64,000 bases of DNA, taken from assembly GCF_027797465.1 (NCBI RefSeq), contig NZ_CP115608.1, forward strand, positions 124,001 to 188,000. Direction: 5' to 3'. This document shows positions 1 to 64,000 of the stretch, piece after piece. Below the pieces are notes generated by a model. It made no database searches. It was not told where the DNA came from and worked only from the letters and a program-made list of their open reading frames with translations. The position numbers were made by a program, and so were the translations under genes. The stretch is from Campylobacter sp. CN_NE2. Lineage in GTDB: Bacteria; Campylobacterota; Campylobacteria; Campylobacterales; Campylobacteraceae. Positions within the stretch are counted from its first letter, which is position 1, and every line of letters begins with the position of its first letter.

Positions 1-521
1 TAGCGGTTTGTGTTATGGTTGCTCTAAAAATTTTAGAGTGGAACGATGTAATCGGCGAAAAAGGCGCATGGGATACGCTAATGTGGATGGGTGCGCTAAT
101 CGCACTTGCAGGCGGTTTAAATAAACTTGGCTTTATCAAGTGGTTTTCAGACACCGTAGCAGGCGGTATGGGCGATATAAACTGGATTTTGATAATGGGA
201 ATTTTGCTTTTAATCTATGTTTATTCGCACTATTTATTTGCTAGTTTAACAGCGCACATTACTGCGATGTATGCGGCTTTTGGTGCAGTTGCTATCGCAG
301 CGGGAGCTCCTAGCGTTTTCGTAGCGCTCGTGTTTGCTTATGCAAGCAATCTCATGATGCCAATCACCCACTACGGCGGTGCTCCTGGACCGATAATCTT
401 TGGTGCAGGTTACAACACCCAAAACGAGTGGTGGAGACTAGGCTTTATCACAACGCTGATAAATCTGTTTATTTGGACGGTAATAGGCGGAATTTGGTGG
501 AAAGTTCTAGGTTTATGGTAA
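1..521 (+). CDS. DASS-family (CitT-type) anion transporter, C-terminal part
   Basis: This is the 3' end of a membrane transporter; the reading frame is already open at the left edge, so the N-terminus lies outside the window. The visible ~170 residues are hydrophobic, with about four membrane segments. They contain a Pro/Gly-rich block (PITHYGGAPGPIIFGAGY) that matches the conserved C-terminal region of divalent anion:sodium symporters, which carry dicarboxylates, citrate or 2-oxoglutarate. The exact substrate cannot be told. A strong terminator follows the stop codon, so this gene ends its transcription unit. Confidence 0.8.
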   Translation, partial: AVCVMVALKILEWNDVIGEKGAWDTLMWMGALIALAGGLNKLGFIKWFSDTVAGGMGDINWILIMGILLLIYVYSHYLFASLTAHITAMYAAFGAVAIAAGAPSVFVALVFAYASNLMMPITHYGGAPGPIIFGAGYNTQNEWWRLGFITTLINLFIWTVIGGIWWKVLGLW

Positions 522-524
522 AAT

Positions 525-556
525 AAAAGAGCGGATTTTTCCGCTCTTTTTAATTT
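525..556 (+). terminator. Rho-independent terminator
   Basis: A perfect 10-bp inverted repeat, AAAAGAGCGG and CCGCTCTTTT, has a 6-base loop and ends in a T run. It starts four bases after the transporter stop codon. It is the clearest intrinsic terminator in the window. Confidence 0.9.
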
Positions 557-573
557 TTAAATTTGGATTTTTC

Positions 574-1533
574 ATGGCAAATAAAAAAGTTTTTGAAATT
601 TTGGAATTGCTTAAAGATTTCGTTAGCGGAAAAGAGATAATCATCGAGGATTATGCCCTACAAACAGGCATTTCAACCCGCACAGCCAGAAGATATGTAA
701 AAGATCTGCGAGAGATTTTTGGCGAAGAATTTATCGCAAAACTCGCCAAAGGAAGCTATATCTGCAAAAATACAGAATTTTTCAAAACCTTTATCAGTCC
801 CAACAAATACCAAAACGAAAGCGAAAAACTCATCGATTTGCTCCATATCATAAATCCCGGATTTAGTAAATTTTTGCCTTCTGCGCACAAAAAAGTCGAT
901 GAGAAACTCGAAAAAGAGCTAAGCGAAATTTTTTTAATAAAAGGCTCACCGCACGAAAAAACGCCAAATTTAGATATTTTTGCCAAACTTCAACAAGCGA
1001 TTAAATTTAAAAAATATACAAATTTAAAATACGATAATGAAATTTTAAAAAATGTAAAAATTTTAAAGCTTATTTATTCAAAGGGAAATTGGTCTGTCGC
1101 AACGCTCAGGGATTGCGATAAAAACAGCGGTTTCGAGGTTTTAAGAGTAAATTTTATAGATGAGATTAGGTTGCTTAAAAACACTTTTTATACCGACAAA
1201 TACACAGAAAATTTTATACAAAATTTAGAAACATTTTTCGACGGATACAGAGCCGAGCCCTTTGTGGTGCGAGTGGCTATCTCGCCAAAAGTGGTTAAAT
1301 TTTTCGAGAAAAAGACATTTTTCGCTTCGCAAAAAATCACCGATGAAATTTTAGAAAATTTATGGCGAGTGGTCGAATTTACCATAAGTAGCGATGATAT
1401 GCTAATGCCACTAGCAAGGCGTTGGTTTCCTGATTTTGTAATACTTTCGCCGAAATCAACAAGGGATAAATTTGATAAATTAATTATGGATTATCTAAAA
1501 TTTGGGAAAAATTTAGGCAAATTTTTAAATTAA
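574..1533 (+). CDS. HTH/WYL-domain transcriptional regulator
   Basis: A 319-residue cytosolic protein. Residues ~5-65 form a helix-turn-helix of the DeoR/HTH_11 kind (ISTRTARRYVKDL, with a following GSYI wing). The middle and C-terminal parts (about 145-310) resemble a WYL effector-sensing domain followed by its C-terminal extension. WYL regulators bind nucleic-acid or nucleotide-type ligands; the ligand here is unknown. It is a monocistronic gene between the terminator and the activase gene. The Shine-Dalgarno sequence is weak. Targets are not evident. Confidence 0.75.
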   Translation: MANKKVFEILELLKDFVSGKEIIIEDYALQTGISTRTARRYVKDLREIFGEEFIAKLAKGSYICKNTEFFKTFISPNKYQNESEKLIDLLHIINPGFSKFLPSAHKKVDEKLEKELSEIFLIKGSPHEKTPNLDIFAKLQQAIKFKKYTNLKYDNEILKNVKILKLIYSKGNWSVATLRDCDKNSGFEVLRVNFIDEIRLLKNTFYTDKYTENFIQNLETFFDGYRAEPFVVRVAISPKVVKFFEKKTFFASQKITDEILENLWRVVEFTISSDDMLMPLARRWFPDFVILSPKSTRDKFDKLIMDYLKFGKNLGKFLN

Positions 1534-1624
1534 AAAATGAATGAAATTCACCTTGAATTTATATAAATTTTTACTAAATTTGGTAAAATATCCCTTTATT
1601 TAATTTTTTTTAATCAAATTTAGA

Positions 1625-1630
1625 TAAAAT
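1625..1630 (+). promoter_or_regulatory. Probable -10 box before the activase operon
   Basis: A TAAAAT hexamer lies ~30 bases before the start codon, in a T-rich stretch typical of Campylobacter sigma-70 promoters, which lack a -35 box. It is a motif match only. Confidence 0.4.
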
Positions 1631-1660
1631 TATTCCTAATTTTTAATGTAAGCGAGAAAA

Positions 1661-4603
1661 ATGAACTATTTTTTAGGCATAGATGTCGGTTCTACGACCG
1701 TAAAAACCGTATTACTTAACGAAGATTGCGAGATTATACACAAAAGCTATGATCGTCATTTTGCAAAGCCCAAATTTGCCGTAGCACAAACGCTTTCATT
1801 TTTAAAAGATAAATTTGCAAATTCGCAGTTTCGCGTGGCTATTACAGGCTCAGCTGGACTTGGCATTTCAAAAAGCTGTAATATCGACTTCGTTCAAGAG
1901 GTTTTTGCCACTTCGCTTGGCGTAAAAAAGGCATTTCCAAAAACCGATGTCGTTATCGAGCTTGGCGGAGAAGACGCTAAGATTTTATTTCTTACAGGCG
2001 GTGTAGAAGAGCGTATGAACGGCAGCTGCGCCGGCGGGACGGGTGCTTTTATCGACCAAATGGCAAATTTGCTAAATATTAGCCTTGCGATGCTCGATAA
2101 ATTAAGCTTTGGTTATGAAAAAATTTATCCTATCGCTTCAAGGTGTGGTGTGTTTGCCAAAAGCGATATTCAGCCACTTCTCAATCAAGGCGCTAGAAAA
2201 GAAGATATAAGTGCGAGTATCTTTAATGCAGTCGTCGAGCAGACTATTTCAGGACTTGCGCAAGGCAGAGAAGTCAAAGGAAATGTCCTATTTTTGGGCG
2301 GTCCGTTATATTTTATGCAAGGGCTTAGAAATAGTTTTAAAAAAGCCCTAAATTTAGATGAATCAAATTCTGTTTTTCCTGAGTTAGCTCCTTATTTTGT
2401 GGCTTACGGAAGTGCGCTTTATGCCAAAGATAGTGCAAAAGTGCAAAATTTAGAAGATATTTTAAATTTACTCGAACACGAACCGCACAAAGAAGTGATA
2501 AACGCAGAACCACCACTTTTTAAAGACGAGAGCGAATACAGCGAGTTTTTAAATCGCCACGCAATGGCAAGTGCGCCTAAAATGGACATTTTATCATATA
2601 GCGGAAAAGCGTATTTGGGCGTGGATTGTGGCTCAACCACAATCAAAATCGCTCTAATCGGCGAAAATAACGAACTTTTGTATAAATTTTATTCATCAAA
2701 CAAAGGCGATCCGATTGCGATTTTGCTCCCTGAGCTTAAAAAAATTTACTCTATGTGCGAAAACCGCATTAAAATCGCAGGTAGCGGCGTAACTGGATAT
2801 GGCGAAGAGCTAATAAAGGCTGCGTTTAAATTTGATTATGGCATTGTTGAGACGATCGCACATTATAGCGCGGCAAAGCATTTTAACAGGGATGTTGATT
2901 TTATCATCGACATCGGCGGACAAGATATAAAATGTTTTTCTATTAAAAACGGAAGTATCGATTCTATCGTGCTAAATGAAGCGTGTAGTTCTGGCTGTGG
3001 CTCGTTTTTGCAATCATTTGCAAATTCACTCGGATATGAGATTGGCGAATTTGCCAAAATGGCGTTGTTTGCGAAAAATCCGTCTAAATTAGGCAGTCGT
3101 TGCACCGTATTTATGAACTCATCAGTCAAACAAGCCCAAAGAGACGGCGCAGAAGTCGAAGATATAAGCGCTGGTTTGGCAATTAGCGTTATTAAAAATG
3201 CCATTTATAAGGTAATTCGTGCTAGAAGCGCCGACGAGCTGGGAGAGCATATCGTGGTTCAAGGCGGGACATTTTTAAATGATGCCGTTTTAAGGGCGTT
3301 TGAAAGAGAGCTTGGCAAAAATGTCATTAGGCTTGATATTAGCGAGATTATGGGTGCTTATGGTGCGGCACTTTTTGCCAAAAACAACGCGATTGCCACT
3401 TCAAATTTAATATCAATAGACGAACTTAATAATTTTAGCCATGAGAGCGAATTTGGCTCTTGCAAACTTTGCACAAATAAATGTGCTTTGACAATCAATA
3501 TTTTTAGCGACGGAAGCAGATTTGTAGTAGGAAACAAATGCGAACGGGGTGCCGGAAAAGAGATCAAAAATGATTTGCCAAATTTGTTTGAGTTTAAAAA
3601 TGAGCTTTTGAAACGCTACAAAAAAGCACCAAAAACAGGGCAATTAAAAGTAGGAATCCCGTTTGTCCTAAATATGTATGAAATGCTGCCGTTTTGGGCG
3701 AAATTCTTTGAAAATTTAGGCATTAGCGTGGTGCTTTCAAATCGTCCTAGAAAAGAGACGCTATTTTTATCAAGCCAAAGCATACCGTCAGATACTGTGT
3801 GTTATCCCGCTAAAATCACGCACGGACATATTTATGACCTGCTTAAAAAAGAAGTTGATTTTATTTTTTATCCGTGCATGAGCTACAATATCGACGAAAA
3901 AATCAGCGAAAACTGCTACAACTGCCCTGTGGTGGCGTATTACCCAGAACTCATCAAAGCAAATGTAGGAGCACTTAAAGATACCAAATTTATCTATCCG
4001 CATATTGATATAAATGATTTAGAATTTATGTCAAATTCGCTAAAAAATGAATTTGAAAAATTTGGCTTTAAATTTAGCCTAGAAGCTATCAAAAACGCCG
4101 TATATCACGGACAAAAAGAGTTAAATAGATACAAAAAAGCTATCCTTGCAAAAGGCGAAGAAACCTTGAAATTCGTCATAGAAAATAATCAAAATGCCGT
4201 TATTTTGGCGTCTCGCCCGTATCATATAGATAAATTTGTAAATCACGGAATCGATAAATATCTAAATTCTATCGGATTTGTCGTGCTTAGCGAAGATTGT
4301 TTGCCGCTTGAACATGTCCAAACCAAAAGCCTAAATCAATGGACTTATCACGCTAGAATGTATAATGCGGCAAATTTTGTAGCTAAATTTGACAATCTCG
4401 AACTTGTTCAGCTTGTTAGCTTTGGGTGCGGAATCGACGCCATTACAAGTGATGAGATTAGAGATTTACTAGCCAAAAAAGGCAAAATTTACACCCAGCT
4501 AAAAATCGATGAAGTTACAAATCTGGGAGCTGTAAAAATTCGCCTAAGAAGCTTGAAAGCCGCCATTTTTGAAAGAGCAAAATCAGCAAAAAAAGGAAAA
4601 TAA
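1661..4603 (+). CDS. Double-headed acyl-CoA dehydratase activase (BadF/BadG/HgdC type) with DUF2229-like domain
   Basis: A 980-residue protein with two ASKHA ATPase domains of the 2-hydroxyglutaryl-CoA dehydratase activase family. The first phosphate loop is GIDVGSTTVKT at ~6-16 and the second GVDCGSTTIK at ~320-329. Both repeats keep the cysteines that bridge a [4Fe-4S] cluster in HgdC-type activases: C123 (GSCAGGTGAF) with C162 (SRCGVF), and C442 (EACSSGCGSF) with C481 (SRCTVF). Residues ~655-900 look like the DUF2229 domain, with further cysteines (CYPAK, YPCMSY, CYNCP). The family uses ATP to drive one-electron reduction of a partner. The TTG start of the next gene abuts this stop codon, so the two form an operon. 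The substrate is unknown. Confidence 0.8.
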   Translation: MNYFLGIDVGSTTVKTVLLNEDCEIIHKSYDRHFAKPKFAVAQTLSFLKDKFANSQFRVAITGSAGLGISKSCNIDFVQEVFATSLGVKKAFPKTDVVIELGGEDAKILFLTGGVEERMNGSCAGGTGAFIDQMANLLNISLAMLDKLSFGYEKIYPIASRCGVFAKSDIQPLLNQGARKEDISASIFNAVVEQTISGLAQGREVKGNVLFLGGPLYFMQGLRNSFKKALNLDESNSVFPELAPYFVAYGSALYAKDSAKVQNLEDILNLLEHEPHKEVINAEPPLFKDESEYSEFLNRHAMASAPKMDILSYSGKAYLGVDCGSTTIKIALIGENNELLYKFYSSNKGDPIAILLPELKKIYSMCENRIKIAGSGVTGYGEELIKAAFKFDYGIVETIAHYSAAKHFNRDVDFIIDIGGQDIKCFSIKNGSIDSIVLNEACSSGCGSFLQSFANSLGYEIGEFAKMALFAKNPSKLGSRCTVFMNSSVKQAQRDGAEVEDISAGLAISVIKNAIYKVIRARSADELGEHIVVQGGTFLNDAVLRAFERELGKNVIRLDISEIMGAYGAALFAKNNAIATSNLISIDELNNFSHESEFGSCKLCTNKCALTINIFSDGSRFVVGNKCERGAGKEIKNDLPNLFEFKNELLKRYKKAPKTGQLKVGIPFVLNMYEMLPFWAKFFENLGISVVLSNRPRKETLFLSSQSIPSDTVCYPAKITHGHIYDLLKKEVDFIFYPCMSYNIDEKISENCYNCPVVAYYPELIKANVGALKDTKFIYPHIDINDLEFMSNSLKNEFEKFGFKFSLEAIKNAVYHGQKELNRYKKAILAKGEETLKFVIENNQNAVILASRPYHIDKFVNHGIDKYLNSIGFVVLSEDCLPLEHVQTKSLNQWTYHARMYNAANFVAKFDNLELVQLVSFGCGIDAITSDEIRDLLAKKGKIYTQLKIDEVTNLGAVKIRLRSLKAAIFERAKSAKKGK

Positions 4604-5818
4604 TTGTTTGCCAAATTTACAAAAGATATGAAAGAAACCCATACTATTTTAATTCCCACGATGATAGATCCGCATTTTCGCTTTATGCAAGGCGTTTTAG
4701 CAGCTGATGGATACAAAAGCGTTTTGCTCTCAGAAAATCGCCAAAATATCGTAGAAGAGGGCTTAAAAAGCGTTCATAATGATATGTGTTATCCGGCGCT
4801 TCTTGTCATCGGGCAGTTTATCGATGCGCTTAAAAGTGGTGAATTTGATACGCACAAAGTCGCTTTGCTAATATCGCAAACGGGCGGCGGTTGTAGGGCT
4901 AGTAACTATATAAATTTACTTCGCAAAGCCCTTGAAGACAGCGGTTTTGAATATGTGCCTGTGATTTCGCTAAATTTTAGCTCACTTGATGAAAATGAAT
5001 TTGTGCTATCAAAAAAAGCCTTGCTTAGGCTTTTTGGAGCCATTTTTTACGGCGATTTGCTAATGTGCCTTTATAATCAATGCAAACCTTATGAAAAAAA
5101 GCCAGATTTTACCGATGAAATTTTTGAGCTTTGCGTAAATCATATTTGCGATTTGGTGGCTAAAAAAAGCTTTTTTAGGTTGCGAAAAAACTTTAAATTT
5201 ATACTTTCAAATTTCGCTAAAATCGACAGAAGCGACGAAAAAAAGGTAAAAGTCGGCATTGTGGGTGAAATTTATCTAAAATACTCGCCAATTGGCAATA
5301 ACGGATTAAATTCATACTTAATCAAAGAAAACGCAGAGCCCGTAAATACGGGGCTTATGGATTTTGTGCTAACTTGCATTTATGACGCCATTTATGACAA
5401 AGAGCTTTACGGCAAGGGCGGAGTGGCGTATTATGCGTCATTTGCAGTGGCAAAAATAATCGAATTTATCCAAGCAAGGTTAATTTCGCTTATCAAAAGC
5501 TACGGATTTCGCGCTCCAACGCCGTTTAAAGCTGTGCGAAAGGCAGCTGATGGTTATATCAGCCACGGCGTGAAAATGGGCGAAGGGTGGTTGCTAACTG
5601 CTGAAATGGTCGAATTTGTAAGTCACGGCATAGAAAATGTCGTCTGTGCTCAGCCTTTTGGGTGTTTGCCAAATCATATCATAGCTCGTGGCATGGTGCG
5701 AAAAATCAAAGAAAATTTTCCGGACGCAAACATAGCAGCGATAGACTATGACCCGGGTGCAAGTGCGGTAAATCAAGAAAACCGCATAAAATTAATGCTT
5801 GCAAACGCTCAAATTTAA
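4604..5818 (+). CDS. Partner subunit of the activase, 2-hydroxyacyl-CoA dehydratase/DUF2229-related
   Basis: A 404-residue protein translated directly after the activase. A TTG start follows the upstream TAA with no gap and has AGGAAA in front of it; an in-frame ATG at 4628 is an alternative with poorer spacing. It has conserved-looking motifs with cysteines (NDMCYPALL, QTGGGCRASNY, VCAQPFGCLPNHI) and resembles the C-terminal part of the ~1400-residue activase-related proteins of other bacteria, where both parts are one chain. It may be the electron-accepting partner. An acyl-CoA substrate has not been shown for this branch, so the enzymatic role is inferred. Confidence 0.65.
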   Translation: MFAKFTKDMKETHTILIPTMIDPHFRFMQGVLAADGYKSVLLSENRQNIVEEGLKSVHNDMCYPALLVIGQFIDALKSGEFDTHKVALLISQTGGGCRASNYINLLRKALEDSGFEYVPVISLNFSSLDENEFVLSKKALLRLFGAIFYGDLLMCLYNQCKPYEKKPDFTDEIFELCVNHICDLVAKKSFFRLRKNFKFILSNFAKIDRSDEKKVKVGIVGEIYLKYSPIGNNGLNSYLIKENAEPVNTGLMDFVLTCIYDAIYDKELYGKGGVAYYASFAVAKIIEFIQARLISLIKSYGFRAPTPFKAVRKAADGYISHGVKMGEGWLLTAEMVEFVSHGIENVVCAQPFGCLPNHIIARGMVRKIKENFPDANIAAIDYDPGASAVNQENRIKLMLANAQI

Positions 5819-5834
5819 ATTTGACATAGAATTT

Positions 5835-5980
5835 AGCCTAGCTTTCACGCCGAATTTGCAACGATAGACGAAATAAGTCTTATCTTATGCAAATTCGGCG
5901 TGAAATCGTCGGCATTTGGTCTTCAAATTTGGTAATGAATTTTTTAAATTTACTACGCCAACTCTGTCTTGAATTTTTTT
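5835..5980 (+). repeat. Intergenic palindromic repeat, copy 1 (AGCCTA family)
   Basis: The element begins AGCCTAGCTTT, contains a perfect 18-bp inverted repeat (5843-5860 with 5888-5905, 27-base loop), and ends ACTACGCCAACTCTGTC TTGAAT. The ends match the copy at 32005-32145 while the palindrome sequence differs. It lies 17 bases after a stop codon, in the sense direction of that gene. This gap of 274 bases to pyrB holds nothing else apart from the pyrB promoter. Confidence 0.75.
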
Positions 5981-6054
5981 AAATCATTAGGCGAATTTTC
6001 AAATTTTATTATTTATTAAATTCCAAAAATTTATCAGCCTATCAGATAAAATTG

Positions 6055-6060
6055 TATAAA
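6055..6060 (+). promoter_or_regulatory. Probable pyrB -10 box
   Basis: TATAAA followed by AT lies 32 bases before the pyrB start, after AT-rich sequence. It is a motif match only. Confidence 0.45.
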
Positions 6061-6092
6061 ATTACAAAATTCAAAACTCGCAAGGAAATCAG

Positions 6093-7022
6093 ATGAGTTA
6101 CAAACTTAAACACCTTTTAAGTATGCAAGATTTAAGCAAAGAAGACATTTTTTCATTTATTGAGTTGGCAAAGGAATTTAAGGCGTTAAATCGCACACCT
6201 GTAAAAAAAACCGATTCGCTTCGCGGAAAAACCGTCATCAACGCTTTTTTTGAAAATTCCACTAGAACGCGAATTTCATTTGAAATCGCCGCAAAACGGC
6301 TTGGAGCGGACGCTATAAATTTCAGCGCAGGTTCAAGTAGCACCAAAAAAGGCGAAACGCTAATCGATACGATAAAAAATATGCAAGCCATGCGTAGCGA
6401 TATTTTCGTCGTTCGCCATGAAAGCTCGGGCGTGCCAAAATTCATCGCCGCAAACTGCGACGCTTCGATTGTCAATGCAGGGGACGGCTTAAACGAACAC
6501 CCAACGCAATCGCTTTTAGATTTATTTACGATTTACGAAGCTAAGGACAAATTTGATGGGCTTACGGTTGCTATCATCGGCGATATTTTTAAAAGTAGAG
6601 TTGCTAGGTCAAACATTTGGGCGATGAGAAAATTAGGCATTAGCGTGAAACTTTTTGGACCGCCGATGATGATGCGAGATTGCGATGCGTTTGGTTGCCA
6701 AATTTGCAAAAGCATGGAAGAAGCCGTCGAAGGCACCGATGTCATCATCATGCTTCGCATTCAGCTAGAACGCCAAGACGGCGAACCAAGCTTTCCGAGC
6801 GTGAAAGAATACAGCAAATTTTTTGGCTTAACAAAATCAAAAATGCTCCACGCCAAAGACGGAGTTATCATCATGCACCCAGGTCCTATAAATCGGGGCG
6901 TGGAGATAAATTCAGATGTGGCTGATGACCCACGATTTACCTGCATACTAGATCAAGTCGAAAACGGCACGGCAATGCGTATGGCGGTGCTTCACACACT
7001 AAATTTAAATAGGAACAAATAA
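6093..7022 (+). CDS. pyrB: Aspartate carbamoyltransferase catalytic subunit
   Basis: A 309-residue enzyme that condenses carbamoyl phosphate and aspartate to carbamoyl-aspartate, the committed step of pyrimidine synthesis. The carbamoyl-phosphate loop STRTR is at 56-60 (FFENSTRTRISFE), followed by SSTKKGE (the 80s loop), HPTQSLLDL and HPGPINRGVE. Length is normal for the catalytic chain. No pyrI regulatory chain follows; instead the stop overlaps the pyrC start as TAATG. AAGGAA precedes the ATG at good spacing. Confidence 0.95.
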   Translation: MSYKLKHLLSMQDLSKEDIFSFIELAKEFKALNRTPVKKTDSLRGKTVINAFFENSTRTRISFEIAAKRLGADAINFSAGSSSTKKGETLIDTIKNMQAMRSDIFVVRHESSGVPKFIAANCDASIVNAGDGLNEHPTQSLLDLFTIYEAKDKFDGLTVAIIGDIFKSRVARSNIWAMRKLGISVKLFGPPMMMRDCDAFGCQICKSMEEAVEGTDVIIMLRIQLERQDGEPSFPSVKEYSKFFGLTKSKMLHAKDGVIIMHPGPINRGVEINSDVADDPRFTCILDQVENGTAMRMAVLHTLNLNRNK

Positions 7023-8302
7023 TGAAAATTTTGATAAAAAACGGCACCGTCATCAACCACGACGGCAAAGAAAAAATCAATGTTTTAATAGAAAATGACA
7101 GAATTTTGGCACTTACAAAAGACGAGCCTAACGCCGATAAAATCATCGACGCAACGGGCAAATTCGTCATGCCCGGACTTATAGATATGCATGTGCATTT
7201 TAGAGATCCGGGATTTGAGTATAAAGACGATGTAAATTCAGGTAGCGAAACAGCCGTCGCAGGTGGCGTAACAACGGCACTTCCTATGGCTAACACAAAG
7301 CCCGTAAATGACAACGCCGCAATCACAAGAGCGATGATAGAAAAAGCAAAAAAACGCGGACTTATCGATTTATTGCCGTTTGGTGCGATAACGCAAGGCT
7401 TTAAAGGCGAACGCATAACCGAAATGGGCGAAATGCTTGAAGCCGGTTGTGTAGCATTTAGCGACGACGGACTTCCCGTAACCGATAGCTCGGTCATGCG
7501 ACAAGCGCTTGAATACACGGCGCACTTTGGCTCGTTTGTCTCAAATCACAGCGAAGACTGCTCACTTTGTCGTGGCGGAGTGATGAACGAAGGCAAGGTA
7601 AGTGCCATTTTAGGGCTAAAAGGCATGGCAAGTGAAAAAGAAGAGATTATGGTTTCGCGCGACATTTTGTTAGCCAAAAAAACGGGCGGACACCTGCATG
7701 TAGCCCATGTAAGCTCGGCGTGGTCGCTAAAACTCATCGAACAAGCCAAAAAAGAAGGCATAAATGTAACCTGCGAAGTTACGCCACACCACTTCACATA
7801 CGATGAGAGCGAACTTATGGGCTATGATACGAATTTCAAAATGTCCCCGCCGCTTCGCACGAACGCCGATGTAGAGGCTATGCGAGAGGGCTTAAAAAAC
7901 GGCTTAATCGATGTCATCGCCACAGACCATGCACCGCACAGCTGGGACGATAAATTTGTCGAATTTGACAAAGCGCCGTTTGGGATTTTGGGGCTTCAAA
8001 CGCTAGTTCCTTTGACTTTGCGTTTGGTGGAAGACGGCGTAATCAGCCTAGAAAAAATGGTTTTTTTAACTTCGTATAATCCTGCGAAAATCTTAAATTT
8101 AAAGGACAAAGGCGAAATCGCCGTTGGCAAACTAGCTGACATAGCTATAATTGACCCTGAGCTAAAATACATTTATGACGAAAAAATCAATAAGTCAAAA
8201 TCGCAAAATTCGCCACTTTTTGGCAAAGAGCTAAAAGGTGCGTGTGTGCTAACTATAAAAAGCGGTCGTGTAGTTTTTGAATTTCCTAATGTAGTAGCGT
8301 AG
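7022..8302 (+). CDS. pyrC: Dihydroorotase, long type
   Basis: A 426-residue amidohydrolase that cyclises carbamoyl-aspartate to dihydroorotate. The metal-binding HxH is H57/H59 in DMHVHFRDPG; further ligand regions are SNHSED and HVAHVSS, and the catalytic Asp is D302 in ATDHAPH. The length fits the ~425-residue dihydroorotase class rather than the short E. coli type. It is translationally coupled to pyrB by a one-base overlap. Confidence 0.95.
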   Translation: MKILIKNGTVINHDGKEKINVLIENDRILALTKDEPNADKIIDATGKFVMPGLIDMHVHFRDPGFEYKDDVNSGSETAVAGGVTTALPMANTKPVNDNAAITRAMIEKAKKRGLIDLLPFGAITQGFKGERITEMGEMLEAGCVAFSDDGLPVTDSSVMRQALEYTAHFGSFVSNHSEDCSLCRGGVMNEGKVSAILGLKGMASEKEEIMVSRDILLAKKTGGHLHVAHVSSAWSLKLIEQAKKEGINVTCEVTPHHFTYDESELMGYDTNFKMSPPLRTNADVEAMREGLKNGLIDVIATDHAPHSWDDKFVEFDKAPFGILGLQTLVPLTLRLVEDGVISLEKMVFLTSYNPAKILNLKDKGEIAVGKLADIAIIDPELKYIYDEKINKSKSQNSPLFGKELKGACVLTIKSGRVVFEFPNVVA

Positions 8303-8339
8303 AATTTGCATTGAATTATTTTGCAAATTTGCTTTAAAT

Positions 8340-8400
8340 TGTCATTGCGAGACTTGCCGTTAGGCAAGTCGAAGCAATCCAGCCACGCTGACCAGGCGTT
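8340..8400 (+). repeat. GTCATTGCGAG-type hairpin repeat, left flank of the island
   Basis: TGTCATTGCGAGACTTGCC opens the element. It contains the hairpin GACTTGCC-gtta-GGCAAGTC (8351-8370), followed by GAAGCAATCC. The first ~23 bases closely match 13989-14012 at the right edge of the restriction island. The rest of this 235-base gap contains two AAATTTGCAAATTT palindromes (8403, 8511) and a possible TAAAAT -10 box at 8496. Confidence 0.65.
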
Positions 8401-8537
8401 TTAAATTTGCAAATTTATTCTGAAATCATCGTCGTTATCATCTAAATTTACAAATTCCAAAATTCATTTTAACTCCGATTTTATAAACATTTAGCTAAAA
8501 TTCAAAGTTCAAATTTGCAAATTTAAAAGGTTAAAAA

Positions 8538-10613
8538 ATGTCAATTATCAGCGAAATTTTAAAAGATAGCGATTATAAACTTGATTTATTTTCGCCTACT
8601 AGCATACAAAATTTAGAAAAGCAAATAACACAAAAACCTAACAAAAACGCAAGTGGGGTGGGCTTTACCTACTATACAAAATGTCTAATCCGCGATAAAG
8701 AAGTCAAACTTACCCCCGAAGAAATCGTTCGCCAACTATATTTAGACAAGCTAATTGGCGAATACGGCTATACCAAAACACGCATACAATTAGAATATCC
8801 CGTGCATTTTGGGCGTGAAGTCAAACGAGCAGATATTGTTATCTTTGATGACATTCAAATCACTGCCCCGTATATTATCGTAGAACTCAAAAAACCAAAA
8901 GCCAAAGACGGCAAAGAACAACTCAAAAGTTATTGCAACTCCACAGGAGCAACCATTGCCGTATGGAGCAATGGTGAAGTAATCTCATATTATCACCGCA
9001 AAGACCCGAATTATTTCGAACCAATTCCAAATATTCCACAAAGTGGCAAAAGTTTAAAAGATGTTTTAAAACAAGACTTTACATTTGATGATTTAAAAAA
9101 AGCCGACAAACTGCAAACACAAAAAATCACGCTTAAAAGCATTGTATTGGATATGGAAGACGAAGTTTTAGCCAATGCAGGAGTTGATGTATTTGAAGAA
9201 GTTTTTAAACTGATTTTTATTAAATTATTTGACGAATTAGAAGGCGCAAGAAATGAAACACGCAATTTAGAGTTTAAAAACTACGGCGAGAGCGATGGCG
9301 AACTTAAAGTTAAAATCGAAAATCTTTTTTCAAAAGCCAAGAAAAAATGGGATGGTGTTTTTGCAGGCGATGACAAAATCAAACTATCGCCGTCGCATTT
9401 GAGTATTTGCGTAGCGTCATTAGAAAGCATTAAATTATTTAATTCAAATTTAGAAGTCATTGATGACGCATTTGAATATTTAGTCAATAAATCCGCCAAA
9501 GGCGAAAAAGGGCAGTATTTCACACCCCGTTATGTGATTGATATGTGCGTAAAAATGCTAAATCCAAAGCCTGATGAAACTATGATAGACACCGCCAGTG
9601 GTAGTTGCGGTTTTCCGATACACACTTGTTTTTATGTATGGAAAAACATTTACAAAAGCAAAGGTTTAGAACCGTCTGATTTATTTACTGCCGAAAAGAA
9701 AATTCCCGAATGCGAAGACTATGTCAAAGAAAAAGTCTTTGGTATAGACTTTGATGAAAAAAGTGTGCGAGTGTCTAAAATGCTAAATTTAATCGCAGGA
9801 GACGGACACACCAATGTATTGTATCTCAATTCCATTGACTATGCCCGTTGGGACGAATTTACCAAAGACGAAGAGTGGGAAGATATTTATTTTGACGGAT
9901 TTAAACGCCTTAAAAATCTGCGTTCAACCAAAAACGAAAACCGAGATTTTGAATTTGATATTTTAATGGCAAATCCACCATTTGCAGGTGATATTAAAGA
10001 GCCACGCATACTTCACGCTTACGAACTTGGCAAAAACGCTAACGGCAAATGGCAACAAAAAGTGGGGCGAGATATTTTATTTATCGAACGCAACCTAAAT
10101 ATGCTTAAATCAGGCGGTAGAATGGCGATTGTCTTGCCACAGGGTAGATTTAATAATTCAAGCGATAAGTATATCCGTGAATTTATTAGCGAACACGCAC
10201 GAATTCTAGCAGTCGTGGGGCTTCACGGCAATGTTTTTAAGCCACACACAGGCACTAAAACAAGCGTTTTATTTGTGCAGAAATGGGACGATAAACTCTG
10301 CCCTAAAAGGGACGATTACAATATATTTTTTGCCACGATGAGTAAGCCAAGCAAGGATAATTCTGGCGATAAAATCTACTATCCATTGCAAGATACGCAC
10401 GGGCATTGGGTTGTAGAACACGATTTATTTAATCCACATTTAGCAGGAGATGAGCCTATACGCAAAAAGGACGAAAGCGAAGACACATTTCAAAAACGCT
10501 TAACGGAGTATCAAGACAATCTCCAAAAATATGCCGAATTTGACAAAGACGGCATCGCCGAAGCCTTTGCCGATTTTGTCAAAGCTGAGAATTTGAGTTT
10601 TTGGAGAGAATAA
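8538..10613 (+). CDS. Nuclease-methyltransferase fusion: HSDR_N-like domain plus HsdM-type N6-adenine methylase
   Basis: A 691-residue protein. Residues ~60-155 look like the type I HsdR N-terminal nuclease fold, with a PD-(D/E)xK-like set: E86, D99 (RADIVIF) and E116-x-K118 (VELKK). After a linker, residues ~325-600 are an N6-adenine methylase of the HsdM type: GQYFTPRYVIDMC, the SAM-binding TASGSCGFP and catalytic NPPF at 479-482. A nuclease and a methylase on one chain with a separate specificity subunit recall BcgI-like (type IIB/IIG) systems; a plain type I M subunit with an extra domain is the alternative. No translocase gene is present. The stop codon abuts the start of the HEPN-motif gene. 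Confidence 0.75.
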   Translation: MSIISEILKDSDYKLDLFSPTSIQNLEKQITQKPNKNASGVGFTYYTKCLIRDKEVKLTPEEIVRQLYLDKLIGEYGYTKTRIQLEYPVHFGREVKRADIVIFDDIQITAPYIIVELKKPKAKDGKEQLKSYCNSTGATIAVWSNGEVISYYHRKDPNYFEPIPNIPQSGKSLKDVLKQDFTFDDLKKADKLQTQKITLKSIVLDMEDEVLANAGVDVFEEVFKLIFIKLFDELEGARNETRNLEFKNYGESDGELKVKIENLFSKAKKKWDGVFAGDDKIKLSPSHLSICVASLESIKLFNSNLEVIDDAFEYLVNKSAKGEKGQYFTPRYVIDMCVKMLNPKPDETMIDTASGSCGFPIHTCFYVWKNIYKSKGLEPSDLFTAEKKIPECEDYVKEKVFGIDFDEKSVRVSKMLNLIAGDGHTNVLYLNSIDYARWDEFTKDEEWEDIYFDGFKRLKNLRSTKNENRDFEFDILMANPPFAGDIKEPRILHAYELGKNANGKWQQKVGRDILFIERNLNMLKSGGRMAIVLPQGRFNNSSDKYIREFISEHARILAVVGLHGNVFKPHTGTKTSVLFVQKWDDKLCPKRDDYNIFFATMSKPSKDNSGDKIYYPLQDTHGHWVVEHDLFNPHLAGDEPIRKKDESEDTFQKRLTEYQDNLQKYAEFDKDGIAEAFADFVKAENLSFWRE

Positions 10614-11336
10614 ATGAGTGGGCAATTAAAAGCATATAAAGAACAAATGGAAATAGATTATTTTGCCTATTTTGCAAAGGCTTATTTTGCTTTTAATTGT
10701 TATTTAAAAGATAAATTTTCTAACTGCAAGGCAGATAGAGATAAAATAGACAAAATGAAAAATGCAAATTCTTCAATATTCACAAGATTATTAAAAGAAG
10801 ATTTATTTATTCAAAATTTAATAGAATTAAAGAATAAATTATCTAATAGATTTATTATAAACGATAATGAACCAGTATGTTTTGAACATGTAAAAATTAA
10901 ATCTTTTCAAGATAATGAAATTTGTAAGAATCAAAAACATTATACAAAAACATATTATATAAAAATACTGTCCAATGGGCGAGTTATTGTAAGAATTGAT
11001 AACAATGAAATAATAGACTGTCCATATAATGAATTTGAAAATAAATTAAATAATTCTTCATTAACAGATACACAAAAAAATAGAGTAAGGTCATATATAA
11101 CAAATGAGATAAATAGTTATGTCAAAGATATAACACCATTGATAACAAAATTATCAAACAAAGAAACTTTAACTGATGATGAAAAAAAAGATATTTATCG
11201 AGCATTTATTGAAATAATCTATTCAATGAGAAATGCTTTATTTCATAGTGAAATAGACCCAGAGAACACAGAAACTAAACAAGCGTATGAAAACGCATAC
11301 TGGCTTTTACGAGAATTTGTAAAAAAATTGAGTTAA
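10614..11336 (+). CDS. HEPN-motif protein in restriction island, putative RNase effector
   Basis: A 240-residue mostly helical protein whose only recognisable feature is a C-terminal Rx4H motif with Asn after the Arg: R206-N207-ALF-H211 (YSMRNALFHSE). This is the HEPN ribonuclease signature as found in many abortive-infection and toxin proteins. No signal peptide or membrane segment is visible. The start codon directly follows the methylase stop and fic follows after 9 bases, so the genes are co-transcribed. Base composition is very AT-rich: 11 G+C in the 60 bases at 11041-11100. That suggests a separate origin from the methylase gene. No MNT-type antitoxin gene is adjacent. Catalytic activity is inferred from the motif only. 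Confidence 0.55.
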   Translation: MSGQLKAYKEQMEIDYFAYFAKAYFAFNCYLKDKFSNCKADRDKIDKMKNANSSIFTRLLKEDLFIQNLIELKNKLSNRFIINDNEPVCFEHVKIKSFQDNEICKNQKHYTKTYYIKILSNGRVIVRIDNNEIIDCPYNEFENKLNNSSLTDTQKNRVRSYITNEINSYVKDITPLITKLSNKETLTDDEKKDIYRAFIEIIYSMRNALFHSEIDPENTETKQAYENAYWLLREFVKKLS

Positions 11337-11345
11337 GGAGATTAT

Positions 11346-12422
11346 ATGAAAGAATTTATTCCACAAGAGTTGCCTGTAAATTTTGAAATAACTCCAAAAA
11401 TTTATAAAGCTTTAAATAATGCTTCAAGAAAATTAGGTGAATTAAATGGTTTTATTAGAACTATACCAAATCAAGATATTTTAATCAACTCATTGGTTTT
11501 GCAAGAAGCCAAAGATTCTAATGCAATCGAAAATATTATAACAACTCATGATGAGTTATTTTTAGCTAAAATAGATGAAGCTAAAATTACACAGTCAGCC
11601 AAAGAAGTTATAAATTACGAAAAAGCACTCAAAAAAGGATATTTGCTAATTAAAAAAGATAGATTATTCTTAAATCGCCATATTTTAGAAATTCAAAGGC
11701 GATTAGAACGCCATTCCGCAGGATTTCGAACACAAAGCGGAACAATGCTTAAAAACCCAGCCACAGGCGAAATCAAGCATATTCCACCGCAAAATAGTGC
11801 TGATATACTTCGCTTAATGTCAAATTTAGAAAAATATATAAATGATGAATTAGACGATTTAGACCCACTAATCAGACTTGCTATTATTCACTATCAGTTT
11901 GAAACCATACACCCATTTTATGATGGTAACGGTAGAACTGGGCGTATAATCAATGTATTGTATCTTACATACAAAGGTCTTTTGGATTTGCCTATTTTAT
12001 ATCTTAGTGCGTATATTATAAAAAACAAATCTAAATATTATCATTTATTAGAACAAGTAAGTAAAAATTCAAACTGGAATGACTGGATAGAATATATTTT
12101 AAAAGGTATTGAGCAAACTTCTATTGCTTCGGTAAATTTAATCAAAAGTATAGACAAAGCTATGTCGGATTTTAGTAGTCTTTTGCAAGATAAATCACCA
12201 GAAATTTATAGTAAAGATTTTGTGGAATTATTATTTGCTTATCCATATACAAAAATCGAATCCGTAAAAAACAAATTGGGTATTTCAAGGCAAACAGCTT
12301 CTAAATATTTAAGAATATGTGAGAACTTGGGAGAATTTGAATGTGTAAAGCTCGGTAGAATAAATTATTTTATTAATATTCGTTTATTTAAGATTTTAAA
12401 GAAAGGATTGATTATTGAATAA
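11346..12422 (+). CDS. Fic-family AMP-transferase with N-terminal inhibitory motif and C-terminal winged helix
   Basis: A 358-residue Fic protein. The full catalytic motif HPFYDGNGRTGR is at 189-200. The N-terminal domain contains S58-NAI-E62-N63, matching the (S/T)xxxE(G/N) inhibitory helix of class II Fic enzymes, whose Glu blocks ATP binding. Residues ~285-345 form a winged helix (IESVKNKLGISRQTASKYLR). Such proteins transfer AMP to hydroxyl side chains of protein targets, and some regulate their own expression. AGGAG lies 8 bases before the ATG. It sits between the methylase and specificity genes; Fic genes inside type I loci are known in Campylobacter. The target is unknown. Confidence 0.85.
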   Translation: MKEFIPQELPVNFEITPKIYKALNNASRKLGELNGFIRTIPNQDILINSLVLQEAKDSNAIENIITTHDELFLAKIDEAKITQSAKEVINYEKALKKGYLLIKKDRLFLNRHILEIQRRLERHSAGFRTQSGTMLKNPATGEIKHIPPQNSADILRLMSNLEKYINDELDDLDPLIRLAIIHYQFETIHPFYDGNGRTGRIINVLYLTYKGLLDLPILYLSAYIIKNKSKYYHLLEQVSKNSNWNDWIEYILKGIEQTSIASVNLIKSIDKAMSDFSSLLQDKSPEIYSKDFVELLFAYPYTKIESVKNKLGISRQTASKYLRICENLGEFECVKLGRINYFINIRLFKILKKGLIIE

Positions 12423-12493
12423 CATGTTAAAAAAAATCAAAATTTTTAACATATTATAGAAATATGTTAAAAATAGCATAATTTTTAACATAT
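12420..12493 (+). promoter_or_regulatory. Palindromic operator-like array before hsdS
   Basis: The 87-base gap between fic and hsdS carries repeated TTAACATAT half-sites. TAACATGTTA is a perfect palindrome at 12420-12429. TTTTTAACATAT (12443-12454) and ATATGTTAAAAA (12462-12473) form a perfect 12-bp inverted repeat with a 7-base spacer. A fourth half-site, TTTTTAACATAT, is at 12482-12493. A possible -10 (TAGCATAAT, 12474-12482) lies between sites. A dimeric regulator, possibly the Fic winged helix, is a reasonable ligand. Confidence 0.6.
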
Positions 12494-12509
12494 AAAAAAG
12501 GACAACAAA

Positions 12510-13976
12510 ATGGCTTTAAATTTAAACCAAACATTGCAAAATAAATATCCGAATTTGGAAATTAGCGTTTTGAAATATTCAGACGCTATGAAAGATAATG
12601 AGTGTAAAAGAATTGATGCAGAATATTTTAAAAAGTCTGCATTAATGCTATTGAATAAAATTTGCAATATGCCACATATTATTTTAGGAGAAGATTATAA
12701 TATTTCAAAATTGGCAGGTTTTGAATTTACTAAGTATTTTTTAGAAGAAAATATGAATTCAAGCGAAAACTATATAGCATTAACAAGTAAAAATATTCAA
12801 AATGAAAGATTGGACATATCGGATTATATTACTATTGATAAAAATGTTGCTGATAAAAATTTAATTCGTTCAAAAATATTAAAGCACGATGTTGTCTTGT
12901 CTTATACTGGTGAATATAGACGCTCATTAGTAATGCAAACCAAACAGGAATTTCAACTTGGTCCGAATATTTGCAGAATTAGACAAATTAAAAATAATGT
13001 TAGTCCTTTTGTTGTATCTACCTTTTTTAACTCAAAAATAGGTCAAATCATTTTAGATAAGGAAAAAACATTATCAGCACAGCCGACAGTAGCAATGTCA
13101 AGATTAAGAAAATTACCTATCCCCCTTTTCCCCCTTGAATTTCAACAACAAATTGAGCAAATGGTGCGTCAGTCGCACGAGTGTTTGGAGCAGTCCAAAG
13201 ACCTTTACCGAGAAGCGGAAGTTTTGTTATACCAAGAACTCGGGCTAAATCCGCAAAATCCATTAGCCACTATCACGCCTGTTTCACAGAGCCTGAACTT
13301 TTCCGTGCGAACGCTTAAAGAAAGTCTGCATACCACAGGTCGCCTTGATAGCGAATATTATCAAATCAAATACGACGAAATCGAAAAGGTGATTAAAAAT
13401 TATAGTGGTGGATATTTAAAACTAAAAGATATAGGCGAGTTTAAAAATGGCAGTTTGATTTCAGAAGATTTTTATGTAGAAAAAGCTCAAAGAGCCTATA
13501 TTCGCATAAAAGAACTTTCTTTTAACGAACCGATTAAAATTGCAGAAAGTGTTTTTATTGATGATAATTTTGAAGCAAAAAATGAAACAACCGTAAAAGA
13601 AAATGATTTTGTTATCGCAACTATCGGTAATACTATCGGAAAAGTAAATTTAATACCAAAAGAACTTAACGGAAGTTTTATTTCAAACAATACTTCCAAA
13701 TTTAGTTTGTTTGATAATTATATTTTGCCTGAATTTTTAGAATTGCTTTTAAGAAGTATTTTCGTGCAAGAGCAAATTTCGAGAGAATTTACGCAAACAG
13801 CACAACCTAAAATTTCAAATTATTCACTTGAAAATATCATAATTCCAAAAATAAATTTGCAAATTCAAACTCAAATTGCCGAAAAAATAAAACAATCCTT
13901 TGCTTTGCGAGTAAGAGCTAACGAGCTACTACAATCAGCGAAAACAAAGGTAGAAACGGCGATTAAACAGGCGTAA
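12510..13976 (+). CDS. hsdS: Restriction-modification specificity subunit (HsdS type)
   Basis: A 488-residue S subunit with two target-recognition domains, at roughly 50-210 and 285-465. Each is followed by a helical spacer; the first is QQQIEQMVRQSHECLEQSKDLYREAE and the second ends with a similar QTQIAEKIKQSF segment. Two recognition domains imply a bipartite DNA target. The first half of the gene is AT-rich whereas the central spacer region (~13150-13350) is GC-richer, a mosaic typical of recombining hsdS genes. It has its own probable operator/promoter. It is expected to guide the methylase-nuclease fusion encoded at 8538. Confidence 0.88.
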   Translation: MALNLNQTLQNKYPNLEISVLKYSDAMKDNECKRIDAEYFKKSALMLLNKICNMPHIILGEDYNISKLAGFEFTKYFLEENMNSSENYIALTSKNIQNERLDISDYITIDKNVADKNLIRSKILKHDVVLSYTGEYRRSLVMQTKQEFQLGPNICRIRQIKNNVSPFVVSTFFNSKIGQIILDKEKTLSAQPTVAMSRLRKLPIPLFPLEFQQQIEQMVRQSHECLEQSKDLYREAEVLLYQELGLNPQNPLATITPVSQSLNFSVRTLKESLHTTGRLDSEYYQIKYDEIEKVIKNYSGGYLKLKDIGEFKNGSLISEDFYVEKAQRAYIRIKELSFNEPIKIAESVFIDDNFEAKNETTVKENDFVIATIGNTIGKVNLIPKELNGSFISNNTSKFSLFDNYILPEFLELLLRSIFVQEQISREFTQTAQPKISNYSLENIIIPKINLQIQTQIAEKIKQSFALRVRANELLQSAKTKVETAIKQA

Positions 13977-13988
13977 ATTTGTTTAATC

Positions 13989-14156
13989 TGTCATTGCTAG
14001 AATTTGCCGTTATGAGTAGGGTGGCATCCTTGCCCACCAAAAATTCGGTAACCTTATGGTGGGCAAAATGCCAACTCTACGATAAATTTAAAAAACCAAG
14101 CAGTGAATTAAACTTTGGCGATTACTTCGTTTTACTTCGTAAAACTCGTAATGACA
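13989..14156 (+). repeat. MITE-like element at the right edge of the island
   Basis: The element has near-perfect terminal inverted repeats, TGTCATTGC (13989-13997) and GTAATGACA (14148-14156). An internal imperfect palindrome runs from GGCATCCTTGCCCACCA (14023-14039) to TGGTGGGCAAAATGCC (14057-14072). Its left end resembles the repeat at 8340. Part of the inner palindrome recurs at 58116-58136. The 65-residue open frame across it (13979-14176) shows no protein-like features. Confidence 0.65.
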
Positions 14157-14192
14157 AAATAAATTTACGCTTATAATTCTATCGCAAACACG

Positions 14193-15299
14193 CTATAACC
14201 TAATATGCGTAGTTTCGTAGGCATCTTTTATACGAAATGTTATTAAATTTTGCAAAATTCCAAACAGACAAGCAAAAGTTATAAAACTACTTCCCCCGTA
14301 GCTAAAAAAAGGTAGCGGCACACCCACAACAGGCGCAAAACCGATAACCATAGCGATATTAACGCCGCCGTAAATAAATATCAAACACGCCACGCCCGTG
14401 GCAAAAACCCGCAAAAACGGATCTTCCTTAAAGTGAAAATTTAGACTTAAAAGGTGCATAATGAGCAGCATATAAAGTAGCATAAGTCCCGCAGCACCGA
14501 CAAATCCGAAGCGTTCGATATGATAAGCAAAAATAAAATCGCTTGTAGAAATCGGCAAAAATTTAAAGTGCGTTTGCGTGGCTTCGTCTTTTGTTTTGCC
14601 GTAAATTCCACCGTTTCCGATAGCGATGATGGCTTGTTTGACTTGATAAGACGGCTCTTCGCTGATAAAATCGGTAATTCGCTTTTTTTGATAATCATGC
14701 AGTCCGTTATAAAGCACGGGCGAAGCGATACCGACAGCAACGACAATGCTAAGCCAAATTTTTTTATCAACCCCGACGATAAATAAAATCGCAAAACCTG
14801 TCAAAAATAAAATAAGCGCAGTTCCTAAGTCAGGCTCTTTTGCGACCAAAATAAAAGGCAATAAAATGTGAAATGAAATTTTGGCAAAATCTTTGAGATT
14901 ATATCCGTTTTGCGGCGGCGGAAATTTTCTGATGAGATATGCAAGCATTAAGACAAATGCAGGTTTCATAAGCTCACTTGGCTGAATCGTAAAATGCACA
15001 AACGGGATTTCAAGCCACCTTTTCGCGCCTAGTTTGCTAACGCCGAAAAATTCGACACTTATAAGCAAAAATATATTTACCCAGTAAAAAATCGGCACAA
15101 GGTATGAAAATTTGCGAAGCGGAAGCAAAAACAAAACGAAAAAAAGCACAGCTCCAACTGCAAAATAGACATATTGTTTCATCGCAAGTGTCGAATTTGC
15201 TTCGCTTATGAGAAGATGAGATAAAAAAACAATCGGCAAAATCAACAAAGGTTGAATAAAATCAAAATGTGCTAAAATGCTTTTGTCAAATTTAAACAA
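14193..15299 (-). CDS. rodA: Peptidoglycan polymerase RodA (SEDS family)
   Basis: A ~368-residue membrane protein of the FtsW/RodA/SpoVE family with about ten membrane segments. It is the glycosyltransferase that polymerises peptidoglycan during elongation, together with PBP2 (mrdA at 46686). Diagnostic parts are KLGAKRWLEIPFVHFTIQPSELMKPAFV and the C-terminal PLPFFSYGGSS. A TTG start at 15299 is chosen because AAGGAT precedes it and the protein then begins (M)FKFDKSILAHFD, like relatives. The longer frame from ATG at 15347 lacks a ribosome-binding site and would abut the divergent rluD gene. Confidence 0.9.
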   Translation of the reverse strand: MFKFDKSILAHFDFIQPLLILPIVFLSHLLISEANSTLAMKQYVYFAVGAVLFFVLFLLPLRKFSYLVPIFYWVNIFLLISVEFFGVSKLGAKRWLEIPFVHFTIQPSELMKPAFVLMLAYLIRKFPPPQNGYNLKDFAKISFHILLPFILVAKEPDLGTALILFLTGFAILFIVGVDKKIWLSIVVAVGIASPVLYNGLHDYQKKRITDFISEEPSYQVKQAIIAIGNGGIYGKTKDEATQTHFKFLPISTSDFIFAYHIERFGFVGAAGLMLLYMLLIMHLLSLNFHFKEDPFLRVFATGVACLIFIYGGVNIAMVIGFAPVVGVPLPFFSYGGSSFITFACLFGILQNLITFRIKDAYETTHIRL

Positions 15300-15347
15300 G
15301 AAAATCCTTAATATTTTTGGCGAAATTATAACGAAAAAAGGTTTCAT

Positions 15348-16334
15348 TTGGATAAATTTATCGCAGAAAATTCGGCTAGACTTGATGTTTTTTTAAGTGG
15401 CGTTTTGCAAATTTCGAGAAATCAAATCGCAAATTTGATAAAATCAAACGCCGTTTTTGTGAATTCAAATTTAGCAAATAAGCCGTCTTTTAAGCTAAAT
15501 TTGGGCGATCTTGTGGAAATTTTTTACCCCGATACTACCGACAAGGACGGGGCAAATTCGCAAATTTGCGAATTCGAAGTGGAAATTTTATACGAAGATG
15601 ATGATTTATTAGTCATTAATAAACCCGCAAATTTGGTCGTGCATAGCGCACCAAGTGTCAAAGAGCCTACGCTTGTGGATTGGTTAAAGCAAAATTCTTA
15701 CACGCTTTCGACGATTAACGGCGAAATTCGCGCCGGAATCGTTCATCGCCTTGATAAAGGCACAAGCGGGGCGTTAGTGGTGGCTAAAACAAATTTTGCC
15801 CATGCAAATTTAAGCGAACAACTAAGCGATAAATCAATGGGGCGAATTTATCTAGCGATGACGGATTTAGCGTTAAAAGATGACTGCGTGATAGAAAATT
15901 TCATTGGACGAAATCCGTCAAATCGCCTAAAAAAGGCAGTTCTTAGCCAAAGTGCGAGTGATGCAAGATTTGCAAAAAGTGCGTTTGTAAATTTGCATAG
16001 TGAAGCAGGATTTAACCTAATCGGTGCAAAACTTTTCACAGGCAGAACTCATCAAATCAGAGTTCATCTAGCAAGTCTAAATCGCCACATTTTAGGCGAT
16101 ACTTTATATGGATTTAAGAGCCAAAATGATAAAATTGAGCGAATTTTCTTACACGCATATTTGCTTTATTTTACGCACCCACGAACGGGCGAAATGCTAA
16201 AAATAACGGCAAATTTGCCAAAAGAATTTGAAAATTTGATAGCAAAATCAGCTAAAAAGGACGAAATTTATGAGAAAATTTTACCGACTAACATTGAGCG
16301 CAGCTTTGAGTTTATTTGTAGCAGGTTGCGCTAA
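15348..16334 (+). CDS. rluD: RluA/RluD-family 23S rRNA pseudouridine synthase
   Basis: A 328-residue enzyme with an N-terminal S4 RNA-binding domain (~1-60, RLDVFLSGVLQISRNQIANLI) and a pseudouridine synthase domain with the catalytic Asp in HRLDKGTSG (~residues 132-140); GRTHQIRVHLASL follows. It isomerises uridines in 23S rRNA; which ones cannot be told. The TTG start has AAGG six bases upstream. Its 3' end overlaps the next gene by 65 bases, which is unusually long. Confidence 0.88.
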   Translation: MDKFIAENSARLDVFLSGVLQISRNQIANLIKSNAVFVNSNLANKPSFKLNLGDLVEIFYPDTTDKDGANSQICEFEVEILYEDDDLLVINKPANLVVHSAPSVKEPTLVDWLKQNSYTLSTINGEIRAGIVHRLDKGTSGALVVAKTNFAHANLSEQLSDKSMGRIYLAMTDLALKDDCVIENFIGRNPSNRLKKAVLSQSASDARFAKSAFVNLHSEAGFNLIGAKLFTGRTHQIRVHLASLNRHILGDTLYGFKSQNDKIERIFLHAYLLYFTHPRTGEMLKITANLPKEFENLIAKSAKKDEIYEKILPTNIERSFEFICSRLR

Positions 16335-17490
16335 CACTAGCCCAGATACTGCGAGTGTAAATGCGAATTTACCACAAGTAACAAATGTAAAAACCATAAG
16401 CGGAACGACTGAAATCGGACTTGAATGGCCAAGCTATGCCGAATACAGCGATGTTCAAGGATTTCAAATTTTTAGAGCCGAGATGAACGGTGGCGAGATG
16501 AAACGCGTAGCAGTCGTCAAAGATAAATACTCAACTCACTTTGTCGATACAAAATTAGCCCCTGAAACGACTTATAAATATGTGGTTAAAACCTACGGCG
16601 GCGGCGCAGTATCAGAGAGTGCGCCGGTAACGGTCGCAAGTACCACAAAACTAATGGATTCTGTTCCGTTTGCACAAGCGATTTATGGTTTGCCTGAACG
16701 CATAAAAATCATTTGGCGACCGCACCCTGATTTGCGTGTGAAATCTTATGTCATCGAACGCAGAAGCTTGGGTAGTCAAAGTTGGAGCAAAAGAGCCGAA
16801 GTAAATGGCAGATTAAGTGCCGAATATATTGATAAAGTCGGTAGCGGACAAAGCTATGAGTATAGAATTTTTGTAAAAACCGCTAGCGGCGAACTTTCAA
16901 AACCAAGCGAAATACTTCAAGCCACAACAAAAAATTTGCCAAACGGCGTTAGCCAAGTAACGGCAAGTTCAAATTTGCCAAAACGAATTAACATTTCTTG
17001 GGTCGGCACGACAGCAGAAGACTTTAAAACTTATAGAGTTTATAGCTCACGAAATGAGTATTTGCCTTTTACGATACTTGGCGAAACTACGGCAAATAGC
17101 TATGATGATTATATCGATGATAACGGCGGAGTAAGATTTTATAAGGTAACAGCAGTAGATAAAGACGGACTTGAAAGTCCAAAAGGCGAAGCCGTAAAAG
17201 GTCAAACGCTAGATGCGCCCAATGCACCATCGCTTCAAAGCGTAACGCAAGAAGGCAAGGCTGTCCGCATAGTCTGGGAAAATTCTGATACAAGGGTTGT
17301 AAAATATCACATTGAAAAAAGTCAAATTCTAGGCATGGTGCCTGATGAAAAATTCGAAGTCACGGGCGGAAATTCGTTTAGTGATACAAATATCGAAAAA
17401 GGCAAGACTTATTATTACAAAGTTTATGGCGTCGATGAATACGGCGTAACTTCGCCAGCTTCAAATTCATTAAGCGTTGAAGTTAATTAA
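16270..17490 (+). CDS. Fibronectin type III repeat lipoprotein
   Basis: A 406-residue secreted lipoprotein. The signal peptide ends in a lipobox (LFVAGC, Cys at residue 20). The mature part is built of four tandem FN3-like domains of ~90 residues; each has a TYKYVVKT-like or TYYYKVYGVDEYG-like strand. AAGGACG precedes the ATG. It probably sits on the outer membrane or periplasmic face and mediates protein contacts. It corresponds by position to the FN3 lipoprotein upstream of trmB in C. jejuni. Stop and trmB start overlap as TAATG. Confidence 0.8.
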   Translation: MRKFYRLTLSAALSLFVAGCANTSPDTASVNANLPQVTNVKTISGTTEIGLEWPSYAEYSDVQGFQIFRAEMNGGEMKRVAVVKDKYSTHFVDTKLAPETTYKYVVKTYGGGAVSESAPVTVASTTKLMDSVPFAQAIYGLPERIKIIWRPHPDLRVKSYVIERRSLGSQSWSKRAEVNGRLSAEYIDKVGSGQSYEYRIFVKTASGELSKPSEILQATTKNLPNGVSQVTASSNLPKRINISWVGTTAEDFKTYRVYSSRNEYLPFTILGETTANSYDDYIDDNGGVRFYKVTAVDKDGLESPKGEAVKGQTLDAPNAPSLQSVTQEGKAVRIVWENSDTRVVKYHIEKSQILGMVPDEKFEVTGGNSFSDTNIEKGKTYYYKVYGVDEYGVTSPASNSLSVEVN

Positions 17491-18671
17491 TGCCAAATTT
17501 CATAGCAAAAAAAATCAAAGAGCTAAATTTTCCGTTTCGCTTGGGCGAGACGGAATTTTTATCTTTGATAAACGGTAGAAAGCTAGATCTAATCCACACA
17601 AAAAGCTTTGATAGCGAGTTTTTTATCACTCTTAAACCAAGCGGGGATAAATTTATCATAAAAGGCGAAAAGGTTAGCAAACCAGCTAAAATAGGGCATT
17701 TACAAAAAGCTTTGCAAATTTTTAAAGATGAATTTTGTGATGAAATCGTAAGCGAATCTTTTGCTTTTAAAAATAAATCTTTGATAGAAAAAACTACAAA
17801 AATTTTAGATGAAAACGAAGTTTTAAATTTGATAAAAGCATACAAATTTAGCAAAATTTTTATCGAAATTGGCTTTGGTTCTGGCAGACATTTGCTTTTT
17901 CAAGCTAGGCAAAATAGCGATACATTGGTAATCGGCATCGAAATTTACAAACCTGCAATCGAGCAGGTCGCAAAACTAGCAATCAAAGAAAATTTACAAA
18001 ATGTCGCTTTGATAAATACCGATGCGCGAATTTTGCTAAGTATGATTGATTCGAATTTAATTGATAAAATTTTTCTTCATTTTCCCGTCCCTTGGGACGA
18101 TGCGCCGCACCGAAGAGTGATTTCGCACGAATTTGCAAAAGAGTGTGTTAGAACGCTCAAAATTGGCGGTAAATTCGAGCTTAGAACCGATAGCAAGCTA
18201 TATTTTGAATTTGCAAAAGAGATTTTTGGCGAATTTAGCAAATTTGGCAAAAGCGAGTTTTTTAAAAATCAAAATTTGCAAATTTCAAGCAAATATGAAG
18301 ATCGCTGGAAAAAAATGGATAAAGATATTTTTGATTTTATCTTTGAAAATTCGCAAATTTCGGACGATTTAAAAGAGAATTTTGTTTTGGAATTTCCAAA
18401 ATTTGACAAAGATAAAATTTATAAAAATTTCACAAATGAAGCCTTTAAAGGCGATGATTTTTTTGTGCATTTTGAAGAAATTTACAAAAACGATGAGAAA
18501 ATTTTTATAAGAGTTTCGCTTGGTGCTTTTGATTTGCCACAACAATGCTATTTGGTTATCGGCGAAGATTTTTCGTCATATTTTATCAAATTTCCTTTGG
18601 TCATCAGGCAAACTTTTAAGGCACACAAAAAAGTTACGGAGATACTAGAAAAATGGCAATGCAGTATTTAA
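17490..18671 (+). CDS. trmB: tRNA (guanine-N7-)-methyltransferase, long epsilonproteobacterial form
   Basis: A 393-residue SAM-dependent methyltransferase that makes m7G46 in tRNA. The SAM motif is IEIGFGSGRHLLFQ (~126-140); HFPVPWDDAPHRR (~191-203) corresponds to the family signature FPDPW. It is much longer than the ~240-residue E. coli enzyme, with ~110 extra residues in front and ~100 behind the core, as in Campylobacter homologues. It is coupled to the lipoprotein gene by TAATG and overlaps ftsE by 19 bases. Confidence 0.88.
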   Translation: MPNFIAKKIKELNFPFRLGETEFLSLINGRKLDLIHTKSFDSEFFITLKPSGDKFIIKGEKVSKPAKIGHLQKALQIFKDEFCDEIVSESFAFKNKSLIEKTTKILDENEVLNLIKAYKFSKIFIEIGFGSGRHLLFQARQNSDTLVIGIEIYKPAIEQVAKLAIKENLQNVALINTDARILLSMIDSNLIDKIFLHFPVPWDDAPHRRVISHEFAKECVRTLKIGGKFELRTDSKLYFEFAKEIFGEFSKFGKSEFFKNQNLQISSKYEDRWKKMDKDIFDFIFENSQISDDLKENFVLEFPKFDKDKIYKNFTNEAFKGDDFFVHFEEIYKNDEKIFIRVSLGAFDLPQQCYLVIGEDFSSYFIKFPLVIRQTFKAHKKVTEILEKWQCSI

Positions 18672-19351
18672 ACGACGAAAAACCCGATATAATCACGGCT
18701 AGAAAGCTCACACTTGGTTATGAACGCGACATTGATATTATTAGCGAAGCTGATTTTAGCATAAAAGTAAATGATTTTGTCATTATAACAGGACTTAGCG
18801 GAAGCGGTAAATCTACGCTTTTAAAGTCATTTTACGGCGGAATTGGCATAAAAAGCGGCTATTTAAATGTTTGTTTGTGTGATTTAAAAGATATTAGTGC
18901 AAGTGGGCTACGAATTTTACGCAAACGAATCGGCATTATTTTTCAAGATTATCGTTTGATAAATGAGTGGACTATCGAAAAAAACATAATGCTTCCGTTG
19001 ATGATAATGGGGCAATCACCGCAAGTTTGCAAAAGTCAAGCAGAAAAGCTTTTAAAGCATATCGAGCTTTTGCATAAAGCCGATAAATTTCCTATGGAGC
19101 TTTCTGGTGGCGAACAGCAACGAGTGGCGATGGCAAGAGCCTTAGCACACAATCCGCAACTTTTAATCTGCGACGAACCAACAGGAAACCTTGATGATAG
19201 ATCAAGCGAAATCATCTGGCGTTTGCTTCGCTCGGCAAGAGAAGCTTGGGGTGCGTGTGTGGTTGTAGTTACGCACAAAAGACCGGCTACGCTTCGTTTT
19301 GCGTATAGACATTTTGAGATAAAGGACGCAAAAGTTTATGAAATCAATTAA
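18653..19351 (+). CDS. ftsE: Cell-division ABC transporter ATPase FtsE
   Basis: A 232-residue ABC ATPase. Walker A GLSGSGKST is at 47-55, the Q-loop is in IIFQDYRL, the signature is LSGGEQQRVAMARAL, and Walker B with D-loop is LLICDEPTGNLDD. With FtsX it forms a complex that does not transport but transmits ATP hydrolysis to a periplasmic amidase activator. The next gene is an ftsX-like permease (14-base overlap) and the third a LytM activator, which supports FtsE over other LolD/MacB-type ATPases. Confidence 0.85.
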   Translation: MAMQYLNDEKPDIITARKLTLGYERDIDIISEADFSIKVNDFVIITGLSGSGKSTLLKSFYGGIGIKSGYLNVCLCDLKDISASGLRILRKRIGIIFQDYRLINEWTIEKNIMLPLMIMGQSPQVCKSQAEKLLKHIELLHKADKFPMELSGGEQQRVAMARALAHNPQLLICDEPTGNLDDRSSEIIWRLLRSAREAWGACVVVVTHKRPATLRFAYRHFEIKDAKVYEIN

Positions 19352-20153
19352 AACACATTTTGGCGTGATTATTTCGCTTGTTGCGCTTTTGTTTTCGGTT
19401 CAGTTTGGCGTTTTTATAAATAATTTGATAAAAAGCTACGAAATTTCTATTCAAAACGAATACAACATAGTTTTGGTAGCAAAAAACGAGCTTAGTTTGG
19501 AAGCTATAAAAGAAGTAGCGCCCGAAGTCGCAAGTATCTCTCAAATCGGCACAAAAACTATAACAGATAGATTAAAAGGGCGAATTTCAAATGAAAATTT
19601 GGTAAATTTAAATAAAAATTTGCCTAAATTTTATAGCGTAAAACTCTCGTCGTTTCCGAATTCAAGGGAACTTGAAATCATCGAAGAAAAACTTAAAAAT
19701 ATAGGCGATTTAAATAGGGTTGAAATTTTCAAAAAAACCCATGATGATATTTTTAAAATTTTACTTTTGTTAAAAAGTTTGGTTTATGGATTTGCCCTTT
19801 TAATCGTGCTTTTGGGGTTAATGTTGATTTATAAACAAATGCGAATTTGGGTTTATGAGCATAAATCTCGCATTGAGATTATGGATTTATTTGGCGCAAG
19901 TTTTATCATCAAAAGTGGAAAACTTTATCGCATGGCGGTCGTAGATAGCGTGATAGCGACTTTGATTGTAATTGCGTTTTATCTATTTTTGCCAAGTTGG
20001 GAGCTTTTTACAAACACCATGCAAAGCATAGCCGATCTAAATGTGGCGATAAATTTACCTTATGACGGGCTTGTGCTTTTTGGCATTGCGATTGTTTTAT
20101 CGCTGATTGCGGTTAGTTTGGTTATGATCGAAAGCGGAAGTAAAAAACAATGA
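19338..20153 (+). CDS. ftsX: Cell-division membrane protein FtsX
   Basis: A 271-residue protein with an N-terminal membrane segment, a ~110-residue periplasmic domain (EYNIVLVAKNELSLEAI onward) and three C-terminal membrane segments. This is the FtsX topology. Sequence similarity to E. coli FtsX is weak by eye; the assignment rests on topology plus its position between ftsE and the LytM coiled-coil gene. Overlaps both neighbours by a few bases. Confidence 0.78.
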   Translation: MKSIKTHFGVIISLVALLFSVQFGVFINNLIKSYEISIQNEYNIVLVAKNELSLEAIKEVAPEVASISQIGTKTITDRLKGRISNENLVNLNKNLPKFYSVKLSSFPNSRELEIIEEKLKNIGDLNRVEIFKKTHDDIFKILLLLKSLVYGFALLIVLLGLMLIYKQMRIWVYEHKSRIEIMDLFGASFIIKSGKLYRMAVVDSVIATLIVIAFYLFLPSWELFTNTMQSIADLNVAINLPYDGLVLFGIAIVLSLIAVSLVMIESGSKKQ

Positions 20154-21466
20154 AAAAGATTTTATTTTTAGCACTTGCCCTGAATTTGGTATTTTCAGCA
20201 CCAAATACAAAAGATAAAATCGAGCAAACCACGCAAAATTTGGCAAAATCACAAAAGGAAGAGAAAAAACTTAGCCAAAAAATAGATGAAATCGCAGATG
20301 AAATTTTAAAAGAACAAAATGACGCCAAAAAGCAAGACGGCGAGTTAAAAGAGCTTTCAAAGATAGTTTTAGAGCTTCAAGAAAAACACGCAAGTGAAGA
20401 AAAAGAGGTAGAAAAGTTAAATTCGCAAAATGCTTTTTTGCTAAATACTCAAAGCGATTTGGAAAACAAGATCATCGATGCGATTTCAAAAGAGCTTTCT
20501 TTTGATTTGGTTAGTGATATAAATTTAACCAAAAGTAGCGATAGTATCATCGCCGATGAGGTGCTAAATTTGCTAGGCGATATAATGTCTAATGAGCTTA
20601 GTGCACTTATGAAAGATTATGAAAATAATAAAAATTTAATCGACGAACAAGATAAAAAGATACAAACTATAAAAGCCAGCATGCAAGATTACAACAAGAA
20701 AAAAGATGATTTGAGCCAAAAACGCAAACTCCAAGAGCAAAAACTAGCAAATTTGAAAAAAAACAAAGACGAATACGCTAAAAAGCTTGAAAAACTTAGC
20801 AACGAACAAGACGAAATTCGCAAAGCGTTAGAAGAGCTTAAAATCATAAATGATAAAGAAGAGCGAGAAAAAGCTGAAAAAGCAGAAAAAGAACGCCTAG
20901 CAAAACTAGAAAAAGAGCGAAAAAAAGCCGAAGAAAAGGCTAAAAAAGAGGGCAAAAAGGTAGAAGAAATTTTTTCTAGCGAACCTGAGCCTGTTATCGA
21001 AGATGAACGGGTGGCTAAAATCGATAAAAAGGTGAAGCAATATGGTTCTAGCTATCAAGCAAGTAGAGTGAAAAAATATACAGGTGCGAAAACTATATCA
21101 CCGATAAGCGGGGCTTATGTCAAGCGAAATTTTGGAAATTATAAAGACCCTGTTTATAATATTAAAATTTTTAACGAAAATATCGTGCTTGGTTCAAAAA
21201 GCTCTGATACGCAGGTAAAAAGCGTTTTGGCTGGAAAGGTTGTTTTCGCCAAAGATACCGCCGTGCTTGATAAGGTTGTGATTTTGGAGCATTCAGGCGG
21301 AATTCATACGATTTATGCGCATTTAAGCCAAATCGCACCGACCATAAAAGTAGGAAGTAGTATAAAAAAGGGCTATGTTTTAGGACGGATAAATTCGGAA
21401 CTGACTTTTGAAGTTACGCAGCAGAATTATCATATAAATCCGCTTGATTTGATAAGTTTGAAATAG
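20150..21466 (+). CDS. EnvC-like murein hydrolase activator with degenerate LytM domain
   Basis: A 438-residue periplasmic protein: a signal peptide (1-16, cleavage near VFSA), a long Lys/Glu-rich coiled coil (~20-285) and a C-terminal M23/LytM domain (~315-438). Normal zinc ligands are missing. The HxxxD region reads YKDPVYNIKIFN, and the usual HLHFE reads SELTFEV; only the non-ligand YAHLS is kept. This matches EnvC-type activators, which bind FtsX and switch on amidases rather than cut peptidoglycan. The candidate amidase AmiA is encoded at 27638. Its start overlaps ftsX by four bases (ATGA). Confidence 0.82.
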   Translation: MKKILFLALALNLVFSAPNTKDKIEQTTQNLAKSQKEEKKLSQKIDEIADEILKEQNDAKKQDGELKELSKIVLELQEKHASEEKEVEKLNSQNAFLLNTQSDLENKIIDAISKELSFDLVSDINLTKSSDSIIADEVLNLLGDIMSNELSALMKDYENNKNLIDEQDKKIQTIKASMQDYNKKKDDLSQKRKLQEQKLANLKKNKDEYAKKLEKLSNEQDEIRKALEELKIINDKEEREKAEKAEKERLAKLEKERKKAEEKAKKEGKKVEEIFSSEPEPVIEDERVAKIDKKVKQYGSSYQASRVKKYTGAKTISPISGAYVKRNFGNYKDPVYNIKIFNENIVLGSKSSDTQVKSVLAGKVVFAKDTAVLDKVVILEHSGGIHTIYAHLSQIAPTIKVGSSIKKGYVLGRINSELTFEVTQQNYHINPLDLISLK

Positions 21467-21487
21467 CTAATTTCTATATTTAATGGA

Positions 21488-22135
21488 TTAATAAATAGCT
21501 TTTGTATCTGTTTTGCAAGATTTATTTATTCCGTTTTGACAAGCTAAATCAAAATATTTTTTTGCTATTTCGTTATAATTTTGCGTGTAGTGTCTTCCGC
21601 AATCTCTATATAATAATCCTAGATCTTTACAAGCACCGTAGTCGGAATTTTCACAAGCAAATTTAAGATATTTTTCTGATTTGTCATATAATTTTTTTGC
21701 CCAACAGTTAGCCAATCGCCCCTGTTTGCCAGGATAGTTTGGGCTATAACTATATAGCTTTCCGACACTTGTGCAAGATGCTATAAAACCGCCTAAACAA
21801 GCTTTTTCATAATTTTCTAATGCTTCTTGATAATATTTATCGCCGTAATCATAAGTGTTGTGTAAATACGCTATTTTTTCAAATTCATAGGCTAAATTAT
21901 TACAAGCAAAATAATCGTTTTTATCGCATTGCTTTTGTAAATTTATAAATTCATCACTTTTTAAAATAAGTTCTATTTTTGGTTGTAAATTTTTGTCATG
22001 ACTTATGATATTTTTTTCGTAAATATAGTCATTGCCAATTACAAATAACAAAAAAAATATATACGGAATTGCAATAATCACAATGGGAAATATGCAGATA
22101 AGTATAAATTTAAAAAATATTTTAAAATTTTTCAT
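21488..22135 (-). CDS. Membrane-anchored Sel1/TPR-like repeat protein
   Basis: A 215-residue protein with an N-terminal membrane anchor (~8-34, very hydrophobic). A Cys-rich region follows with Sel1-like repeats; the typical pattern is A-x-x-YEKAC-x-x-G, seen as NYEKACLGGFIASC, and later KYFDLACQNGINKSC. Paired cysteines are spaced as in Hcp-type proteins of Helicobacter and Campylobacter, where they form disulfides. This points to a periplasmic domain. It is the only minus-strand gene in an otherwise collinear plus-strand block and probably a lineage-specific insertion. Function unknown. Confidence 0.7.
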   Translation of the reverse strand: MKNFKIFFKFILICIFPIVIIAIPYIFFLLFVIGNDYIYEKNIISHDKNLQPKIELILKSDEFINLQKQCDKNDYFACNNLAYEFEKIAYLHNTYDYGDKYYQEALENYEKACLGGFIASCTSVGKLYSYSPNYPGKQGRLANCWAKKLYDKSEKYLKFACENSDYGACKDLGLLYRDCGRHYTQNYNEIAKKYFDLACQNGINKSCKTDTKAIY

Positions 22136-22177
22136 TTTTTGATTATATCTAAATTTTACAAAATTATCTAAATTTAA

Positions 22178-22936
<759 letters not shown>

Positions 22937-22946
22937 GGAGAAAAAT

Positions 22947-23168
22947 TTGAGAACAGAACAAATAGTAGCAAAAGCTTTGCAAGTAACAGGCGGAGATAGA
23001 TATAAACTTTCTTTGATGATTACAAAACGAGTTGAACAACTAAGCGCAGGCGAACCGACACTTTTAAAAGATGTTGATACAAGAAAAATGAAATTCGCAG
23101 ACATTGCTATAATGGAACTTGCAGAAGGTAAAATAAGCTTAGATGGAATTACTGAATCAGATAAATGA
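22947..23168 (+). CDS. rpoZ: RNA polymerase omega subunit
   Basis: A 73-residue protein with a TTG start seven bases after AAGGAG. It matches the omega fold (RTEQIVAKALQVTGGDRYKLSLMITKRVEQLSAG; then [17 protein letters not shown]). It helps assemble RNA polymerase and contributes to a ppGpp site in many bacteria; spoT lies directly downstream and overlaps by 26 bases. Confidence 0.9.
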   Translation: MRTEQIVAKALQVTGGDRYKLSLMITKRVEQLSAGEPTLLKDVDTRKMKFADIAIMELAEGKISLDGITESDK

Positions 23169-25329
23169 GGGTTATTTAGATAGACTCATTGAAGAGATTA
23201 TCGGTATTAAAGATATAAATTCTGCAAAGGAACTTTTATATCATCTAAAAGAGCCGACGCCGATTTTGGTCGATGCGATAAATTTGTGTATCACTCAGCA
23301 CGAAGGTCAGTTTAGAAAAAGCGGTGAGCCTTATGCGATTCACCCGATTTTGGTCGCTTGTATAGTTTCGTTTATGGGCGGGGACGATGATATGGTGATT
23401 TCTGCGCTTCTGCACGATGTTGTCGAAGATACAGACTTTACAGCCGATCAAGTCGGAGAGAGATTTGGCGAAGAAGTCGCTAAAATCGTGGAAGGGCTAA
23501 CAAAAATCGTAAATATCAGAGAAGATAAACTTGCCCCATCAAGCGATACAAATTCTAAACTTCGCACAACTGCGCTTACTTTTAGGCGAATGCTTTTAGT
23601 TTCGATTGAAGATGTGCGAGTTTTGGTTGTCAAGCTTTGTGATAGACTTCATAATATGCTGACTTTGGACGCTCTAAGACCTGATAAACAAAAACGCATA
23701 GGCGAAGAAACGCTTCTAGTTTATGCGCCTATCGCTCACAGGCTTGGAATTTCATCTGTAAAAAATATGCTCGAAGATTTAAGCTTTAAGTATGTTATGC
23801 CTGATGAATATAAAACGATTCATGATTATGTAAGCGAGCATAAACAACAACTTCAAATAAATTTAAACAAATTTAGCGAAAGAGTAAAAGAGCTTTTGCT
23901 TACAAATGGTTTTAGCGAAGATAGTTTTGAAATGCAAAAACGCTTGAAACATTACTATTCGATTTTTTTGAAAATGCAAAGAAAAGGCATTTCTATCGAA
24001 GAGGTCTTGGATTTATTGGCGATTCGAATTTTGGTTAAAAAACCTATGGATTGTTACCTTGTTTTGGGTATTTTGCATACTAAATTTAATCCACTTATCT
24101 CGCGTTTTAAGGATTATATCGCACTTCCTAAACATAACGGCTATCAAACCATACACACAACCGTTTTTAACGATAGTATGATAATTGAAGCGCAAATTCG
24201 CACTTTTGATATGCATAATACCGCCGAATTTGGCGTGGCGGCTCACTGGAAATATAAATATAGTGGATCGATGAATCCAAAGCTTGATTGGCTTAGCGAC
24301 ATTAGTATGCAAGAGGTCGATGAAACAAGCGCAGAAGATTTATATGAATATGCAAAAGATAGCCTATATGTCGAAGATATAGCAGTTTATTCGCCAAAAG
24401 GCGGAATTTTTACGCTTCCACGTGGTTCGACGGCGTTAGACTATGCTTACGAAATCCACTCGCAAGTTGGCCTAAAAGCGACAGAAGCCTTTGTAAATCG
24501 CATAAAAGTACCACTTTTAACCGAGCTTAAAAACGGAGATATTGTTCATATCATCACAGGAAATGAGCCGCATTATCGTTGTAGTTGGTTAAATTCGGTC
24601 AAAACAGGAAAAGCAAGGGCTACAATCAAAAGTTTTTGCAAACAAAAGATAAGAGATTTAAATCACGAAGTAGCAATCAATATATTATCTGCGATATTTA
24701 GCACAAAACAAGATAAAATCATAAGTTGGCTAGAAAGTGAAAATTTAATAAAAAAAATAGCAAAAGCAGCTTACGATAGCGTATATTTAAAAGATGTTGT
24801 CAATGCGCTAAAAAAATATCCGCTTAAAGAAAAGCTCTTTAAAATTCGTGATAAATATGTCGTGGAGAAGCAAAAATTCGATAATATTGTAGTTTATTCA
24901 AATTATAAAATAAATTCGGTAGAATTCGATTATTGTTGCAATCCAAAAAGGGGAGATGATATAATTGGTTTTAGAAGTCATCATAATGTAACCGTTCATC
25001 ACAAACTTTGTGAAAGAGCGGCAAATTTGATGAAAAATGATGAGATGATTTTTGTAAAATGGACGAGAAATGCGCCACATCGTTACAATGTCATCTTAAA
25101 ACTTGAAAACAAACGAGGTTCGTTGGCTGAGTTTTTGACATATTTGTCTAAGTTACAGGTGGATTTGGTCTCAATTAGACTTAGCGAAAATTCAGAAACT
25201 TCATCCGATTTCTTTGAAATTACGATAGAATTAAATGAAAGTTTAAATTCAAATTTCATAAGAGAAAAATTACGAAATCGCTATAAAATAGTTGATTTTG
25301 TTTCACAAAACGATGTTTATAATAACTAA
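23143..25329 (+). CDS. spoT: Bifunctional (p)ppGpp synthetase/hydrolase SpoT (Rsh)
   Basis: A 728-residue Rsh enzyme. The HD hydrolase domain is intact: H91-D92 and E95-D96 in [11 protein letters not shown]. The synthetase domain follows at ~230-350 ([48 protein letters not shown]). A TGS domain is at ~400-460 and an ACT domain at the C-terminus (~655-725). It makes and degrades the stringent alarmone. The start lies inside rpoZ, so translation is probably coupled; no clear ribosome-binding site is visible for this ATG. Confidence 0.93.
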
Positions 25330-25343
25330 TAAAGGAGCAAGAA

Positions 25344-26549
25344 ATGGCTGACATAAAAGAGATTATGGAGAATTTTAAAAGAGGTGTTGCCGAAATTATC
25401 GGCGAAGAGCAAATCGAAGCTCTTATAAAAAATTATTACGATAAAAAACAAAATTATCATATTAAAATTGGGCTTGATCCAACTGCGCCAGATTTGCATT
25501 TAGGGCATACTGTTGTTTTAAATAAACTTGCATTTTTGCAACAACACGGAGCGATAGTGCAATTTTTAATCGGCGATTTTACCGCTCAAATCGGAGATCC
25601 AAGCGGTAAGAGCGAAACTAGAAAAAAACTAGATCACGCAACTGTGCTAAAAAATGCTAAAACTTATCAAGAACAAGTTTTTAAAATTTTAGATAAAGAT
25701 AGAACCGTAGTTATGTTTAACTCAGAGTGGTCAAATCGCCTTGGAGCAGCTGGCATGATAGAGCTTGCTAGCACCTACAATGTCGCTAGAATGCTAGAAA
25801 GAGATGATTTTACAAAACGATTTAGAAATGAACAACCAATTAGTATTAGTGAATTTTTGTATCCTCTTTTGCAAGGTTATGACAGTGTTTGTATGAAATC
25901 TGACATCGAATTTGGCGGAACAGATCAAAAATTTAATCTTCTTATGGGTCGCCAACTTCAACGCACTTATGGTGTCGGAAAAGAACAAGCCGTCGTTATG
26001 ATGCCGCTTTTAGTGGGAACTGACGGCGTAAATAAAATGAGTAAAAGCCTAAATAACTATATCGGCGTAACCGACGAGCCAAATGATATGTATGGCAAGA
26101 TTATGAGTATTAGCGATGATTTGATGTGGGATTGGTATAATCTATTAAGCAATAATTCAAACGAAGAATTGGCTCTAATCAAAAATTTTGTCGAAGACGG
26201 TACAATTCACCCAAAAGCAGCAAAAGAAGCTTTGGCAATGGAGATTGTTACTAGATTTTATAGTGAAGAAATTTCACTAAAAGCAAAAGAAGAATTTGAT
26301 AAAGTTCATGGCAATAATGAGCTTCCTACCGAAATTCCTGAATTTAAAATCGGCTCTCCTGCTTGGATTGTAAAGGCGATTATGTCTTGCAAACTAGCGC
26401 CATCTAGCTCGGAAGCTAGACGCTTAATAAAATCAAATGCCGTTAGCCTAGATCAAAATAAAGTAACAGACGAGCAGCTTCAACTAAGTTCGGGCGAATA
26501 TGTTTTACAAGTCGGTAAGAAAAAATTTGCAAAACTTATTGTAGAGTAA
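25344..26549 (+). CDS. tyrS: Tyrosyl-tRNA synthetase
   Basis: A 401-residue class I synthetase charging tRNA-Tyr. The HIGH motif is HLGH at 52-55, the KMSKS motif is K231-MSKS (NKMSKSLNN), and an S4 RNA-binding domain is at the C-terminus ([16 protein letters not shown]). AAAGGAG is at proper spacing. It continues the spoT transcription unit. Confidence 0.95.
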
Positions 26550-26562
26550 AAAAAGGAATAAA

Positions 26563-27654
26563 ATGCAAAGCTTAAAAATTGGCAAATACGAGATTAAATA
26601 TCCGATATTTCAAGGTGGAATGGGTCTTGGTATTAGCTGGGATAAATTAGCAGGAAGCGTTAGCTTAAATGGTTGTCTTGGCATCGTAAGCTCCGTTGGA
26701 ACGGGATATTATGAAAATAGGGCACATATCACAAAAGAGATAAATTCTAAACCTTTTGGAAGCGATAATTTCTACTCAAAAGCAGGTCTAACAGCAGTTA
26801 TCGAAAATGCTAGAAAAATTTGTGGCGATTTGCCGCTTGGCGTAAATATTATGTATGCGGCGAGTGATTATGCAAGAGTTGTCAAAGATGCTTGTGAAGC
26901 AGGGATTAACATTATCGTAAGTGGTGCCGGGCTTCCTACAAATTTGCCCGAATTTACGGCAAATTTTAAAGATGTCGCACTTGTGCCGATAGTTTCATCG
27001 GCAAAAGCGTTAAAAATCATCTGCAAACGCTGGACGCAAAGATACGATCGTTTGCCTGATGCCGTTGTTTTAGAAGGACCACTAAGCGGCGGTCATCAAG
27101 GATTTACTTACGAGCAATGCACAGACCCAGAGTATCAACTAGAAAAACTAATTCCGCAAGTAAAAGAAGAAATCAAAGCGTGGGGCGATTTTCCGTTAAT
27201 CGCAGCTGGCGGAATTTGGGATAAAGATGACATAGATAGAGCCATGAATTTGGGCGCTGACGGCGTTCAAATGGGAACCAGATTTATCGGCACTTTTGAG
27301 TGCGACGCAGCTGATGGTTTTAAAGAAGTTATTTTAAATTCGACAAAAGAGACAATTGAGCTTTTAAAATCGCCCGTTGGTTACCCAGCTCGTGGAATTA
27401 GAACAAATTTGATAAATTTGGTTGCTAAAAAAGAAGGACCAAAAATTCAGTGCGTTAGCAACTGTGTAAGTCCGTGCGAACGGGGCAAGGGCGCAAAAGA
27501 AGTAGGGTATTGTATTGCCGATCGCCTAGCCGATGCGTATCACGGTGTCAAAGAAACGGGGTTGTTTTTCACAGGCGCAAACGGCTACAAGCTAAAAGAG
27601 ATAATTTCCGTTAAGGATTTGATTAAAAAATTGGTAAATGGCGAAAATAGTTAA
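26563..27654 (+). CDS. Nitronate monooxygenase / 2-nitropropane dioxygenase-family flavoprotein
   Basis: A 363-residue FMN TIM-barrel protein. Motifs: PIFQGGMGLGIS at the N-terminus, GAGLPTNLPEF, EGPLSGGHQGF with the family His, and IAAGGIWDKDDIDRAMNLGADGVQMGTRF, the phosphate-binding end. A Cys cluster lies near the C-terminus (QCVSNCVSPCERGKG). Members oxidise alkyl nitronates or act in fatty-acid metabolism (FabK-like); the substrate is uncertain. Position between tyrS and amiA is conserved in Campylobacter. It overlaps amiA by 17 bases. Confidence 0.82.
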   Translation: MQSLKIGKYEIKYPIFQGGMGLGISWDKLAGSVSLNGCLGIVSSVGTGYYENRAHITKEINSKPFGSDNFYSKAGLTAVIENARKICGDLPLGVNIMYAASDYARVVKDACEAGINIIVSGAGLPTNLPEFTANFKDVALVPIVSSAKALKIICKRWTQRYDRLPDAVVLEGPLSGGHQGFTYEQCTDPEYQLEKLIPQVKEEIKAWGDFPLIAAGGIWDKDDIDRAMNLGADGVQMGTRFIGTFECDAADGFKEVILNSTKETIELLKSPVGYPARGIRTNLINLVAKKEGPKIQCVSNCVSPCERGKGAKEVGYCIADRLADAYHGVKETGLFFTGANGYKLKEIISVKDLIKKLVNGENS

Positions 27655-29269
27655 ATTTTTACTCATTTTTTTATGTGCGATTTGTTTGCACGCCGGTGAA
27701 TATGATGAATTTTTTACCAAATTCGACAAAACATTTAAGAGTGCGAATTTACAAGAACAACAAAATTTGCACAATGAATTAAAAAATGTCTATCTTCGCA
27801 CTTCGACAAGTTCTCAAAAAGAGTATCGCATAGATGCGCTAAAAAGGCTGATTTTTAGTTCAAAAGCGCTTGATTATAATGCAAATAGTTATGAAAGCGA
27901 GCTAAAAAGGCTCGGCGGGGAGTATGATTATCCTGCGAATTTAACCCTTACAAAAAAGGAAAATAGCACTAAAAATTCGCAAAATTCACAAAATGTTGCA
28001 TCAAATCCACCAAAGAATTCTAGTAATGAGCTAGAAAAGTTAAAGCCACAAAATTCAAATTCGAATTCGCAAAATTCGCAACCAACGATAGTAAATTCGC
28101 AAAATCCAAAAGAGATAAAGACAGCCAAAAAACTAGATCCAAAAACAGCAAAACTATCGCTAAATTCGGCACAAGTATCTCAAAATGAGCTAATGCTTGA
28201 ATTTAACAGAGAAATTTCGCCAAAAGAATTTAAAAATTTTGTTTTGCAAAACAGCGAACGCTATCGCTTTGTGATTGATTTTGACGGGGTGCAAAACTCC
28301 AAAAATAAGCTTTTTAATGGAATTTTGGTTGATGAAATTAGGATTGCGCAAAGAGATTTAAAAAGTGTTCGAATAGTTTTAAGCTCAATAGAAAAATTTA
28401 GTGCAAATTTAGGTTTTGATAAAAATATTTTAACCATTAAAGTCGTTCAAGACACTCAAAAAATCGCAAATTATGATAAAAAAACCGACAAAGCGAATTC
28501 GCAAAATGAGAGCAAAAAAACAGCTTCTACTCCTGCGCCGATTTCAAGGACTCCGAGTTCGGCAACCACGACAAGCACAAAGTATAACTCCACAAAAGGT
28601 AAAATTATCGTAATTGATCCCGGTCACGGCGGCAAAGATCCGGGCGCTCTTGGCAACGGATTAAAAGAAAAAACGATTGTTTTAAATACGGCAAAAAAGC
28701 TTGGCGAGTTGCTTAAAAAACGAGGATATAAGGTGCATTATACGAGATCAAACGACATATTTATAAATTTAAAATCTCGCACGGCATTTGCAAATAAGAA
28801 AAATGCCGATATGTTTATTTCTATTCATACAAACGCTGCTCCAAATAAAAAACAAGCACCGAATTTCAGCGGTGTAGAAACATTTTTTCTAAGTCCTGCT
28901 AGAAGCGAGCGTTCGAAAAATGCCGCCGCTCTTGAAAATAAGGGCGATTTAGAAGATATGAACGAATTTTCGCAAGAGACATTTTTAAATTTTTTAAATC
29001 GCGAAAAAATCATTGCCTCAAACAAACTTGCTATCGATATTCAAGGCTATATTCTTAACTCTGTGCAAAAATTCAAGTCCAAAGACGGTGGTGTTAGAGA
29101 AGCGCCGTTTTGGGTTTTAGTGGGTGCGACAATGCCTGCTGTTTTAATCGAGCTTGGATATATAAGTCACCCTGATGAAGGCAAACTGCTAGGCAAAAAT
29201 GAGTATCAAAACGCACTTGCAAACGGCATCGCAAACGGCGTAGATGCGTATTTTTATAAAAATAAATAG
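27638..29269 (+). CDS. amiA: N-acetylmuramoyl-L-alanine amidase with AMIN domain
   Basis: A 543-residue periplasmic amidase. A signal peptide covers ~1-18 (cleavage near LHAGE). A low-complexity linker rich in Asn, Ser and Gln (~107-160, repeats of NSQN) is followed by an AMIN targeting domain (~165-275). The Amidase_3 domain is at ~325-543 with zinc motifs IDPGHGGKDPGA and SIHTNAAP, and the late catalytic Glu in LIELGYISHP. It cleaves the amide between MurNAc and the stem peptide during septum splitting. The degenerate LytM protein at 20150 is its probable activator. Confidence 0.92.
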   Translation: MAKIVKFLLIFLCAICLHAGEYDEFFTKFDKTFKSANLQEQQNLHNELKNVYLRTSTSSQKEYRIDALKRLIFSSKALDYNANSYESELKRLGGEYDYPANLTLTKKENSTKNSQNSQNVASNPPKNSSNELEKLKPQNSNSNSQNSQPTIVNSQNPKEIKTAKKLDPKTAKLSLNSAQVSQNELMLEFNREISPKEFKNFVLQNSERYRFVIDFDGVQNSKNKLFNGILVDEIRIAQRDLKSVRIVLSSIEKFSANLGFDKNILTIKVVQDTQKIANYDKKTDKANSQNESKKTASTPAPISRTPSSATTTSTKYNSTKGKIIVIDPGHGGKDPGALGNGLKEKTIVLNTAKKLGELLKKRGYKVHYTRSNDIFINLKSRTAFANKKNADMFISIHTNAAPNKKQAPNFSGVETFFLSPARSERSKNAAALENKGDLEDMNEFSQETFLNFLNREKIIASNKLAIDIQGYILNSVQKFKSKDGGVREAPFWVLVGATMPAVLIELGYISHPDEGKLLGKNEYQNALANGIANGVDAYFYKNK

Positions 29270-29271
29270 AT

Positions 29272-31158
29272 ATGATTTACAAAAACAACACACTTTATAG
29301 CGAGAAATTTGACGATTTTTATTTCAACTCTGATAGCCCCGTTGGCGAGAGCGAGTTTGTTTTTGCTAGTGTTTTAAATGAAATTTGGGATAGCAAGAGC
29401 GAATTTATCGTAGCTGAAACAGGCTTTGGCATAGGACGAAATTTTTTAACGCTTTGCAAAAAATTTGCAAAAAGTGGTAAAAAACTGCACTTTGTCAGTA
29501 TCGAAAAGTATCCTTTTTCAAAATCAGAACTCAAAGAAATTTATGCTAAATTTGGCGAATTTAACGGACTTTGGCAAAGGTTAGTTAAAAAATATCCAAA
29601 AAATTTAATCCACGGCATTAACCGAATAAATTTTAGCAAAAATATTATTTTGGATTTGTGTGTCGGCGATGTTAGCGAGATTTTGGGTGAGCTTGAATTT
29701 GACGCTGATGTGTGGTTCTTAGACGGCTTTTCGCCTAGTAAAAACCAAGAAATGTGGAGCGATGAGATTATCCTTAAAATCGCAAATTTAAGCAAAATAG
29801 GCACAAAAATCGCAACTTATACAAGTGCTAGAAATGTTGCAAATTCGCTTGAAAAAAATGGTTTTGAAGTAGAGAAGGTGCAGGGTTTTGGCAAAAAACG
29901 CGAAATGATACGAGCCAAAAAAATCAAAAATAATGAATTTATAAAAAATAGCCATTTTTCTCGCCCTAAAATTTCGATAAATTTGCCAAAAAAAACAAGC
30001 GTTTTGATTGTGGGAGCGGGGATTGCAGGGCTTGTGGTGGCAACAAAACTAAAAAAGCTTGGATTTCGCGTTAAAATCGCAGAAAAGCAGGGCGAAGTCG
30101 CCACAAACGGAAGTAGTAATTTTTGCGGTGTGGCTGAACCACTTATCACGCAAAACGGCGTGAAACTAGGTGAAATGCATATTTGTGCGTTTTTACAGGC
30201 TTATAAATTTTATAAAAAATTTGCCCCAAAAAAGCTAATAAAATTTAACGGCGTGAAAGAATTTGCTTATGATGGCGAGCTAAAAGAGCGTTACAAAAAT
30301 GCCAAAAGCGAGATTTTTAAATTTTGCCAAAAAAGCGCCAAAAACGAGCCTTATGACTATATTTTTATCAAAAACGGAGCACTGGCAAGACCAAAGAAAA
30401 TTTGCAAATTTTTATCAACAAAATTTGAGATTTTATTTTCGCACGAATTTATAAATTTTACAAGAAAAAACGAAAAATACGAAGTAAAATTTTCTACGCC
30501 AAAAGGCGAAAAAATCGACTTTTGCGACATTTTGATTTTTGCTTGTGGTAGCCATAGCGAAGAACTTTTTGGCAAAGGGCAAAATCCAAAAACAAATCTT
30601 AATAAATTCGTGCAAATTAGCTCTGTGCGTGGCCAGACCACGCTTTTAAAGCCGTGCGTGAAAACAAAAATTCCGCTTTCGGCGCGTGGCTATATATGCC
30701 CTGCGATTAAAAATCGCCAACTCATCGGTGCAACTTACGATAGGCTTTTATACCACGATGGTCCTCGCAAAGAAGATGATTTGCGAAATTTAGAAAGTGT
30801 TAGCGAATTTTTTGGCAAAAAACCAAAAATCATCGCTTCAAATGTCGGCTATCGCTCATATAGTGGCGATAGATTTCCGCTAGTCGGGGCTTTTGTAAGC
30901 GAAAATGAATTTATAAGGGATTTTAAAAGTTTGCCTTGGACGAAAAATAAGCCTTCAAATTTACGCCCAAAATATCTGCCAAATTTATATATCACAACGG
31001 CGCATGGTTCGCGTGGGCTAACGACGGCAATTTTAGGGGCTGAACTTTTGTGTGATTATATTTTAAATCGTCCGCTTTGCGTGGTAAAAAGCGTGGCAAA
31101 TGAGCTAAATCCAAATAGATTTTTGATACGAAAACTCAAAAAAGGGCTAGTAAAATGA
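29272..31158 (+). CDS. mnmC: Bifunctional tRNA mnm5s2U34 biosynthesis enzyme MnmC
   Basis: A 628-residue fusion of two activities that finish the wobble modification mnm5s2U. The N-terminal SAM-dependent methyltransferase (~1-220) contains VAETGFGIGRNFL and WFLDGFSPSKNQEMW. The C-terminal FAD oxidoreductase (~240-620) opens with the nucleotide-binding VLIVGAGIAGLVVATKL and ends with TTAHGSRGLTTAILGAEL. It starts two bases after the amiA stop. Order amiA-mnmC matches C. jejuni; synteny ends after this gene. Confidence 0.92.
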   Translation: MIYKNNTLYSEKFDDFYFNSDSPVGESEFVFASVLNEIWDSKSEFIVAETGFGIGRNFLTLCKKFAKSGKKLHFVSIEKYPFSKSELKEIYAKFGEFNGLWQRLVKKYPKNLIHGINRINFSKNIILDLCVGDVSEILGELEFDADVWFLDGFSPSKNQEMWSDEIILKIANLSKIGTKIATYTSARNVANSLEKNGFEVEKVQGFGKKREMIRAKKIKNNEFIKNSHFSRPKISINLPKKTSVLIVGAGIAGLVVATKLKKLGFRVKIAEKQGEVATNGSSNFCGVAEPLITQNGVKLGEMHICAFLQAYKFYKKFAPKKLIKFNGVKEFAYDGELKERYKNAKSEIFKFCQKSAKNEPYDYIFIKNGALARPKKICKFLSTKFEILFSHEFINFTRKNEKYEVKFSTPKGEKIDFCDILIFACGSHSEELFGKGQNPKTNLNKFVQISSVRGQTTLLKPCVKTKIPLSARGYICPAIKNRQLIGATYDRLLYHDGPRKEDDLRNLESVSEFFGKKPKIIASNVGYRSYSGDRFPLVGAFVSENEFIRDFKSLPWTKNKPSNLRPKYLPNLYITTAHGSRGLTTAILGAELLCDYILNRPLCVVKSVANELNPNRFLIRKLKKGLVK

Positions 31159-31562
31159 AAAAGATTATCCTTTGGCTGTTGGTGATTTTTGCCATTTTTG
31201 GTTTTGCTTTGTTGATTTTGGCAAATGTAAATCCAAATTTATTTCGCGAAATTAAGCTTTTAATCGGACTTATAACGACGGCGATTTTTGTTATTTTGAT
31301 TGTGATTTTGGCGATTTTTGAGAAAAAAGTTGCCAGATTTCCGTTTTTAAGTGCCGTTTTTGTGGCTTTGATTGCAGGATTGATTGACGGAATTTTGCTT
31401 TTTAAAAATCGCTATTATATCGGGCTTAGCGCGATTTTGTTTGTTGCTTTTGTCATTTATTTGCAAATTAAACATAAAAAATTTACAAACGATAGCGATG
31501 ACGATACTGTGCCGAATTTTAAAGATGAAAATTTAGAGCAAAAAGGCGAAGAAAATGGTTAA
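31155..31562 (+). CDS. Small integral membrane protein
   Basis: A 135-residue protein with four hydrophobic segments (about 4-26, 36-56, 61-81, 87-105) and a charged acidic tail. No family is recognised. Overlaps mnmC and the next membrane gene by four to eight bases, so it is part of the same operon. Confidence 0.55.
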   Translation: MKKIILWLLVIFAIFGFALLILANVNPNLFREIKLLIGLITTAIFVILIVILAIFEKKVARFPFLSAVFVALIAGLIDGILLFKNRYYIGLSAILFVAFVIYLQIKHKKFTNDSDDDTVPNFKDENLEQKGEENG

Positions 31563-31989
31563 GGTTTTTAAATTTCGCCCCAAAAAAGAGCCAAAAAATT
31601 TACAAAACGAGCAAAATTTGCAAGATGAAAATTTTAACAATATCTCAAATTCGCAAAATTCGGGCGGAATTTTTAAATTTATTACCATTTTTTGGATTGT
31701 TTGTTTAGTTTTAAATTTGCTAAATTTGACAAACGAACTTAAATTTCAAAGCCAAATTTCTGCCGTTTTGTGGTTTTTATTTTCATTTATTTTAATAATT
31801 TTAATTTATAAATTTGCATTTTTTGGTGCAAATTTGGCAAGATTTCTTATGGTTTTCATCGCATTTTGTGGTGGATTTTTCGCAAGTGCATTGTATTTTG
31901 GCACTATCGCCGAAAACGCCTTTGAGTTTGGGGGAGTGTGTGCGTTGATGGCTCTATTTTTCTCATTTGGCTTTGCGGTTATAGTTTGA
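31555..31989 (+). CDS. Small integral membrane protein
   Basis: A 144-residue protein with a charged, Asn/Gln-rich cytoplasmic N-terminus (~1-38, including an NSQN-type stretch) and four hydrophobic segments. It overlaps the preceding membrane gene by eight bases; the pair may form a complex. No family is recognised. An AGCCTA-family repeat starts 15 bases after the stop. Confidence 0.55.
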   Translation: MVKVFKFRPKKEPKNLQNEQNLQDENFNNISNSQNSGGIFKFITIFWIVCLVLNLLNLTNELKFQSQISAVLWFLFSFILIILIYKFAFFGANLARFLMVFIAFCGGFFASALYFGTIAENAFEFGGVCALMALFFSFGFAVIV

Positions 31990-32004
31990 TTTGTAATTGA
32001 ACCC

Positions 32005-32145
32005 AGCCTAGCTTTTAATTCCCCATACCAAACGGATTAAAGTGCAAATTTAGGCAATTTCTGCACTCATTACCAAACACAGGTAACTTCGTTTGAAATC
32101 GCCTAAATTTGCACTTTACTACGCCCACTCTGTCTTGAATATTTT
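32005..32145 (+). repeat. Intergenic palindromic repeat, copy 2 (AGCCTA family)
   Basis: It begins AGCCTAGCTTT, carries a perfect 18-bp inverted repeat (32038-32055 with 32101-32118, 45-base loop containing TACC-GGTA) and ends ACTACGCCCACTCTGTC TTGAAT, like copy 1 at 5835. The palindrome sequence differs completely from copy 1. It fills most of the 269-base convergent gap between the membrane gene and the Sua5-like gene; the rest is AT-rich with nothing else visible. Confidence 0.75.
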
Positions 32146-32258
32146 GTTGGTAAATTAAGGCAAATTGGCTCAATTTCTCGCAATCGCCAGTATTTAAATT
32201 TCTAAAATAATCAATCAAAACATTTACGAAGTAGATTTTTTTTAAAAATCTGTAAAAT

Positions 32259-32681
32259 TTACCTAATTTTTTTGATTTTACTTTTTGAAATTTTTAAAAT
32301 TTTTGACGGGGGGTTTTCGGTAAATTCACTATCGACGACAAAATCGGCGATTTTTTCAGCAGTTTTGAAATCAAATTTTTCCCCGTGCAGGTTTGCAGAA
32401 GTCGAATACATAAATCCAAATTCATCAAGGAATTTTGAGTGTTCGCAGTCTTTGACGACACGCACGGCAAGGGAATTTGGATACAAAATCGTAGTTTTTT
32501 TGGCTCTGCGGATTAAATTTTTATGCAAATTTGGCACTCGCACAAAATTTTTTAGCTTACTAAATTTACTTAGCGTTATTACGCACGGCGTATCTAGCGC
32601 TCTTCCTTTTGCCTTGTTAAGTTCGGTAAAATCTTTGCTTAAAAATCCCGCGGTAGTATCTGTTTGAGCTAAAAAAATCAT
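32259..32681 (-). CDS. Sua5/YciO/YrdC-family protein, short form
   Basis: A ~140-residue protein beginning MIFLAQTDTTAGFLSKD, the pattern of short Campylobacter Sua5-like proteins; this Met is preferred to an ATG 14 codons upstream (32723). It keeps the YrdC-like YSTSANLHGE motif near the C-terminal half. YrdC/Sua5 enzymes make threonylcarbamoyl-AMP for t6A37 of tRNA. The protein is shorter than typical TsaC (~190), so it may be a divergent paralogue. It follows ppa on the same strand. Confidence 0.72.
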   Translation of the reverse strand: MIFLAQTDTTAGFLSKDFTELNKAKGRALDTPCVITLSKFSKLKNFVRVPNLHKNLIRRAKKTTILYPNSLAVRVVKDCEHSKFLDEFGFMYSTSANLHGEKFDFKTAEKIADFVVDSEFTENPPSKILKISKSKIKKIR

Positions 32682-32738
32682 CTTAAAAAGCCTGAATTTT
32701 GGCGTAAATTTATCAAAATTCACGCCAAATTTGCAAAT

Positions 32739-33257
32739 TTATTTATAGTTTTTAATCGCTTTTTCTAGGATTTCTTCTGCTTTTTTCGCATCAGCATAAT
32801 CCTTAACTTTCACCCATTTACCTGGCTCCAATGCTTTGTAAGTTTCAAAGAAATTTTTGATTCTATCAAGCGTGATTTTTGGCAAATCGCTTAGAGATTT
32901 GATATTTTCATATCGTGGGTCGATTTTGCTAACCGGCACGGCTAGAAGTTTTTCATCCATTCCGCTTTCATCTTCCATAACCAAAACGCCGATTAAGCGA
33001 CATGGGATAACTGAGCCTGCTTGAAGCGGATATTCATTTAGTACCAAAATGTCGGCAGGATCGCCGTCATCTGCTAGTGTATTTGGCACGAAGCCGTAGT
33101 TTGCAGGGTAAAACATCGCCGAATACATAACGCGATCGACGCACACTGCACCGCTTTCTTTGTCGATTTCATATTTTATGTTTGAGCCGTAAGGAATTTC
33201 GATTACAGCGTTGATTTTATCAGGGTTTGAACCTGCTTTGATTTTAGAAATATCCAT
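32739..33257 (-). CDS. ppa: Inorganic pyrophosphatase
   Basis: A 172-residue soluble family I pyrophosphatase. It contains IEIPYGSNIKYEID, the metal-binding block DDGDPADILVL and KVKDYADAKKAEE. It hydrolyses PPi and pulls biosynthetic reactions forward. A ribosome-binding AAAAGGACA is upstream. Gene order aspS-adk-ppa is as in C. jejuni. Confidence 0.95.
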   Translation of the reverse strand: MDISKIKAGSNPDKINAVIEIPYGSNIKYEIDKESGAVCVDRVMYSAMFYPANYGFVPNTLADDGDPADILVLNEYPLQAGSVIPCRLIGVLVMEDESGMDEKLLAVPVSKIDPRYENIKSLSDLPKITLDRIKNFFETYKALEPGKWVKVKDYADAKKAEEILEKAIKNYK

Positions 33258-33286
33258 TTTTTGTCCTTTTTATTAAATTTGTAAAT

Positions 33287-33428
33287 TTACCACGCATTTA
33301 TAGAAAATCCCGTGAAAACTCCGCCGCCGTCGTTACTAGCACCGGCATTAACTGATTTTTTTTGCTTCGCAACCGCTGAAAAAAATCAAAACGGCAAAAA
33401 CGGCGAGAAATTTAAAAATAGTTTTCAC
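33287..33428 (-). pseudogene. Tiny lipoprotein gene broken by an apparent frameshift in an A8 tract
   Basis: On the minus strand a GTG at 33428 follows TTAGGAAA and encodes a lipoprotein signal: Lys-rich start, hydrophobic core and lipobox FFSGC (Cys at residue 20). After GCA AAA AAA the frame meets TAA at 33348, giving 26 residues. If the A8 tract (33356-33363 on the plus strand) is read as A7, the frame continues through SVNAGASNDGGGVF and ends at TAA 33287, ~46 residues. It fills the adk-ppa gap exactly. Possible explanations are phase variation, slippage, decay or a sequencing error. Confidence 0.5.
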
Positions 33429-33444
33429 AGGAATTTCCTAAATT

Positions 33445-34026
33445 CTACTCTTCGTTTGCGATTTTTTTCGCAATTATTTCGTTCATATCGGCAACAATTT
33501 CTTCGATTGTGCGTTCGCCATCGACTGAGTAAAAAATGCCCTTGTTGCCGTAAAATTCGCGGATTGCGCCGATTGGTTCGTTAAAAACTTTCATACGATT
33601 GTAAAAAACTTCTTCGTTATCATCAGCGCCCCTTGCACGACCCAAAACTCGTTCTTTTGCAGTATTTTCGCTAACGGCGACTTCGATGACTGCTGAAAGC
33701 TCGATTTCATCTTCGTCCTTTAAAACTTCATCAAATTTACTCATTTGCTCTACGCTTCTTGGGTAGCCATCAATTATAACAAAATCTTTTGGCGAATTTT
33801 TTATCGCAGAAGTTATAGCTCCCACTACGATTTCAAGTGGAACGAGATTTCCTTTTGAGATAAAGCTATCGATTTTAGCACCTAGTTCGCTTCCGCTTGC
33901 GACTTCTGCACGAAGCAAATCGCCTGTTGAATAGTGGGCGATACTTTCGTTATTTTGCGCGATTATGTTTGCGTCGGTGGTTTTACCGCTGCCCGGCGCT
34001 CCGATGATTAAAAATAGATTTTTCAT
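33445..34026 (-). CDS. adk: Adenylate kinase
   Basis: A 193-residue kinase interconverting ATP+AMP and 2 ADP. The P-loop is GAPGSGKTT (~8-16), the AMP-binding part [15 protein letters not shown], and [14 protein letters not shown] follows. The short LID marks the small-variant adenylate kinase used by epsilonproteobacteria. Its start overlaps the aspS stop by four bases. Confidence 0.94.
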
Positions 34027-35777
34027 TTTTTATCCTTTAAATTTATTCTTAGACCTAATTCTTGTAGCTGATCAAGGCTTACTTCGCTAGGAGCCTTTGT
34101 CATAGGGCATTGCGCTCGTTGCGTTTTAGGGAAAGCGATGACATCTCTAATGCTACTTGATTTGGTTACTAGCATCATAAGTCTATCAAAGCCGATGGCG
34201 ATACCACCGTGTGGTGGCGCACCAAAGCTAAGCGCATCAAGCAAGAAGCCAAATTTCTCTCTTTGCTCGTCTGGTTCGATTTTAAGCAGTTTGAAAACTT
34301 TTTCTTGAATATCTGCTTTGTGAATTCTAATACTTCCGCCGCCCAGCTCAACGCCGTTTAGCACGACATCATAAGCGATAGAAGTTATATCTTCGATGTC
34401 TGCTTCGTCAGGGTTATTTGGCATAGTAAATGGGTGGTGCATCGCTGAATAGCTTCCGTCGTCATTTTGCTCGAACATTGGGAAATTTACAACCCATAAA
34501 AACTCAAATTTGTTCTCATCTATCAAATTTAGCTCGTTTGCAAGGAAAATTCTAAATCGTCCCATATAATCAAGCACGATTTTTTTCTTTCCTGCGCCGA
34601 AAAACACGACATCTCCGACAGCTAAATCACAACGGCTTACAAGTTCGTTGATTTCATTTTCGGCAAAGAATTTAACCAAAGGTCCTTTTAGTCCTTCTTC
34701 TTTGACTTGGATAAATGCTAGTCCCTGAGCGCCAAATTTGCGAACAAATTCTTCAAAGCCTTGCATTTGTCGTTTGCTAAAAATTTTATCTCCGCCTTTG
34801 ACGACAAGTGCTTTTACGCGATTTTTCTTTTTATCACTACCCAAATTTGCAAACATTTCGTTGTTTGATTTTTCAAAAATATCGGCAACATCGATTAACG
34901 GCATTTCAAAACGCAAATCAGGCTTGTCGCTGCCGTAAAGCTCCATAGCTTCTTTGTATTCCATACGGCGAAACGGCGTTTTGATCTCATGACCACATGC
35001 GCTAAAAATGTCTTTAAGCACTTTTTCGCCGACATTTATAACATCTTCTTGTTCGCAAAAGCTCATCTCAACATCGATTTGAGTAAATTCAGGTTGGCGA
35101 TCTGCTCGCAAATCTTCATCTCTAAAACATTTTGCGATTTGAAAATATCTATCAAATCCTGAACACATTAAAAGCTGTTTGAAAAGCTGTGGGCTTTGCG
35201 GAAGCGCGTAAAAACTTCCCGGATAAACCCTGCTAGGAACCAAATAATCCCTTGCGCCTTCCGGTGTAGCGCGTGTTAAAATCGGAGTTTCAACTTCGAT
35301 AAAACCAAGCTCATCGAGTGCATTTCGTGCCGCAATAGCTGCTTTTGAGCGAAGTTTAAATCGCTCGTAGTTTTCGTTTGTGCGTAAATCCAAAAAGCGA
35401 TATTTTAGTTTGATTTCTTCATTTACGCTTTTATCGCCGATGACAAACGGCAACGGCTCGCTTGGATTTTCGATTGTCAAATTTTCCACGACGATTTCGA
35501 TTTCGCCTGTTTTAAGCTTTGGATTTACCAAACCTTCGCCTCTGGCTCTAACTTTACCTTTTGCTCTTAGAACAAATTCGTTTCTAGCTTCGTTTGCAAC
35601 TTCGTAAGCATTTTTGCTATCTTTTGGGTCGCAAACAAGCTGAATTAGACCTGTTTTATCTCTTAAATCTATAAAAACAACACCGCCGTGATCGCGATAA
35701 GAATTTACCCAACCACAAACGCTAACTTCCTTTCCGATGTCGTTTTTACCTAAATCAGTGCAATAATGACTTCGCAA
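34023..35777 (-). CDS. aspS: Aspartyl-tRNA synthetase (probably non-discriminating Asp/Asn)
   Basis: A 584-residue class II synthetase with an N-terminal OB anticodon-binding domain (~1-110), the catalytic core with [18 protein letters not shown] (motif 2) and GFDRLMMLV (motif 3), and a bacterial GAD insertion. Campylobacters usually lack AsnRS and use the GatCAB route, so a non-discriminating enzyme is expected; that is family knowledge, not seen here. TTG start with AAGGAG in front. Confidence 0.93.
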
Positions 35778-35858
35778 ATTTTCTCCTTAAAAAATATAAA
35801 ACTTGATATTATATTTAAATTTTGCTTTTACAAAGCTAATTTTTTATAAAATACCAAA

Positions 35859-36740
35859 ATGGAAAATCAAAATAACAAAATTCATCTAAATTTAAACACT
35901 ATCGGATTAGTTGCTAAAAAAAGCGAAGAAATCGCACCGCAAATCGAAAAAATCGTTAAAATTTTAAAGAAAAAAAATATAAATTTGCTGGTTGAAAAAA
36001 GCAGTGCCGAATTTTTTGGCTTAAAAGGTGTCGAATTTAAAGAAATATTAGAAAACACAAATGTTTTTATCAGCCTTGGCGGGGACGGCACGCTAATTAG
36101 CACAGCAAGAACACTAGCACTTAAAAATGCTTTTATTTTGGGCGTTCATGCAGGGACTTTGGGTTTTTTAACCGATACAAAGTTAGATGAATTTGCTAAA
36201 TTTATGGACGATTTTTTGGGCGGAAATTATGAAATTCAAAAACCGATAATTTTAGATGTCGTGCTTGAAAATAAAAACGGAAAAGTTATTAAAAAAGTAG
36301 CATTTAATGATGTTGTTATCACTAGAAGCCTAACTTCTTCAATGGCAAAAATCGACGCGTTTTTAAATAGAAAATATTTTAACACATACTTTGGCGACGG
36401 TGTTTTGGTAAGTTCGCCGATTGGTTCAACTGCGTATAATATGAGCTCGGGCGGTTCTATCGTTTATCCGCTTTGTGATGTTTTTTGTTTAACGCCGATT
36501 TGTTCGCATAGTCTTTCGCAACGACCTTTGATTTTGCCAAAAGATTGTATGGTAAGCTTTAAAAATAGCGGTGGTTCGGAAGTTAGCATAGTTATCGACG
36601 GACAAGACGCTTTTGATATGAGCGAATTTAAAAGCGTAAGTGTGGGTATAAATAAAACTAGAATTTCGTTAATTCGCAATGCAAAGGCTGATTATTTCGA
36701 TATTTTAAAAGAAAAGCTTGGCTGGGGGCAAAACGCCTAA
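35859..36740 (+). CDS. nadK: NAD kinase
   Basis: A 293-residue enzyme phosphorylating NAD to NADP. The family GGDGTLI motif is at ~75-81 and the second block is SPIGSTAYNMSSGG. It is divergent from aspS; the 81-base gap contains a TATAAAAT -10 just upstream of nadK. The recN start overlaps its stop by one base (TAATG). Confidence 0.94.
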   Translation: MENQNNKIHLNLNTIGLVAKKSEEIAPQIEKIVKILKKKNINLLVEKSSAEFFGLKGVEFKEILENTNVFISLGGDGTLISTARTLALKNAFILGVHAGTLGFLTDTKLDEFAKFMDDFLGGNYEIQKPIILDVVLENKNGKVIKKVAFNDVVITRSLTSSMAKIDAFLNRKYFNTYFGDGVLVSSPIGSTAYNMSSGGSIVYPLCDVFCLTPICSHSLSQRPLILPKDCMVSFKNSGGSEVSIVIDGQDAFDMSEFKSVSVGINKTRISLIRNAKADYFDILKEKLGWGQNA

Positions 36741-38260
36741 TGATAGAGCGAATTTACATTAAAAATTTAATCGGCTTTAAAGAGAGTGAGCTGGTTTTTT
36801 CAGGCGGTTTAAATGTTTTTACGGGCATTAGCGGGGCTGGAAAATCAGTGCTAATGAGTGCGATTTTAGCGGTGTTTGGGCTGTGCGAAAGCGAAGCAAA
36901 TGTCGTTGAAGCCGATGTCGGGCATAAATTTGATCTTGATGAATTTGGCATAGAAAATGAAGAGCCAAACAATTTTCGAGTTTTGAAGGAAAAATCTGCA
37001 AGGTATTTTGTAAATTCGCAGATGATTTCAAAGAAAAATCTAAATTTGGCAGTTGGTTCATACATAAAATTTTTAGGCGCTAAAAATGCAGATGAGCTTG
37101 GTAGCGAGAATTTATTAAATTTGTTAGATATTTTAGTTTGCAAAAACGAGCCTGAATTTAGAGAATTTTTATCAAATTTTAGGGCAAAATTTGCCGAATT
37201 TTCAAGAGTTTTAAAAGAACTTAAAAAAATCGAAGAAGAAGAAAATAAAATCGAAGAGCTTAAAGAATTTGCTAAATTTGAAATCGATAAAATTTCATCT
37301 ATTTCGCCTAAATTTGGCGAATACGACGAGCTTATAGAAATCAAAAAAAAGCTTAGCAAAAAAGATAAGATTATCGAGCTTTGGGACAAGGCAGAGCGAA
37401 TTTTTGAGTTGGAAAAAAGCGTAAGTGAGGCTTTGAATTTAAGCGGATTTGATAGCGGTTTTTTTGAAGATTGTATGAACGAATTAAGAGTAAAAAAAGA
37501 AAGCTTAAATTTGGACGAACTTGACGAGATCGACATAGAGCAAATTTTAGATAGAATAGAAGCGTTAAGTGGCTTAAATAGGCGATACGGAAGCATTGAA
37601 GAGACTCTTAAAATTTTGCAAATTCGAAAAAATGAGCTAGAACATTATGAAAAAATTAGCTTTGAAAAGCGGGATTTACAAAGCAAATTTGCAAATTTGC
37701 AAGATGAAATCTTAAAAAGTTCAAATTTTATTTCAAAGAAACGAAAAAGCGTGGCAAATTTGCTTGAAAATTCGATAAATTCGTATTTGTCGCAACTTTA
37801 TATGAATAATGTAATTTTAAATTTCAAAGAAAAAAATATTGATGAAAACGGAAGCGATGAAGTTTTTGTAAGTATCAATGAAACCGAGTTTAAAAATTTA
37901 AGCTCCGGCGAGATAAATCGCCTCCGCCTTGCCTTTATAGCGGCGAATTTAGATATTTCAGGTTGCGGAAGCGGTGTTTTGATATTAGATGAAATTGATT
38001 CAAATTTAAGCGGAAAAGAGGCGATGAGTATCGCCGTTGTTTTGCAAAAAATTTCAAAATTTTATCAAATTTTTGCTATCTCTCATCAGCCGCAGCTTAG
38101 CTCCAAAGCCCATACTCACTTTTTAGTCAGCAAAAGCGAAGGTGTTTCGTCTGTTACAAATTTAAGAAAAGATGAGAAAATCAATGAATTAGCCCGTATG
38201 ATAAGCGGCGAAGTTATAACCAAAGAAGCCCTAGAATTCGCTAAAAAATTAGTCTGCTAG
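36740..38260 (+). CDS. recN: DNA repair ATPase RecN
   Basis: A 506-residue SMC-like protein acting in double-strand break repair. Walker A GISGAGKS is at ~29-36, a long Glu/Lys-rich coiled coil occupies ~150-350, then the signature LSSGEINRLRLA and Walker B VLILDEIDSNLSG. It is shorter than E. coli RecN (553), mostly in the coiled coil, as usual for Campylobacter. Coupled to nadK. Confidence 0.9.
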   Translation: MIERIYIKNLIGFKESELVFSGGLNVFTGISGAGKSVLMSAILAVFGLCESEANVVEADVGHKFDLDEFGIENEEPNNFRVLKEKSARYFVNSQMISKKNLNLAVGSYIKFLGAKNADELGSENLLNLLDILVCKNEPEFREFLSNFRAKFAEFSRVLKELKKIEEEENKIEELKEFAKFEIDKISSISPKFGEYDELIEIKKKLSKKDKIIELWDKAERIFELEKSVSEALNLSGFDSGFFEDCMNELRVKKESLNLDELDEIDIEQILDRIEALSGLNRRYGSIEETLKILQIRKNELEHYEKISFEKRDLQSKFANLQDEILKSSNFISKKRKSVANLLENSINSYLSQLYMNNVILNFKEKNIDENGSDEVFVSINETEFKNLSSGEINRLRLAFIAANLDISGCGSGVLILDEIDSNLSGKEAMSIAVVLQKISKFYQIFAISHQPQLSSKAHTHFLVSKSEGVSSVTNLRKDEKINELARMISGEVITKEALEFAKKLVC

Positions 38261-38302
38261 TATATAATTTTTTCATTTAAGCTTGTAAAGAAATTTTTTT
38301 GA

Positions 38303-38308
38303 TAAAAT
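38303..38308 (+). promoter_or_regulatory. Probable tatD operon -10 box
   Basis: TAAAAT preceded by a T7GA stretch lies in the 112-base recN-tatD gap. This is the best promoter-like site in that gap. Confidence 0.5.
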
Positions 38309-38372
38309 AATATGTTTTGGAAAAAGGAAATTTTTGTCTTGTCGGATTTAAATTTTTTTTGGAAAGAGTCTG

Positions 38373-39155
38373 ATGATTATAGATACGCACTGTCATCTTG
38401 ACGATGATAGTTACGATGGCGATTTTAGCGAAGTTTTAGATAGAGCTAAGGCAAACGGAGTTAGCAAAATCATAATTCCGGGTGCGGATATAAATGATTT
38501 GCAAAAAGCTAGAAATTTAGCTCATGCAAACGAAAATATCTACTTTGCCGTCGGCGTTCATCCGTATCATTGTAACGATTTTGATTTAAGCATTTTGCAG
38601 ACTTTTGCAAACGACGAAAAGTGCGTTGCGGTAGGCGAATGTGGATTAGATTATTATAGACTTAAAAGTGATTTTGAAAGCGACGATGAAAGAGAGCAAA
38701 ACAAAAGGCTTCAAAAGGAAGTTTTTTTAGCTCAGATAAATTTAGCGGCAAAACTGCAAAAACCGCTAATCGTCCATATTAGAGATGCAAACGAAGATAG
38801 CTTTGAAATTTTAAAAGCTAATAGTGATAAGTTGGTGGGCGGGGTGCTTCATTGTTACAATGCAAGCAGGTTGCTTCTTAGTTTAAAAGATTATGGTTTT
38901 TATTTCGGAATCGGTGGCGTTTTAACATTTAAAAATGCTAAAAATTTGGTTGAAATTTTGCCTGAGATTCCGCTTGAAAAACTCTTAATCGAAACCGATG
39001 CGCCGTATCTTACGCCTGAGCCTTTTAGGGGGAAAAGGAATGAGCCAAGTTATACTAAATTCGTTGCAGAGAAAATAGCAAATCTTTTGAATTTAGAAAT
39101 TTCAAAAGTAGAAGAAATCACAACCGAAAATGCTCTTAGGCTGTTTTCGATTTAA
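38373..39155 (+). CDS. tatD: TatD-family metal-dependent deoxyribonuclease
   Basis: A 260-residue amidohydrolase-fold nuclease. Metal ligands: DTHCHLDD at the N-terminus, VGECGLDYYR, HIRDAN, HCYNAS and ETDAPYLTPEPFRGKRNEPSY. Members degrade DNA 3'-to-5' and act in DNA repair or quality control. GGAAAGAG precedes the ATG. Confidence 0.9.
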   Translation: MIIDTHCHLDDDSYDGDFSEVLDRAKANGVSKIIIPGADINDLQKARNLAHANENIYFAVGVHPYHCNDFDLSILQTFANDEKCVAVGECGLDYYRLKSDFESDDEREQNKRLQKEVFLAQINLAAKLQKPLIVHIRDANEDSFEILKANSDKLVGGVLHCYNASRLLLSLKDYGFYFGIGGVLTFKNAKNLVEILPEIPLEKLLIETDAPYLTPEPFRGKRNEPSYTKFVAEKIANLLNLEISKVEEITTENALRLFSI

Positions 39156-39171
39156 ATTTATAAGGAGAAAA

Positions 39172-40380
39172 ATGCGAAGTTTTAGGTGTCTGCTTTTAGT
39201 GATTTTATGCACCTGTTTTGCTGTTGCAAAACCGACAATTTCGACCATAAATCACGATAAAGTTTTAAAAGATTTCGACATAGAAAATAATACGACAAAT
39301 AAATTGCTTGTTTATTCTATTTACAAAGATATACCAAAATCCGATAGAGATTTGTTTCGTAAAATTCTAAAAACAAAATCTCACAATGCTTATCTTATAA
39401 AAAAAGAGCTTGATGAGCTTGAAGCGCCTGAATTTTTGCTTTATCTTGCAATGGTTGAATCGCAACTATCAAACAAAGCAACTTCTGGTGTTAAGGCTGC
39501 CGGAATTTGGCAATTTATGCCTGTTACGGCTAAAAATTTTGGACTTAGGATTGATAAATTTGTAGATGAACGAAGAGATCCGCGAGCTTCAACTGAGGCT
39601 GCATTTTCGTATTTCTCACATCTAAAAAAGAATTTTGGAAAATGGTATTTGGCACTTATGGCGTATAATTGTGGCGAAGGAAGGCTAAAAAAGGCTATCG
39701 CAAAAACAGGGAGCGATGATTTGGAAGCTTTGATGAGTAGTGGAAATTTACCAAAAGAAACAAGCGGTTTTATTAAAAAAATCATAAGATACTCTTATAT
39801 TGCTACAAGTAGCGATATTAGAGCTACACTAGATTTTAAAAACAAGCCATTGGGTTTTAAGCAAATTTTTGTAGCGCCCGGTACAAAACTATCAAGCGTG
39901 GCTAAATCAATCGGTATTTCTGCCAATGAAATGTCAAACTATAACGCTCATATCAAAAATGGCTCAGCCCCGTCAAATGGGAAATATCATTTTTATATCC
40001 CTGAAAACAAGCTAAATCTTTTTGTTGCAAACTATAAAAATAAAAAAGATGATAAATTTGGCGTTAGCGGAGAAAATTATCAAACACACTTGGTTGCGGC
40101 TAATGAAAATTTAAAAGTCATAGCTCAAAAATGGGGAGTTAGCGTAAAAGATTTAAAGGTAGCAAATAAATTAAAAAGCGATAAAATTTTAGTAAATCAA
40201 AAAATCAAAATTCCGCAAGGAGCCGACAGACTTTTAAGCACAAAAAAATATATCGTCCAAAACGGCGACACGCTTGCAGGAATTTCAAAAATGTTTTCTG
40301 TAAATATAAATGATTTGGTTGCTATAAACGATATAAAAGACGGTAAGATTGTAGTCGGAGATAACATTGACATACCGTAA
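39172..40380 (+). CDS. mltD: Membrane-bound lytic transglycosylase MltD-like, with LysM repeats
   Basis: A ~402-residue periplasmic enzyme: an N-terminal signal peptide, an SLT catalytic domain at ~85-215 with the catalytic Glu in LAMVESQLSNKATSG and AAGIWQFMPVTAK, and two C-terminal LysM peptidoglycan-binding repeats (HLVAANENLKVIAQKWGV and YIVQNGDTLAGISKMF). The start at 39172 is chosen over an upstream in-frame ATG at 39130 because AAGGAG precedes it. The next gene overlaps its end by 14 bases. Confidence 0.88.
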   Translation: MRSFRCLLLVILCTCFAVAKPTISTINHDKVLKDFDIENNTTNKLLVYSIYKDIPKSDRDLFRKILKTKSHNAYLIKKELDELEAPEFLLYLAMVESQLSNKATSGVKAAGIWQFMPVTAKNFGLRIDKFVDERRDPRASTEAAFSYFSHLKKNFGKWYLALMAYNCGEGRLKKAIAKTGSDDLEALMSSGNLPKETSGFIKKIIRYSYIATSSDIRATLDFKNKPLGFKQIFVAPGTKLSSVAKSIGISANEMSNYNAHIKNGSAPSNGKYHFYIPENKLNLFVANYKNKKDDKFGVSGENYQTHLVAANENLKVIAQKWGVSVKDLKVANKLKSDKILVNQKIKIPQGADRLLSTKKYIVQNGDTLAGISKMFSVNINDLVAINDIKDGKIVVGDNIDIP

Positions 40381-41116
40381 ATTTAGCATTTTTTTGGCAC
40401 TTTTTTTGATTTTTGGCATTAGTGGCTGTTCGCATAAAAGCACTTCGCATAAAACGCCGACTACAAAGCCAAGTGGTTCAAAAACTCCCGCTACCATGCG
40501 ACCTTATACCATAAACGGCAAGACATATTATCCTGAGCATGTCAGCGTAGGAGATACACAAAAGGGCATTGCAAGTTGGTATGGTCCGAATTTTCACGGC
40601 AAAAAAACTAGCAACGGCGAAAGATATGACATGCATGCTATGACTGCTGCTCACAAGACCTTTCCTATGAATACTATGGTAAAAGTAACAAACACAAACA
40701 CAGGCGAAAATGCCGTAGTTCGCATAAATGATCGTGGTCCGTTTGTAAGTGGCAGGATTATTGATTTAAGCAAAACAGCAGCACAAAAACTTAGCGTTTA
40801 TGCTAACGGAACAGCTCCTGTTAAGCTCGAAGTTGTCGGATTTAGCGGAGAGATGATAGCAAAAAATTCGCCAAAGGCGACAGTGATCGGCGGAAATTTT
40901 ATGGTGCAAATCGGAGCGTTTAGAAACGCAAATGGTGCAAATTCGTATAAGAGCGAATTTGATAATACTTCCGGTTACCGAACTATCGTAAAAGAGTTTG
41001 AGCTTGACGGAGAACCGATTTATAGGGTATTTTTAAGTGGATTTAAAAGCGAAGATGAAGCAAGAGATTTCGCTCATGGCGGTCCGTTTAGCGGCGCATT
41101 TATCGTAAGGGAATAA
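40367..41116 (+). CDS. rlpA: RlpA-like septal ring lytic transglycosylase with SPOR domain
   Basis: A 249-residue lipoprotein (TTG start, lipobox GISGC, Cys at ~22). The double-psi beta-barrel RlpA domain (~60-155) has the GIASWYGPNFHGKKTSNGE and RINDRGPFVSGRIIDLS motifs, and a SPOR domain follows (~178-249, VQIGAFRNANGA). It cleaves denuded glycan strands at division sites. It forms an operon with the MltD-like enzyme. Confidence 0.9.
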   Translation: MTYRKFSIFLALFLIFGISGCSHKSTSHKTPTTKPSGSKTPATMRPYTINGKTYYPEHVSVGDTQKGIASWYGPNFHGKKTSNGERYDMHAMTAAHKTFPMNTMVKVTNTNTGENAVVRINDRGPFVSGRIIDLSKTAAQKLSVYANGTAPVKLEVVGFSGEMIAKNSPKATVIGGNFMVQIGAFRNANGANSYKSEFDNTSGYRTIVKEFELDGEPIYRVFLSGFKSEDEARDFAHGGPFSGAFIVRE

Positions 41117-41118
41117 AA

Positions 41119-41691
41119 ATGATAAGCAAAAAAAGAACTACAAAAGAAACTGATATTAGCTTAGAGCTTGAAATTTATGGCTCAGGCAAGGCTGAGATTA
41201 ACACAGGCATTGGCTTTTTTGACCACATGCTAACGGCTTTGTGTAAGCACTCGCTAATGGATATGAAGCTTGTTTGCAAGGGCGATTTGGAAGTGGATTT
41301 TCACCACAGCGTCGAAGATTGCGGGATTGTGCTAGGTGAAGCGATAAAAGAAGCGATTTATCCGATTCAAAATGTCGAGAGATACGGCGATAGCGTGGTT
41401 GTTATGGACGAAGCGGCAACTAGCTGTGCAATCGATCTTTCAAATAGAGCATTTTTGGTTTATGAAGGTCTAAAAACCGGCAAAATCGGCGAATTTGACG
41501 CCGAGTTGATAGCTGAGTTTTTTAGAGCCCTTGCGTTTAACGCTGGTATCACGCTACATCTCATAAATTTGCGTGGCGAAAACGCTCATCACATAGCAGA
41601 AGCCACATTTAAGGCATTTGCAGTGGCATTTAGAAGAGCAGTGGCTAAAAACCCACGCACAGGAACTCCAAGCACAAAAGGCGTATTGTAG
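41119..41691 (+). CDS. hisB: Imidazoleglycerol-phosphate dehydratase
   Basis: A 190-residue monofunctional enzyme, sixth step of histidine synthesis. Manganese-binding motifs: GFFDHMLTAL, HHSVEDCGIVLG, and HHIAEATFKAFAVAFR. It lacks the histidinol-phosphatase domain fused to it in E. coli. It stands apart from other his genes, between rlpA and a run of small membrane genes. Confidence 0.93.
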   Translation: MISKKRTTKETDISLELEIYGSGKAEINTGIGFFDHMLTALCKHSLMDMKLVCKGDLEVDFHHSVEDCGIVLGEAIKEAIYPIQNVERYGDSVVVMDEAATSCAIDLSNRAFLVYEGLKTGKIGEFDAELIAEFFRALAFNAGITLHLINLRGENAHHIAEATFKAFAVAFRRAVAKNPRTGTPSTKGVL

Positions 41692-41694
41692 CGT

Positions 41695-41958
41695 ATGGAT
41701 ATATTATTTGGGATTTTTGGATTTTTTTGGATACTTTCGTATTTTTTATTTATCCCAATTAGTATAACAATAGTTTTGTTAATCATTTCATTATATGGTT
41801 TTATTGAGCTAAAAAAAAGCGATAAAGAGAATTCGGATTATCAAAATTTAAAAAAAGTAGTCTTAAAATTTACCATTATAACCTGCATTTGTGCAGTTAT
41901 TACAATTGATTTATATATTACAAATTTAATATTCCAAAAGCCAATTTTTCATATGTAA
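41695..41958 (+). CDS. Small membrane protein
   Basis: An 87-residue protein with two strongly hydrophobic segments separated by a charged loop (ELKKSDKENSDYQNLKK), starting three bases after hisB. No family recognised. First of three consecutive tiny membrane genes. Confidence 0.5.
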   Translation: MDILFGIFGFFWILSYFLFIPISITIVLLIISLYGFIELKKSDKENSDYQNLKKVVLKFTIITCICAVITIDLYITNLIFQKPIFHM

Positions 41959-41976
41959 ATTTAGGAAAATTTTAAA

Positions 41977-42207
41977 ATGAGCGATTTGTTTTTTGCCGAA
42001 CTTTTGTGGGGAATTCCGATTTTATTGCTTGTCGGAGTTGGAATTGTCGATAAAAAAATTAGAGCTTATCTTAAAGCAAGGGACGGCTCAAAACTTACCA
42101 ACACATTGATTTATATAATTTTATCTCTTGTAATTGTAGCGATTGTCCTTATTTCTTCTTTTGTGGTGCTTATGATTTTAATGTCATTGCCCGGTGCTAC
42201 AATGTAA
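41977..42207 (+). CDS. Small membrane protein
   Basis: A 76-residue protein with hydrophobic segments at ~5-25 and ~45-72 and a basic loop between (DKKIRAYLKARDGSK). It follows the first small membrane gene after 18 bases. No family recognised. Confidence 0.5.
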   Translation: MSDLFFAELLWGIPILLLVGVGIVDKKIRAYLKARDGSKLTNTLIYIILSLVIVAIVLISSFVVLMILMSLPGATM

Positions 42208-42216
42208 GGAAAATTT

Positions 42217-42354
42217 ATGAGTGATGAAAAATTTTATAAAATAATCCTTGCGATTTGCGTTATTTGGGCATTTAGCGTGGCTGGACTGATTTCTTATACT
42301 TTTGATTTGCAAAGCAAATGTTCGATTATTTCGTATATCGCAAACGGAAAATAA
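42217..42354 (+). CDS. 45-residue single-span membrane protein
   Basis: ATG at 42217 with AAGGAAAA in front encodes 45 residues: a short charged N-terminus (MSDEKFYK), one membrane segment (~9-29) and a tail with one Cys. It ends three bases before the GTG of the PstS-like gene. Its start resembles the preceding protein (MSD-). No family recognised; the ribosome-binding site and packed spacing support it. Confidence 0.5.
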   Translation: MSDEKFYKIILAICVIWAFSVAGLISYTFDLQSKCSIISYIANGK

Positions 42355-42357
42355 GCC

Positions 42358-43308
42358 GTGAAAAAATCTCAAATTTTAATAATCATTTCGCTTATTTTAG
42401 CGTTTTTGGCGTTTGATTTGGCATTTTATCATGGCATTACCAAACGCTACAAAAACTCCACAAACCCCGAAATGCAGGCAAAATCAATCGAAATTAGCAA
42501 ATTTTTGCCATTTGATGAAAATTCACACATTTACAAAACAAAAGCAGACTTAAATTTACAAGGCGACTTGCCCGTCATCGACGGAGCAGCGGCACTTTTC
42601 CCTGTGTTTTCAGCTTTTGTGGGTGCGATTTATCCAAAAGATAGAGTAGAATTTGACGGCGAAAATTTCAGCGAAAAAAGCAGACTAAAATACACAAACA
42701 CTCGTGGTGCTTACAAGGCAGTGGCTGACGGCACGGCTGATATTATCTTTGTCGCAAAGCCCTCAAAATCGCAACTAGAATACGCCAAAAGCAAAGGAGC
42801 AAATTTAGAATTTGTCCCAATTGGGCTTGAAGCCTTTGTTTTTATCGTCCATAAAGATAATCCCGTATCAAATTTAAGCACCGCTCAAATCAAGGAAATT
42901 TATAGCGGAAAAATCACAAAATGGTCGCAGGTGGGTGGGGCAAATTTATATATCGATGCTGTGCAACGAAACGAAGGTAGCGGTTCGCAAAGTGCGATGA
43001 GTGCATTTATGAAAGATGAAAAAATGAAGCGAAACAGGCTTGGATTTTTTGGCTCAGCCATTGGCTTTTCGTTTCGCTACTATGTGGAGAGTTTGGTTGC
43101 AAACGGTAAGGTTAAAATGCTAAGCTTAAACGGAATTTACCCAAATAAAGAAAATGTAAAAAATCGCTCATATCCGATAACGGCTGAGATTTACGCAGTT
43201 TATGATAAAAACAATAAAAATGAAAATATCGCTAAAATTTTAGAGTGGATTTTGAGCCCACAAGGTCAAGAAATCATCGAGCAAAGCGGATATGTTGGGA
43301 TAAAATAA
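42358..43308 (+). CDS. PstS-like substrate-binding protein, membrane-anchored
   Basis: A 316-residue protein of the phosphate-binding PBP family (type II fold). GTG start; the N-terminal hydrophobic segment (~5-25) has no lipobox or clear cleavage site, so it may be an anchor. Recognisable parts are LPVIDGAAALFPVFSAF, FVFIVHKDNPVSNLS, QIKEIYSGKITKWSQVGG and RNEGSGSQSAMSAFM, the last being the ligand-binding loop of PstS. No pst permease genes follow; tiny membrane genes flank it on both sides. Confidence 0.75.
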   Translation: MKKSQILIIISLILAFLAFDLAFYHGITKRYKNSTNPEMQAKSIEISKFLPFDENSHIYKTKADLNLQGDLPVIDGAAALFPVFSAFVGAIYPKDRVEFDGENFSEKSRLKYTNTRGAYKAVADGTADIIFVAKPSKSQLEYAKSKGANLEFVPIGLEAFVFIVHKDNPVSNLSTAQIKEIYSGKITKWSQVGGANLYIDAVQRNEGSGSQSAMSAFMKDEKMKRNRLGFFGSAIGFSFRYYVESLVANGKVKMLSLNGIYPNKENVKNRSYPITAEIYAVYDKNNKNENIAKILEWILSPQGQEIIEQSGYVGIK

Positions 43309-43373
43309 TAAATTCTAAAATTTTTAGCTAAATTTAGCTAAAATTGCGGGATTTTAATAATAAGGTTTTTAAA

Positions 43374-43607
43374 ATGGGAGGCTCTTTTTTTTCTTTTTTT
43401 TCGGTTTTAGTTTGCCCAATTATCGCTATTTATTTTATAATTATGACATTTCATGGCACTTCTGATTTGATTCGTCTTGGCAAACGAGATGATGATGAAG
43501 CGAAATTTTTAATCACAGCAACAAAAAAACAGACAAGAAAATATATCATCGGAGCTGTTATTTTTAGCGTTTTATCGTTAATTCCATATATCGCAAAAAA
43601 TTTATAA
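43374..43607 (+). CDS. Small membrane protein
   Basis: A 77-residue protein with two membrane segments (~5-25 and ~58-76) joined by a charged cytosolic-type loop (RLGKRDDDEAKFL). The ATG at 43374 with AAGG upstream is preferred to a TTG at 43344. No family recognised. Confidence 0.45.
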   Translation: MGGSFFSFFSVLVCPIIAIYFIIMTFHGTSDLIRLGKRDDDEAKFLITATKKQTRKYIIGAVIFSVLSLIPYIAKNL

Positions 43608-43697
43608 AAATTATGTAAATTTGCTTTAAATTTATAAAATTCGTTAAATTCAGCCAAAATTCGCTAAAATCATCAAATTTAGATAAGCGAGTAAATT

Positions 43698-44186
43698 ATG
43701 ATAGAGATTATATTTTTAGATGTCGATGGTTGCTTGACGGACGGTGGTTTGTATCACTCAAACAGCGGCGAAGAGATGAAAAAATTTAATGTCAAAGACG
43801 GCTTTGGAATCCAAGAGTGGCAAAGATGTGGCAAAAAAGTCGCCATAATCACAGGCAAAACATCACAAATCGTCGCAAATAGGGCAAAAGAGCTAAAAAT
43901 CGACATTGTTTTTCAAGGCGTAAAAGACAAACTCGCCAAAGCGACTGAAATTTTAGATGAACTTGGGCTTAGATTTTCACAGGCAGCCGCGATAGGCGAT
44001 GATTTAAATGACGCAAAACTTTTAAAAGCAGTTGGTGTGAGTTTCAAACCAAAAAACGCTCTTGCTTCGCTTAAAACTGACATTACGCTAAATTTAAACG
44101 GCGGAGAAGGCGCTGTGCGAGAAATGATCGAATATTTAGTCGATAAAAACGATATGAGAGAAGTTTGGAATAGCAAGTGGTTATAA
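43698..44186 (+). CDS. kdsC: 3-deoxy-D-manno-octulosonate 8-phosphate phosphatase
   Basis: A 162-residue HAD phosphatase without a cap domain, removing phosphate from KDO-8-P in lipopolysaccharide core synthesis. Motifs: LDVDGCLTDGG (nucleophile Asp), ITGKTS, and AAIGDDLNDAKLL. It opens the kdsC-lptC-lptA-engB operon; lptC overlaps its end by 10 bases. Confidence 0.94.
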   Translation: MIEIIFLDVDGCLTDGGLYHSNSGEEMKKFNVKDGFGIQEWQRCGKKVAIITGKTSQIVANRAKELKIDIVFQGVKDKLAKATEILDELGLRFSQAAAIGDDLNDAKLLKAVGVSFKPKNALASLKTDITLNLNGGEGAVREMIEYLVDKNDMREVWNSKWL

Positions 44187-44710
44187 AAATTTTTTATGTG
44201 GCAATCGCCATTTTTAGCGTGGCAATGGTGTTTTTAAGTCTTCAAGATCCCTATTTAACGGAAGCTTTTAAAAAAGATAATACAATTGCAAATATGGAGA
44301 TGATTGGCATAAATGATTATGAAATAGGAGAAAAAATAAATTTGCAAATCACAGCCAAAAGCGGAACTAGGTATAAAAATTATGACGAATTTATGGATTT
44401 TAACGGAACTCACTTAGAAGTCGATTTAAATCATACTCTTAGTTCAAAAACGGCTATCAGAAAGGGCGATATTTTGACCTTTAAAGGAGACGCAAACTAC
44501 CAAAATAGCGACAATATAAACTATACTTCACAAGAAATCATTTACAATACAAAGAAAAAAATCGTTTCGAGCAATGTGCCGTTTGTTATGTGGCAAGGCG
44601 AAGATAGGGTCGGTGGAAAAAGCATTGTTTATGATATTAATAAAAAGCAGACAAACGCAAAAGGAATTCACGCATGGTATCAGATAAAAGATCAAAATTC
44701 TACAAACTAA
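44177..44710 (+). CDS. lptC: LPS export protein LptC
   Basis: A 177-residue protein with a GTG start inside kdsC, one N-terminal membrane anchor (~3-22) and a periplasmic beta-jellyroll of the OstA/LptC kind. It passes LPS from LptBFG to LptA. The assignment rests on architecture and on position between kdsC and lptA. Confidence 0.82.
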   Translation: MVIKIFYVAIAIFSVAMVFLSLQDPYLTEAFKKDNTIANMEMIGINDYEIGEKINLQITAKSGTRYKNYDEFMDFNGTHLEVDLNHTLSSKTAIRKGDILTFKGDANYQNSDNINYTSQEIIYNTKKKIVSSNVPFVMWQGEDRVGGKSIVYDINKKQTNAKGIHAWYQIKDQNSTN

Positions 44711-45174
44711 CTGCCTTTTTGGCGGTTTTTGCACTAAATTTGAGTGCAGGCGAGCAAGTCGAAGTTATGGCGGATAATTTTTTTGCCGATGAAGTGAAGC
44801 AAATTAGCCATTTAAGCGGTAATGTTACTATAAAAAAAGGAAGTTACGATACGCTAAAATCGGATAAACTAACTATAACTTTTGATAAAAATAGACAGCC
44901 TACAAAATACACAGCCACAGGAAATGCAAATTTTAAAATTTTGCTAAACGGCAAACACTACGACGGCAAAGGCGGAATGCTAACTTATACGCCAGAAAGC
45001 GAAATTTACACCCTTGAAAATAACGCATATTTACATGAAACTGAAACAAAAAAACAAGTTTATGGCGATAAGATTATCGTAAATCGCACAAAAGGCACTT
45101 ACGAAGTAAAAAGTGGTTCAGGTGCGGAGAAAAAGCCGATTCGTTTGATTTTTCAAGTCGAGGATAATAAGTGA
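44674..45174 (+). CDS. lptA: LPS periplasmic bridge protein LptA
   Basis: A 166-residue periplasmic protein: a signal peptide (~1-28, ending LNLSAG) and an OstA-fold domain with VEVMADNFFADEVKQISHLSGNV and GKGGMLTYTPES. It forms the bridge carrying LPS across the periplasm. It overlaps lptC by 37 bases and engB by four. Confidence 0.87.
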   Translation: MVSDKRSKFYKLTAFLAVFALNLSAGEQVEVMADNFFADEVKQISHLSGNVTIKKGSYDTLKSDKLTITFDKNRQPTKYTATGNANFKILLNGKHYDGKGGMLTYTPESEIYTLENNAYLHETETKKQVYGDKIIVNRTKGTYEVKSGSGAEKKPIRLIFQVEDNK

Positions 45175-45779
45175 TAAAGGTTTGCGGGGCTAAATTTATC
45201 ACTTCTGCTAGTGGGCTTAGCGATAGCCCTGATTTTGGCAAAAGCGAAGTTGCCTTTTTAGGGCGGAGCAATGTCGGAAAAAGTAGCTTTATAAACGCCC
45301 TTGTGGGTCAAAAAAGCTTAGCAAAATCAAGCTCAACGCCCGGAAAAACGCAACTTGTAAATTTTTTCGAAGCCGAATTTATTGAGAATTTGGGCGAAAA
45401 TAGTGAAAAATTTTCGCTTATTTTTGTCGATTTGCCCGGTTTTGGCTATGCAAAAGTTTCAAAAAAAATGCACGGAATTTGGCAAAAAAACTTGGACGAA
45501 TTTATTAAAGAACGCAAAAATATAAAGCTTTTTGTGCATTTAATCGACTCTCGCCAGTTTGATTTACAAATCGATTTAAATTTGCAAGATTATCTAAAAA
45601 GTTTTTTGCGAAACGATCAAAAAATCATAAAATTTTACACAAAAAGTGATAAATTAAATCAAAGCGAAAAAGCCAAAGTTTTAAAATTTGATAACGAAGC
45701 AAAATTTATCTCAGTTTCAAAAAATTTTGGCATAGAAAACGCTAGACAAAGCATTATAAAAGGGGTTTTTGGTTTATGA
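45171..45779 (+). CDS. engB: Ribosome biogenesis GTPase YsxC/EngB
   Basis: A 202-residue GTPase needed for 50S assembly. G1 is GRSNVGKSS, G3 is DLPGFGYAKV and G4 TKSDKLN; GTTPGKT-like STPGKTQLVNFF is the switch I part. It overlaps lptA and the acetyltransferase gene by four bases each. Confidence 0.93.
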   Translation: MIKVCGAKFITSASGLSDSPDFGKSEVAFLGRSNVGKSSFINALVGQKSLAKSSSTPGKTQLVNFFEAEFIENLGENSEKFSLIFVDLPGFGYAKVSKKMHGIWQKNLDEFIKERKNIKLFVHLIDSRQFDLQIDLNLQDYLKSFLRNDQKIIKFYTKSDKLNQSEKAKVLKFDNEAKFISVSKNFGIENARQSIIKGVFGL

Positions 45780-46234
45780 TAGAGTTAAAAAAAGCTAGAC
45801 TTTGCGATATTGAAAGTATGCAAAATTTAGTAAAAGATGAGGTCGAAAGCGGGGTGCTTTTACCAAGAAGCGACGAAGAGATTGCGACAAATATTCGTTC
45901 TTATACTCTTGCTTTTCGTGACGGAGAACTAGCGGGTTTTGCGTCTTTGAAAATTTTTAATGCGAATTTAGCCGAAGTGCGAAGTTTGGTTGTATCGCCG
46001 AATTTTCGTAAGCAAGGCATAGGCGCAAAAATAGTAGAAGAACTTATCAAAGAAGCCGAATTTTACGGCTTAAAGCAGGTTTTTGCTCTAACTTATCAAA
46101 AAGGTTTTTTTGAGAAATTGGGCTTTAAAGAAATTTCAAAAGAAGAGCTTCCAGCTCAGAAAATTTGGGCAGATTGTATAAAATGCAAAAAATTTCCGGT
46201 ATGCAACGAAATCGCAGTAATCTATACGCTATAA
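45776..46234 (+). CDS. GNAT acetyltransferase, short N-acetylglutamate-synthase type
   Basis: A 152-residue GNAT protein. The acetyl-CoA motif is SLVVSPNFRKQGIGAKIV. The C-terminal KIWADCIKCKKFPVCNEIAV with its conserved cysteines is typical of short ArgA-like N-acetylglutamate synthases. It may supply the first step of arginine synthesis, but a general GNAT role is not excluded. Confidence 0.75.
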   Translation: MIELKKARLCDIESMQNLVKDEVESGVLLPRSDEEIATNIRSYTLAFRDGELAGFASLKIFNANLAEVRSLVVSPNFRKQGIGAKIVEELIKEAEFYGLKQVFALTYQKGFFEKLGFKEISKEELPAQKIWADCIKCKKFPVCNEIAVIYTL

Positions 46235-46689
46235 CAAATGCTTTTTTGATAGCGTGTTTGTTTATTTATCTGATTTTAACTTCAATGAATCAAAAATTAC
46301 CGCCGCTAATAGGGCTATTTTTTCTTCATCAAATCGTGCTAAGATTTGAAAATGAAAACAAATTTAAAAGCTACGGCGCAATGTGGTATATAGGCATACT
46401 TTATCTTTTTATAGCTGAGCAAATTCACGGATTTCATCTATTTTCAATTGCCGTTACATTTATCATTTTTTATCTTTTTATATTTGAAATTTCGATCAAA
46501 TTTATTAAATTTAGAAATTTGCTCATCGCACTTTATGTTCTTATCGGTTATGCGGGGACTTTTTTGGTTAGCAATGCTATTTCGTATGCCAAAAAAAGCG
46601 GATATTTGGTTTTTGGAAGCGAATATCTTTGGTATATTTTTATTGAAATTTTAATCGGACTTCTTATTTTTAGGGGAAGATTGGTATGA
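46183..46689 (+). CDS. Integral membrane protein in MreD position
   Basis: A protein of ~168 residues with five or so membrane segments. The start is uncertain (TTG 46165, ATG 46183 or ATG 46201, none with a clear ribosome-binding site); all overlap the acetyltransferase gene. It sits directly before mrdA, overlapping by four bases, the place MreD occupies in many bacteria, and its size fits MreD. The sequence itself is too divergent to prove it. Confidence 0.6.
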   Translation: MQKISGMQRNRSNLYAITNAFLIACLFIYLILTSMNQKLPPLIGLFFLHQIVLRFENENKFKSYGAMWYIGILYLFIAEQIHGFHLFSIAVTFIIFYLFIFEISIKFIKFRNLLIALYVLIGYAGTFLVSNAISYAKKSGYLVFGSEYLWYIFIEILIGLLIFRGRLV

Positions 46690-48518
46690 GATTAAAATTG
46701 GTTTTTTCGTTTATTCTCATATTTTGGGCTATGCTTTTGGTGCGAATTTACTATCTTTCTATCAAATCAAATGAATATTACGAAGAAATCGCCGAACAAA
46801 ATGTGGTAAAAAGCGAACTCATCGCTCCTGTTAGAGGGCAAATTTTAGATACCAAAGGCACACCATTAGCCATAAATAGGCTTGGATTTTCGATTTGGCT
46901 TGCCCCACATTTGAAAATGGGTAGCGAATTAGAAGAAGAAATTTCAGTTTTAACGGAAATTTTTTCAGAACTAAATGCTACGCAGATAAAAAAAGATTAT
47001 CAAAAACAAAATTCGCCTTACAATCAAAATTTTATAAAAGTTGTCGAATTTTTGGATTATAACGAAACCGTAAAACATTTTGCCACGCTAAATTTAAGAG
47101 ATAAATTAAAAATCGAGCCAAACTCTCAAAGGCTTTATCCGCAAAATTCCCTTGCTTCGCATGTCATCGGCTATGTGGGTCGTGCAAATTCGAAAGATAT
47201 AGAAAAAAACTATATGTCGCGTTTAACGGGATATGTCGGCAGAAGCGGCGTGGAAGGGTATTATAACGGAATTTTGCAAGGCAGTATCGGTGAGCGAAAA
47301 ACAAAAGTTACAGCCCTAAATAAAGTCGTCGAAGAAATTTCATTTGTGCCGCCTAGCAGTAGTGATATAGAGCTTACTATTGATATTCAGTTGCAAAAAC
47401 ACCTGCGTGAAATTTTTAAAAAAGACGCAGGAGTCGCCATAGTCATGGATATAAAAGACGGAGCGATACTAGCGGCGGGAAGCTTTCCTGAATATGATTT
47501 AAATCAGTTTGTAACGGGCATTAGCGCTGAAAATTGGAACGAGCTTATAAACGATTTGAGCCACCCATTTACAAATAAGCTTGTAAATGGGCTTTATCCG
47601 CCAGGTTCAGTTATAAAAATGGCGATTGGAATGTCGTTTATAAATTCGGGCAAAATCGCCGAAAATTGGGCGCCACATTGTAGCGGTGTAATGGAGCTTG
47701 GCGGGCGTAAATTTCGTTGTTGGAAAGGCTGGGGTCACGGCAAGGTAAATTTAAACGATGCCATTAGAGAGAGTTGCGATGTCTATTTTTATGAAGGAAG
47801 TTTGATTGTGGGCATTGATTATATGGCGAGTTATCTTGATAGAATGGGCTTTGGTCGCAAAACAAATGTCGATTTGCCGAACGAATTTGTAGGTACCGTG
47901 CCAAATAAAGCATGGAAAATGCAAAAATTTAAGCGCCCGTGGTATCAAGGCGAAACCGTAAATGCCTCAATCGGGCAGGGCGATATTTTGATTACACCTA
48001 TGCAAATGGCAAAACACACAGCCGAACTAGCTTCGGGGCATGGCTTGACGCCGCATTTTTTAAAAAGTATCGAAGGCGAAAAAATAGAATTTGCCCCAAA
48101 AGAGCTTTTTACGCCGACAGAAATGTTGCAACTACCGATGATAAGAAAGGCTATGTTTGAAGTTGCAAATCACGAAAAAGGCACTGCAACAAAGGTTTTG
48201 CAAGGTATCGTTGTGCCGATTGCAGCTAAAACAGGCACGGCTCAGGTCGTAGGAATTTCGCAAACGGAAAAAACTCGCATGAAGGAAGCCGATATGGAGT
48301 ATTATCAACGCTCACACGCATGGATGACGACATTTGGACCTTATGAAAAACCACAATATGCAGTAACCGTGCTAGTCGAGCATGGCGGCGGCGGCGGAAG
48401 TGCAGCCGGTCCAAAAGTAAAGCAAATTTATGAAAAACTTGTTGAGCTTGGTTACATAAAAATCCCTGAACCTACGGAAAAATCGGATAAAAAAGTGCAG
48501 AAAAGAAAAAATAATTAA
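46686..48518 (+). CDS. mrdA: Penicillin-binding protein 2, elongation transpeptidase
   Basis: A 610-residue class B PBP: an N-terminal membrane anchor, a pedestal domain (~50-230), and a transpeptidase domain with S-x-x-K in PPGSVIKMA, S-x-N-type ESCDVYF and KTGTAQVVG. It cross-links the peptidoglycan polymerised by RodA in the elongasome. Its 3' end overlaps the convergent OsmC-like gene by four bases, with no room for a separate terminator. Confidence 0.93.
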   Translation: MRLKLVFSFILIFWAMLLVRIYYLSIKSNEYYEEIAEQNVVKSELIAPVRGQILDTKGTPLAINRLGFSIWLAPHLKMGSELEEEISVLTEIFSELNATQIKKDYQKQNSPYNQNFIKVVEFLDYNETVKHFATLNLRDKLKIEPNSQRLYPQNSLASHVIGYVGRANSKDIEKNYMSRLTGYVGRSGVEGYYNGILQGSIGERKTKVTALNKVVEEISFVPPSSSDIELTIDIQLQKHLREIFKKDAGVAIVMDIKDGAILAAGSFPEYDLNQFVTGISAENWNELINDLSHPFTNKLVNGLYPPGSVIKMAIGMSFINSGKIAENWAPHCSGVMELGGRKFRCWKGWGHGKVNLNDAIRESCDVYFYEGSLIVGIDYMASYLDRMGFGRKTNVDLPNEFVGTVPNKAWKMQKFKRPWYQGETVNASIGQGDILITPMQMAKHTAELASGHGLTPHFLKSIEGEKIEFAPKELFTPTEMLQLPMIRKAMFEVANHEKGTATKVLQGIVVPIAAKTGTAQVVGISQTEKTRMKEADMEYYQRSHAWMTTFGPYEKPQYAVTVLVEHGGGGGSAAGPKVKQIYEKLVELGYIKIPEPTEKSDKKVQKRKNN

Positions 48519-48967
48519 ATTATTTGTTCGAATTTAATCTTTAAATTTAGTGAATTTTGCAAATTTTGATATATCAAATTTCGCTTTAACGCTTCGTTTG
48601 TAAATTTGCTAAATTCATCATCGCTCATATCGCTTGAAATGTAAATTTTTATCTCGCAAAGCTCGATTTTTGGGCTATCATCATAGCCGATGACATTTAA
48701 AATGGTTAGCGAATTTGAAATTTCAAATTTAATCTTGCCTTCCATTTCTAAAATGGCGATTTTTTTGAATTTTGCAAATTCATAAATTCCAGCCAAAACT
48801 CCACCTAAAAGGCTACTTGCGAAATAATCAAGCGAACTTTTTTCCGTGCTTTTTATATCAAAATTTATCTGATTTGATATTATTATCTCATCATTTGGCG
48901 TAAAAAGCTTGATTTTGTTTTCTCGCAAAACGGCTCGGTATTTAGCATTAAATTTTTCAAATTCCAT
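48515..48967 (-). CDS. OsmC-like protein
   Basis: A 150-residue soluble protein whose pattern (SSLDYFASSLLGGVLAGIYEFAK helix, then beta strands with LNVIGYDDSPKIELCEIKIYI and a helix FTNEALKRNLIYQ) resembles the OsmC/Ohr fold. The two catalytic cysteines of peroxide-reducing members are not in their usual places (the helix has Gly/Leu, and the later Cys is replaced by Asn in KRNLIYQ), so peroxidase activity is doubtful. Last gene of the minus-strand set. Confidence 0.5.
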   Translation of the reverse strand: MEFEKFNAKYRAVLRENKIKLFTPNDEIIISNQINFDIKSTEKSSLDYFASSLLGGVLAGIYEFAKFKKIAILEMEGKIKFEISNSLTILNVIGYDDSPKIELCEIKIYISSDMSDDEFSKFTNEALKRNLIYQNLQNSLNLKIKFEQII

Positions 48968-50129
48968 ATTTTTCTCTAAGTGCGATTTTAGCGTTATTTA
49001 GTGCGTTTAGTTTAGCTTTGATTATATCGTAAGAATTTAGCGTTCTATTTGCAAAAGTGGCAAAACCACAATCAGGATTTAGCAAAATGCGATTTTTAGG
49101 GATAAATTTAAGCAAATTTTCTGCCCTTTGCACGATTTCATCTACGCTTTCGATTTTATCATTTCTAGGATTTATCACGCCAAGTCCGATAGTAGCGTGA
49201 TTTCGCATAAATTCATTTTTAAAAAGCGTTTGGATTTCCCCGGCTCTTGGTGTTGCAAATTCAAGCATAAAAATTTCACAGCCTGATTTTTCAAAAAGCT
49301 TTAAAAGCCCGTCATAAGAGCCTTTTAGTAAAATACTTTCATCCTTACTCCAATTTCCCCTACAAACATGCAAAGCTGTTTTGATATTTTTGCTTTTTGC
49401 ATATTTTATTAAGTTTTCTATCAAATTTGAAGCAAATTCTAGCTCTTCTTCATAGTTTTTTTTCTCGCTAAGTGCAGCACACATAAACGATCTTGTCTGC
49501 TCTTTTGAAAAGAGAATTTCGGTTAGCACAGGCTCGTCAAACTGCACCAAATCAACACCAAATTCAGCCAAATCATCGATTTCGGCTTTTAAAATTTCCA
49601 AAACATCTACGCTTAGGCTTTCTTTATCGTCATAAAAATGCGATGAAAGTTCGCCAAGCCACATCGAGCGAGTTAGCAGATAAATGCCCGGCAAAGTGGC
49701 CTTTAAAGGGCGATTTGTAAATTTTTTAACTAGCTTCATTTCACCCAGCACAAGCGGGTTTTTTCGTTTTACTTTGCCGACACAAACGGCGTTTTTAATG
49801 GCAAGAGCAGGGACATCTAAAATTTCAAGCATATCTTCAAAACGCTGTTTTTGTGGCATAAAATCAAGCATTTCGCTCATACTCATTAGCTTTGCACCAG
49901 CTATTTTTTCGCTTACAAATGAAAGGTAATTATCCCTATTAAGCTCACCGCTTGTGATAAAATCAATGTCAAATTTTTCTTGCAAACGAACGACTTTTTC
50001 AGTCTCTTTTTGCAAAATATTATCAACTTCGCTTTTTGAAATTTTACCCAAAATTTGCTTTTTTCGTGCAAGTAAAAGCTCTTGTGAGCGTGGCATTGAC
50101 CCCATTAGCGAAGTTGAAAAAGCTTTCAT
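48957..50129 (-). CDS. Core methionine-synthase-like protein (MetE C-terminal domain type)
   Basis: A ~390-residue TIM barrel resembling only the catalytic half of cobalamin-independent methionine synthase. Zinc ligands are kept: H254 and C256 in LHVCRGN, and C354 in NPDCGFAT; QFDEPVLTE is the substrate-binding strand. The N-terminal domain for triglutamyl-folate is missing, so the methyl donor may be something else. The ATG at 50129 has GGAT upstream; a TTG at 50141 is the alternative. It is adjacent to the PhnD-like gene. Confidence 0.75.
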   Translation of the reverse strand: MKAFSTSLMGSMPRSQELLLARKKQILGKISKSEVDNILQKETEKVVRLQEKFDIDFITSGELNRDNYLSFVSEKIAGAKLMSMSEMLDFMPQKQRFEDMLEILDVPALAIKNAVCVGKVKRKNPLVLGEMKLVKKFTNRPLKATLPGIYLLTRSMWLGELSSHFYDDKESLSVDVLEILKAEIDDLAEFGVDLVQFDEPVLTEILFSKEQTRSFMCAALSEKKNYEEELEFASNLIENLIKYAKSKNIKTALHVCRGNWSKDESILLKGSYDGLLKLFEKSGCEIFMLEFATPRAGEIQTLFKNEFMRNHATIGLGVINPRNDKIESVDEIVQRAENLLKFIPKNRILLNPDCGFATFANRTLNSYDIIKAKLNALNNAKIALREKYGI

Positions 50130-50130
50130 T

Positions 50131-50937
50131 TTAATATCCAAAAAAGCTTAGATACTCATTTGCCTGAGTGATTTGAACAAAGCCTTTTGTGCGACCACTG
50201 ACCCACTTTTTAAGACCTTCTAAATCCATCATCTCTTTGTGTTTTGGATTGTTATAATCCATTAAAAATAGCACTTTTTCAAATTCATTTAGCAAATTTT
50301 TATCAAAATCGCTTCTAGCGTTGAAAATGCAGTGGTCAAATAGTGCCGTTTCATCTAAAATGACAAATTTATCTTTATCCAAAGTGCCATCACTTGCCCA
50401 ACGCTCATAGTTCATATCAAGCATCCATGAAGCCGATACTTCGCCTTTTTCGAGCGCTTTAAAGGCGTCTAGCTCGCCACCGACATGATCGCCATGTAGT
50501 CCCACGCCGATGTCAAATCGAACTTCTTCATAATCACTACCAAATTCAAGTCCGTTTAAATGCAAGTGATTTATCGGAATTAGCCTTGCTTGTGGCGAAT
50601 CATAAGCTCCAAAGCCGATTTTTTTGCCCTTTAAATCGCTTAAATTTGCAATCTCTTTTGTCGTTACTAGATAAGATTTTCTATCGTTATCGGTATCTCT
50701 CATGGCTGAGTTTAAAACGCTTCCTTTGCTTCGCAAAAATGCGTCTAAGTAGGCTAATGGCGAATTCCACGCAATGTCGATTTCGCCTTTTAAAAGTGCA
50801 TCGACTTGCATTTTATAATCTTTAAAGAAAACAGGCTCTAAATTTAGTCCGTTTTCTTTGAAAAAATCAGCGATAATGCCCCAAATAACAGTAACTTGTG
50901 GTGCGTAGATGACGGCTCCTAGTTTTATTGTTTGCAT
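50131..50937 (-). CDS. PhnD-like periplasmic-binding-fold protein without a signal peptide
   Basis: A 268-residue protein of the phosphate/phosphite/phosphonate-binding PhnD family: it opens IKLGAVIYAPQV, and has GEIDIAWNSPLAYL, LKGKKIGFGAYDSPQA and HGDHVGGELDAFKALEKGE. There is no signal peptide or lipobox, so it should be cytosolic and act as an enzyme or ligand carrier rather than a transporter component. No ABC genes are adjacent. AAGGAAAATTT lies upstream. Confidence 0.72.
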   Translation of the reverse strand: MQTIKLGAVIYAPQVTVIWGIIADFFKENGLNLEPVFFKDYKMQVDALLKGEIDIAWNSPLAYLDAFLRSKGSVLNSAMRDTDNDRKSYLVTTKEIANLSDLKGKKIGFGAYDSPQARLIPINHLHLNGLEFGSDYEEVRFDIGVGLHGDHVGGELDAFKALEKGEVSASWMLDMNYERWASDGTLDKDKFVILDETALFDHCIFNARSDFDKNLLNEFEKVLFLMDYNNPKHKEMMDLEGLKKWVSGRTKGFVQITQANEYLSFFGY

Positions 50938-50985
50938 AAATTTTCCTTATTAAATTTAAATTTGCAAATTTGCATTGCAAATGCC

Positions 50986-51080
50986 GACAGATTGGGGCGT
51001 TTATGAGCAAAACGAGTGAAACGCTAGACTGGTATGTCTGCGTGAGCGAGTTTTGTGATATATCGCCCCAAGATTAGGCT
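50986..51080 (-). repeat. Intergenic palindromic repeat, diverged copy 4 (AGCCTA family)
   Basis: Read on the minus strand it starts CAGCCTAATCTTGGGGCG, contains the pair CGCCCCAA/TTGGGGCG (51064-51071 and 50992-50999) and nested arms around CAAAAC/GTTTTG, and ends ATCTGTC. The plan is that of copies 1 and 2: AGCCTA after a stop codon, palindrome, CTGTC. It lies 18 bases after the acyl-CoA-dehydrogenase-like stop, in its sense direction. Confidence 0.5.
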
Positions 51081-51098
51081 GGTTTATTTCTAAATTTA

Positions 51099-52217
51099 CT
51101 ATATCTCTTGACCTGTGATTGCTTTTCCTAGCCATATAGTAAGCACATCGACGCTTGGCGCCATAATCTGACTTGCTAGGCTATCACGCAAATATCGCTC
51201 CATATTTCCAAATTTATTATACGCCTTTCCGCCGCCAATTCGCATACCGATATTTGCTAGTTCTATCGCACTTTCACTTGCAAAAATTCTTGCACTTAGA
51301 AGCTTAGCAAACGCTTCTTCTTCGCCATTTGCGATGGCTTTTGCAGCTTCTTTTGTGCCAAGAACTGCTGCATTTGTTTTAGCATAAATTTTTGCTAGGT
51401 GAATTTGGACTGTTTCAATCGCACAAAGTGGTTTATCATCGCCATATTTTCGCGTTGTAGAATGCGAAATAGCTTCATTTAAAATCGCCTTACAAACACC
51501 GCTATAAACGGCTGCCAAACCACATACAAAAAGTGGTGCAATGCCGTTAAAAACCTGCTCCATACCAGTATCTGGACTACCTATGCGAAATTTATTATTT
51601 AGTTTTAGATTGTCCATTTTCATCTGGCAAGATACATTTGCTCTCATGCCAAGCCCGTTCCAGCTGTTGCTTAAAAACTCCAAGCCTTGCGTTCCAAGCG
51701 GAATGCACCAGTTATCGATGCCGTCTTTGCCGCGGGCTAAAACAAGATAAAAACTTGCGTATCCGCCACTTGTAACCATGCTTTTTAAGCCATTTAGCGT
51801 GGTAGTATCGGCTTCAAAACTAGCTGTCGTATCAGGCATATAAAAGTGTGTTCCACTTCCAAGCTCGCTATATGCAAGGGCGGCGAATTTTTTCTCTTCT
51901 ACGATAGATTTGAAAACCTCTTTTTTAAGCTCGTCGCTACCATATTTGTTTAAGCAAAATAACGCAACATTGCTCATCATATAACAAAGCCCGACACTAG
52001 CCGAACTTTCGGCAAACGCCATACAAATTTCAGCGTGTTCTTCTATGCCAAGTCCAGCCCCGCCATACTCTTTTGGGATAACTAACGAAAAATATCCTTC
52101 ATTTGCTATTTCTTTAAAGGTTTCAACCGCAAATGCCTTATTTTCGTCATTTGCAACTACGAACGGATCAATGTGTTTTTTGGCAAATTCTCTTGCCTTT
52201 TTGTAGATTTCTGACAT
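51099..52217 (-). CDS. Acyl-CoA dehydrogenase-like flavoprotein lacking the usual catalytic Glu
   Basis: A 372-residue protein with the acyl-CoA dehydrogenase fold: helical N-terminus with VIPKEYGGAGLGIEEHAEI, the flavin/substrate region YSELGSGTHF...MVTSGGYAS, and the C-terminal helical domain NIGMRIGGGKAYNKFGNMERYLRD. The usual C-terminal YEGT carrying the base is MAPS here (residue 353 is Ala). It may use another base, or be a flavin monooxygenase of the DszC/SfnC kind. AGGACTTGA is upstream. Confidence 0.75.
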   Translation of the reverse strand: MSEIYKKAREFAKKHIDPFVVANDENKAFAVETFKEIANEGYFSLVIPKEYGGAGLGIEEHAEICMAFAESSASVGLCYMMSNVALFCLNKYGSDELKKEVFKSIVEEKKFAALAYSELGSGTHFYMPDTTASFEADTTTLNGLKSMVTSGGYASFYLVLARGKDGIDNWCIPLGTQGLEFLSNSWNGLGMRANVSCQMKMDNLKLNNKFRIGSPDTGMEQVFNGIAPLFVCGLAAVYSGVCKAILNEAISHSTTRKYGDDKPLCAIETVQIHLAKIYAKTNAAVLGTKEAAKAIANGEEEAFAKLLSARIFASESAIELANIGMRIGGGKAYNKFGNMERYLRDSLASQIMAPSVDVLTIWLGKAITGQEI

Positions 52218-52450
52218 TCAAGTCCTTTTTTTGTTCTACGCAAACCTTGCGTCTAAAATCCTTAATACTACTAAAATTCCCATTTTAATACCATTAAAAA
52301 AAATAATATATTTTTAAATTAATATTATTTTAAGTTTTAAATTTTCAAAAAAACGAAAGAAAATGAGACGAAAGAAAAGGCATTTTACTGATTAAATTTT
52401 GTAAATTCATTTGAAAATCACAAATTTTATAGACTTTTTATTTTTTTAGT
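52218..52450. other. AT-rich divergent intergenic region upstream of the tRNAs
   Basis: This region separates the acyl-CoA-dehydrogenase-like gene from the tRNA promoter. It contains a perfect 6-bp hairpin ACGCAA-acc-TTGCGT (52238-52252) close to the gene start and a direct repeat of ACGAAAGAAAA. No gene is visible. Confidence 0.5.
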
Positions 52451-52458
52451 TATAAAAT
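52451..52458 (+). promoter_or_regulatory. Probable tRNA operon -10 box
   Basis: TATAAAAT preceded by a T-rich stretch lies 10 bases before the first tRNA base, the right distance for transcription starting just ahead of tRNA-Lys. Confidence 0.6.
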
Positions 52459-52468
52459 ACTAGTTCGT

Positions 52469-52544
52469 GTCTCGTTAGCTCAGCTGGTAGAGCATCTGAC
52501 TCTTAATCAGGCGGCCGCAGGTTCGAACCCCGCACGGGACACCA
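52469..52544 (+). tRNA. tRNA-Lys (anticodon CTT)
   Basis: The cloverleaf is complete: acceptor GTCTCGT with ACGGGAC (one G-T pair), D-stem GCTC/GAGC, anticodon loop CTCTTAA giving CTT (52502-52504), T-loop TTCGAAC with one A-C mismatch in the T-stem, and an encoded CCA. It reads AAG. Confidence 0.93.
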
Positions 52545-52557
52545 TTTAATGTTTTGT

Positions 52558-52632
52558 GGCCCTTTCGTCTAGCGGTTAGGACGCCGGCCTCTCACGCCGG
52601 CAACACGAGTTCGATTCTCGTAAGGGTCACCA
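52558..52632 (+). tRNA. tRNA-Glu (anticodon CTC)
   Basis: The acceptor GGCCCTT pairs with AAGGGTC. The anticodon stem CCGGC/GCCGG holds loop CTCTCAC, giving anticodon CTC. T-loop is TTCGATT, CCA is encoded. It lies 13 bases after tRNA-Lys and is probably co-transcribed with it. It reads GAG. Confidence 0.93.
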
Positions 52633-52703
52633 AAGCTTTTTTATGTTTAAATTTGTTGGGAGATTTATTTTCCTTTGTCTTATTTTGTGTAAGGACTTGA
52701 ATA

Positions 52704-52919
52704 ATGAGTGCTTTTGATTTTTCTATAAGATTTGAAAATCTTGACAAGCTTATCCGAAGCACTAAAAGCGATTTGACAAATTTATCCTTGCATTTATCGA
52801 CTTGTAATAACGATAAAATGGGGATTGTAATCTTTTTATTATTTGATTGGAATAAATATTTTACACAAAAGAAAATTTCTATAAGCGCGCAAATACAATT
52901 TCAAAATAGTGAATTTTGA
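52704..52919 (+). CDS. Small hypothetical protein next to the tRNAs
   Basis: A 71-residue open frame with AAGGA eight bases before ATG, so translation is plausible. The sequence is ordinary in composition (SAFDFSIRFENLDKLIRS) but no domain is recognised. It overlaps the convergent downstream gene by 19 bases. It may be a real small gene or a remnant of DNA inserted at the tRNA site. Confidence 0.35.
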   Translation: MSAFDFSIRFENLDKLIRSTKSDLTNLSLHLSTCNNDKMGIVIFLLFDWNKYFTQKKISISAQIQFQNSEF

Positions 52920-53887
52920 ATTTTGTGCGAATTTAACATCTCTAAAAGCGAGTTTTTATCACAATTTACCAAAGCATAGTGAAAATCTTTTATATTTTTT
53001 AAATTTTCAAGGCGATTGTAGCGAAAATCAGCGTCTATGCCTTTTATCTCTTTGCTCCACGGAAGCGAAATAACGATATTTTGGCTAAATTCTTTTGTAA
53101 GAAACCTTGCTGCTTTTACAAAAAGCGTCTCATCGCTTTCGCAGATAAAAGCGCGATAGCTCTCGCCAAATTTGCAAATTCTAAAAAATCTATCCACAAA
53201 AACAGGCTCAAAATGCTCTAAATTTCGTAAATCGCCGATTTTATAATTTATATTTTGTTCTTTTAAAAACTCTACAATTCCGCAAAATTCATCGATGAAA
53301 ATTCTAGGAAGCGGTAAATTTTGATAATAAACTTCATCAAAAATGAAATTTGAAAAGAAAATTGAGCCTAAAAAAAGCATTTCGTAATCCGAATTTGGCG
53401 TTATTTTCAAAAGTTTTGAACCAAATTTTTCCAAAATCTCGCCGTCTTTGCAAAAAAATATTTTTTCATCTTCGCTACCGGTTAAAATGAGTAAAAATTC
53501 ATGCAGATTTTGTGGCGCAAACAAAACACTTTTTGGCAAAACAAATCGTTTTAAAATTTCATTTTGTATTAAATTTGTTCGCACAAATTTGTGGTTTTTT
53601 GAATTTGCAAAAAAGACTATCAAACGAGTTAGTGCTTGGTTTAAATTCGCAACCCTTATAAGTGCGATTTCGCTATTTTTTATCTCGCAATCGCCACTAA
53701 AAATAATCGCATACGCTCCAAGCTCGATTGCTTTTTGAATTTCGCTCTCATCGCCGTTAATGTCGATAAAGGCAAATTTTGACTTTACGCCTTCGCTTTT
53801 GTAGGCAAAACCTTCCACAACGCTAACGCTTGGTTCGTTTATAAGTTCGCCCCCGCTTAGCCTTGCAAGATTTATAATGTTTATCAA
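52901..53887 (-). CDS. MurF N-terminal-domain-like protein of unknown function
   Basis: A 328-residue protein. Residues ~1-90 resemble the N-terminal domain of Mur ligases (SGGELINEP, KSKFAFIDINGDE, AIELGAYAIIFSGD), but the ATP-binding GTNGKT segment and the rest of the ligase are absent. The remainder is not recognised. Its place directly behind metG matches a hypothetical gene of C. jejuni, so it is a conserved gene of unknown role. Confidence 0.6.
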   Translation of the reverse strand: MINIINLARLSGGELINEPSVSVVEGFAYKSEGVKSKFAFIDINGDESEIQKAIELGAYAIIFSGDCEIKNSEIALIRVANLNQALTRLIVFFANSKNHKFVRTNLIQNEILKRFVLPKSVLFAPQNLHEFLLILTGSEDEKIFFCKDGEILEKFGSKLLKITPNSDYEMLFLGSIFFSNFIFDEVYYQNLPLPRIFIDEFCGIVEFLKEQNINYKIGDLRNLEHFEPVFVDRFFRICKFGESYRAFICESDETLFVKAARFLTKEFSQNIVISLPWSKEIKGIDADFRYNRLENLKNIKDFHYALVNCDKNSLLEMLNSHKIQNSLF

Positions 53888-53902
53888 AATTTGCCCCTAA
53901 AT

Positions 53903-55834
53903 TTACCCTACAACTGCGCCGTTTTTAACCACGCCGTGAGTGCCAAGAAGCGTCAGTGCGCCATCTTCCGCGCTTAAAATCATACCTTCGCTCATATTTC
54001 CAAAAACTTTTCGTGGTTTTAAATTTGCCAAAACGCAAACTTGTTTGCCGATTAAATCTTTTGGATTGTAGTATTTGGCGATTCCGCTCATTATTTGGCG
54101 TGGATTTTCTTCGCCAAGATCTATTTTAAATTTCAAAAGTTTTTCGCTACCATCGACGCTATCGCACTCTAAAATCGTGCCGACTTTGATAACACATTTT
54201 TTAAAATCATCGATTGAAATTTGCGAATTTTCGCATTTTGTTTCAGGTTTATTTGCCAAATTTGCCGTATTTTGCGAATTTGCGGTTTCATAATTTGGCT
54301 TAGCCATAAGTTCGGTTTCAACTTTTGCAAAAAGCGGTGCAACGGCACTAGCTTTAAAATCAAAAATTTCATCTTTTAAAATAAGTCTTTCATAGTTTTG
54401 CGAATTTATCTCAAAACCTAGTGCTTCGCCGATTTTAACGGCAGTTTTTGGCATTGCAGGACTTAGCAAAATAGCAACTTTGGCTAAAATATTTGCCACA
54501 AGCGCAACAAGAGCGTTTGCTTTTTCTTCGTTGCCGTTTTTCATCAAATTCCATGGTTCGTATTTTGCGATGGCTGTATTTGCCAAAGTAAGAGCTCTAA
54601 AAAGCTCTTCTAAATAGCGATTTGTTGCAACTTCTTCAAGCGAATTTATGGCATTTTGCAAGTAAATTTTCGTTTCATTTAACTCATCTGTAAAGAATTT
54701 TGCAGTATCTTTTGAATTTATCACAAAATTTGAGTATTTGCTACTCATGCCGATAATGCGATTTAGCAAATTTCCCAAATCATTTGCGAGTTCTGAATTT
54801 ATGCGAGAGATTATCGCTTTTTGCGAGAAATCGCCATCTTGCCCAAACGGCACTTCGCGTAGCAAAAAGTATCGAAACTGCTCCAATCCGTAAGCGTCAG
54901 CCACTTCTTTTGGATTTACTACATTGCCTAAGCTTTTACTCATTTTTTTGCCGTCTCTTGTCCACCAGCCGTGTGCTGCTATGTGTTTTGGAAGTGGCAG
55001 ATCCAAACTCATCAAAAACGCAGGCCAATACACAGCATGAAATCGCAAAATGTCCTTGCCGACAACATGAAGCGTGTTGCCCCAAAAGTCCATTTTTTCG
55101 CCGTTTATGGTGTAACCAAGGGCTGAGACATAGTTAAGCAGGGCATCAAGCCAAACATACATTACATGTTTTGGTTCATTTAGCGAATTTGGAAGCTTAA
55201 TCCCCCAGTCAAAACTCGTGCGGGTAATGGAGAGATCTTTTAAGCCGTTTTTGACAAAGCTAATAACTTCATTTTTTTTGCCGTTAGGAAGAACGCATTT
55301 TTCGCTGTTTTCATACCATTTTAGCAGTTTGTCTTCATATTTTGAGAGTTTGAAAAAATAGCTTTCTTCTTTGACAATTCGCGTTTTTTTACCACAATCA
55401 GGGCAGTATTCGCCGTCGATTAACTGCGTTTCTGGGAAAAAACTCTCACAGCTAACGCAGTAAAAGCCTTCATACTCGCCTTTGTAAATATCGCCGTTTT
55501 TGTGCATTATCTCAAAAGCATTTTGAACTGTTTTTTTGTGATAATCATCTGTTGTGCGAATAAATTTATCGTAACTTATTTCAAATTCGTCCCAAAGATT
55601 TCTGAATTTTGCACTGATTTCATCGGCGTAAGCTTGTGGCGTTTTATCTCGCATTTTAGCGGCTTCTTCGATTTTTTGTCCGTGTTCGTCCGTGCCTGTT
55701 AAAAAAAATGTTTCATGCCCTTGCAAACGATAAAATCTCGCCATACAATCGCAAATAATCGTAGTATAAGCATGTCCTATGTGCGGGACATCATTGACAT
55801 AATAAATCGGTGTTGTAACAAATCTTTTTTCCAT
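53903..55834 (-). CDS. metG: Methionyl-tRNA synthetase
   Basis: A 643-residue class I synthetase. HIGH motif PHIGHAY, zinc-binding CVSCESFFPETQL...YCPDCGKK, KMSKS in KKMSKSLGNVV. A low-complexity Asn/Thr/Gln linker (~510-535) joins a C-terminal EMAPII-type tRNA-binding domain (IDDFKKCVIKVGTI...MSEGMILSA). It charges both initiator and elongator tRNA-Met. AAGGAAAGATT upstream. Confidence 0.95.
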   Translation of the reverse strand: MEKRFVTTPIYYVNDVPHIGHAYTTIICDCMARFYRLQGHETFFLTGTDEHGQKIEEAAKMRDKTPQAYADEISAKFRNLWDEFEISYDKFIRTTDDYHKKTVQNAFEIMHKNGDIYKGEYEGFYCVSCESFFPETQLIDGEYCPDCGKKTRIVKEESYFFKLSKYEDKLLKWYENSEKCVLPNGKKNEVISFVKNGLKDLSITRTSFDWGIKLPNSLNEPKHVMYVWLDALLNYVSALGYTINGEKMDFWGNTLHVVGKDILRFHAVYWPAFLMSLDLPLPKHIAAHGWWTRDGKKMSKSLGNVVNPKEVADAYGLEQFRYFLLREVPFGQDGDFSQKAIISRINSELANDLGNLLNRIIGMSSKYSNFVINSKDTAKFFTDELNETKIYLQNAINSLEEVATNRYLEELFRALTLANTAIAKYEPWNLMKNGNEEKANALVALVANILAKVAILLSPAMPKTAVKIGEALGFEINSQNYERLILKDEIFDFKASAVAPLFAKVETELMAKPNYETANSQNTANLANKPETKCENSQISIDDFKKCVIKVGTILECDSVDGSEKLLKFKIDLGEENPRQIMSGIAKYYNPKDLIGKQVCVLANLKPRKVFGNMSEGMILSAEDGALTLLGTHGVVKNGAVVG

Positions 55835-55843
55835 AATCTTTCC

Positions 55844-56035
55844 TTAAAAATCAAATCCGCCGCTTTGACCTTTTGACATATTTTCAAAGGTCGCCTTGAC
55901 ATAATCATCGCGAATTTGGCAATCTAAAATTTTCTCGCATTTAAAGCAACTATCAATGCCCAAATTTTGTTGGCAATCAAGCAAAATTTGGGTTTTTTTA
56001 TCAAATTCTATCTCGTAAGAATCTTTTTCTTCCAT
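55844..56035 (-). CDS. Small Cys-rich conserved protein
   Basis: A 63-residue acidic protein with three cysteines arranged DSCFKCEKILDC, plus an early one in LLDCQQ; this might bind a metal. The C-terminus is Gly-rich (SKGQSGGFDF). It is packed between fbp (2 bases) and metG (9 bases), and C. jejuni has a small gene in the same place, which supports it being real. Function unknown. Confidence 0.65.
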   Translation of the reverse strand: MEEKDSYEIEFDKKTQILLDCQQNLGIDSCFKCEKILDCQIRDDYVKATFENMSKGQSGGFDF

Positions 56036-56037
56036 TT

Positions 56038-56880
56038 TTATTTTCCGTAAATTTCGTGAAGTTTGGCTATTTCATATTTTGAGCCAAAAAAGCATGGGCT
56101 GGTTTGATGAATTTTTTCGATTTTTATCTCAAAAAGCGAATTTGAAGTGCCGTTAGTTGTGGCGCCACCTGCTTTTTCGTAAATAAATGCAAAAGGCAAA
56201 ACTTCAAATGTAACGCGAAGCTTTCCGTTTGGTGCGTCAGTTGTCGCCGGGTAGCTAAAAAGTCCGCCGCCTTTGATGAGAATTTGGTGCAGGTCGCTAA
56301 CCATAGCGCCGCTATACCTAAGACGATAACCCTCGTCAAAAAGCGAATTTACAAGCTTTTTGTGTTTTTCGCTCCAACCTTTTTGCGTGGCTCCCGTTGC
56401 GTTTAGTTTGCCTTTTTCTTTCAATTTTAATTCATTTATAAAAACAAATTCACCTTGCGGATTTAAGCGATAAAGTTTAGGTGAGCTTTCGCAAACTACC
56501 ATTTCAAGGCGTGGTCCATAAAGTGTGTAAGCAGCAGCGACTAAATTTTTGCTAGAAATTTCATTTTTGTAAATTCCAAAAATTGAGCCGATAGCAAAAT
56601 TCACATCAAAAAGGCTTGACCCGTCAAGCGGATCGTAAGCTACGATAAATTCGCCTTTTTCGTTGATTGTTAGCATTTCATCTTTTTCTTCGCTCACCAA
56701 AGCTTTAACAAGGTTCGAATTTTTAAATTCATCTTCTATGATTTTATCGCTTAAAACATCGAATTTAAGCTGTGTGTCGCCTGTTGAGTTTTGATTTTGC
56801 GTGTAGCCAAATTCGGCAAATTTAAGCTCGTTGCTGATTTTCTTGGCGATATTTTCTATTGTTTTAAAAATTTCTTGCAT
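56038..56880 (-). CDS. fbp: Fructose-1,6-bisphosphatase, class I
   Basis: A 280-residue enzyme hydrolysing fructose-1,6-bisphosphate in gluconeogenesis, needed by organisms that grow on amino and organic acids. Metal-binding motifs: [17 protein letters not shown], and [24 protein letters not shown] precedes the ATG. Confidence 0.94.
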
Positions 56881-56891
56881 GTTTTATCCTT

Positions 56892-57380
56892 TTAAACTTT
56901 TTTTGCATTTTGCAAAATCCACTCGCAAACGCCGTTTGTGTCGTTAATATCAAAAAACGGAAGATTAAATTTAGACATTTTTTCATCGCCTAAATTTGAA
57001 GCAATCGCATTTGAAAACGGCAGATAGCTTTCATCGATTTTATCCAAAAATAGGCTAATTCGCGGAAGCGGAAGTGTTTTTAGCCCTTCGACAATCAAAA
57101 TATCAAACTCATCAACCATTTTGATGATTTGCTCGATTTGCATTTTATTTTGCGAAAAAAATGTCGTTCTTGTGGGACTTGCCACGACGACATCGGCTCC
57201 AAGAGCGCTAAATTTGAAGCTATCTTTGCCTTCGGTGTCAAATTTAGCCTTGTCTTTTGGATCATGTTTTACAATCACAACCTTTAATCCGTCATCAATA
57301 AATTTTTTCGCAACCTTACAAATAAGCGTAGTTTTGCCGTTATTTGACGGACCGCTAAACGCAATAGCAACTCGTTTCAT
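56892..57380 (-). CDS. mobB: Molybdopterin-guanine dinucleotide biosynthesis protein MobB
   Basis: A 162-residue GTP-binding protein; Walker A is GPSNNGKTTLI (~9-19), VIVKHDPKDKAKFDTEGKDSFKFSALGADVV follows, then FDILIVEGLK. It assists formation of the molybdenum cofactor guanine dinucleotide used by formate dehydrogenase and other reductases. It shares a strand and a short gap with fbp. Confidence 0.9.
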   Translation of the reverse strand: MKRVAIAFSGPSNNGKTTLICKVAKKFIDDGLKVVIVKHDPKDKAKFDTEGKDSFKFSALGADVVVASPTRTTFFSQNKMQIEQIIKMVDEFDILIVEGLKTLPLPRISLFLDKIDESYLPFSNAIASNLGDEKMSKFNLPFFDINDTNGVCEWILQNAKKV

Positions 57381-57568
57381 AAAATTCCTTAAATTCTTTG
57401 CATTAAAATCTAAGGATTATACCAAATTTAGCCTTTTAAAATTTTGAGTTTTTTAAAATTTGATGAGCGAATTTAAAAATCACCGCATTGATTTTTCGAT
57501 TTATTCTTAAAAAAGTAAAAATTCGCTAGAATTACCGAGTTTAGCTTAAATTTATAAGGTTAGTTTTT

Positions 57569-58066
57569 ATGAAAAAAATTATTTTGGTATGTTTTGGTGC
57601 GTTTTTTTTGTTTTCTTGCTCGAAAAAAGAGCAAATTCACGAGCCGATAAAAAATGAATTTATGGCTTATACGCAAAAGTTTGAGTCGGTTAAAGAAAAT
57701 GATAGATATTTGGCGATTGCGACATATTTAAACCCAGTAATGCCCGAAATTCGCAATGAAAACGAAGATGAGTTTTTTTTGCTTAGTGCCTATCCAAAAG
57801 AGATAGAATTTGATAAATCTAGTCTTAAAATTAACGGAAGTAGCGAAAATATCGTTATAACCGAGCTTAGCAAAGATGACCCGCTTATGCAAAAAGTCGC
57901 TTTTAATATCCCTTGGTCTCGCACCTATAAAATCACAGCACCAAAAAGCGGGGCGGATTATTTGACCATCTCGTATCGCACAACTAACGGATTAGAGGCT
58001 AAATTTAGCTTTCGAAAAGTTTCAAAATCGATGTATTGGAATCCGAAAATAAAGCTTGATGATTGA
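57569..58066 (+). CDS. Putative lipoprotein
   Basis: A 165-residue lipoprotein: signal peptide with lipobox LFSC (Cys at ~17), then a beta-rich mature domain with no recognised family. It stands alone on the plus strand between mobB and slt, the same position and orientation as a lipoprotein gene in C. jejuni. A possible -10 (TAGAAT) lies at ~57529. An AGCCTA repeat begins 14 bases after its stop. Confidence 0.65.
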   Translation: MKKIILVCFGAFFLFSCSKKEQIHEPIKNEFMAYTQKFESVKENDRYLAIATYLNPVMPEIRNENEDEFFLLSAYPKEIEFDKSSLKINGSSENIVITELSKDDPLMQKVAFNIPWSRTYKITAPKSGADYLTISYRTTNGLEAKFSFRKVSKSMYWNPKIKLDD

Positions 58067-58080
58067 TTATAAATTAATTT

Positions 58081-58140
58081 AGCCTAGCTTTTTTTGTTGC
58101 AAGTATTGTAGGATGGGCATCCTTGCCCACCAAAAACAGA
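58081..58140 (+). repeat. Intergenic repeat, partial copy 3 (AGCCTA family) with GGCATCC module
   Basis: AGCCTAGCTTT, identical to the start of copies 1 and 2, is followed by T-rich sequence and then GGATGGGCATCC. The 21 bases 58116-58136 (GGCATCCTTGCCCACC plus A5) are identical to 14023-14043 in the element beside the restriction island. It lies between convergent genes. Confidence 0.6.
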
Positions 58141-58147
58141 CAAAAAT

Positions 58148-59782
58148 TTAGCGAATTTTATCACTCAAACTTGGTTTTAAAAGTTTTTCAAGCTCTTCTT
58201 TGACTGAAATTTTCGCACTCGGCTCTAAAATTTGACGATAAATTATATAGTTTGCCAAAACTTTTTTGCCATAATCTCTGCTTTCGGCAAATGTTACAAG
58301 CTCCATTGACAAAAACGGCTCGTATTTGCCTTTATTAAACAAATCTCCCCTTTGAAGCATTCGCTTTGTAAAGCCCAAACCGCCGTTATACGCGTATGCG
58401 ATAAAAACAGGGCTAATTAGGCTTTTTTCAAGATAATCGATATGCAAATTTGCAAATTTATAGGCGATTTGGGGTTTAAACATATCATCTTGGTCAAAAT
58501 CCGTCATTTTTAACTGTTTTTTGCCTAAATCGTTTGCGACAAACGGCATAAACTGCATCATTCCAAGTGCATACGAAGTCGAAACCGAACCTGGGATAAA
58601 TCTACTTTCTTGTCGCCCGATGGCTAAAAGCAGAGCCTTTCGGTGGTTATCGCCATCGCCTATAAATTCCATAAACGGCATAGCATAAAAGTTATCTTTG
58701 TAGCCTGTGGCTTTATTCATAATGTAGCTATACTCGCCGATTGTGGCTTTGGTATCGAAAAATTTAGCAAATTCGATAAGTTCGGCTTTGCTCATTTTAT
58801 CGGCTTTTGCTTTGGTGCGAACCCAGTTAAAAGGATCGCTTATATCGTAGTTTTTTGGCGCGTCGGCTGTGGGCTCAGGGATAATGACACTTATGCTTTT
58901 ATTTCCCGTAAGTTCTTTTGCATAAAGCGAATAAATGCTATAAACGCTGCTATTAGCAAGTTCGTTTAAGATATTTTCATCTTTTGTTAGCAGATAAATC
59001 CAAAATTTGGCATTATCAGCGTTATGAACCGATTTTTCTACCTTTGTGGCAGTTTTGAAAAATTCTACTGCTTTTTGCTCTTCGCCAAAAGTCAGTGCAT
59101 TTACGCCGAGCAAAAATGCGTTTTTATGATCGCTTAGAGCAGGGTTTGCTTGCAATATAAAATGGCGTAAATTTGTGTGTTTTTTATTTATCACGCAATC
59201 GTGCAGTATCGCATAAAAATCAGAATTCGCGGCTAAATTTGTATAAAATTCTTCATTTTCGCCGCTTAGTTCGATACTTTTTGGCGAAGCATAGTTATAA
59301 TATGAGATGAAATTTGCAGCATCGCCCAAGCTTTCAAAATATGCCAAAGGATTTTCTTTGCTAAATCCTATTAATCTATTTGCCAAATTTGGGTGGTTTT
59401 GTGCTAAATCTGAAGCTAGTTTTAACTTCGTTTCATTTGGCAGTTTCGCGATAAAACTTGGATAAAGCCTTGCTTTTATGCAGGTTAAATTTGCATCTAA
59501 AATATTTTTTGTGCCAACTCCTGCGCATTTATCTTTTGGTTTAACTGGCGGAAAAATTTTATCAAGCTCTTTTTTTAATTTGCCTTTGTTGCGATAAATT
59601 CCGCTTTGTTTTAGGGCTCTTATTTGTTTTTTATCGTATTTTGTCTCATCGATTAAACGATAAATGTAATAATCTTTCGCCAAAGATTTCGGTTTGTCTT
59701 TTAGCTCTTCGTAGCTTAAAATTTCGGCAAAAACGGCACACGGAAGCAACAAAATAATGGCAAATTTAAAAACTATTCGCAT
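58148..59782 (-). CDS. slt: Soluble lytic murein transglycosylase
   Basis: A 544-residue periplasmic enzyme: signal peptide (~1-19, cleavage after VFA), a helical superhelix domain (~20-370) and an SLT catalytic domain with the Glu in AIGRQESRFIPGSVSTSYALGMMQFMP (~388-414); AYNGGLGFTKRM follows. It cuts glycan strands with formation of 1,6-anhydroMurNAc. yggT overlaps its start by 17 bases. Confidence 0.92.
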   Translation of the reverse strand: MRIVFKFAIILLLPCAVFAEILSYEELKDKPKSLAKDYYIYRLIDETKYDKKQIRALKQSGIYRNKGKLKKELDKIFPPVKPKDKCAGVGTKNILDANLTCIKARLYPSFIAKLPNETKLKLASDLAQNHPNLANRLIGFSKENPLAYFESLGDAANFISYYNYASPKSIELSGENEEFYTNLAANSDFYAILHDCVINKKHTNLRHFILQANPALSDHKNAFLLGVNALTFGEEQKAVEFFKTATKVEKSVHNADNAKFWIYLLTKDENILNELANSSVYSIYSLYAKELTGNKSISVIIPEPTADAPKNYDISDPFNWVRTKAKADKMSKAELIEFAKFFDTKATIGEYSYIMNKATGYKDNFYAMPFMEFIGDGDNHRKALLLAIGRQESRFIPGSVSTSYALGMMQFMPFVANDLGKKQLKMTDFDQDDMFKPQIAYKFANLHIDYLEKSLISPVFIAYAYNGGLGFTKRMLQRGDLFNKGKYEPFLSMELVTFAESRDYGKKVLANYIIYRQILEPSAKISVKEELEKLLKPSLSDKIR

Positions 59783-60035
59783 ACATTAACCTTAAAATCA
59801 AATTATCAAGCAACATTAAAATAAAAAGTATTATAAGTGGCGCAAAGTCGAACATTCCGACATTTGTCGGTATGATTTTTCGCACAGAGTTAAAAAGTGG
59901 TTCGGTTAAATTGCGAAAAAATCGCACGAATTTGTTGTATGGATTTATCGGCAAAAAGCTGATAATACAAGCGATGAAAATCACCAAAACAGCGATTCTA
60001 ATAGCCAAATGCAATAAAAATAAAATTATACTCAT
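59766..60035 (-). CDS. yggT: YggT-family membrane protein
   Basis: An 89-residue protein with two membrane segments and the YggT signature ([27 protein letters not shown]). Family members affect cell-envelope or division processes, but the biochemical role is unknown. It lies between gltX and slt with overlaps on both sides. Confidence 0.85.
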
Positions 60036-61333
60036 AACGCAACAATTTCCTTTATATCATCTTTTATATAGCCCCAAAGTTCGCTAAGCTCTGGTCCATG
60101 GGCTTCGCCAGTTAAAAGCAATCTTAACGGCATAAAAAAGTTTTTGCCTTTTAAACCGCTTTTTTCCATTAAATTTGCTTTAAATTCGCTAAATTCAGTA
60201 GGAATTTGCTCGAATTCTGCGATTTTTTGGCGTAAAATTTCAGCATTTTCGCTAAATTCGCTCCCAATTTCTTTTTTAGAGTAAATTTTTTCGACCTTTG
60301 CCTTGATTTCAGGCACCAAGCTACTTTCTTGTGTGTAAAATTTAATCAAATTTGCAAATTTATCGCTCAACCCAAAAAACTCAGCCAAACGAGACGGCGT
60401 GGCAAGTTTGATATGTTCTCTATTTATAAAAGATAGTTTGTCAATGTCAAATTTAGCAGGGCTTTTTGAGATATTTTTTATGTCAAACCACTCTGCGGCT
60501 TGGCTTAAAGTAAAAATTTCGCACGGCGTTTTATTTCCCAAAGTAAGCAGATAGTTTGCAATGGCTTCCGGTAAATAGCCACTCTCTAAAAGCCATTTAA
60601 CCGATGAGCTATTTTCCCTTTTGCTCATTTTTTTGCCGTTTTCATTTAAAATAATCGGCAAATGCGCATATTTTATCTCTTTATCATATCCCAGATACTG
60701 CCTGATTAAATTTTGTTTTGGCGTGTTTGAGACATGATCCTCTCCACGCACCACGCAACTTACGCCCTCGCACATATCATCGATCGCACAAGCAAAGTTA
60801 TAAGTAGGCGTTTTATCGGCTCTCATTATGACAAAACTATCGATATTTTCAGGCTCAAAGCTAACTTCACCTTTGATTAAATCTGTAAATTTCATAGTAT
60901 TCTCAGGTTTTTTAAGGCGGATTACAAAAGGTTTATCGCACTCTAAAACTTCCAAATCGCTCATTTTTTCGCAGGTTCCGTCGTAGCGATATGCTCTATT
61001 TTCATTTTTAGCTTTTTCTTTTTTAATTTCAAGTTCATCTTCCGTGCAAAAACAGCAAAACGCCTTTTTTTCAGCTAAAAGTTTTGCCGCAAATTCTCTG
61101 TGAAATTTCAAATTTTTACTTTGATAATACAGCGTTTGCCACGAAATTCCAAATTTGCTTAAAATTTCTAAAATTTCTTTATCTTTTCCGTCTATATTTC
61201 GTTCATTGTCGGTATCTTCGATACGCAAGATAAATCCGCTTTTATCTTGGAGCGAAAGGACGAAATTTATGATTGCCGCGCGCAGGTTTCCTATGTGCAT
61301 GTCGCCTGTGGGGCTTGGTGCAAAACGATACAT
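60032..61333 (-). CDS. gltX: Glutamyl-tRNA synthetase
   Basis: A 433-residue class I synthetase. HIGH-equivalent HIGN in [20 protein letters not shown] in [11 protein letters not shown]. Campylobacters usually have two GltX paralogues, one charging tRNA-Gln with Glu for GatCAB; which this is cannot be told from the sequence alone. The short C-terminal anticodon domain fits both. Confidence 0.92.
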
Positions 61334-61453
61334 TGTAAAATTCCTAAATAAATTTAAATTTTAAAGGCTGATTATACTTTAAAAATTCTAAGAAAAAGCA
61401 AAAACAAAGTTTAAAAGTGCTAATATCGCAAAAATTTATTTAGGAGTAAATTT

Positions 61454-61852
61454 ATGGGTTTTATTAGCGAATTTAAAGAATTTGCTGTTAAGGGAAATGT
61501 CATAGATATGGCAGTGGGTGTCGTCATCGGTGGAGCGTTTGGAAAAATCGTAACTTCGCTTGTGGGCGATGTGATTATGCCGGTTGTCGGCGTCATCACA
61601 GGCGGCGTAAATTTTAGCGATTTAAAAGTGATTTTAAAAGAAGCAGTCGGCGAAACACCTGCCGTAAGCATAAATTATGGTGCATTTATACAAAATATCA
61701 TCGATTTTACCATTATCACATTTTGTATTTTTGTGGTGATTAAAGCTATAAATAAACTAAAAAGAGAAAAACCTGCCGAGCCTGAAGCTCCTGCTGAACC
61801 TAGCGAAGATATTTTGCTACTTAGAGAAATCAGGGATAGTCTTAAAAAATGA
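61454..61852 (+). CDS. mscL: Large-conductance mechanosensitive channel
   Basis: A 132-residue pentameric channel subunit. The N-terminal helix and first membrane segment are classic ([27 protein letters not shown]), the second segment is [19 protein letters not shown], and a charged C-terminal helix follows. It opens at high membrane tension to release solutes. AGGAG is upstream. The Crp/Fnr gene overlaps its stop by four bases. Confidence 0.95.
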
Positions 61853-62505
61853 ATTTAAAAGAAATTCCATTTTTTGAAAATTTAAGCGACGAAAAGCTTA
61901 AACGCCTTGAAGAGATTTCGTTTTTTAAAAGTTATAAAAAAGACGATTTTCTCTTTTTTGAAGGCGAAAAAAGCGAACATTTGTTGATTTTAACGCAAGG
62001 TATGGTTAAAATTTATAAAACTTCATCGAAAAACAGAGAAATTTTGCTTCATACGACAAAAGCGATTTCATTTGTCGCAGAACTTACAAATTTCAATGAA
62101 ATTCCCTATCCTGCGACCTGTTCTTTTATGAGTGAGGGCGAAGTTTTAAAGATAGATTATGCAAAATTTAGATCTGAATTTATGAGCGAAGCAAGTATCT
62201 GTTTTGGATTAATACAATCACTAACAGCCAAAATTAGGACACTAGATCAACTAATCGAACGCCAAATCGTGTTAAATGCAGACGAAAGAGTTGTGAATTT
62301 TATTATGGAAAATTTTGAATTATTTAAAAATTCAAAACAATCACAAATCGCAAATCTTTTAAATTTAGCGCCCGAAACGCTATCTCGCATGATAAACAAA
62401 TTCAAAAAAGCGGATTTTTGGTTTTTGATGATAATGGCAAAGTTGTCAAATTTGATGAAACAAAAGTGTGAATTTAGCCGTTTTATGCTAGACTTGCGCT
62501 TATGA
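61849..62505 (+). CDS. Crp/Fnr-family regulator with an apparent C-terminal frameshift
   Basis: A 218-residue regulator: a cyclic-nucleotide-binding-type beta barrel (~10-125, [22 protein letters not shown]), a dimer helix and an HTH ([21 protein letters not shown]). After KKADF the residues become unlike the family ([17 protein letters not shown]). Adding one T to the T5 run at 62415-62419 would give [17 protein letters not shown] and a stop at 62469-62471, just before the next gene. There are no Fnr-type cysteines for an Fe-S cluster. Targets unknown. Confidence 0.8.
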
Positions 62506-63626
62506 AAGTTTTATATTTGTTTCCTATTATCGCAACTACGCTGTTTTGGTTTTTGAATTATTATGTTTTTCGCTCGATAACGGCGCGTTTTAGCTCATAT
62601 AAATTTGGTAAAAAAATCAAATTTTTTACGGCGATTTTTTGCCTAGCATTTTGGATTTTAGAGATGATTTATTTCATCTCTATCGGCACCAGAGCGATGT
62701 TGCCAAGCGAATTTTTTTATAAAATTTGCGTTTATGCTATGGCTACTAGCTTTGGCGTGTTTTTGGTTTGTATGATTTATGATATTTTTGAAATCACACT
62801 AAAAACGACCAAATTTAACGAAAATAGAAGAAAATTTTTAAAAATCGCCCTTGACATTTCATTTGTGATAATCGCCTTTACTTACCTTTTTAAGGGCTTT
62901 TTTAACGCTTTTAGAATTCCAAAAATAAACGAAGTGGAAGTTAAAATCAAAAATTTGCAAGGTGAGTTAAATTTGGCAGTGGTTAGCGACATACATTTGG
63001 GCGAATTTTTAAAGCGAGATTTTTTGCAAGTCATTGTAGATCAAATAAACTCTGTCTCGCATGATGCCGTAGCCATCGTGGGCGATATGTTTGATATAAA
63101 AGCCGAAGAAATCGGCGATATGCTAGAACCCTTAAAGCAGATTTCAAAGCCGATTTTTTTCGTAACGGGAAATCACGAGTATTACCGCGGTGCAGAAAAT
63201 TTGATAAAACTTTTGCAAAATAACGGCGTGAGAGTTTTGCAAAATGAAAGCATAGAGCTTGGGGGCATAAATTTAATCGGAGTGCATGATAGAAGTGGCG
63301 AAAAATTCAACTTTTTAGCACCGAATTTAAAAAAAGCACTAATCGGCGCAAATCCGCAAAAACCAAAGATTTTATTAGCTCATCAGCCAAAATTTATTAA
63401 CGAAAATGTAAAAGATGAAGTTGATTTGTGCGTTTGCGGGCATACTCACGCAGGGCAAATTTTCCCGTTTTCGCTTTTAGTGATGATAGATCAAAAATAT
63501 CTGCACGGACTTTATAACGACGGCGTTAAGCAAATTTATGTTAGTAGCGGTGCGGGTTTTTGGGGGCCTCCGATGAGATTTTTAGCTCCAAATGAAATCG
63601 CACTTTTAAAATTAAGAAAGGCTTAA
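62502..63626 (+). CDS. Membrane-anchored calcineurin-like metallophosphoesterase
   Basis: A 374-residue protein with four N-terminal membrane segments (~1-130) and a phosphoesterase domain (~150-374). Metal ligands are complete: SDIHLGE, GDMFD, GNHEYYRG, and GHTHAGQ. It resembles YaeI/YkuE-type enzymes; a lipid substrate such as UDP-diacylglucosamine is possible but unproven. Position before psd matches C. jejuni. Confidence 0.85.
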   Translation: MKVLYLFPIIATTLFWFLNYYVFRSITARFSSYKFGKKIKFFTAIFCLAFWILEMIYFISIGTRAMLPSEFFYKICVYAMATSFGVFLVCMIYDIFEITLKTTKFNENRRKFLKIALDISFVIIAFTYLFKGFFNAFRIPKINEVEVKIKNLQGELNLAVVSDIHLGEFLKRDFLQVIVDQINSVSHDAVAIVGDMFDIKAEEIGDMLEPLKQISKPIFFVTGNHEYYRGAENLIKLLQNNGVRVLQNESIELGGINLIGVHDRSGEKFNFLAPNLKKALIGANPQKPKILLAHQPKFINENVKDEVDLCVCGHTHAGQIFPFSLLVMIDQKYLHGLYNDGVKQIYVSSGAGFWGPPMRFLAPNEIALLKLRKA

Positions 63627-63627
63627 A

Positions 63628-64000
63628 ATGGATAAATTTATATCACGGATTTTTGGCGTAATTGCAAATTTTGAATTTCCAAAATTTTTGCAAATTTTCA
63701 TAAATAAAAAATATGTTTCGCATTTTAATATTGATATGAGCGAATTTGCCGATATTAGCGAATTTAAAAGCCTTAATGCACTTTTTACAAGAAGGCTTTT
63801 AAAAGAGAGAAAATTTGATACTTCGGCTGAGAGTTTTATCAGCCCAAGCGACGGCGTGATTTTTGAAAACGGCGTAAGTAGCGATTTAAAGGCGATTTGC
63901 GTTAAGGGGCATTTTTATGATTTGGGCGAACTTTTGGACGAGAGTTTAAAAGAAAGCGAAAAAAATGCAAATTTGGCTTACGCAAATATCTATCTTAGCC
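63628..64000 (+). CDS. psd: Phosphatidylserine decarboxylase, N-terminal part
   Basis: The frame is open from the ATG two bases after the phosphoesterase stop to the window edge (~124 residues). It contains FKSLNALFTRRLLKERKF and FISPSDGVIFENG, the early conserved blocks of Psd, and KGHFYDLGELL. The enzyme makes phosphatidylethanolamine; the autocatalytic LGST-type site is outside the window. Confidence 0.88.
   Translation, partial: MDKFISRIFGVIANFEFPKFLQIFINKKYVSHFNIDMSEFADISEFKSLNALFTRRLLKERKFDTSAESFISPSDGVIFENGVSSDLKAICVKGHFYDLGELLDESLKESEKNANLAYANIYLS

What the first reader, a model, noticed from the sequence alone, without database searches (positions are those of the whole stretch)
8538..13976. 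Compact restriction island combining nuclease-methylase fusion, HEPN, Fic and specificity genes
Seen: four tightly spaced genes, with a PD-(D/E)xK-like plus N6-methylase fusion, a protein ending in RNALFH (HEPN signature), a complete Fic enzyme with an inhibitory SxxxEN motif, and a two-TRD specificity subunit. Known: HEPN and Fic proteins act as RNA- or protein-targeting toxins and occur in defence islands. Inference: DNA restriction may be backed by two growth-arrest effectors released when the methylase or specificity subunit fails or is inhibited by a phage. I know of Fic genes in Campylobacter type I loci, but not of this exact four-gene layout.
Basis: partly seen in the sequence, partly recalled or inferred. 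Interest (0 to 1): 0.8.

Follow-up and report, generated by a model that had tools for sequence, protein, structure and literature searches.

The report
Swappable toxin slot inside restriction operon
A two-gene DNA-cutting immune system in a Campylobacter-family bacterium carries two exchangeable stop-growth genes between its halves, and one of them (Fic) probably also controls the targeting subunit through palindromic DNA sites whose sequence tracks the Fic protein's own DNA-reading helix.

Summary
The four genes are real. Gene 1 (8538-10613) fuses a PD-(D/E)xK nuclease to an N6-methylase and, with S (12510-13976), forms a BsaXI/BcgI-like (type IIB-like) enzyme without HsdR. Gene 2 belongs to a family absent from Pfam with an invariant RxxxxH (HEPN-type) motif, strongly linked to this RM-S pair. 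Gene 3 is SoFic, a known toxin and phage-defence family. The four-gene order recurs in two other Campylobacteraceae, but the RM-S interval is an exchangeable slot: relatives carry GmrSD+HEPN, DUF3800, Schlafen/Abi-like genes, Fic alone, another RxxxxH protein, or nothing, and a same-species genome lacks the island. An obligate four-part system is therefore not supported; an accessory back-up role stays plausible (an idea published in 2013). New: SoFic genes are flanked by ~28-35-bp palindromes. In this genome the only two copies lie between Fic and S. Across lineages and phyla the half-site covaries with the recognition helix of Fic's winged helix (partial Mantel r 0.48-0.61, p<=2e-4). Fic is thus probably an operator-binding regulator of S as well as a toxin. 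DNA binding, toxicity and defence are untested here.

The parts
8538..10613 (+). RM subunit: PD-(D/E)xK nuclease fused to N6-adenine methylase (type IIB-like)
   Evidence: Pfam HSDR_N_2 and N6_Mtase; BsaXI RM in PDB E 1.6e-25; catalytic residues conserved in 111 relatives
8826..8900 (+). codons 97-121 of the RM gene: RAD...ELKKPK nuclease motif (D99, E116, K118)
   Evidence: aligned by phmmer with BsaXI D90, E105, K107; invariant in 110 of 111
10614..11336 (+). HEPN-like gene (HEPN-A family), putative RNase
   Evidence: alignment A3, 13 members, R206 and H211 invariant; confident AlphaFold model; no fold match
11229..11246 (+). RNALFH motif (codons 206-211)
11346..12422 (+). SoFic AMPylase with N-terminal inhibitory motif and C-terminal winged helix
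   Evidence: Fic_N, Fic, SoFic-like_C; PADLOC SoFic; PDB SoFic
12285..12311 (+). Fic recognition helix SRQTASKYL (codons 314-322)
   Evidence: covaries with operator half-site across loci
12424..12452 (.). palindrome A, candidate Fic operator
   Evidence: one of two copies in the genome; none in shuffles of the window; conserved in L034, L062
12464..12491 (.). palindrome B, candidate Fic operator, just upstream of S
12510..13976 (+). S subunit, two target-recognition domains
   Evidence: Methylase_S in two stretches; S subunits 5ybb/3okg in PDB
8318..14174 (.). island absent from same-species genome G091, where about 0.9 kb with a 253-aa ORF stands instead
   Evidence: blastn of window against L159: matches end at 8317 and resume at 14175

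Best explanation
The core is a BsaXI/BcgI-like (type IIB-like) restriction-modification enzyme made of RM and S subunits only. The space between the RM and S genes is an exchange slot that in Campylobacteraceae and Helicobacteraceae takes one or two accessory defence-type genes. Here the cargo is a putative HEPN RNase, of a family that travels with this RM-S pair, and a SoFic AMPylating toxin. Fic most likely has a second job: its C-terminal winged helix binds the two palindromes at 12424-12491 and controls transcription of S, so that RM, HEPN and Fic are made together and S separately under Fic control. When restriction fails, HEPN and Fic are thought to halt growth as a second line of defence. 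Shown by sequence: architecture, intact motifs, slot exchange, HEPN-RM-S linkage, the palindromes and their covariation with the recognition helix. Inferred: DNA binding, direction of regulation, toxicity, protection and triggers.
For: RM-S without HsdR in this genome and in most relatives. Different cargo in the same slot on near-identical RM genes. HEPN-first searches land beside RM in 4 of 5 Campylobacterota hits and in all viral-contig hits, while RM occurs in only 28 of 397 genomes. Two palindromes unique in the genome. Inverted pairs in 44 of 51 SoFic loci (52 of 102 flanks) against 61 of 521 control flanks. Half-site tracks the recognition helix, partial Mantel 0.61 (n 28) and 0.48 (n 27, scripted), p<=2e-4. 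Precedents: CccR autorepression through inverted repeats (PMC9755527); SoFic toxicity and phage defence (PMC12249575).
Against: No experiment on these proteins. Foldseek finds no HEPN match for the HEPN-like model. In solitary SoFic loci L165 and L166 the array lies between convergent genes, where control of a neighbour is hard to see. 7 of 51 SoFic loci show no inverted pair. A promoter for S is not clearly recognisable. The half-sites behind r 0.61 were read by eye, though the scripted version agrees. Two to three of the classes in the code rest on single loci.
Confidence: 0.6

Rival explanations
1. One integrated four-part system: HEPN and Fic are held inactive by the RM or S protein and released when that protein is inhibited, as PrrC is by EcoprrI.
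For: Same four-gene order in three Campylobacteraceae; HEPN-A linked to RM-S; PrrC precedent (PMC3710099).
Against: Each accessory gene occurs without the other and RM-S occurs without both; unrelated cargo sits on ~98% identical RM genes.
Confidence: 0.15
2. Loose defence-island clustering: HEPN and Fic are independent passengers in a convenient insertion site, and the palindromes serve only Fic autoregulation.
For: Great cargo variety; SoFic is often solitary (20 of 40 not beside R-M); arrays also occur in solitary loci.
Against: HEPN-A is nearly confined to RM-S loci; in RM-Fic-S loci the array stands directly before S rather than before Fic.
Confidence: 0.2
3. The palindromes are RNA hairpins (a terminator or an antitoxin RNA for Fic), not operators.
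For: Near-perfect 13-14-nt inverted repeats; SoFic elsewhere has a downstream antitoxin, and no AS1-like ORF exists on the coding strand here.
Against: Half-sites covary with the DNA-recognition helix; outer length stays within about 28-35 bp and arrays surround a TATAAT in type I loci; no Rfam match.
Confidence: 0.05

Closest known systems
BsaXI / BcgI type IIB restriction-modification, (RM)2S
   Same: nuclease-methylase fusion plus separate two-TRD S, no helicase; D99/E116/K118 align with BsaXI D90/E105/K107
   Different: RM is 691 aa against 916; genes are split by accessory cargo; BsaXI E73 aligns with Q84 (nearest acid E86); double cleavage untested
SoFic phage-defence AMPylase (EcSofic, Shewanella SoFic)
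   Same: domains, FIC motif and class II inhibitory motif
   Different: inside an R-M operon, no AS1-like antitoxin ORF on the coding strand, palindromes before S
CccR of Yersinia pseudotuberculosis (Fic-HTH toxin and autorepressor)
   Same: Fic enzyme with a C-terminal HTH and inverted-repeat operators (PMC9755527)
   Different: CccR is a secreted effector; its repeats are 10 bp with a 26-bp spacer before its own gene; here 28-29-bp palindromes before S
HEPN genes in R-M operons, including R-M + RloC-like HEPN + DOC (Anantharaman 2013)
   Same: three-level idea of DNA, RNA and protein attack (PMC3710099)
   Different: that HEPN is fused to an ABC ATPase; this one is a small stand-alone family not in Pfam, with a type IIB-like enzyme
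Defence genes embedded in type I R-M operons (TgvAB, C. jejuni RloF)
   Same: accessory defence genes between hsd genes (PMC11411939)
   Different: type IIB-like host operon, different cargo, documented exchange of cargo

Membership tests
Type IIB (BcgI/BsaXI-like) R-M | nuclease and methylase fused in one RM polypeptide with intact motifs | tested here: met
Type IIB (BcgI/BsaXI-like) R-M | separate two-TRD S subunit and no HsdR/translocase | tested here: met
   S in two stretches; no HSDR_N family match in the genome
Type IIB (BcgI/BsaXI-like) R-M | cuts both sides of a bipartite site as (RM)2S | not testable with these tools
   needs biochemistry
Methylation-associated defence system (MADS) | MAD2 and MAD5 above curated cut-offs | tested here: not met
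   301.8 of 720 bits and 120.4 of 400 bits
HEPN superfamily | conserved RxxxxH motif | tested here: met
   R206 and H211 invariant in 13 members
HEPN superfamily | HEPN fold or match to a known HEPN family | tested here: inconclusive
   model pLDDT 88.6 with the motif at the end of helix 188-211 before the last helix, but no Foldseek, Pfam or hhalign support
HEPN superfamily | RNase activity | not testable with these tools
   needs biochemistry
SoFic | Fic_N, FIC motif, class II inhibitory motif, SoFic-like C-terminal winged helix | tested here: met
   PADLOC SoFic 369 bits
SoFic | NCBIfam equivalog cut-off (NF046030) | tested here: not met
   339.9 of 550 bits: homologue of the family, not certified as an equivalog
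SoFic | toxicity and phage protection | not testable with these tools
   shown for EcSofic only (PMC12249575)
Fic-HTH autoregulator (CccR-like) | binding of the HTH to inverted repeats at a promoter | not testable with these tools
   indirect support: covariation of helix and half-site

The most novel reading that the evidence does not exclude
SoFic is an operator-tethered guard. While bound to its palindromes before S it represses S and is itself kept inactive or deAMPylating (DNA binding shifts Coxiella CbFic2 to deAMPylation, PMC10628234). Loss of that complex during phage takeover would both raise S, arming restriction, and free the AMPylating toxin, so one protein couples restriction level to growth arrest. 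The helix-to-half-site code would make such toxin-controlled R-M loci readable from sequence across bacteria.
Probability: 0.2. Interest if true: 0.85.

Novelty: new variant of a known kind. Interest (0 to 1): 0.6.

Why it matters
SoFic is a common phage-defence toxin whose control is unresolved, and a 2023 paper states that DNA binding by SoFic had not been shown (PMC10628234). The palindromes and the recognition-helix code give a cheap, concrete test, and predict that a toxin controls the specificity subunit (or the fic-hsdM part of type I loci) of restriction systems. The RM-S slot shows how an immune operon swaps accessory genes while keeping the same enzyme, and adds a HEPN-like family without a Pfam model that travels with type IIB-like enzymes.

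Tried and rejected
Type I system with a remote HsdR: rejected, no HSDR_N family match in the genome. MADS: both models far below cut-off. HEPN-A as a known Pfam, PADLOC or NCBIfam family: no match. Fold confirmation by Foldseek: two models, no HEPN match, perhaps hampered by the beta insert. Profile comparison with the GmrSD-linked HEPN_MAE family and with the RNEIFH family: insignificant. An AS1-like antitoxin ORF between Fic and S: none on the coding strand. RNA hairpin reading of the palindromes: disfavoured by the helix covariation. A first palindrome statistic that required two G/C per 9-mer missed the AT-rich sites and was replaced. Rfam: only two tRNAs in the window. Consensus promoter scan: 36 sites against 28 in shuffles, not informative. 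Phage collection search for HEPN-A: one weak partial hit; plasmids: one remote hit, not followed.

Full report
WHAT IS THERE. The window lies in a single-contig genome of 1.54 Mb (G000), in the same family as Campylobacter majalis and the C. jejuni group by the kinship labels. Between pyrC and an ftsW-like gene lie four + strand ORFs: 8538-10613, 10614-11336, 11346-12422 and 12510-13976. Gaps are 0, 9 and 87 bp. GC is 37.1% in gene 1, 23.2% in gene 2, 28.3% in gene 3, 26.9% in the first 591 bases of gene 4 and 33.4% in its remainder, so cargo and first TRD look like later arrivals. In a same-species genome (G091) the interval 8318-14174 is missing; about 0.9 kb with a 253-aa ORF of unknown function stands there.

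THE ENZYME. Gene 1 has HSDR_N_2 (nuclease) and N6_Mtase domains. Its best PDB match is the RM subunit of the type IIB enzyme BsaXI (E 1.6e-25). In that alignment D99, E116 and K118 fall on BsaXI D90, E105 and K107, three of the four nuclease residues found essential there (PMC11997821); the fourth, E73, falls on Q84, with E86 two residues on. The three residues are invariant in 110 of 111 relatives, and the SAM motif and NPPF are equally conserved. The genome has one match to this methylase family and none to HsdR. In a scan of one genome per species, 517 stretches encode relatives; among the best 80, from Campylobacterota, Bacteroidota, Lachnospiraceae, Treponema and Pasteurellaceae, RM is mostly followed directly by S. 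I call it type IIB-like; cleavage on both sides cannot be tested here. MADS fails its cut-offs.

THE SLOT. The order RM-HEPN-Fic-S recurs in a deer-gut Campylobacter MAG (L034/L053; RM 97%, HEPN 92%, Fic 91%, S 46%) and in Campylobacter majalis (L062; 89, 72, 94 and 56%). Other relatives carry different genes between RM and S: GmrSD_N plus HEPN_MAE_28990 (L136, L140, L145), DUF3800 plus a 167-aa protein (L137-L139), SLFN_AlbA_2 alone (L141; split in L142) or with an RNRSFH protein (L144), an RNEIFH protein of another family (L146-L148; broken in L150), Fic alone (L143/L056), a decayed HEPN-A (L038), or nothing (L149 and the more distant loci). A divergent RM branch has RM-Fic-S (L171, L176, L180) or RM-Fic-Abi remnant-S (L185). 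On the RM tree nine cargo states need 11 changes. The clearest case is L143 against L144, two genomes of one sister family: DNA is 97.9% identical through RM and 97.1% on the S side, yet the cargo is Fic in one and AlbA_2 plus the RNRSFH gene in the other, and the 3' end of that gene is left behind Fic. So cargo is exchanged as a cassette. Type I operons of the C. jejuni group show a parallel, hsdR-HamA-HamB-hsdS-fic-hsdM (L177, L178). Defence genes embedded in type I operons are known (TgvAB, RloF; PMC11411939).

THE HEPN-LIKE GENE. No library recognises it. In a 13-member alignment, with distant members at 22-29% identity to the window protein, only F90, Y203, R206, L209 and H211 are invariant, which includes both residues of the HEPN RxxxxH motif. 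AlphaFold gives a confident model (pLDDT 88.6, pTM 0.79) with the motif at the end of a long helix before the last helix and a beta insert in the middle. Foldseek finds no HEPN, so the fold is unproven. When this gene is searched for first, without reference to RM, 4 of 5 Campylobacterota hits lie in the RM-S operon (the exception is G202/L212), and all four viral-contig hits (three distinct) lie beside the RM gene, three with S between; in L218 no S was called. RM itself occurs in 28 of 397 Campylobacterota genomes. L220, from Bacteroidota, sits next to a GmrSD-like gene instead. Outside the Campylobacter slot the usual order is RM-S-HEPN (L070, L080, L087, L093, L107, L128). It is a partner of this enzyme family, not a chance neighbour.

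THE FIC GENE. It is a SoFic homologue: Fic_N, Fic and SoFic-like_C domains, complete HPFYDGNGR, inhibitory SNAIEN; it is below the NCBIfam equivalog cut-off. SoFic of E. coli is a toxic AMPylase that protects against phage and has a 47-aa antitoxin downstream (PMC12249575). No such ORF lies on the coding strand here. In Campylobacterota 55 of 298 genomes have a SoFic gene; 20 of 40 loci examined lie beside R-M genes.

The Fic-S gap holds ATGTTAAAA-N11-TTTTAACAT (12424-12452) and ATGTTAAAA-N10-TTTTAACAT (12464-12491). With spacers of 6-14 these are the only two copies in the genome, the reversed control pattern has none, and shuffles of the window give none. They are kept in L034 and L062 and partly in L056. 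Similar arrays accompany SoFic in general: inverted 8-mer pairs occur in at least one flank of 44 of 51 loci (52 of 102 flanks) against 61 of 521 control flanks. In type I loci they lie between hsdS and fic around a TATAAT; in RM-Fic-S loci between Fic and S; in solitary loci mostly downstream of Fic. The half-site differs between lineages and tracks the recognition helix of the Fic winged helix: SRQ and TRQ with TGTTAA; HRQ, HRE and HRD with TGTCGA; HRH with TGTAGA; TRK with TGGGTA; YRD with TGTTGT; SRP with TGTAAA, including a Hymenobacter plasmid (L225) from another phylum; QRK with TGTACC; ERH with TGGTAG. With AMPylase-domain distance removed the correlation is 0.61 (28 loci, half-sites read by eye) and 0.48 (27 loci, half-sites chosen by script), p<=0.0002 in both. 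Sites bound by another protein, or RNA hairpins, would not be expected to track this helix. CccR, a distant Fic-HTH protein, represses its own promoter through inverted repeats (PMC9755527), and Coxiella CbFic2 is regulated by DNA binding; that paper says DNA binding by SoFic had not been shown (PMC10628234).

MECHANISM. Most likely RM, HEPN and Fic are co-transcribed, S has its own promoter overlapped by Fic operators, Fic sets the S level, and HEPN and Fic act as growth-arrest back-up. The first part rests on gene spacing and the operators, the last on family knowledge. Direction of regulation, triggers and targets are unknown. Solitary loci with arrays between convergent genes (L165, L166) are unexplained.

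NOVELTY. The parts and the general idea are known (PMC3710099). New, as far as the searched library shows, are the type IIB-like slot with exchangeable cargo, the HEPN-like partner family without a Pfam model, and the SoFic operators with their recognition code and their place before S. The library lacks most subscription journals, including the 2005 survey of C. jejuni type I loci, so absence there is weak evidence.

Noticed in passing
L177, L178, L174, L181, L182: Type I operons of the C. jejuni group carry a Hachiman pair (HamA, HamB) between hsdR and hsdS, and SoFic between hsdS and hsdM.
   Followed up: partly
L056, L059, L060, L062, L067, L086, L090, L105, L120; fused in L068, L078, L098, L103: Many RM-S loci have a second half-length S gene (about 240-290 aa) downstream, and some have one S protein of about 715-727 aa, the size of both together: a possible third TRD for specificity change. 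The window lacks it.
   Followed up: no
L165, L166: Solitary SoFic genes with palindrome arrays downstream, between convergent genes; what these arrays control is unclear.
   Followed up: no
L038 (G048): RM and HEPN-A are both broken by stops or frameshifts while S is intact: a decaying copy of the system.
   Followed up: partly
window 8303-8420: Upstream of the island lies a stretch with tens of diverged copies in the same-species genome G091, a dispersed intergenic repeat that might help exchange of the island.
   Followed up: no
L224 1674-6041 (Acetobacter plasmid): SoFic directly upstream of a DNA methyltransferase gene, with a palindrome upstream of Fic: a possible SoFic-R-M pairing outside Campylobacterota.
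   Followed up: no
L220 4196-6855: A Bacteroidota HEPN-A relative sits beside a GmrSD-like gene instead of RM-S, echoing the GmrSD plus HEPN_MAE cargo of L136.
   Followed up: no

Follow-up and report, generated by a model that had tools for sequence, protein, structure and literature searches.

The four-gene locus

The window, a stretch of 64,000 nucleotides from the genome of Campylobacter sp. CN_NE2 (1.54 Mb, 99.9% complete), carries on its minus strand four intact, consecutive ORFs between positions 52217 and 48515. They encode, in this order, an acyl-CoA dehydrogenase (ACAD)-like flavoprotein, a PhnD-like SBP, a core MetE-like protein and an OsmC-like protein (Table 1). Pfam recognises all ACAD domains, Phosphonate-bd and Meth_synt_2 in the window proteins, with OsmC slightly under the cut-off. 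The ACAD and SBP genes are 161 bp apart, the SBP and MetE genes 1 bp, and the MetE and OsmC genes overlap by 11 bp, in line with a first-pass annotation that had described the last three genes as adjacent or overlapping. The OsmC-like gene also overlaps by 4 bp a convergent gene at 46686-48518. The MetE-like ORF starts most likely at the ATG at position 50129, the listed TTG at 50141 being probably unused.

Table 1. Position of the four ORFs and of the intergenic hairpin in the window.
Feature	Position	Strand	Remarks
ACAD-like flavoprotein, Rv1679/FadE16-type	51099-52217	-	372 aa; first gene of the set
PhnD/PtxB-fold cytosolic SBP-like protein, Rv1680-type	50131-50937	-	268 aa
Core MetE-like zinc methyltransferase	48957-50129	-	390 aa counted from ATG
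OsmC-fold protein	48515-48967	-	150 aa
80-nt hairpin TTGGGGCG...CGCCCCAA	50992-51071	-	inside the 161-bp ACAD-SBP gap

The hairpin has a single copy within the window, and folding of the entire gap gives a z value of -4.7. It is probably a local insertion because the gap is far shorter in most other loci. The RNA elements recognised in the window are two tRNAs, and no relevant match to SAM, T-box, cobalamin or TPP elements reaches the gathering score near 21 scanned loci; control of the set by a riboswitch or T-box was thus discarded.

Distribution and mobility of the set

The SBP alignment was scanned against one genome per species of 84,980 species, yielding 80 loci that were analysed by gene finding, clustering and a tblastn census seeded with the SBP alone. 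The four genes form a real unit, far beyond chance, because all of them lie side by side in 45 of these 80 loci. Carriers belong to Pseudomonadota (Haemophilus, Neomegalonema), Bacillota (Oribacterium, Parvimonas, Veillonella, Bacillus, Paenibacillus, lactobacilli), Planctomycetota, Armatimonadota, Nitrospinota and Synergistota. Membership is constant while gene order varies (ACAD-SBP-MetE-OsmC, OsmC-ACAD-SBP-MetE, OsmC-SBP-MetE-ACAD), the incomplete loci within the four-gene clade are mostly short or at contig ends, and no fifth gene family recurs beside the set in the census loci. This clustering across many phyla strongly supports the joint role proposed in the first-pass annotation; homologues scattered singly, which that annotation held to speak against it, are not what the SBP-based census found. 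Each protein falls in a broad enzyme family, as four unrelated housekeeping genes that became neighbours by accident might do, but conservation over so many phyla already contradicts such an origin and leaves it next to no probability. No publication was found on this four-gene combination.

Sequence comparison indicates that the set moves horizontally: window proteins resemble those of other phyla as much as those of a congener, the SBP sharing 68% identity with its Oribacterium counterpart and 66% with that of a congener, and the core MetE has no match in another genome of the species (G110). Decayed copies are found in genome G010 and in Gemella, and probably also in Companilactobacillus.

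Properties of the four proteins

The first-pass annotation had noticed that none of the four proteins looks canonical, and its individual observations are all confirmed. Ala353 of the ACAD, found where the Glu of a YEGT-type motif is expected, is at least 95% conserved among 68 ACAD homologues, and Phe230 replaces the helix G Arg that ordinary ACADs conserve. ETF, which like the catalytic base is required of an acyl-CoA dehydrogenase, is absent in 14 of the 18 sampled MetE-type hosts. Ordinary acyl-CoA dehydrogenation is unlikely because base and Arg are gone and these hosts lack ETF. The 3-sulfinopropanoyl-CoA desulfinase AcdDPN likewise has an ACAD fold without catalytic base and works without ETF. 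This desulfinase, SfnB and DszC are among the next-best ACAD families of the window protein; however, the window protein reaches only 118/600 bits on the AcdDPN model, far under its cut-off, and the four-gene set holds no CoA-linked gene.

The SBP, like its homologues, has no signal peptide and opens directly at its first strand. Its structure model (pLDDT 95) has PtxB and PhnD1 as nearest folds, with ArrX and AioX also close and Thi5 merely a distant match. Conserved residues are W57-N58, R80-D81-T82-D83, D113-S114 and H202-C203, the last pair being invariant. Of the three residues (Ser-Thr-Ser) by which PhnD/PtxB contact phosphonate, two are replaced in the SBP (S114-P115-Q116), and the set contains no phn genes, which led us to reject a role in phosphonate use. 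Neither the permease nor the ATPase gene expected beside a phosphonate ABC binding protein is adjacent. Thiamine pyrimidine synthesis by a THI5-like SBP was also rejected, given the distant fold match and the absence of the CCCFC motif. THI5, MqnA/MqnD and thiaminase I are cytosolic enzymes with a periplasmic-binding-protein fold; they offer a parallel for the intracellular use of such a fold as an enzyme, although the SBP of the set comes from other SBP families.

The MetE-like protein consists of the catalytic barrel and lacks the complete N-terminal folate domain, as the first reading had proposed. Its zinc ligands H254, C256, E290 and C354 and its homocysteine residues S11, E62 and D198 are invariant; the E. 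coli MetE residues are H641, C643, E665 and C726 for zinc and S433, E484 and D599 for homocysteine (PMC7857596). The protein thus shares the barrel and both sites with canonical MetE, differing by the missing domain and by an identity of 24% across the aligned barrel, and has the sequence features of a core methionine synthase. In the OsmC-like protein, the suspected loss of the peroxidatic Cys extends to both catalytic cysteines that an OsmC/Ohr thiol peroxidase requires, as seen in an alignment with Cys-bearing relatives. A PDB sequence search with this protein gave no match.

An ACAD-SBP core with alternative partners

The grouping of the four genes made in the first-pass annotation stands as a conserved unit but is incomplete: ACAD and SBP are a constant pair that occurs with three kinds of partner, namely MetE plus OsmC, a TusA-like/diiron fusion, or a radical SAM protein (Rv1681/MoeX). 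Diiron-ACAD-SBP sets occur in 26 further loci, whose SBPs are more distant (33-40%). Glu and ExxH residues (E199, E233/H236, E283, E313/H316) are conserved in the ferritin-like domain of the diiron partner. The model of its N-terminal domain superposes on TusA (TM-score 0.81 on the TusA side, 2.1 A), although the TusA cysteine is absent; for the entire protein model the mean pLDDT is 71.6, with low confidence in the diiron part.

In actinobacteria the ACAD-SBP pair is accompanied by a radical SAM protein (Rv1681) and a membrane protein (Rv1678), neighbours that are present in M. vanbaalenii and absent from MetE-type loci. The Mycobacterium genes Rv1678-Rv1681 (including fadE16, Rv1680 and moeX) have the NCBIfam models NF049984, NF049985, NF049973 and NF049986, but no paper was found on the function of Rv1679-Rv1681. 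This cluster shares the ACAD-SBP pair with the window set; it differs by its partners, radical SAM and DoxX-like membrane proteins in place of MetE and OsmC, and the window ACAD and SBP score well under the cut-offs of the Rv1679/FadE16 and Rv1680 models (212/600 and 179/400 bits, respectively).

Selenium and sulfur genes in the neighbourhood

Five loci have selA, selB, selD, yedE or yedF next to the whole set or to parts of it. In a Lactobacillales genome (G339) one strand carries yedF-like, ACAD, SBP, MetE, OsmC, ACAD, ACAD, selD, selB and selA, adjoined by tRNA-Sec. Another Lactobacillales genome (G499) has the one-strand run nhaC-ACAD-SBP-selD-yedF-DUF3343-selB-selA with a glycine reductase selenoprotein gene near it; MetE is therefore not needed in every selenium context, because the ACAD-SBP pair stands alone in this selD run. 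In a Nitrospinota MAG (L056) selD adjoins OsmC-ACAD-SBP-MetE in divergent orientation, in Gemella yedF immediately precedes the decayed second MetE, and in a diiron-ACAD-SBP locus (L088) yedE and yedF directly follow the SBP gene. These sel and yed genes score above curated cut-offs with the sole exception of the G339 yedF fragment (106/110 bits). By a rough estimate, which is only indicative since the context search was open-ended, chance would yield 0.1-0.2 loci with selD within 7 kb among approximately 53 MetE-type loci. Most loci have none of these genes in their flanks, and most of the 80 have neither a selenium nor a sulfur gene within about 7 kb.

Sulfur genes are found in Facklamia and genome G394, where divergent ACAD-SBP pairs occur with cysK, cystathionine gamma-lyase/synthase and a sulfonate-type ABC transporter, and in locus L051, where a methionine gamma-lyase-like gene is just upstream of the set. 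In three loci from Bacilli, the ACAD-SBP pair has a related NhaC-family transporter as neighbour. Where the first-pass annotation had suggested a sulfur or phosphorus compound as substrate, the context genes speak for sulfur and the altered phosphonate contacts against phosphorus. Selenium, which it did not consider, has the best context evidence.

Possible function of the set

We favour, with about even confidence, the hypothesis that the set is a horizontally moving cassette for salvage of methylated organoselenium and/or organosulfur compounds, whose methyl group goes to homocysteine. The cytosolic SBP would bind a small sulfur or selenium compound and present it to the ACAD-like flavoprotein, both proteins presumably handling it jointly. 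The flavoprotein would open or activate the C-S or C-Se bond in a redox-neutral or ETF-independent reaction, rather than dehydrogenate an acyl-CoA. The MetE-like enzyme would then pass the methyl group to zinc-bound homocysteine, so that methionine is formed and a selenol or thiol set free, which could feed SelD or sulfur assimilation, with OsmC as a putative non-catalytic binding or structural partner. Methyl transfer from such a compound to homocysteine appears as the simplest way to join the parts; the transfer itself had been guessed in the first-pass annotation and gains support, as a predicted activity, from the zinc and homocysteine residues, all of which are conserved. Partnered with a diiron oxygenase or radical SAM protein, the same ACAD-SBP core would draw on other chemistry. 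Since several carriers (Parvimonas, Veillonella, Oribacterium and Ezakiella) are obligate anaerobes, an oxygen requirement in the MetE-type version is unlikely. The absence of nearby selenium or sulfur genes from most loci counts against the salvage reading, and so does the occurrence of the actinobacterial radical SAM form in M. tuberculosis, as this species does not, to our knowledge, use selenium.

The main rival adds the set, as a fifth system, to the methionine synthases of 'Mes' type that need neither folate nor cobalamin: ACAD, SBP and OsmC would make or hold a methyl donor from central metabolism and MetE would methylate homocysteine, with the selenium genes being neighbours by accident. 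Core methionine synthases MesA-MesD are known, of which MesD has a dedicated partner, MesX, a published precedent for such a pairing (PMC7857596). Like them, the set has a MetE-like protein without folate domain that keeps all zinc and homocysteine residues (PMC7857596); unlike MesD/MesX, it includes no DUF1852/MesX gene, its sole conserved neighbours being ACAD, SBP and OsmC, and it further differs from MesA-MesD by the constant ACAD-SBP neighbours, by showing no sign of a corrinoid partner and by its occurrence in obligate anaerobes. The core MetE is the sole methionine-synthase candidate in five carriers (Campylobacter genome G003, Parvimonas micra, Facklamia languida, an Ezakiella MAG and Gemella bergeri), exactly those that also lack MTHFR, a situation reminiscent of MesD/MesX; full-length PF01053 transsulfuration/sulfhydrylation enzymes are retained in G003, Parvimonas, Facklamia and Gemella, and LuxS is present in G003, Facklamia and Gemella. 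However, MTHFR is matched in 13 of 18 sampled carriers, and a full MetE or MetH-type gene is likewise found in most of the 18. Replacement of lost MetE/MetF, which fits the five carriers, was rejected as a general explanation since MetE-less, MetY-bearing Campylobacteraceae usually have no set; eight such genomes lack it, so that it is not a regular replacement. The selD/yedF runs and the MetE-free variants are also left unexplained, and the lack of SAM, T-box, cobalamin or TPP elements near the 21 scanned loci speaks against this rival as well. We hold this rival to be unlikely, though a serious contender; it could be compatible with salvage, because recovery of a methyl group onto homocysteine is also methionine synthesis.

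General scavenging of organosulfur (sulfonate, sulfinate or thioether), with ACAD-SBP cleaving the C-S bond and the MetE-like protein moving a non-methyl alkyl group or serving another thiol, would agree with the next-best ACAD families, with the cysK/CGL and sulfonate-type ABC transporter genes that neighbour divergent pairs and with the TusA-like domain of the diiron partner. We find it rather improbable: the homocysteine residues of the MetE-like protein are fully conserved, and in MetE-type loci selenium genes lie nearer than sulfur genes and in a more operon-like arrangement. Resistance to metalloids or organometals by demethylation, for instance of methylated arsenic or tellurium, recalls the sporadic spread of the set and the proximity of the SBP fold to the arsenical binders ArrX and AioX, but sequence similarity to arsenical sensors is low and the sets with examined neighbours have no recognisable ars, mer or tellurite gene beside them, which makes it highly improbable.

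The salvage hypothesis finds its closest known counterpart in the type 1 mlp clusters, for which recycling of methylselenide to methionine is proposed and partly assayed, and which neighbour selABCD and glycine reductase genes (PMC10418091). The two systems have in common a sporadic distribution and methyltransferases of the UroD/MetE superfamily, and a few loci of the four-gene set or its parts have sel or glycine reductase neighbours as well; type 1 mlp relies on corrinoid proteins and a reductive activase (PMC10418091), neither of which was found in the four-gene set, which has no conserved fifth gene and adds instead the ACAD-like flavoprotein and the cytosolic SBP. A more general principle may be put forward tentatively, as a possibility that we rate below the salvage hypothesis itself. 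A cytosolic SBP fold and a base-less ACAD-fold flavoenzyme would cleave C-Se or C-S bonds independently of ETF; the released group would go to an exchangeable partner (zinc MetE-like, TusA-like/diiron or radical SAM) that differs with lineage and oxygen supply. The window type would then be a corrinoid-free, folate-free and oxygen-independent route from methylselenide to methionine and selenide.

If salvage is indeed the function, it would provide oral, gut and soil bacteria with a cobalamin-free recovery of selenium and methyl groups, and would explain why a set whose four proteins seem unfit for their textbook jobs is conserved. It would also extend the known range of core methionine synthases and suggest a testable role in sulfur or selenium chemistry for mycobacterial fadE16, Rv1680 and moeX.

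Neighbourhoods of the ACAD-SBP pair

The gap between the ACAD-like and PhnD-like SBP genes is far shorter in most relatives than in the window, and an exact 24-base piece of the hairpin that it holds is absent from the loci outside the window's own genome. At loci L013 and L066-L093, the pair forms a fixed three-gene set with a diiron protein whose N-terminal domain is TusA-like and Cys-less. This arrangement, of which we know no description, is hosted by Helicobacter, Arcobacter, Brachyspira, and Paenibacillus. Mutually related NhaC-family transporters (47-62% identical) directly adjoin the pair in loci L046, L047, and L117 and are possibly importers of the substrate. In the long cluster of genome G394, two ACAD-SBP pairs lie together with cysK, CGS, 2-hydroxyacyl-CoA dehydratase-like genes, and two ABC transporters. 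An OsmC encoded there is Cys-bearing, and the cluster looks like a large organosulfur locus.

Features of the window and related loci
Feature	Position	Remarks
Hairpin	window 50992-51071	80 nt, strong; ACAD-SBP gap
980-aa protein	window 1661-4603	two stretches ~29% identical to L114 2-hydroxyacyl-CoA dehydratase activator-like protein
Long gene cluster	L114 1548-18600	genome G394
Thioredoxin gene	L018 9582-9905	Haemophilus; convergent to OsmC
Thioredoxin gene	L122 9871-10176	Gemella; convergent to OsmC
MTHFR	G000:C1:975265-975570	highly divergent; also in many Campylobacteraceae

MTHFR and strain-level distribution of the set

The divergent MTHFR of Campylobacteraceae, often scoring only 20-40 bits against PF02219, is commonly encoded near MetE. 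Core MetE is absent from G110, a genome of the same species as that of the window, and the four-gene set of a very close relative (L011/L014, proteins 93-96% identical) is flanked by different genes, together pointing to gain or loss of the set at strain level.
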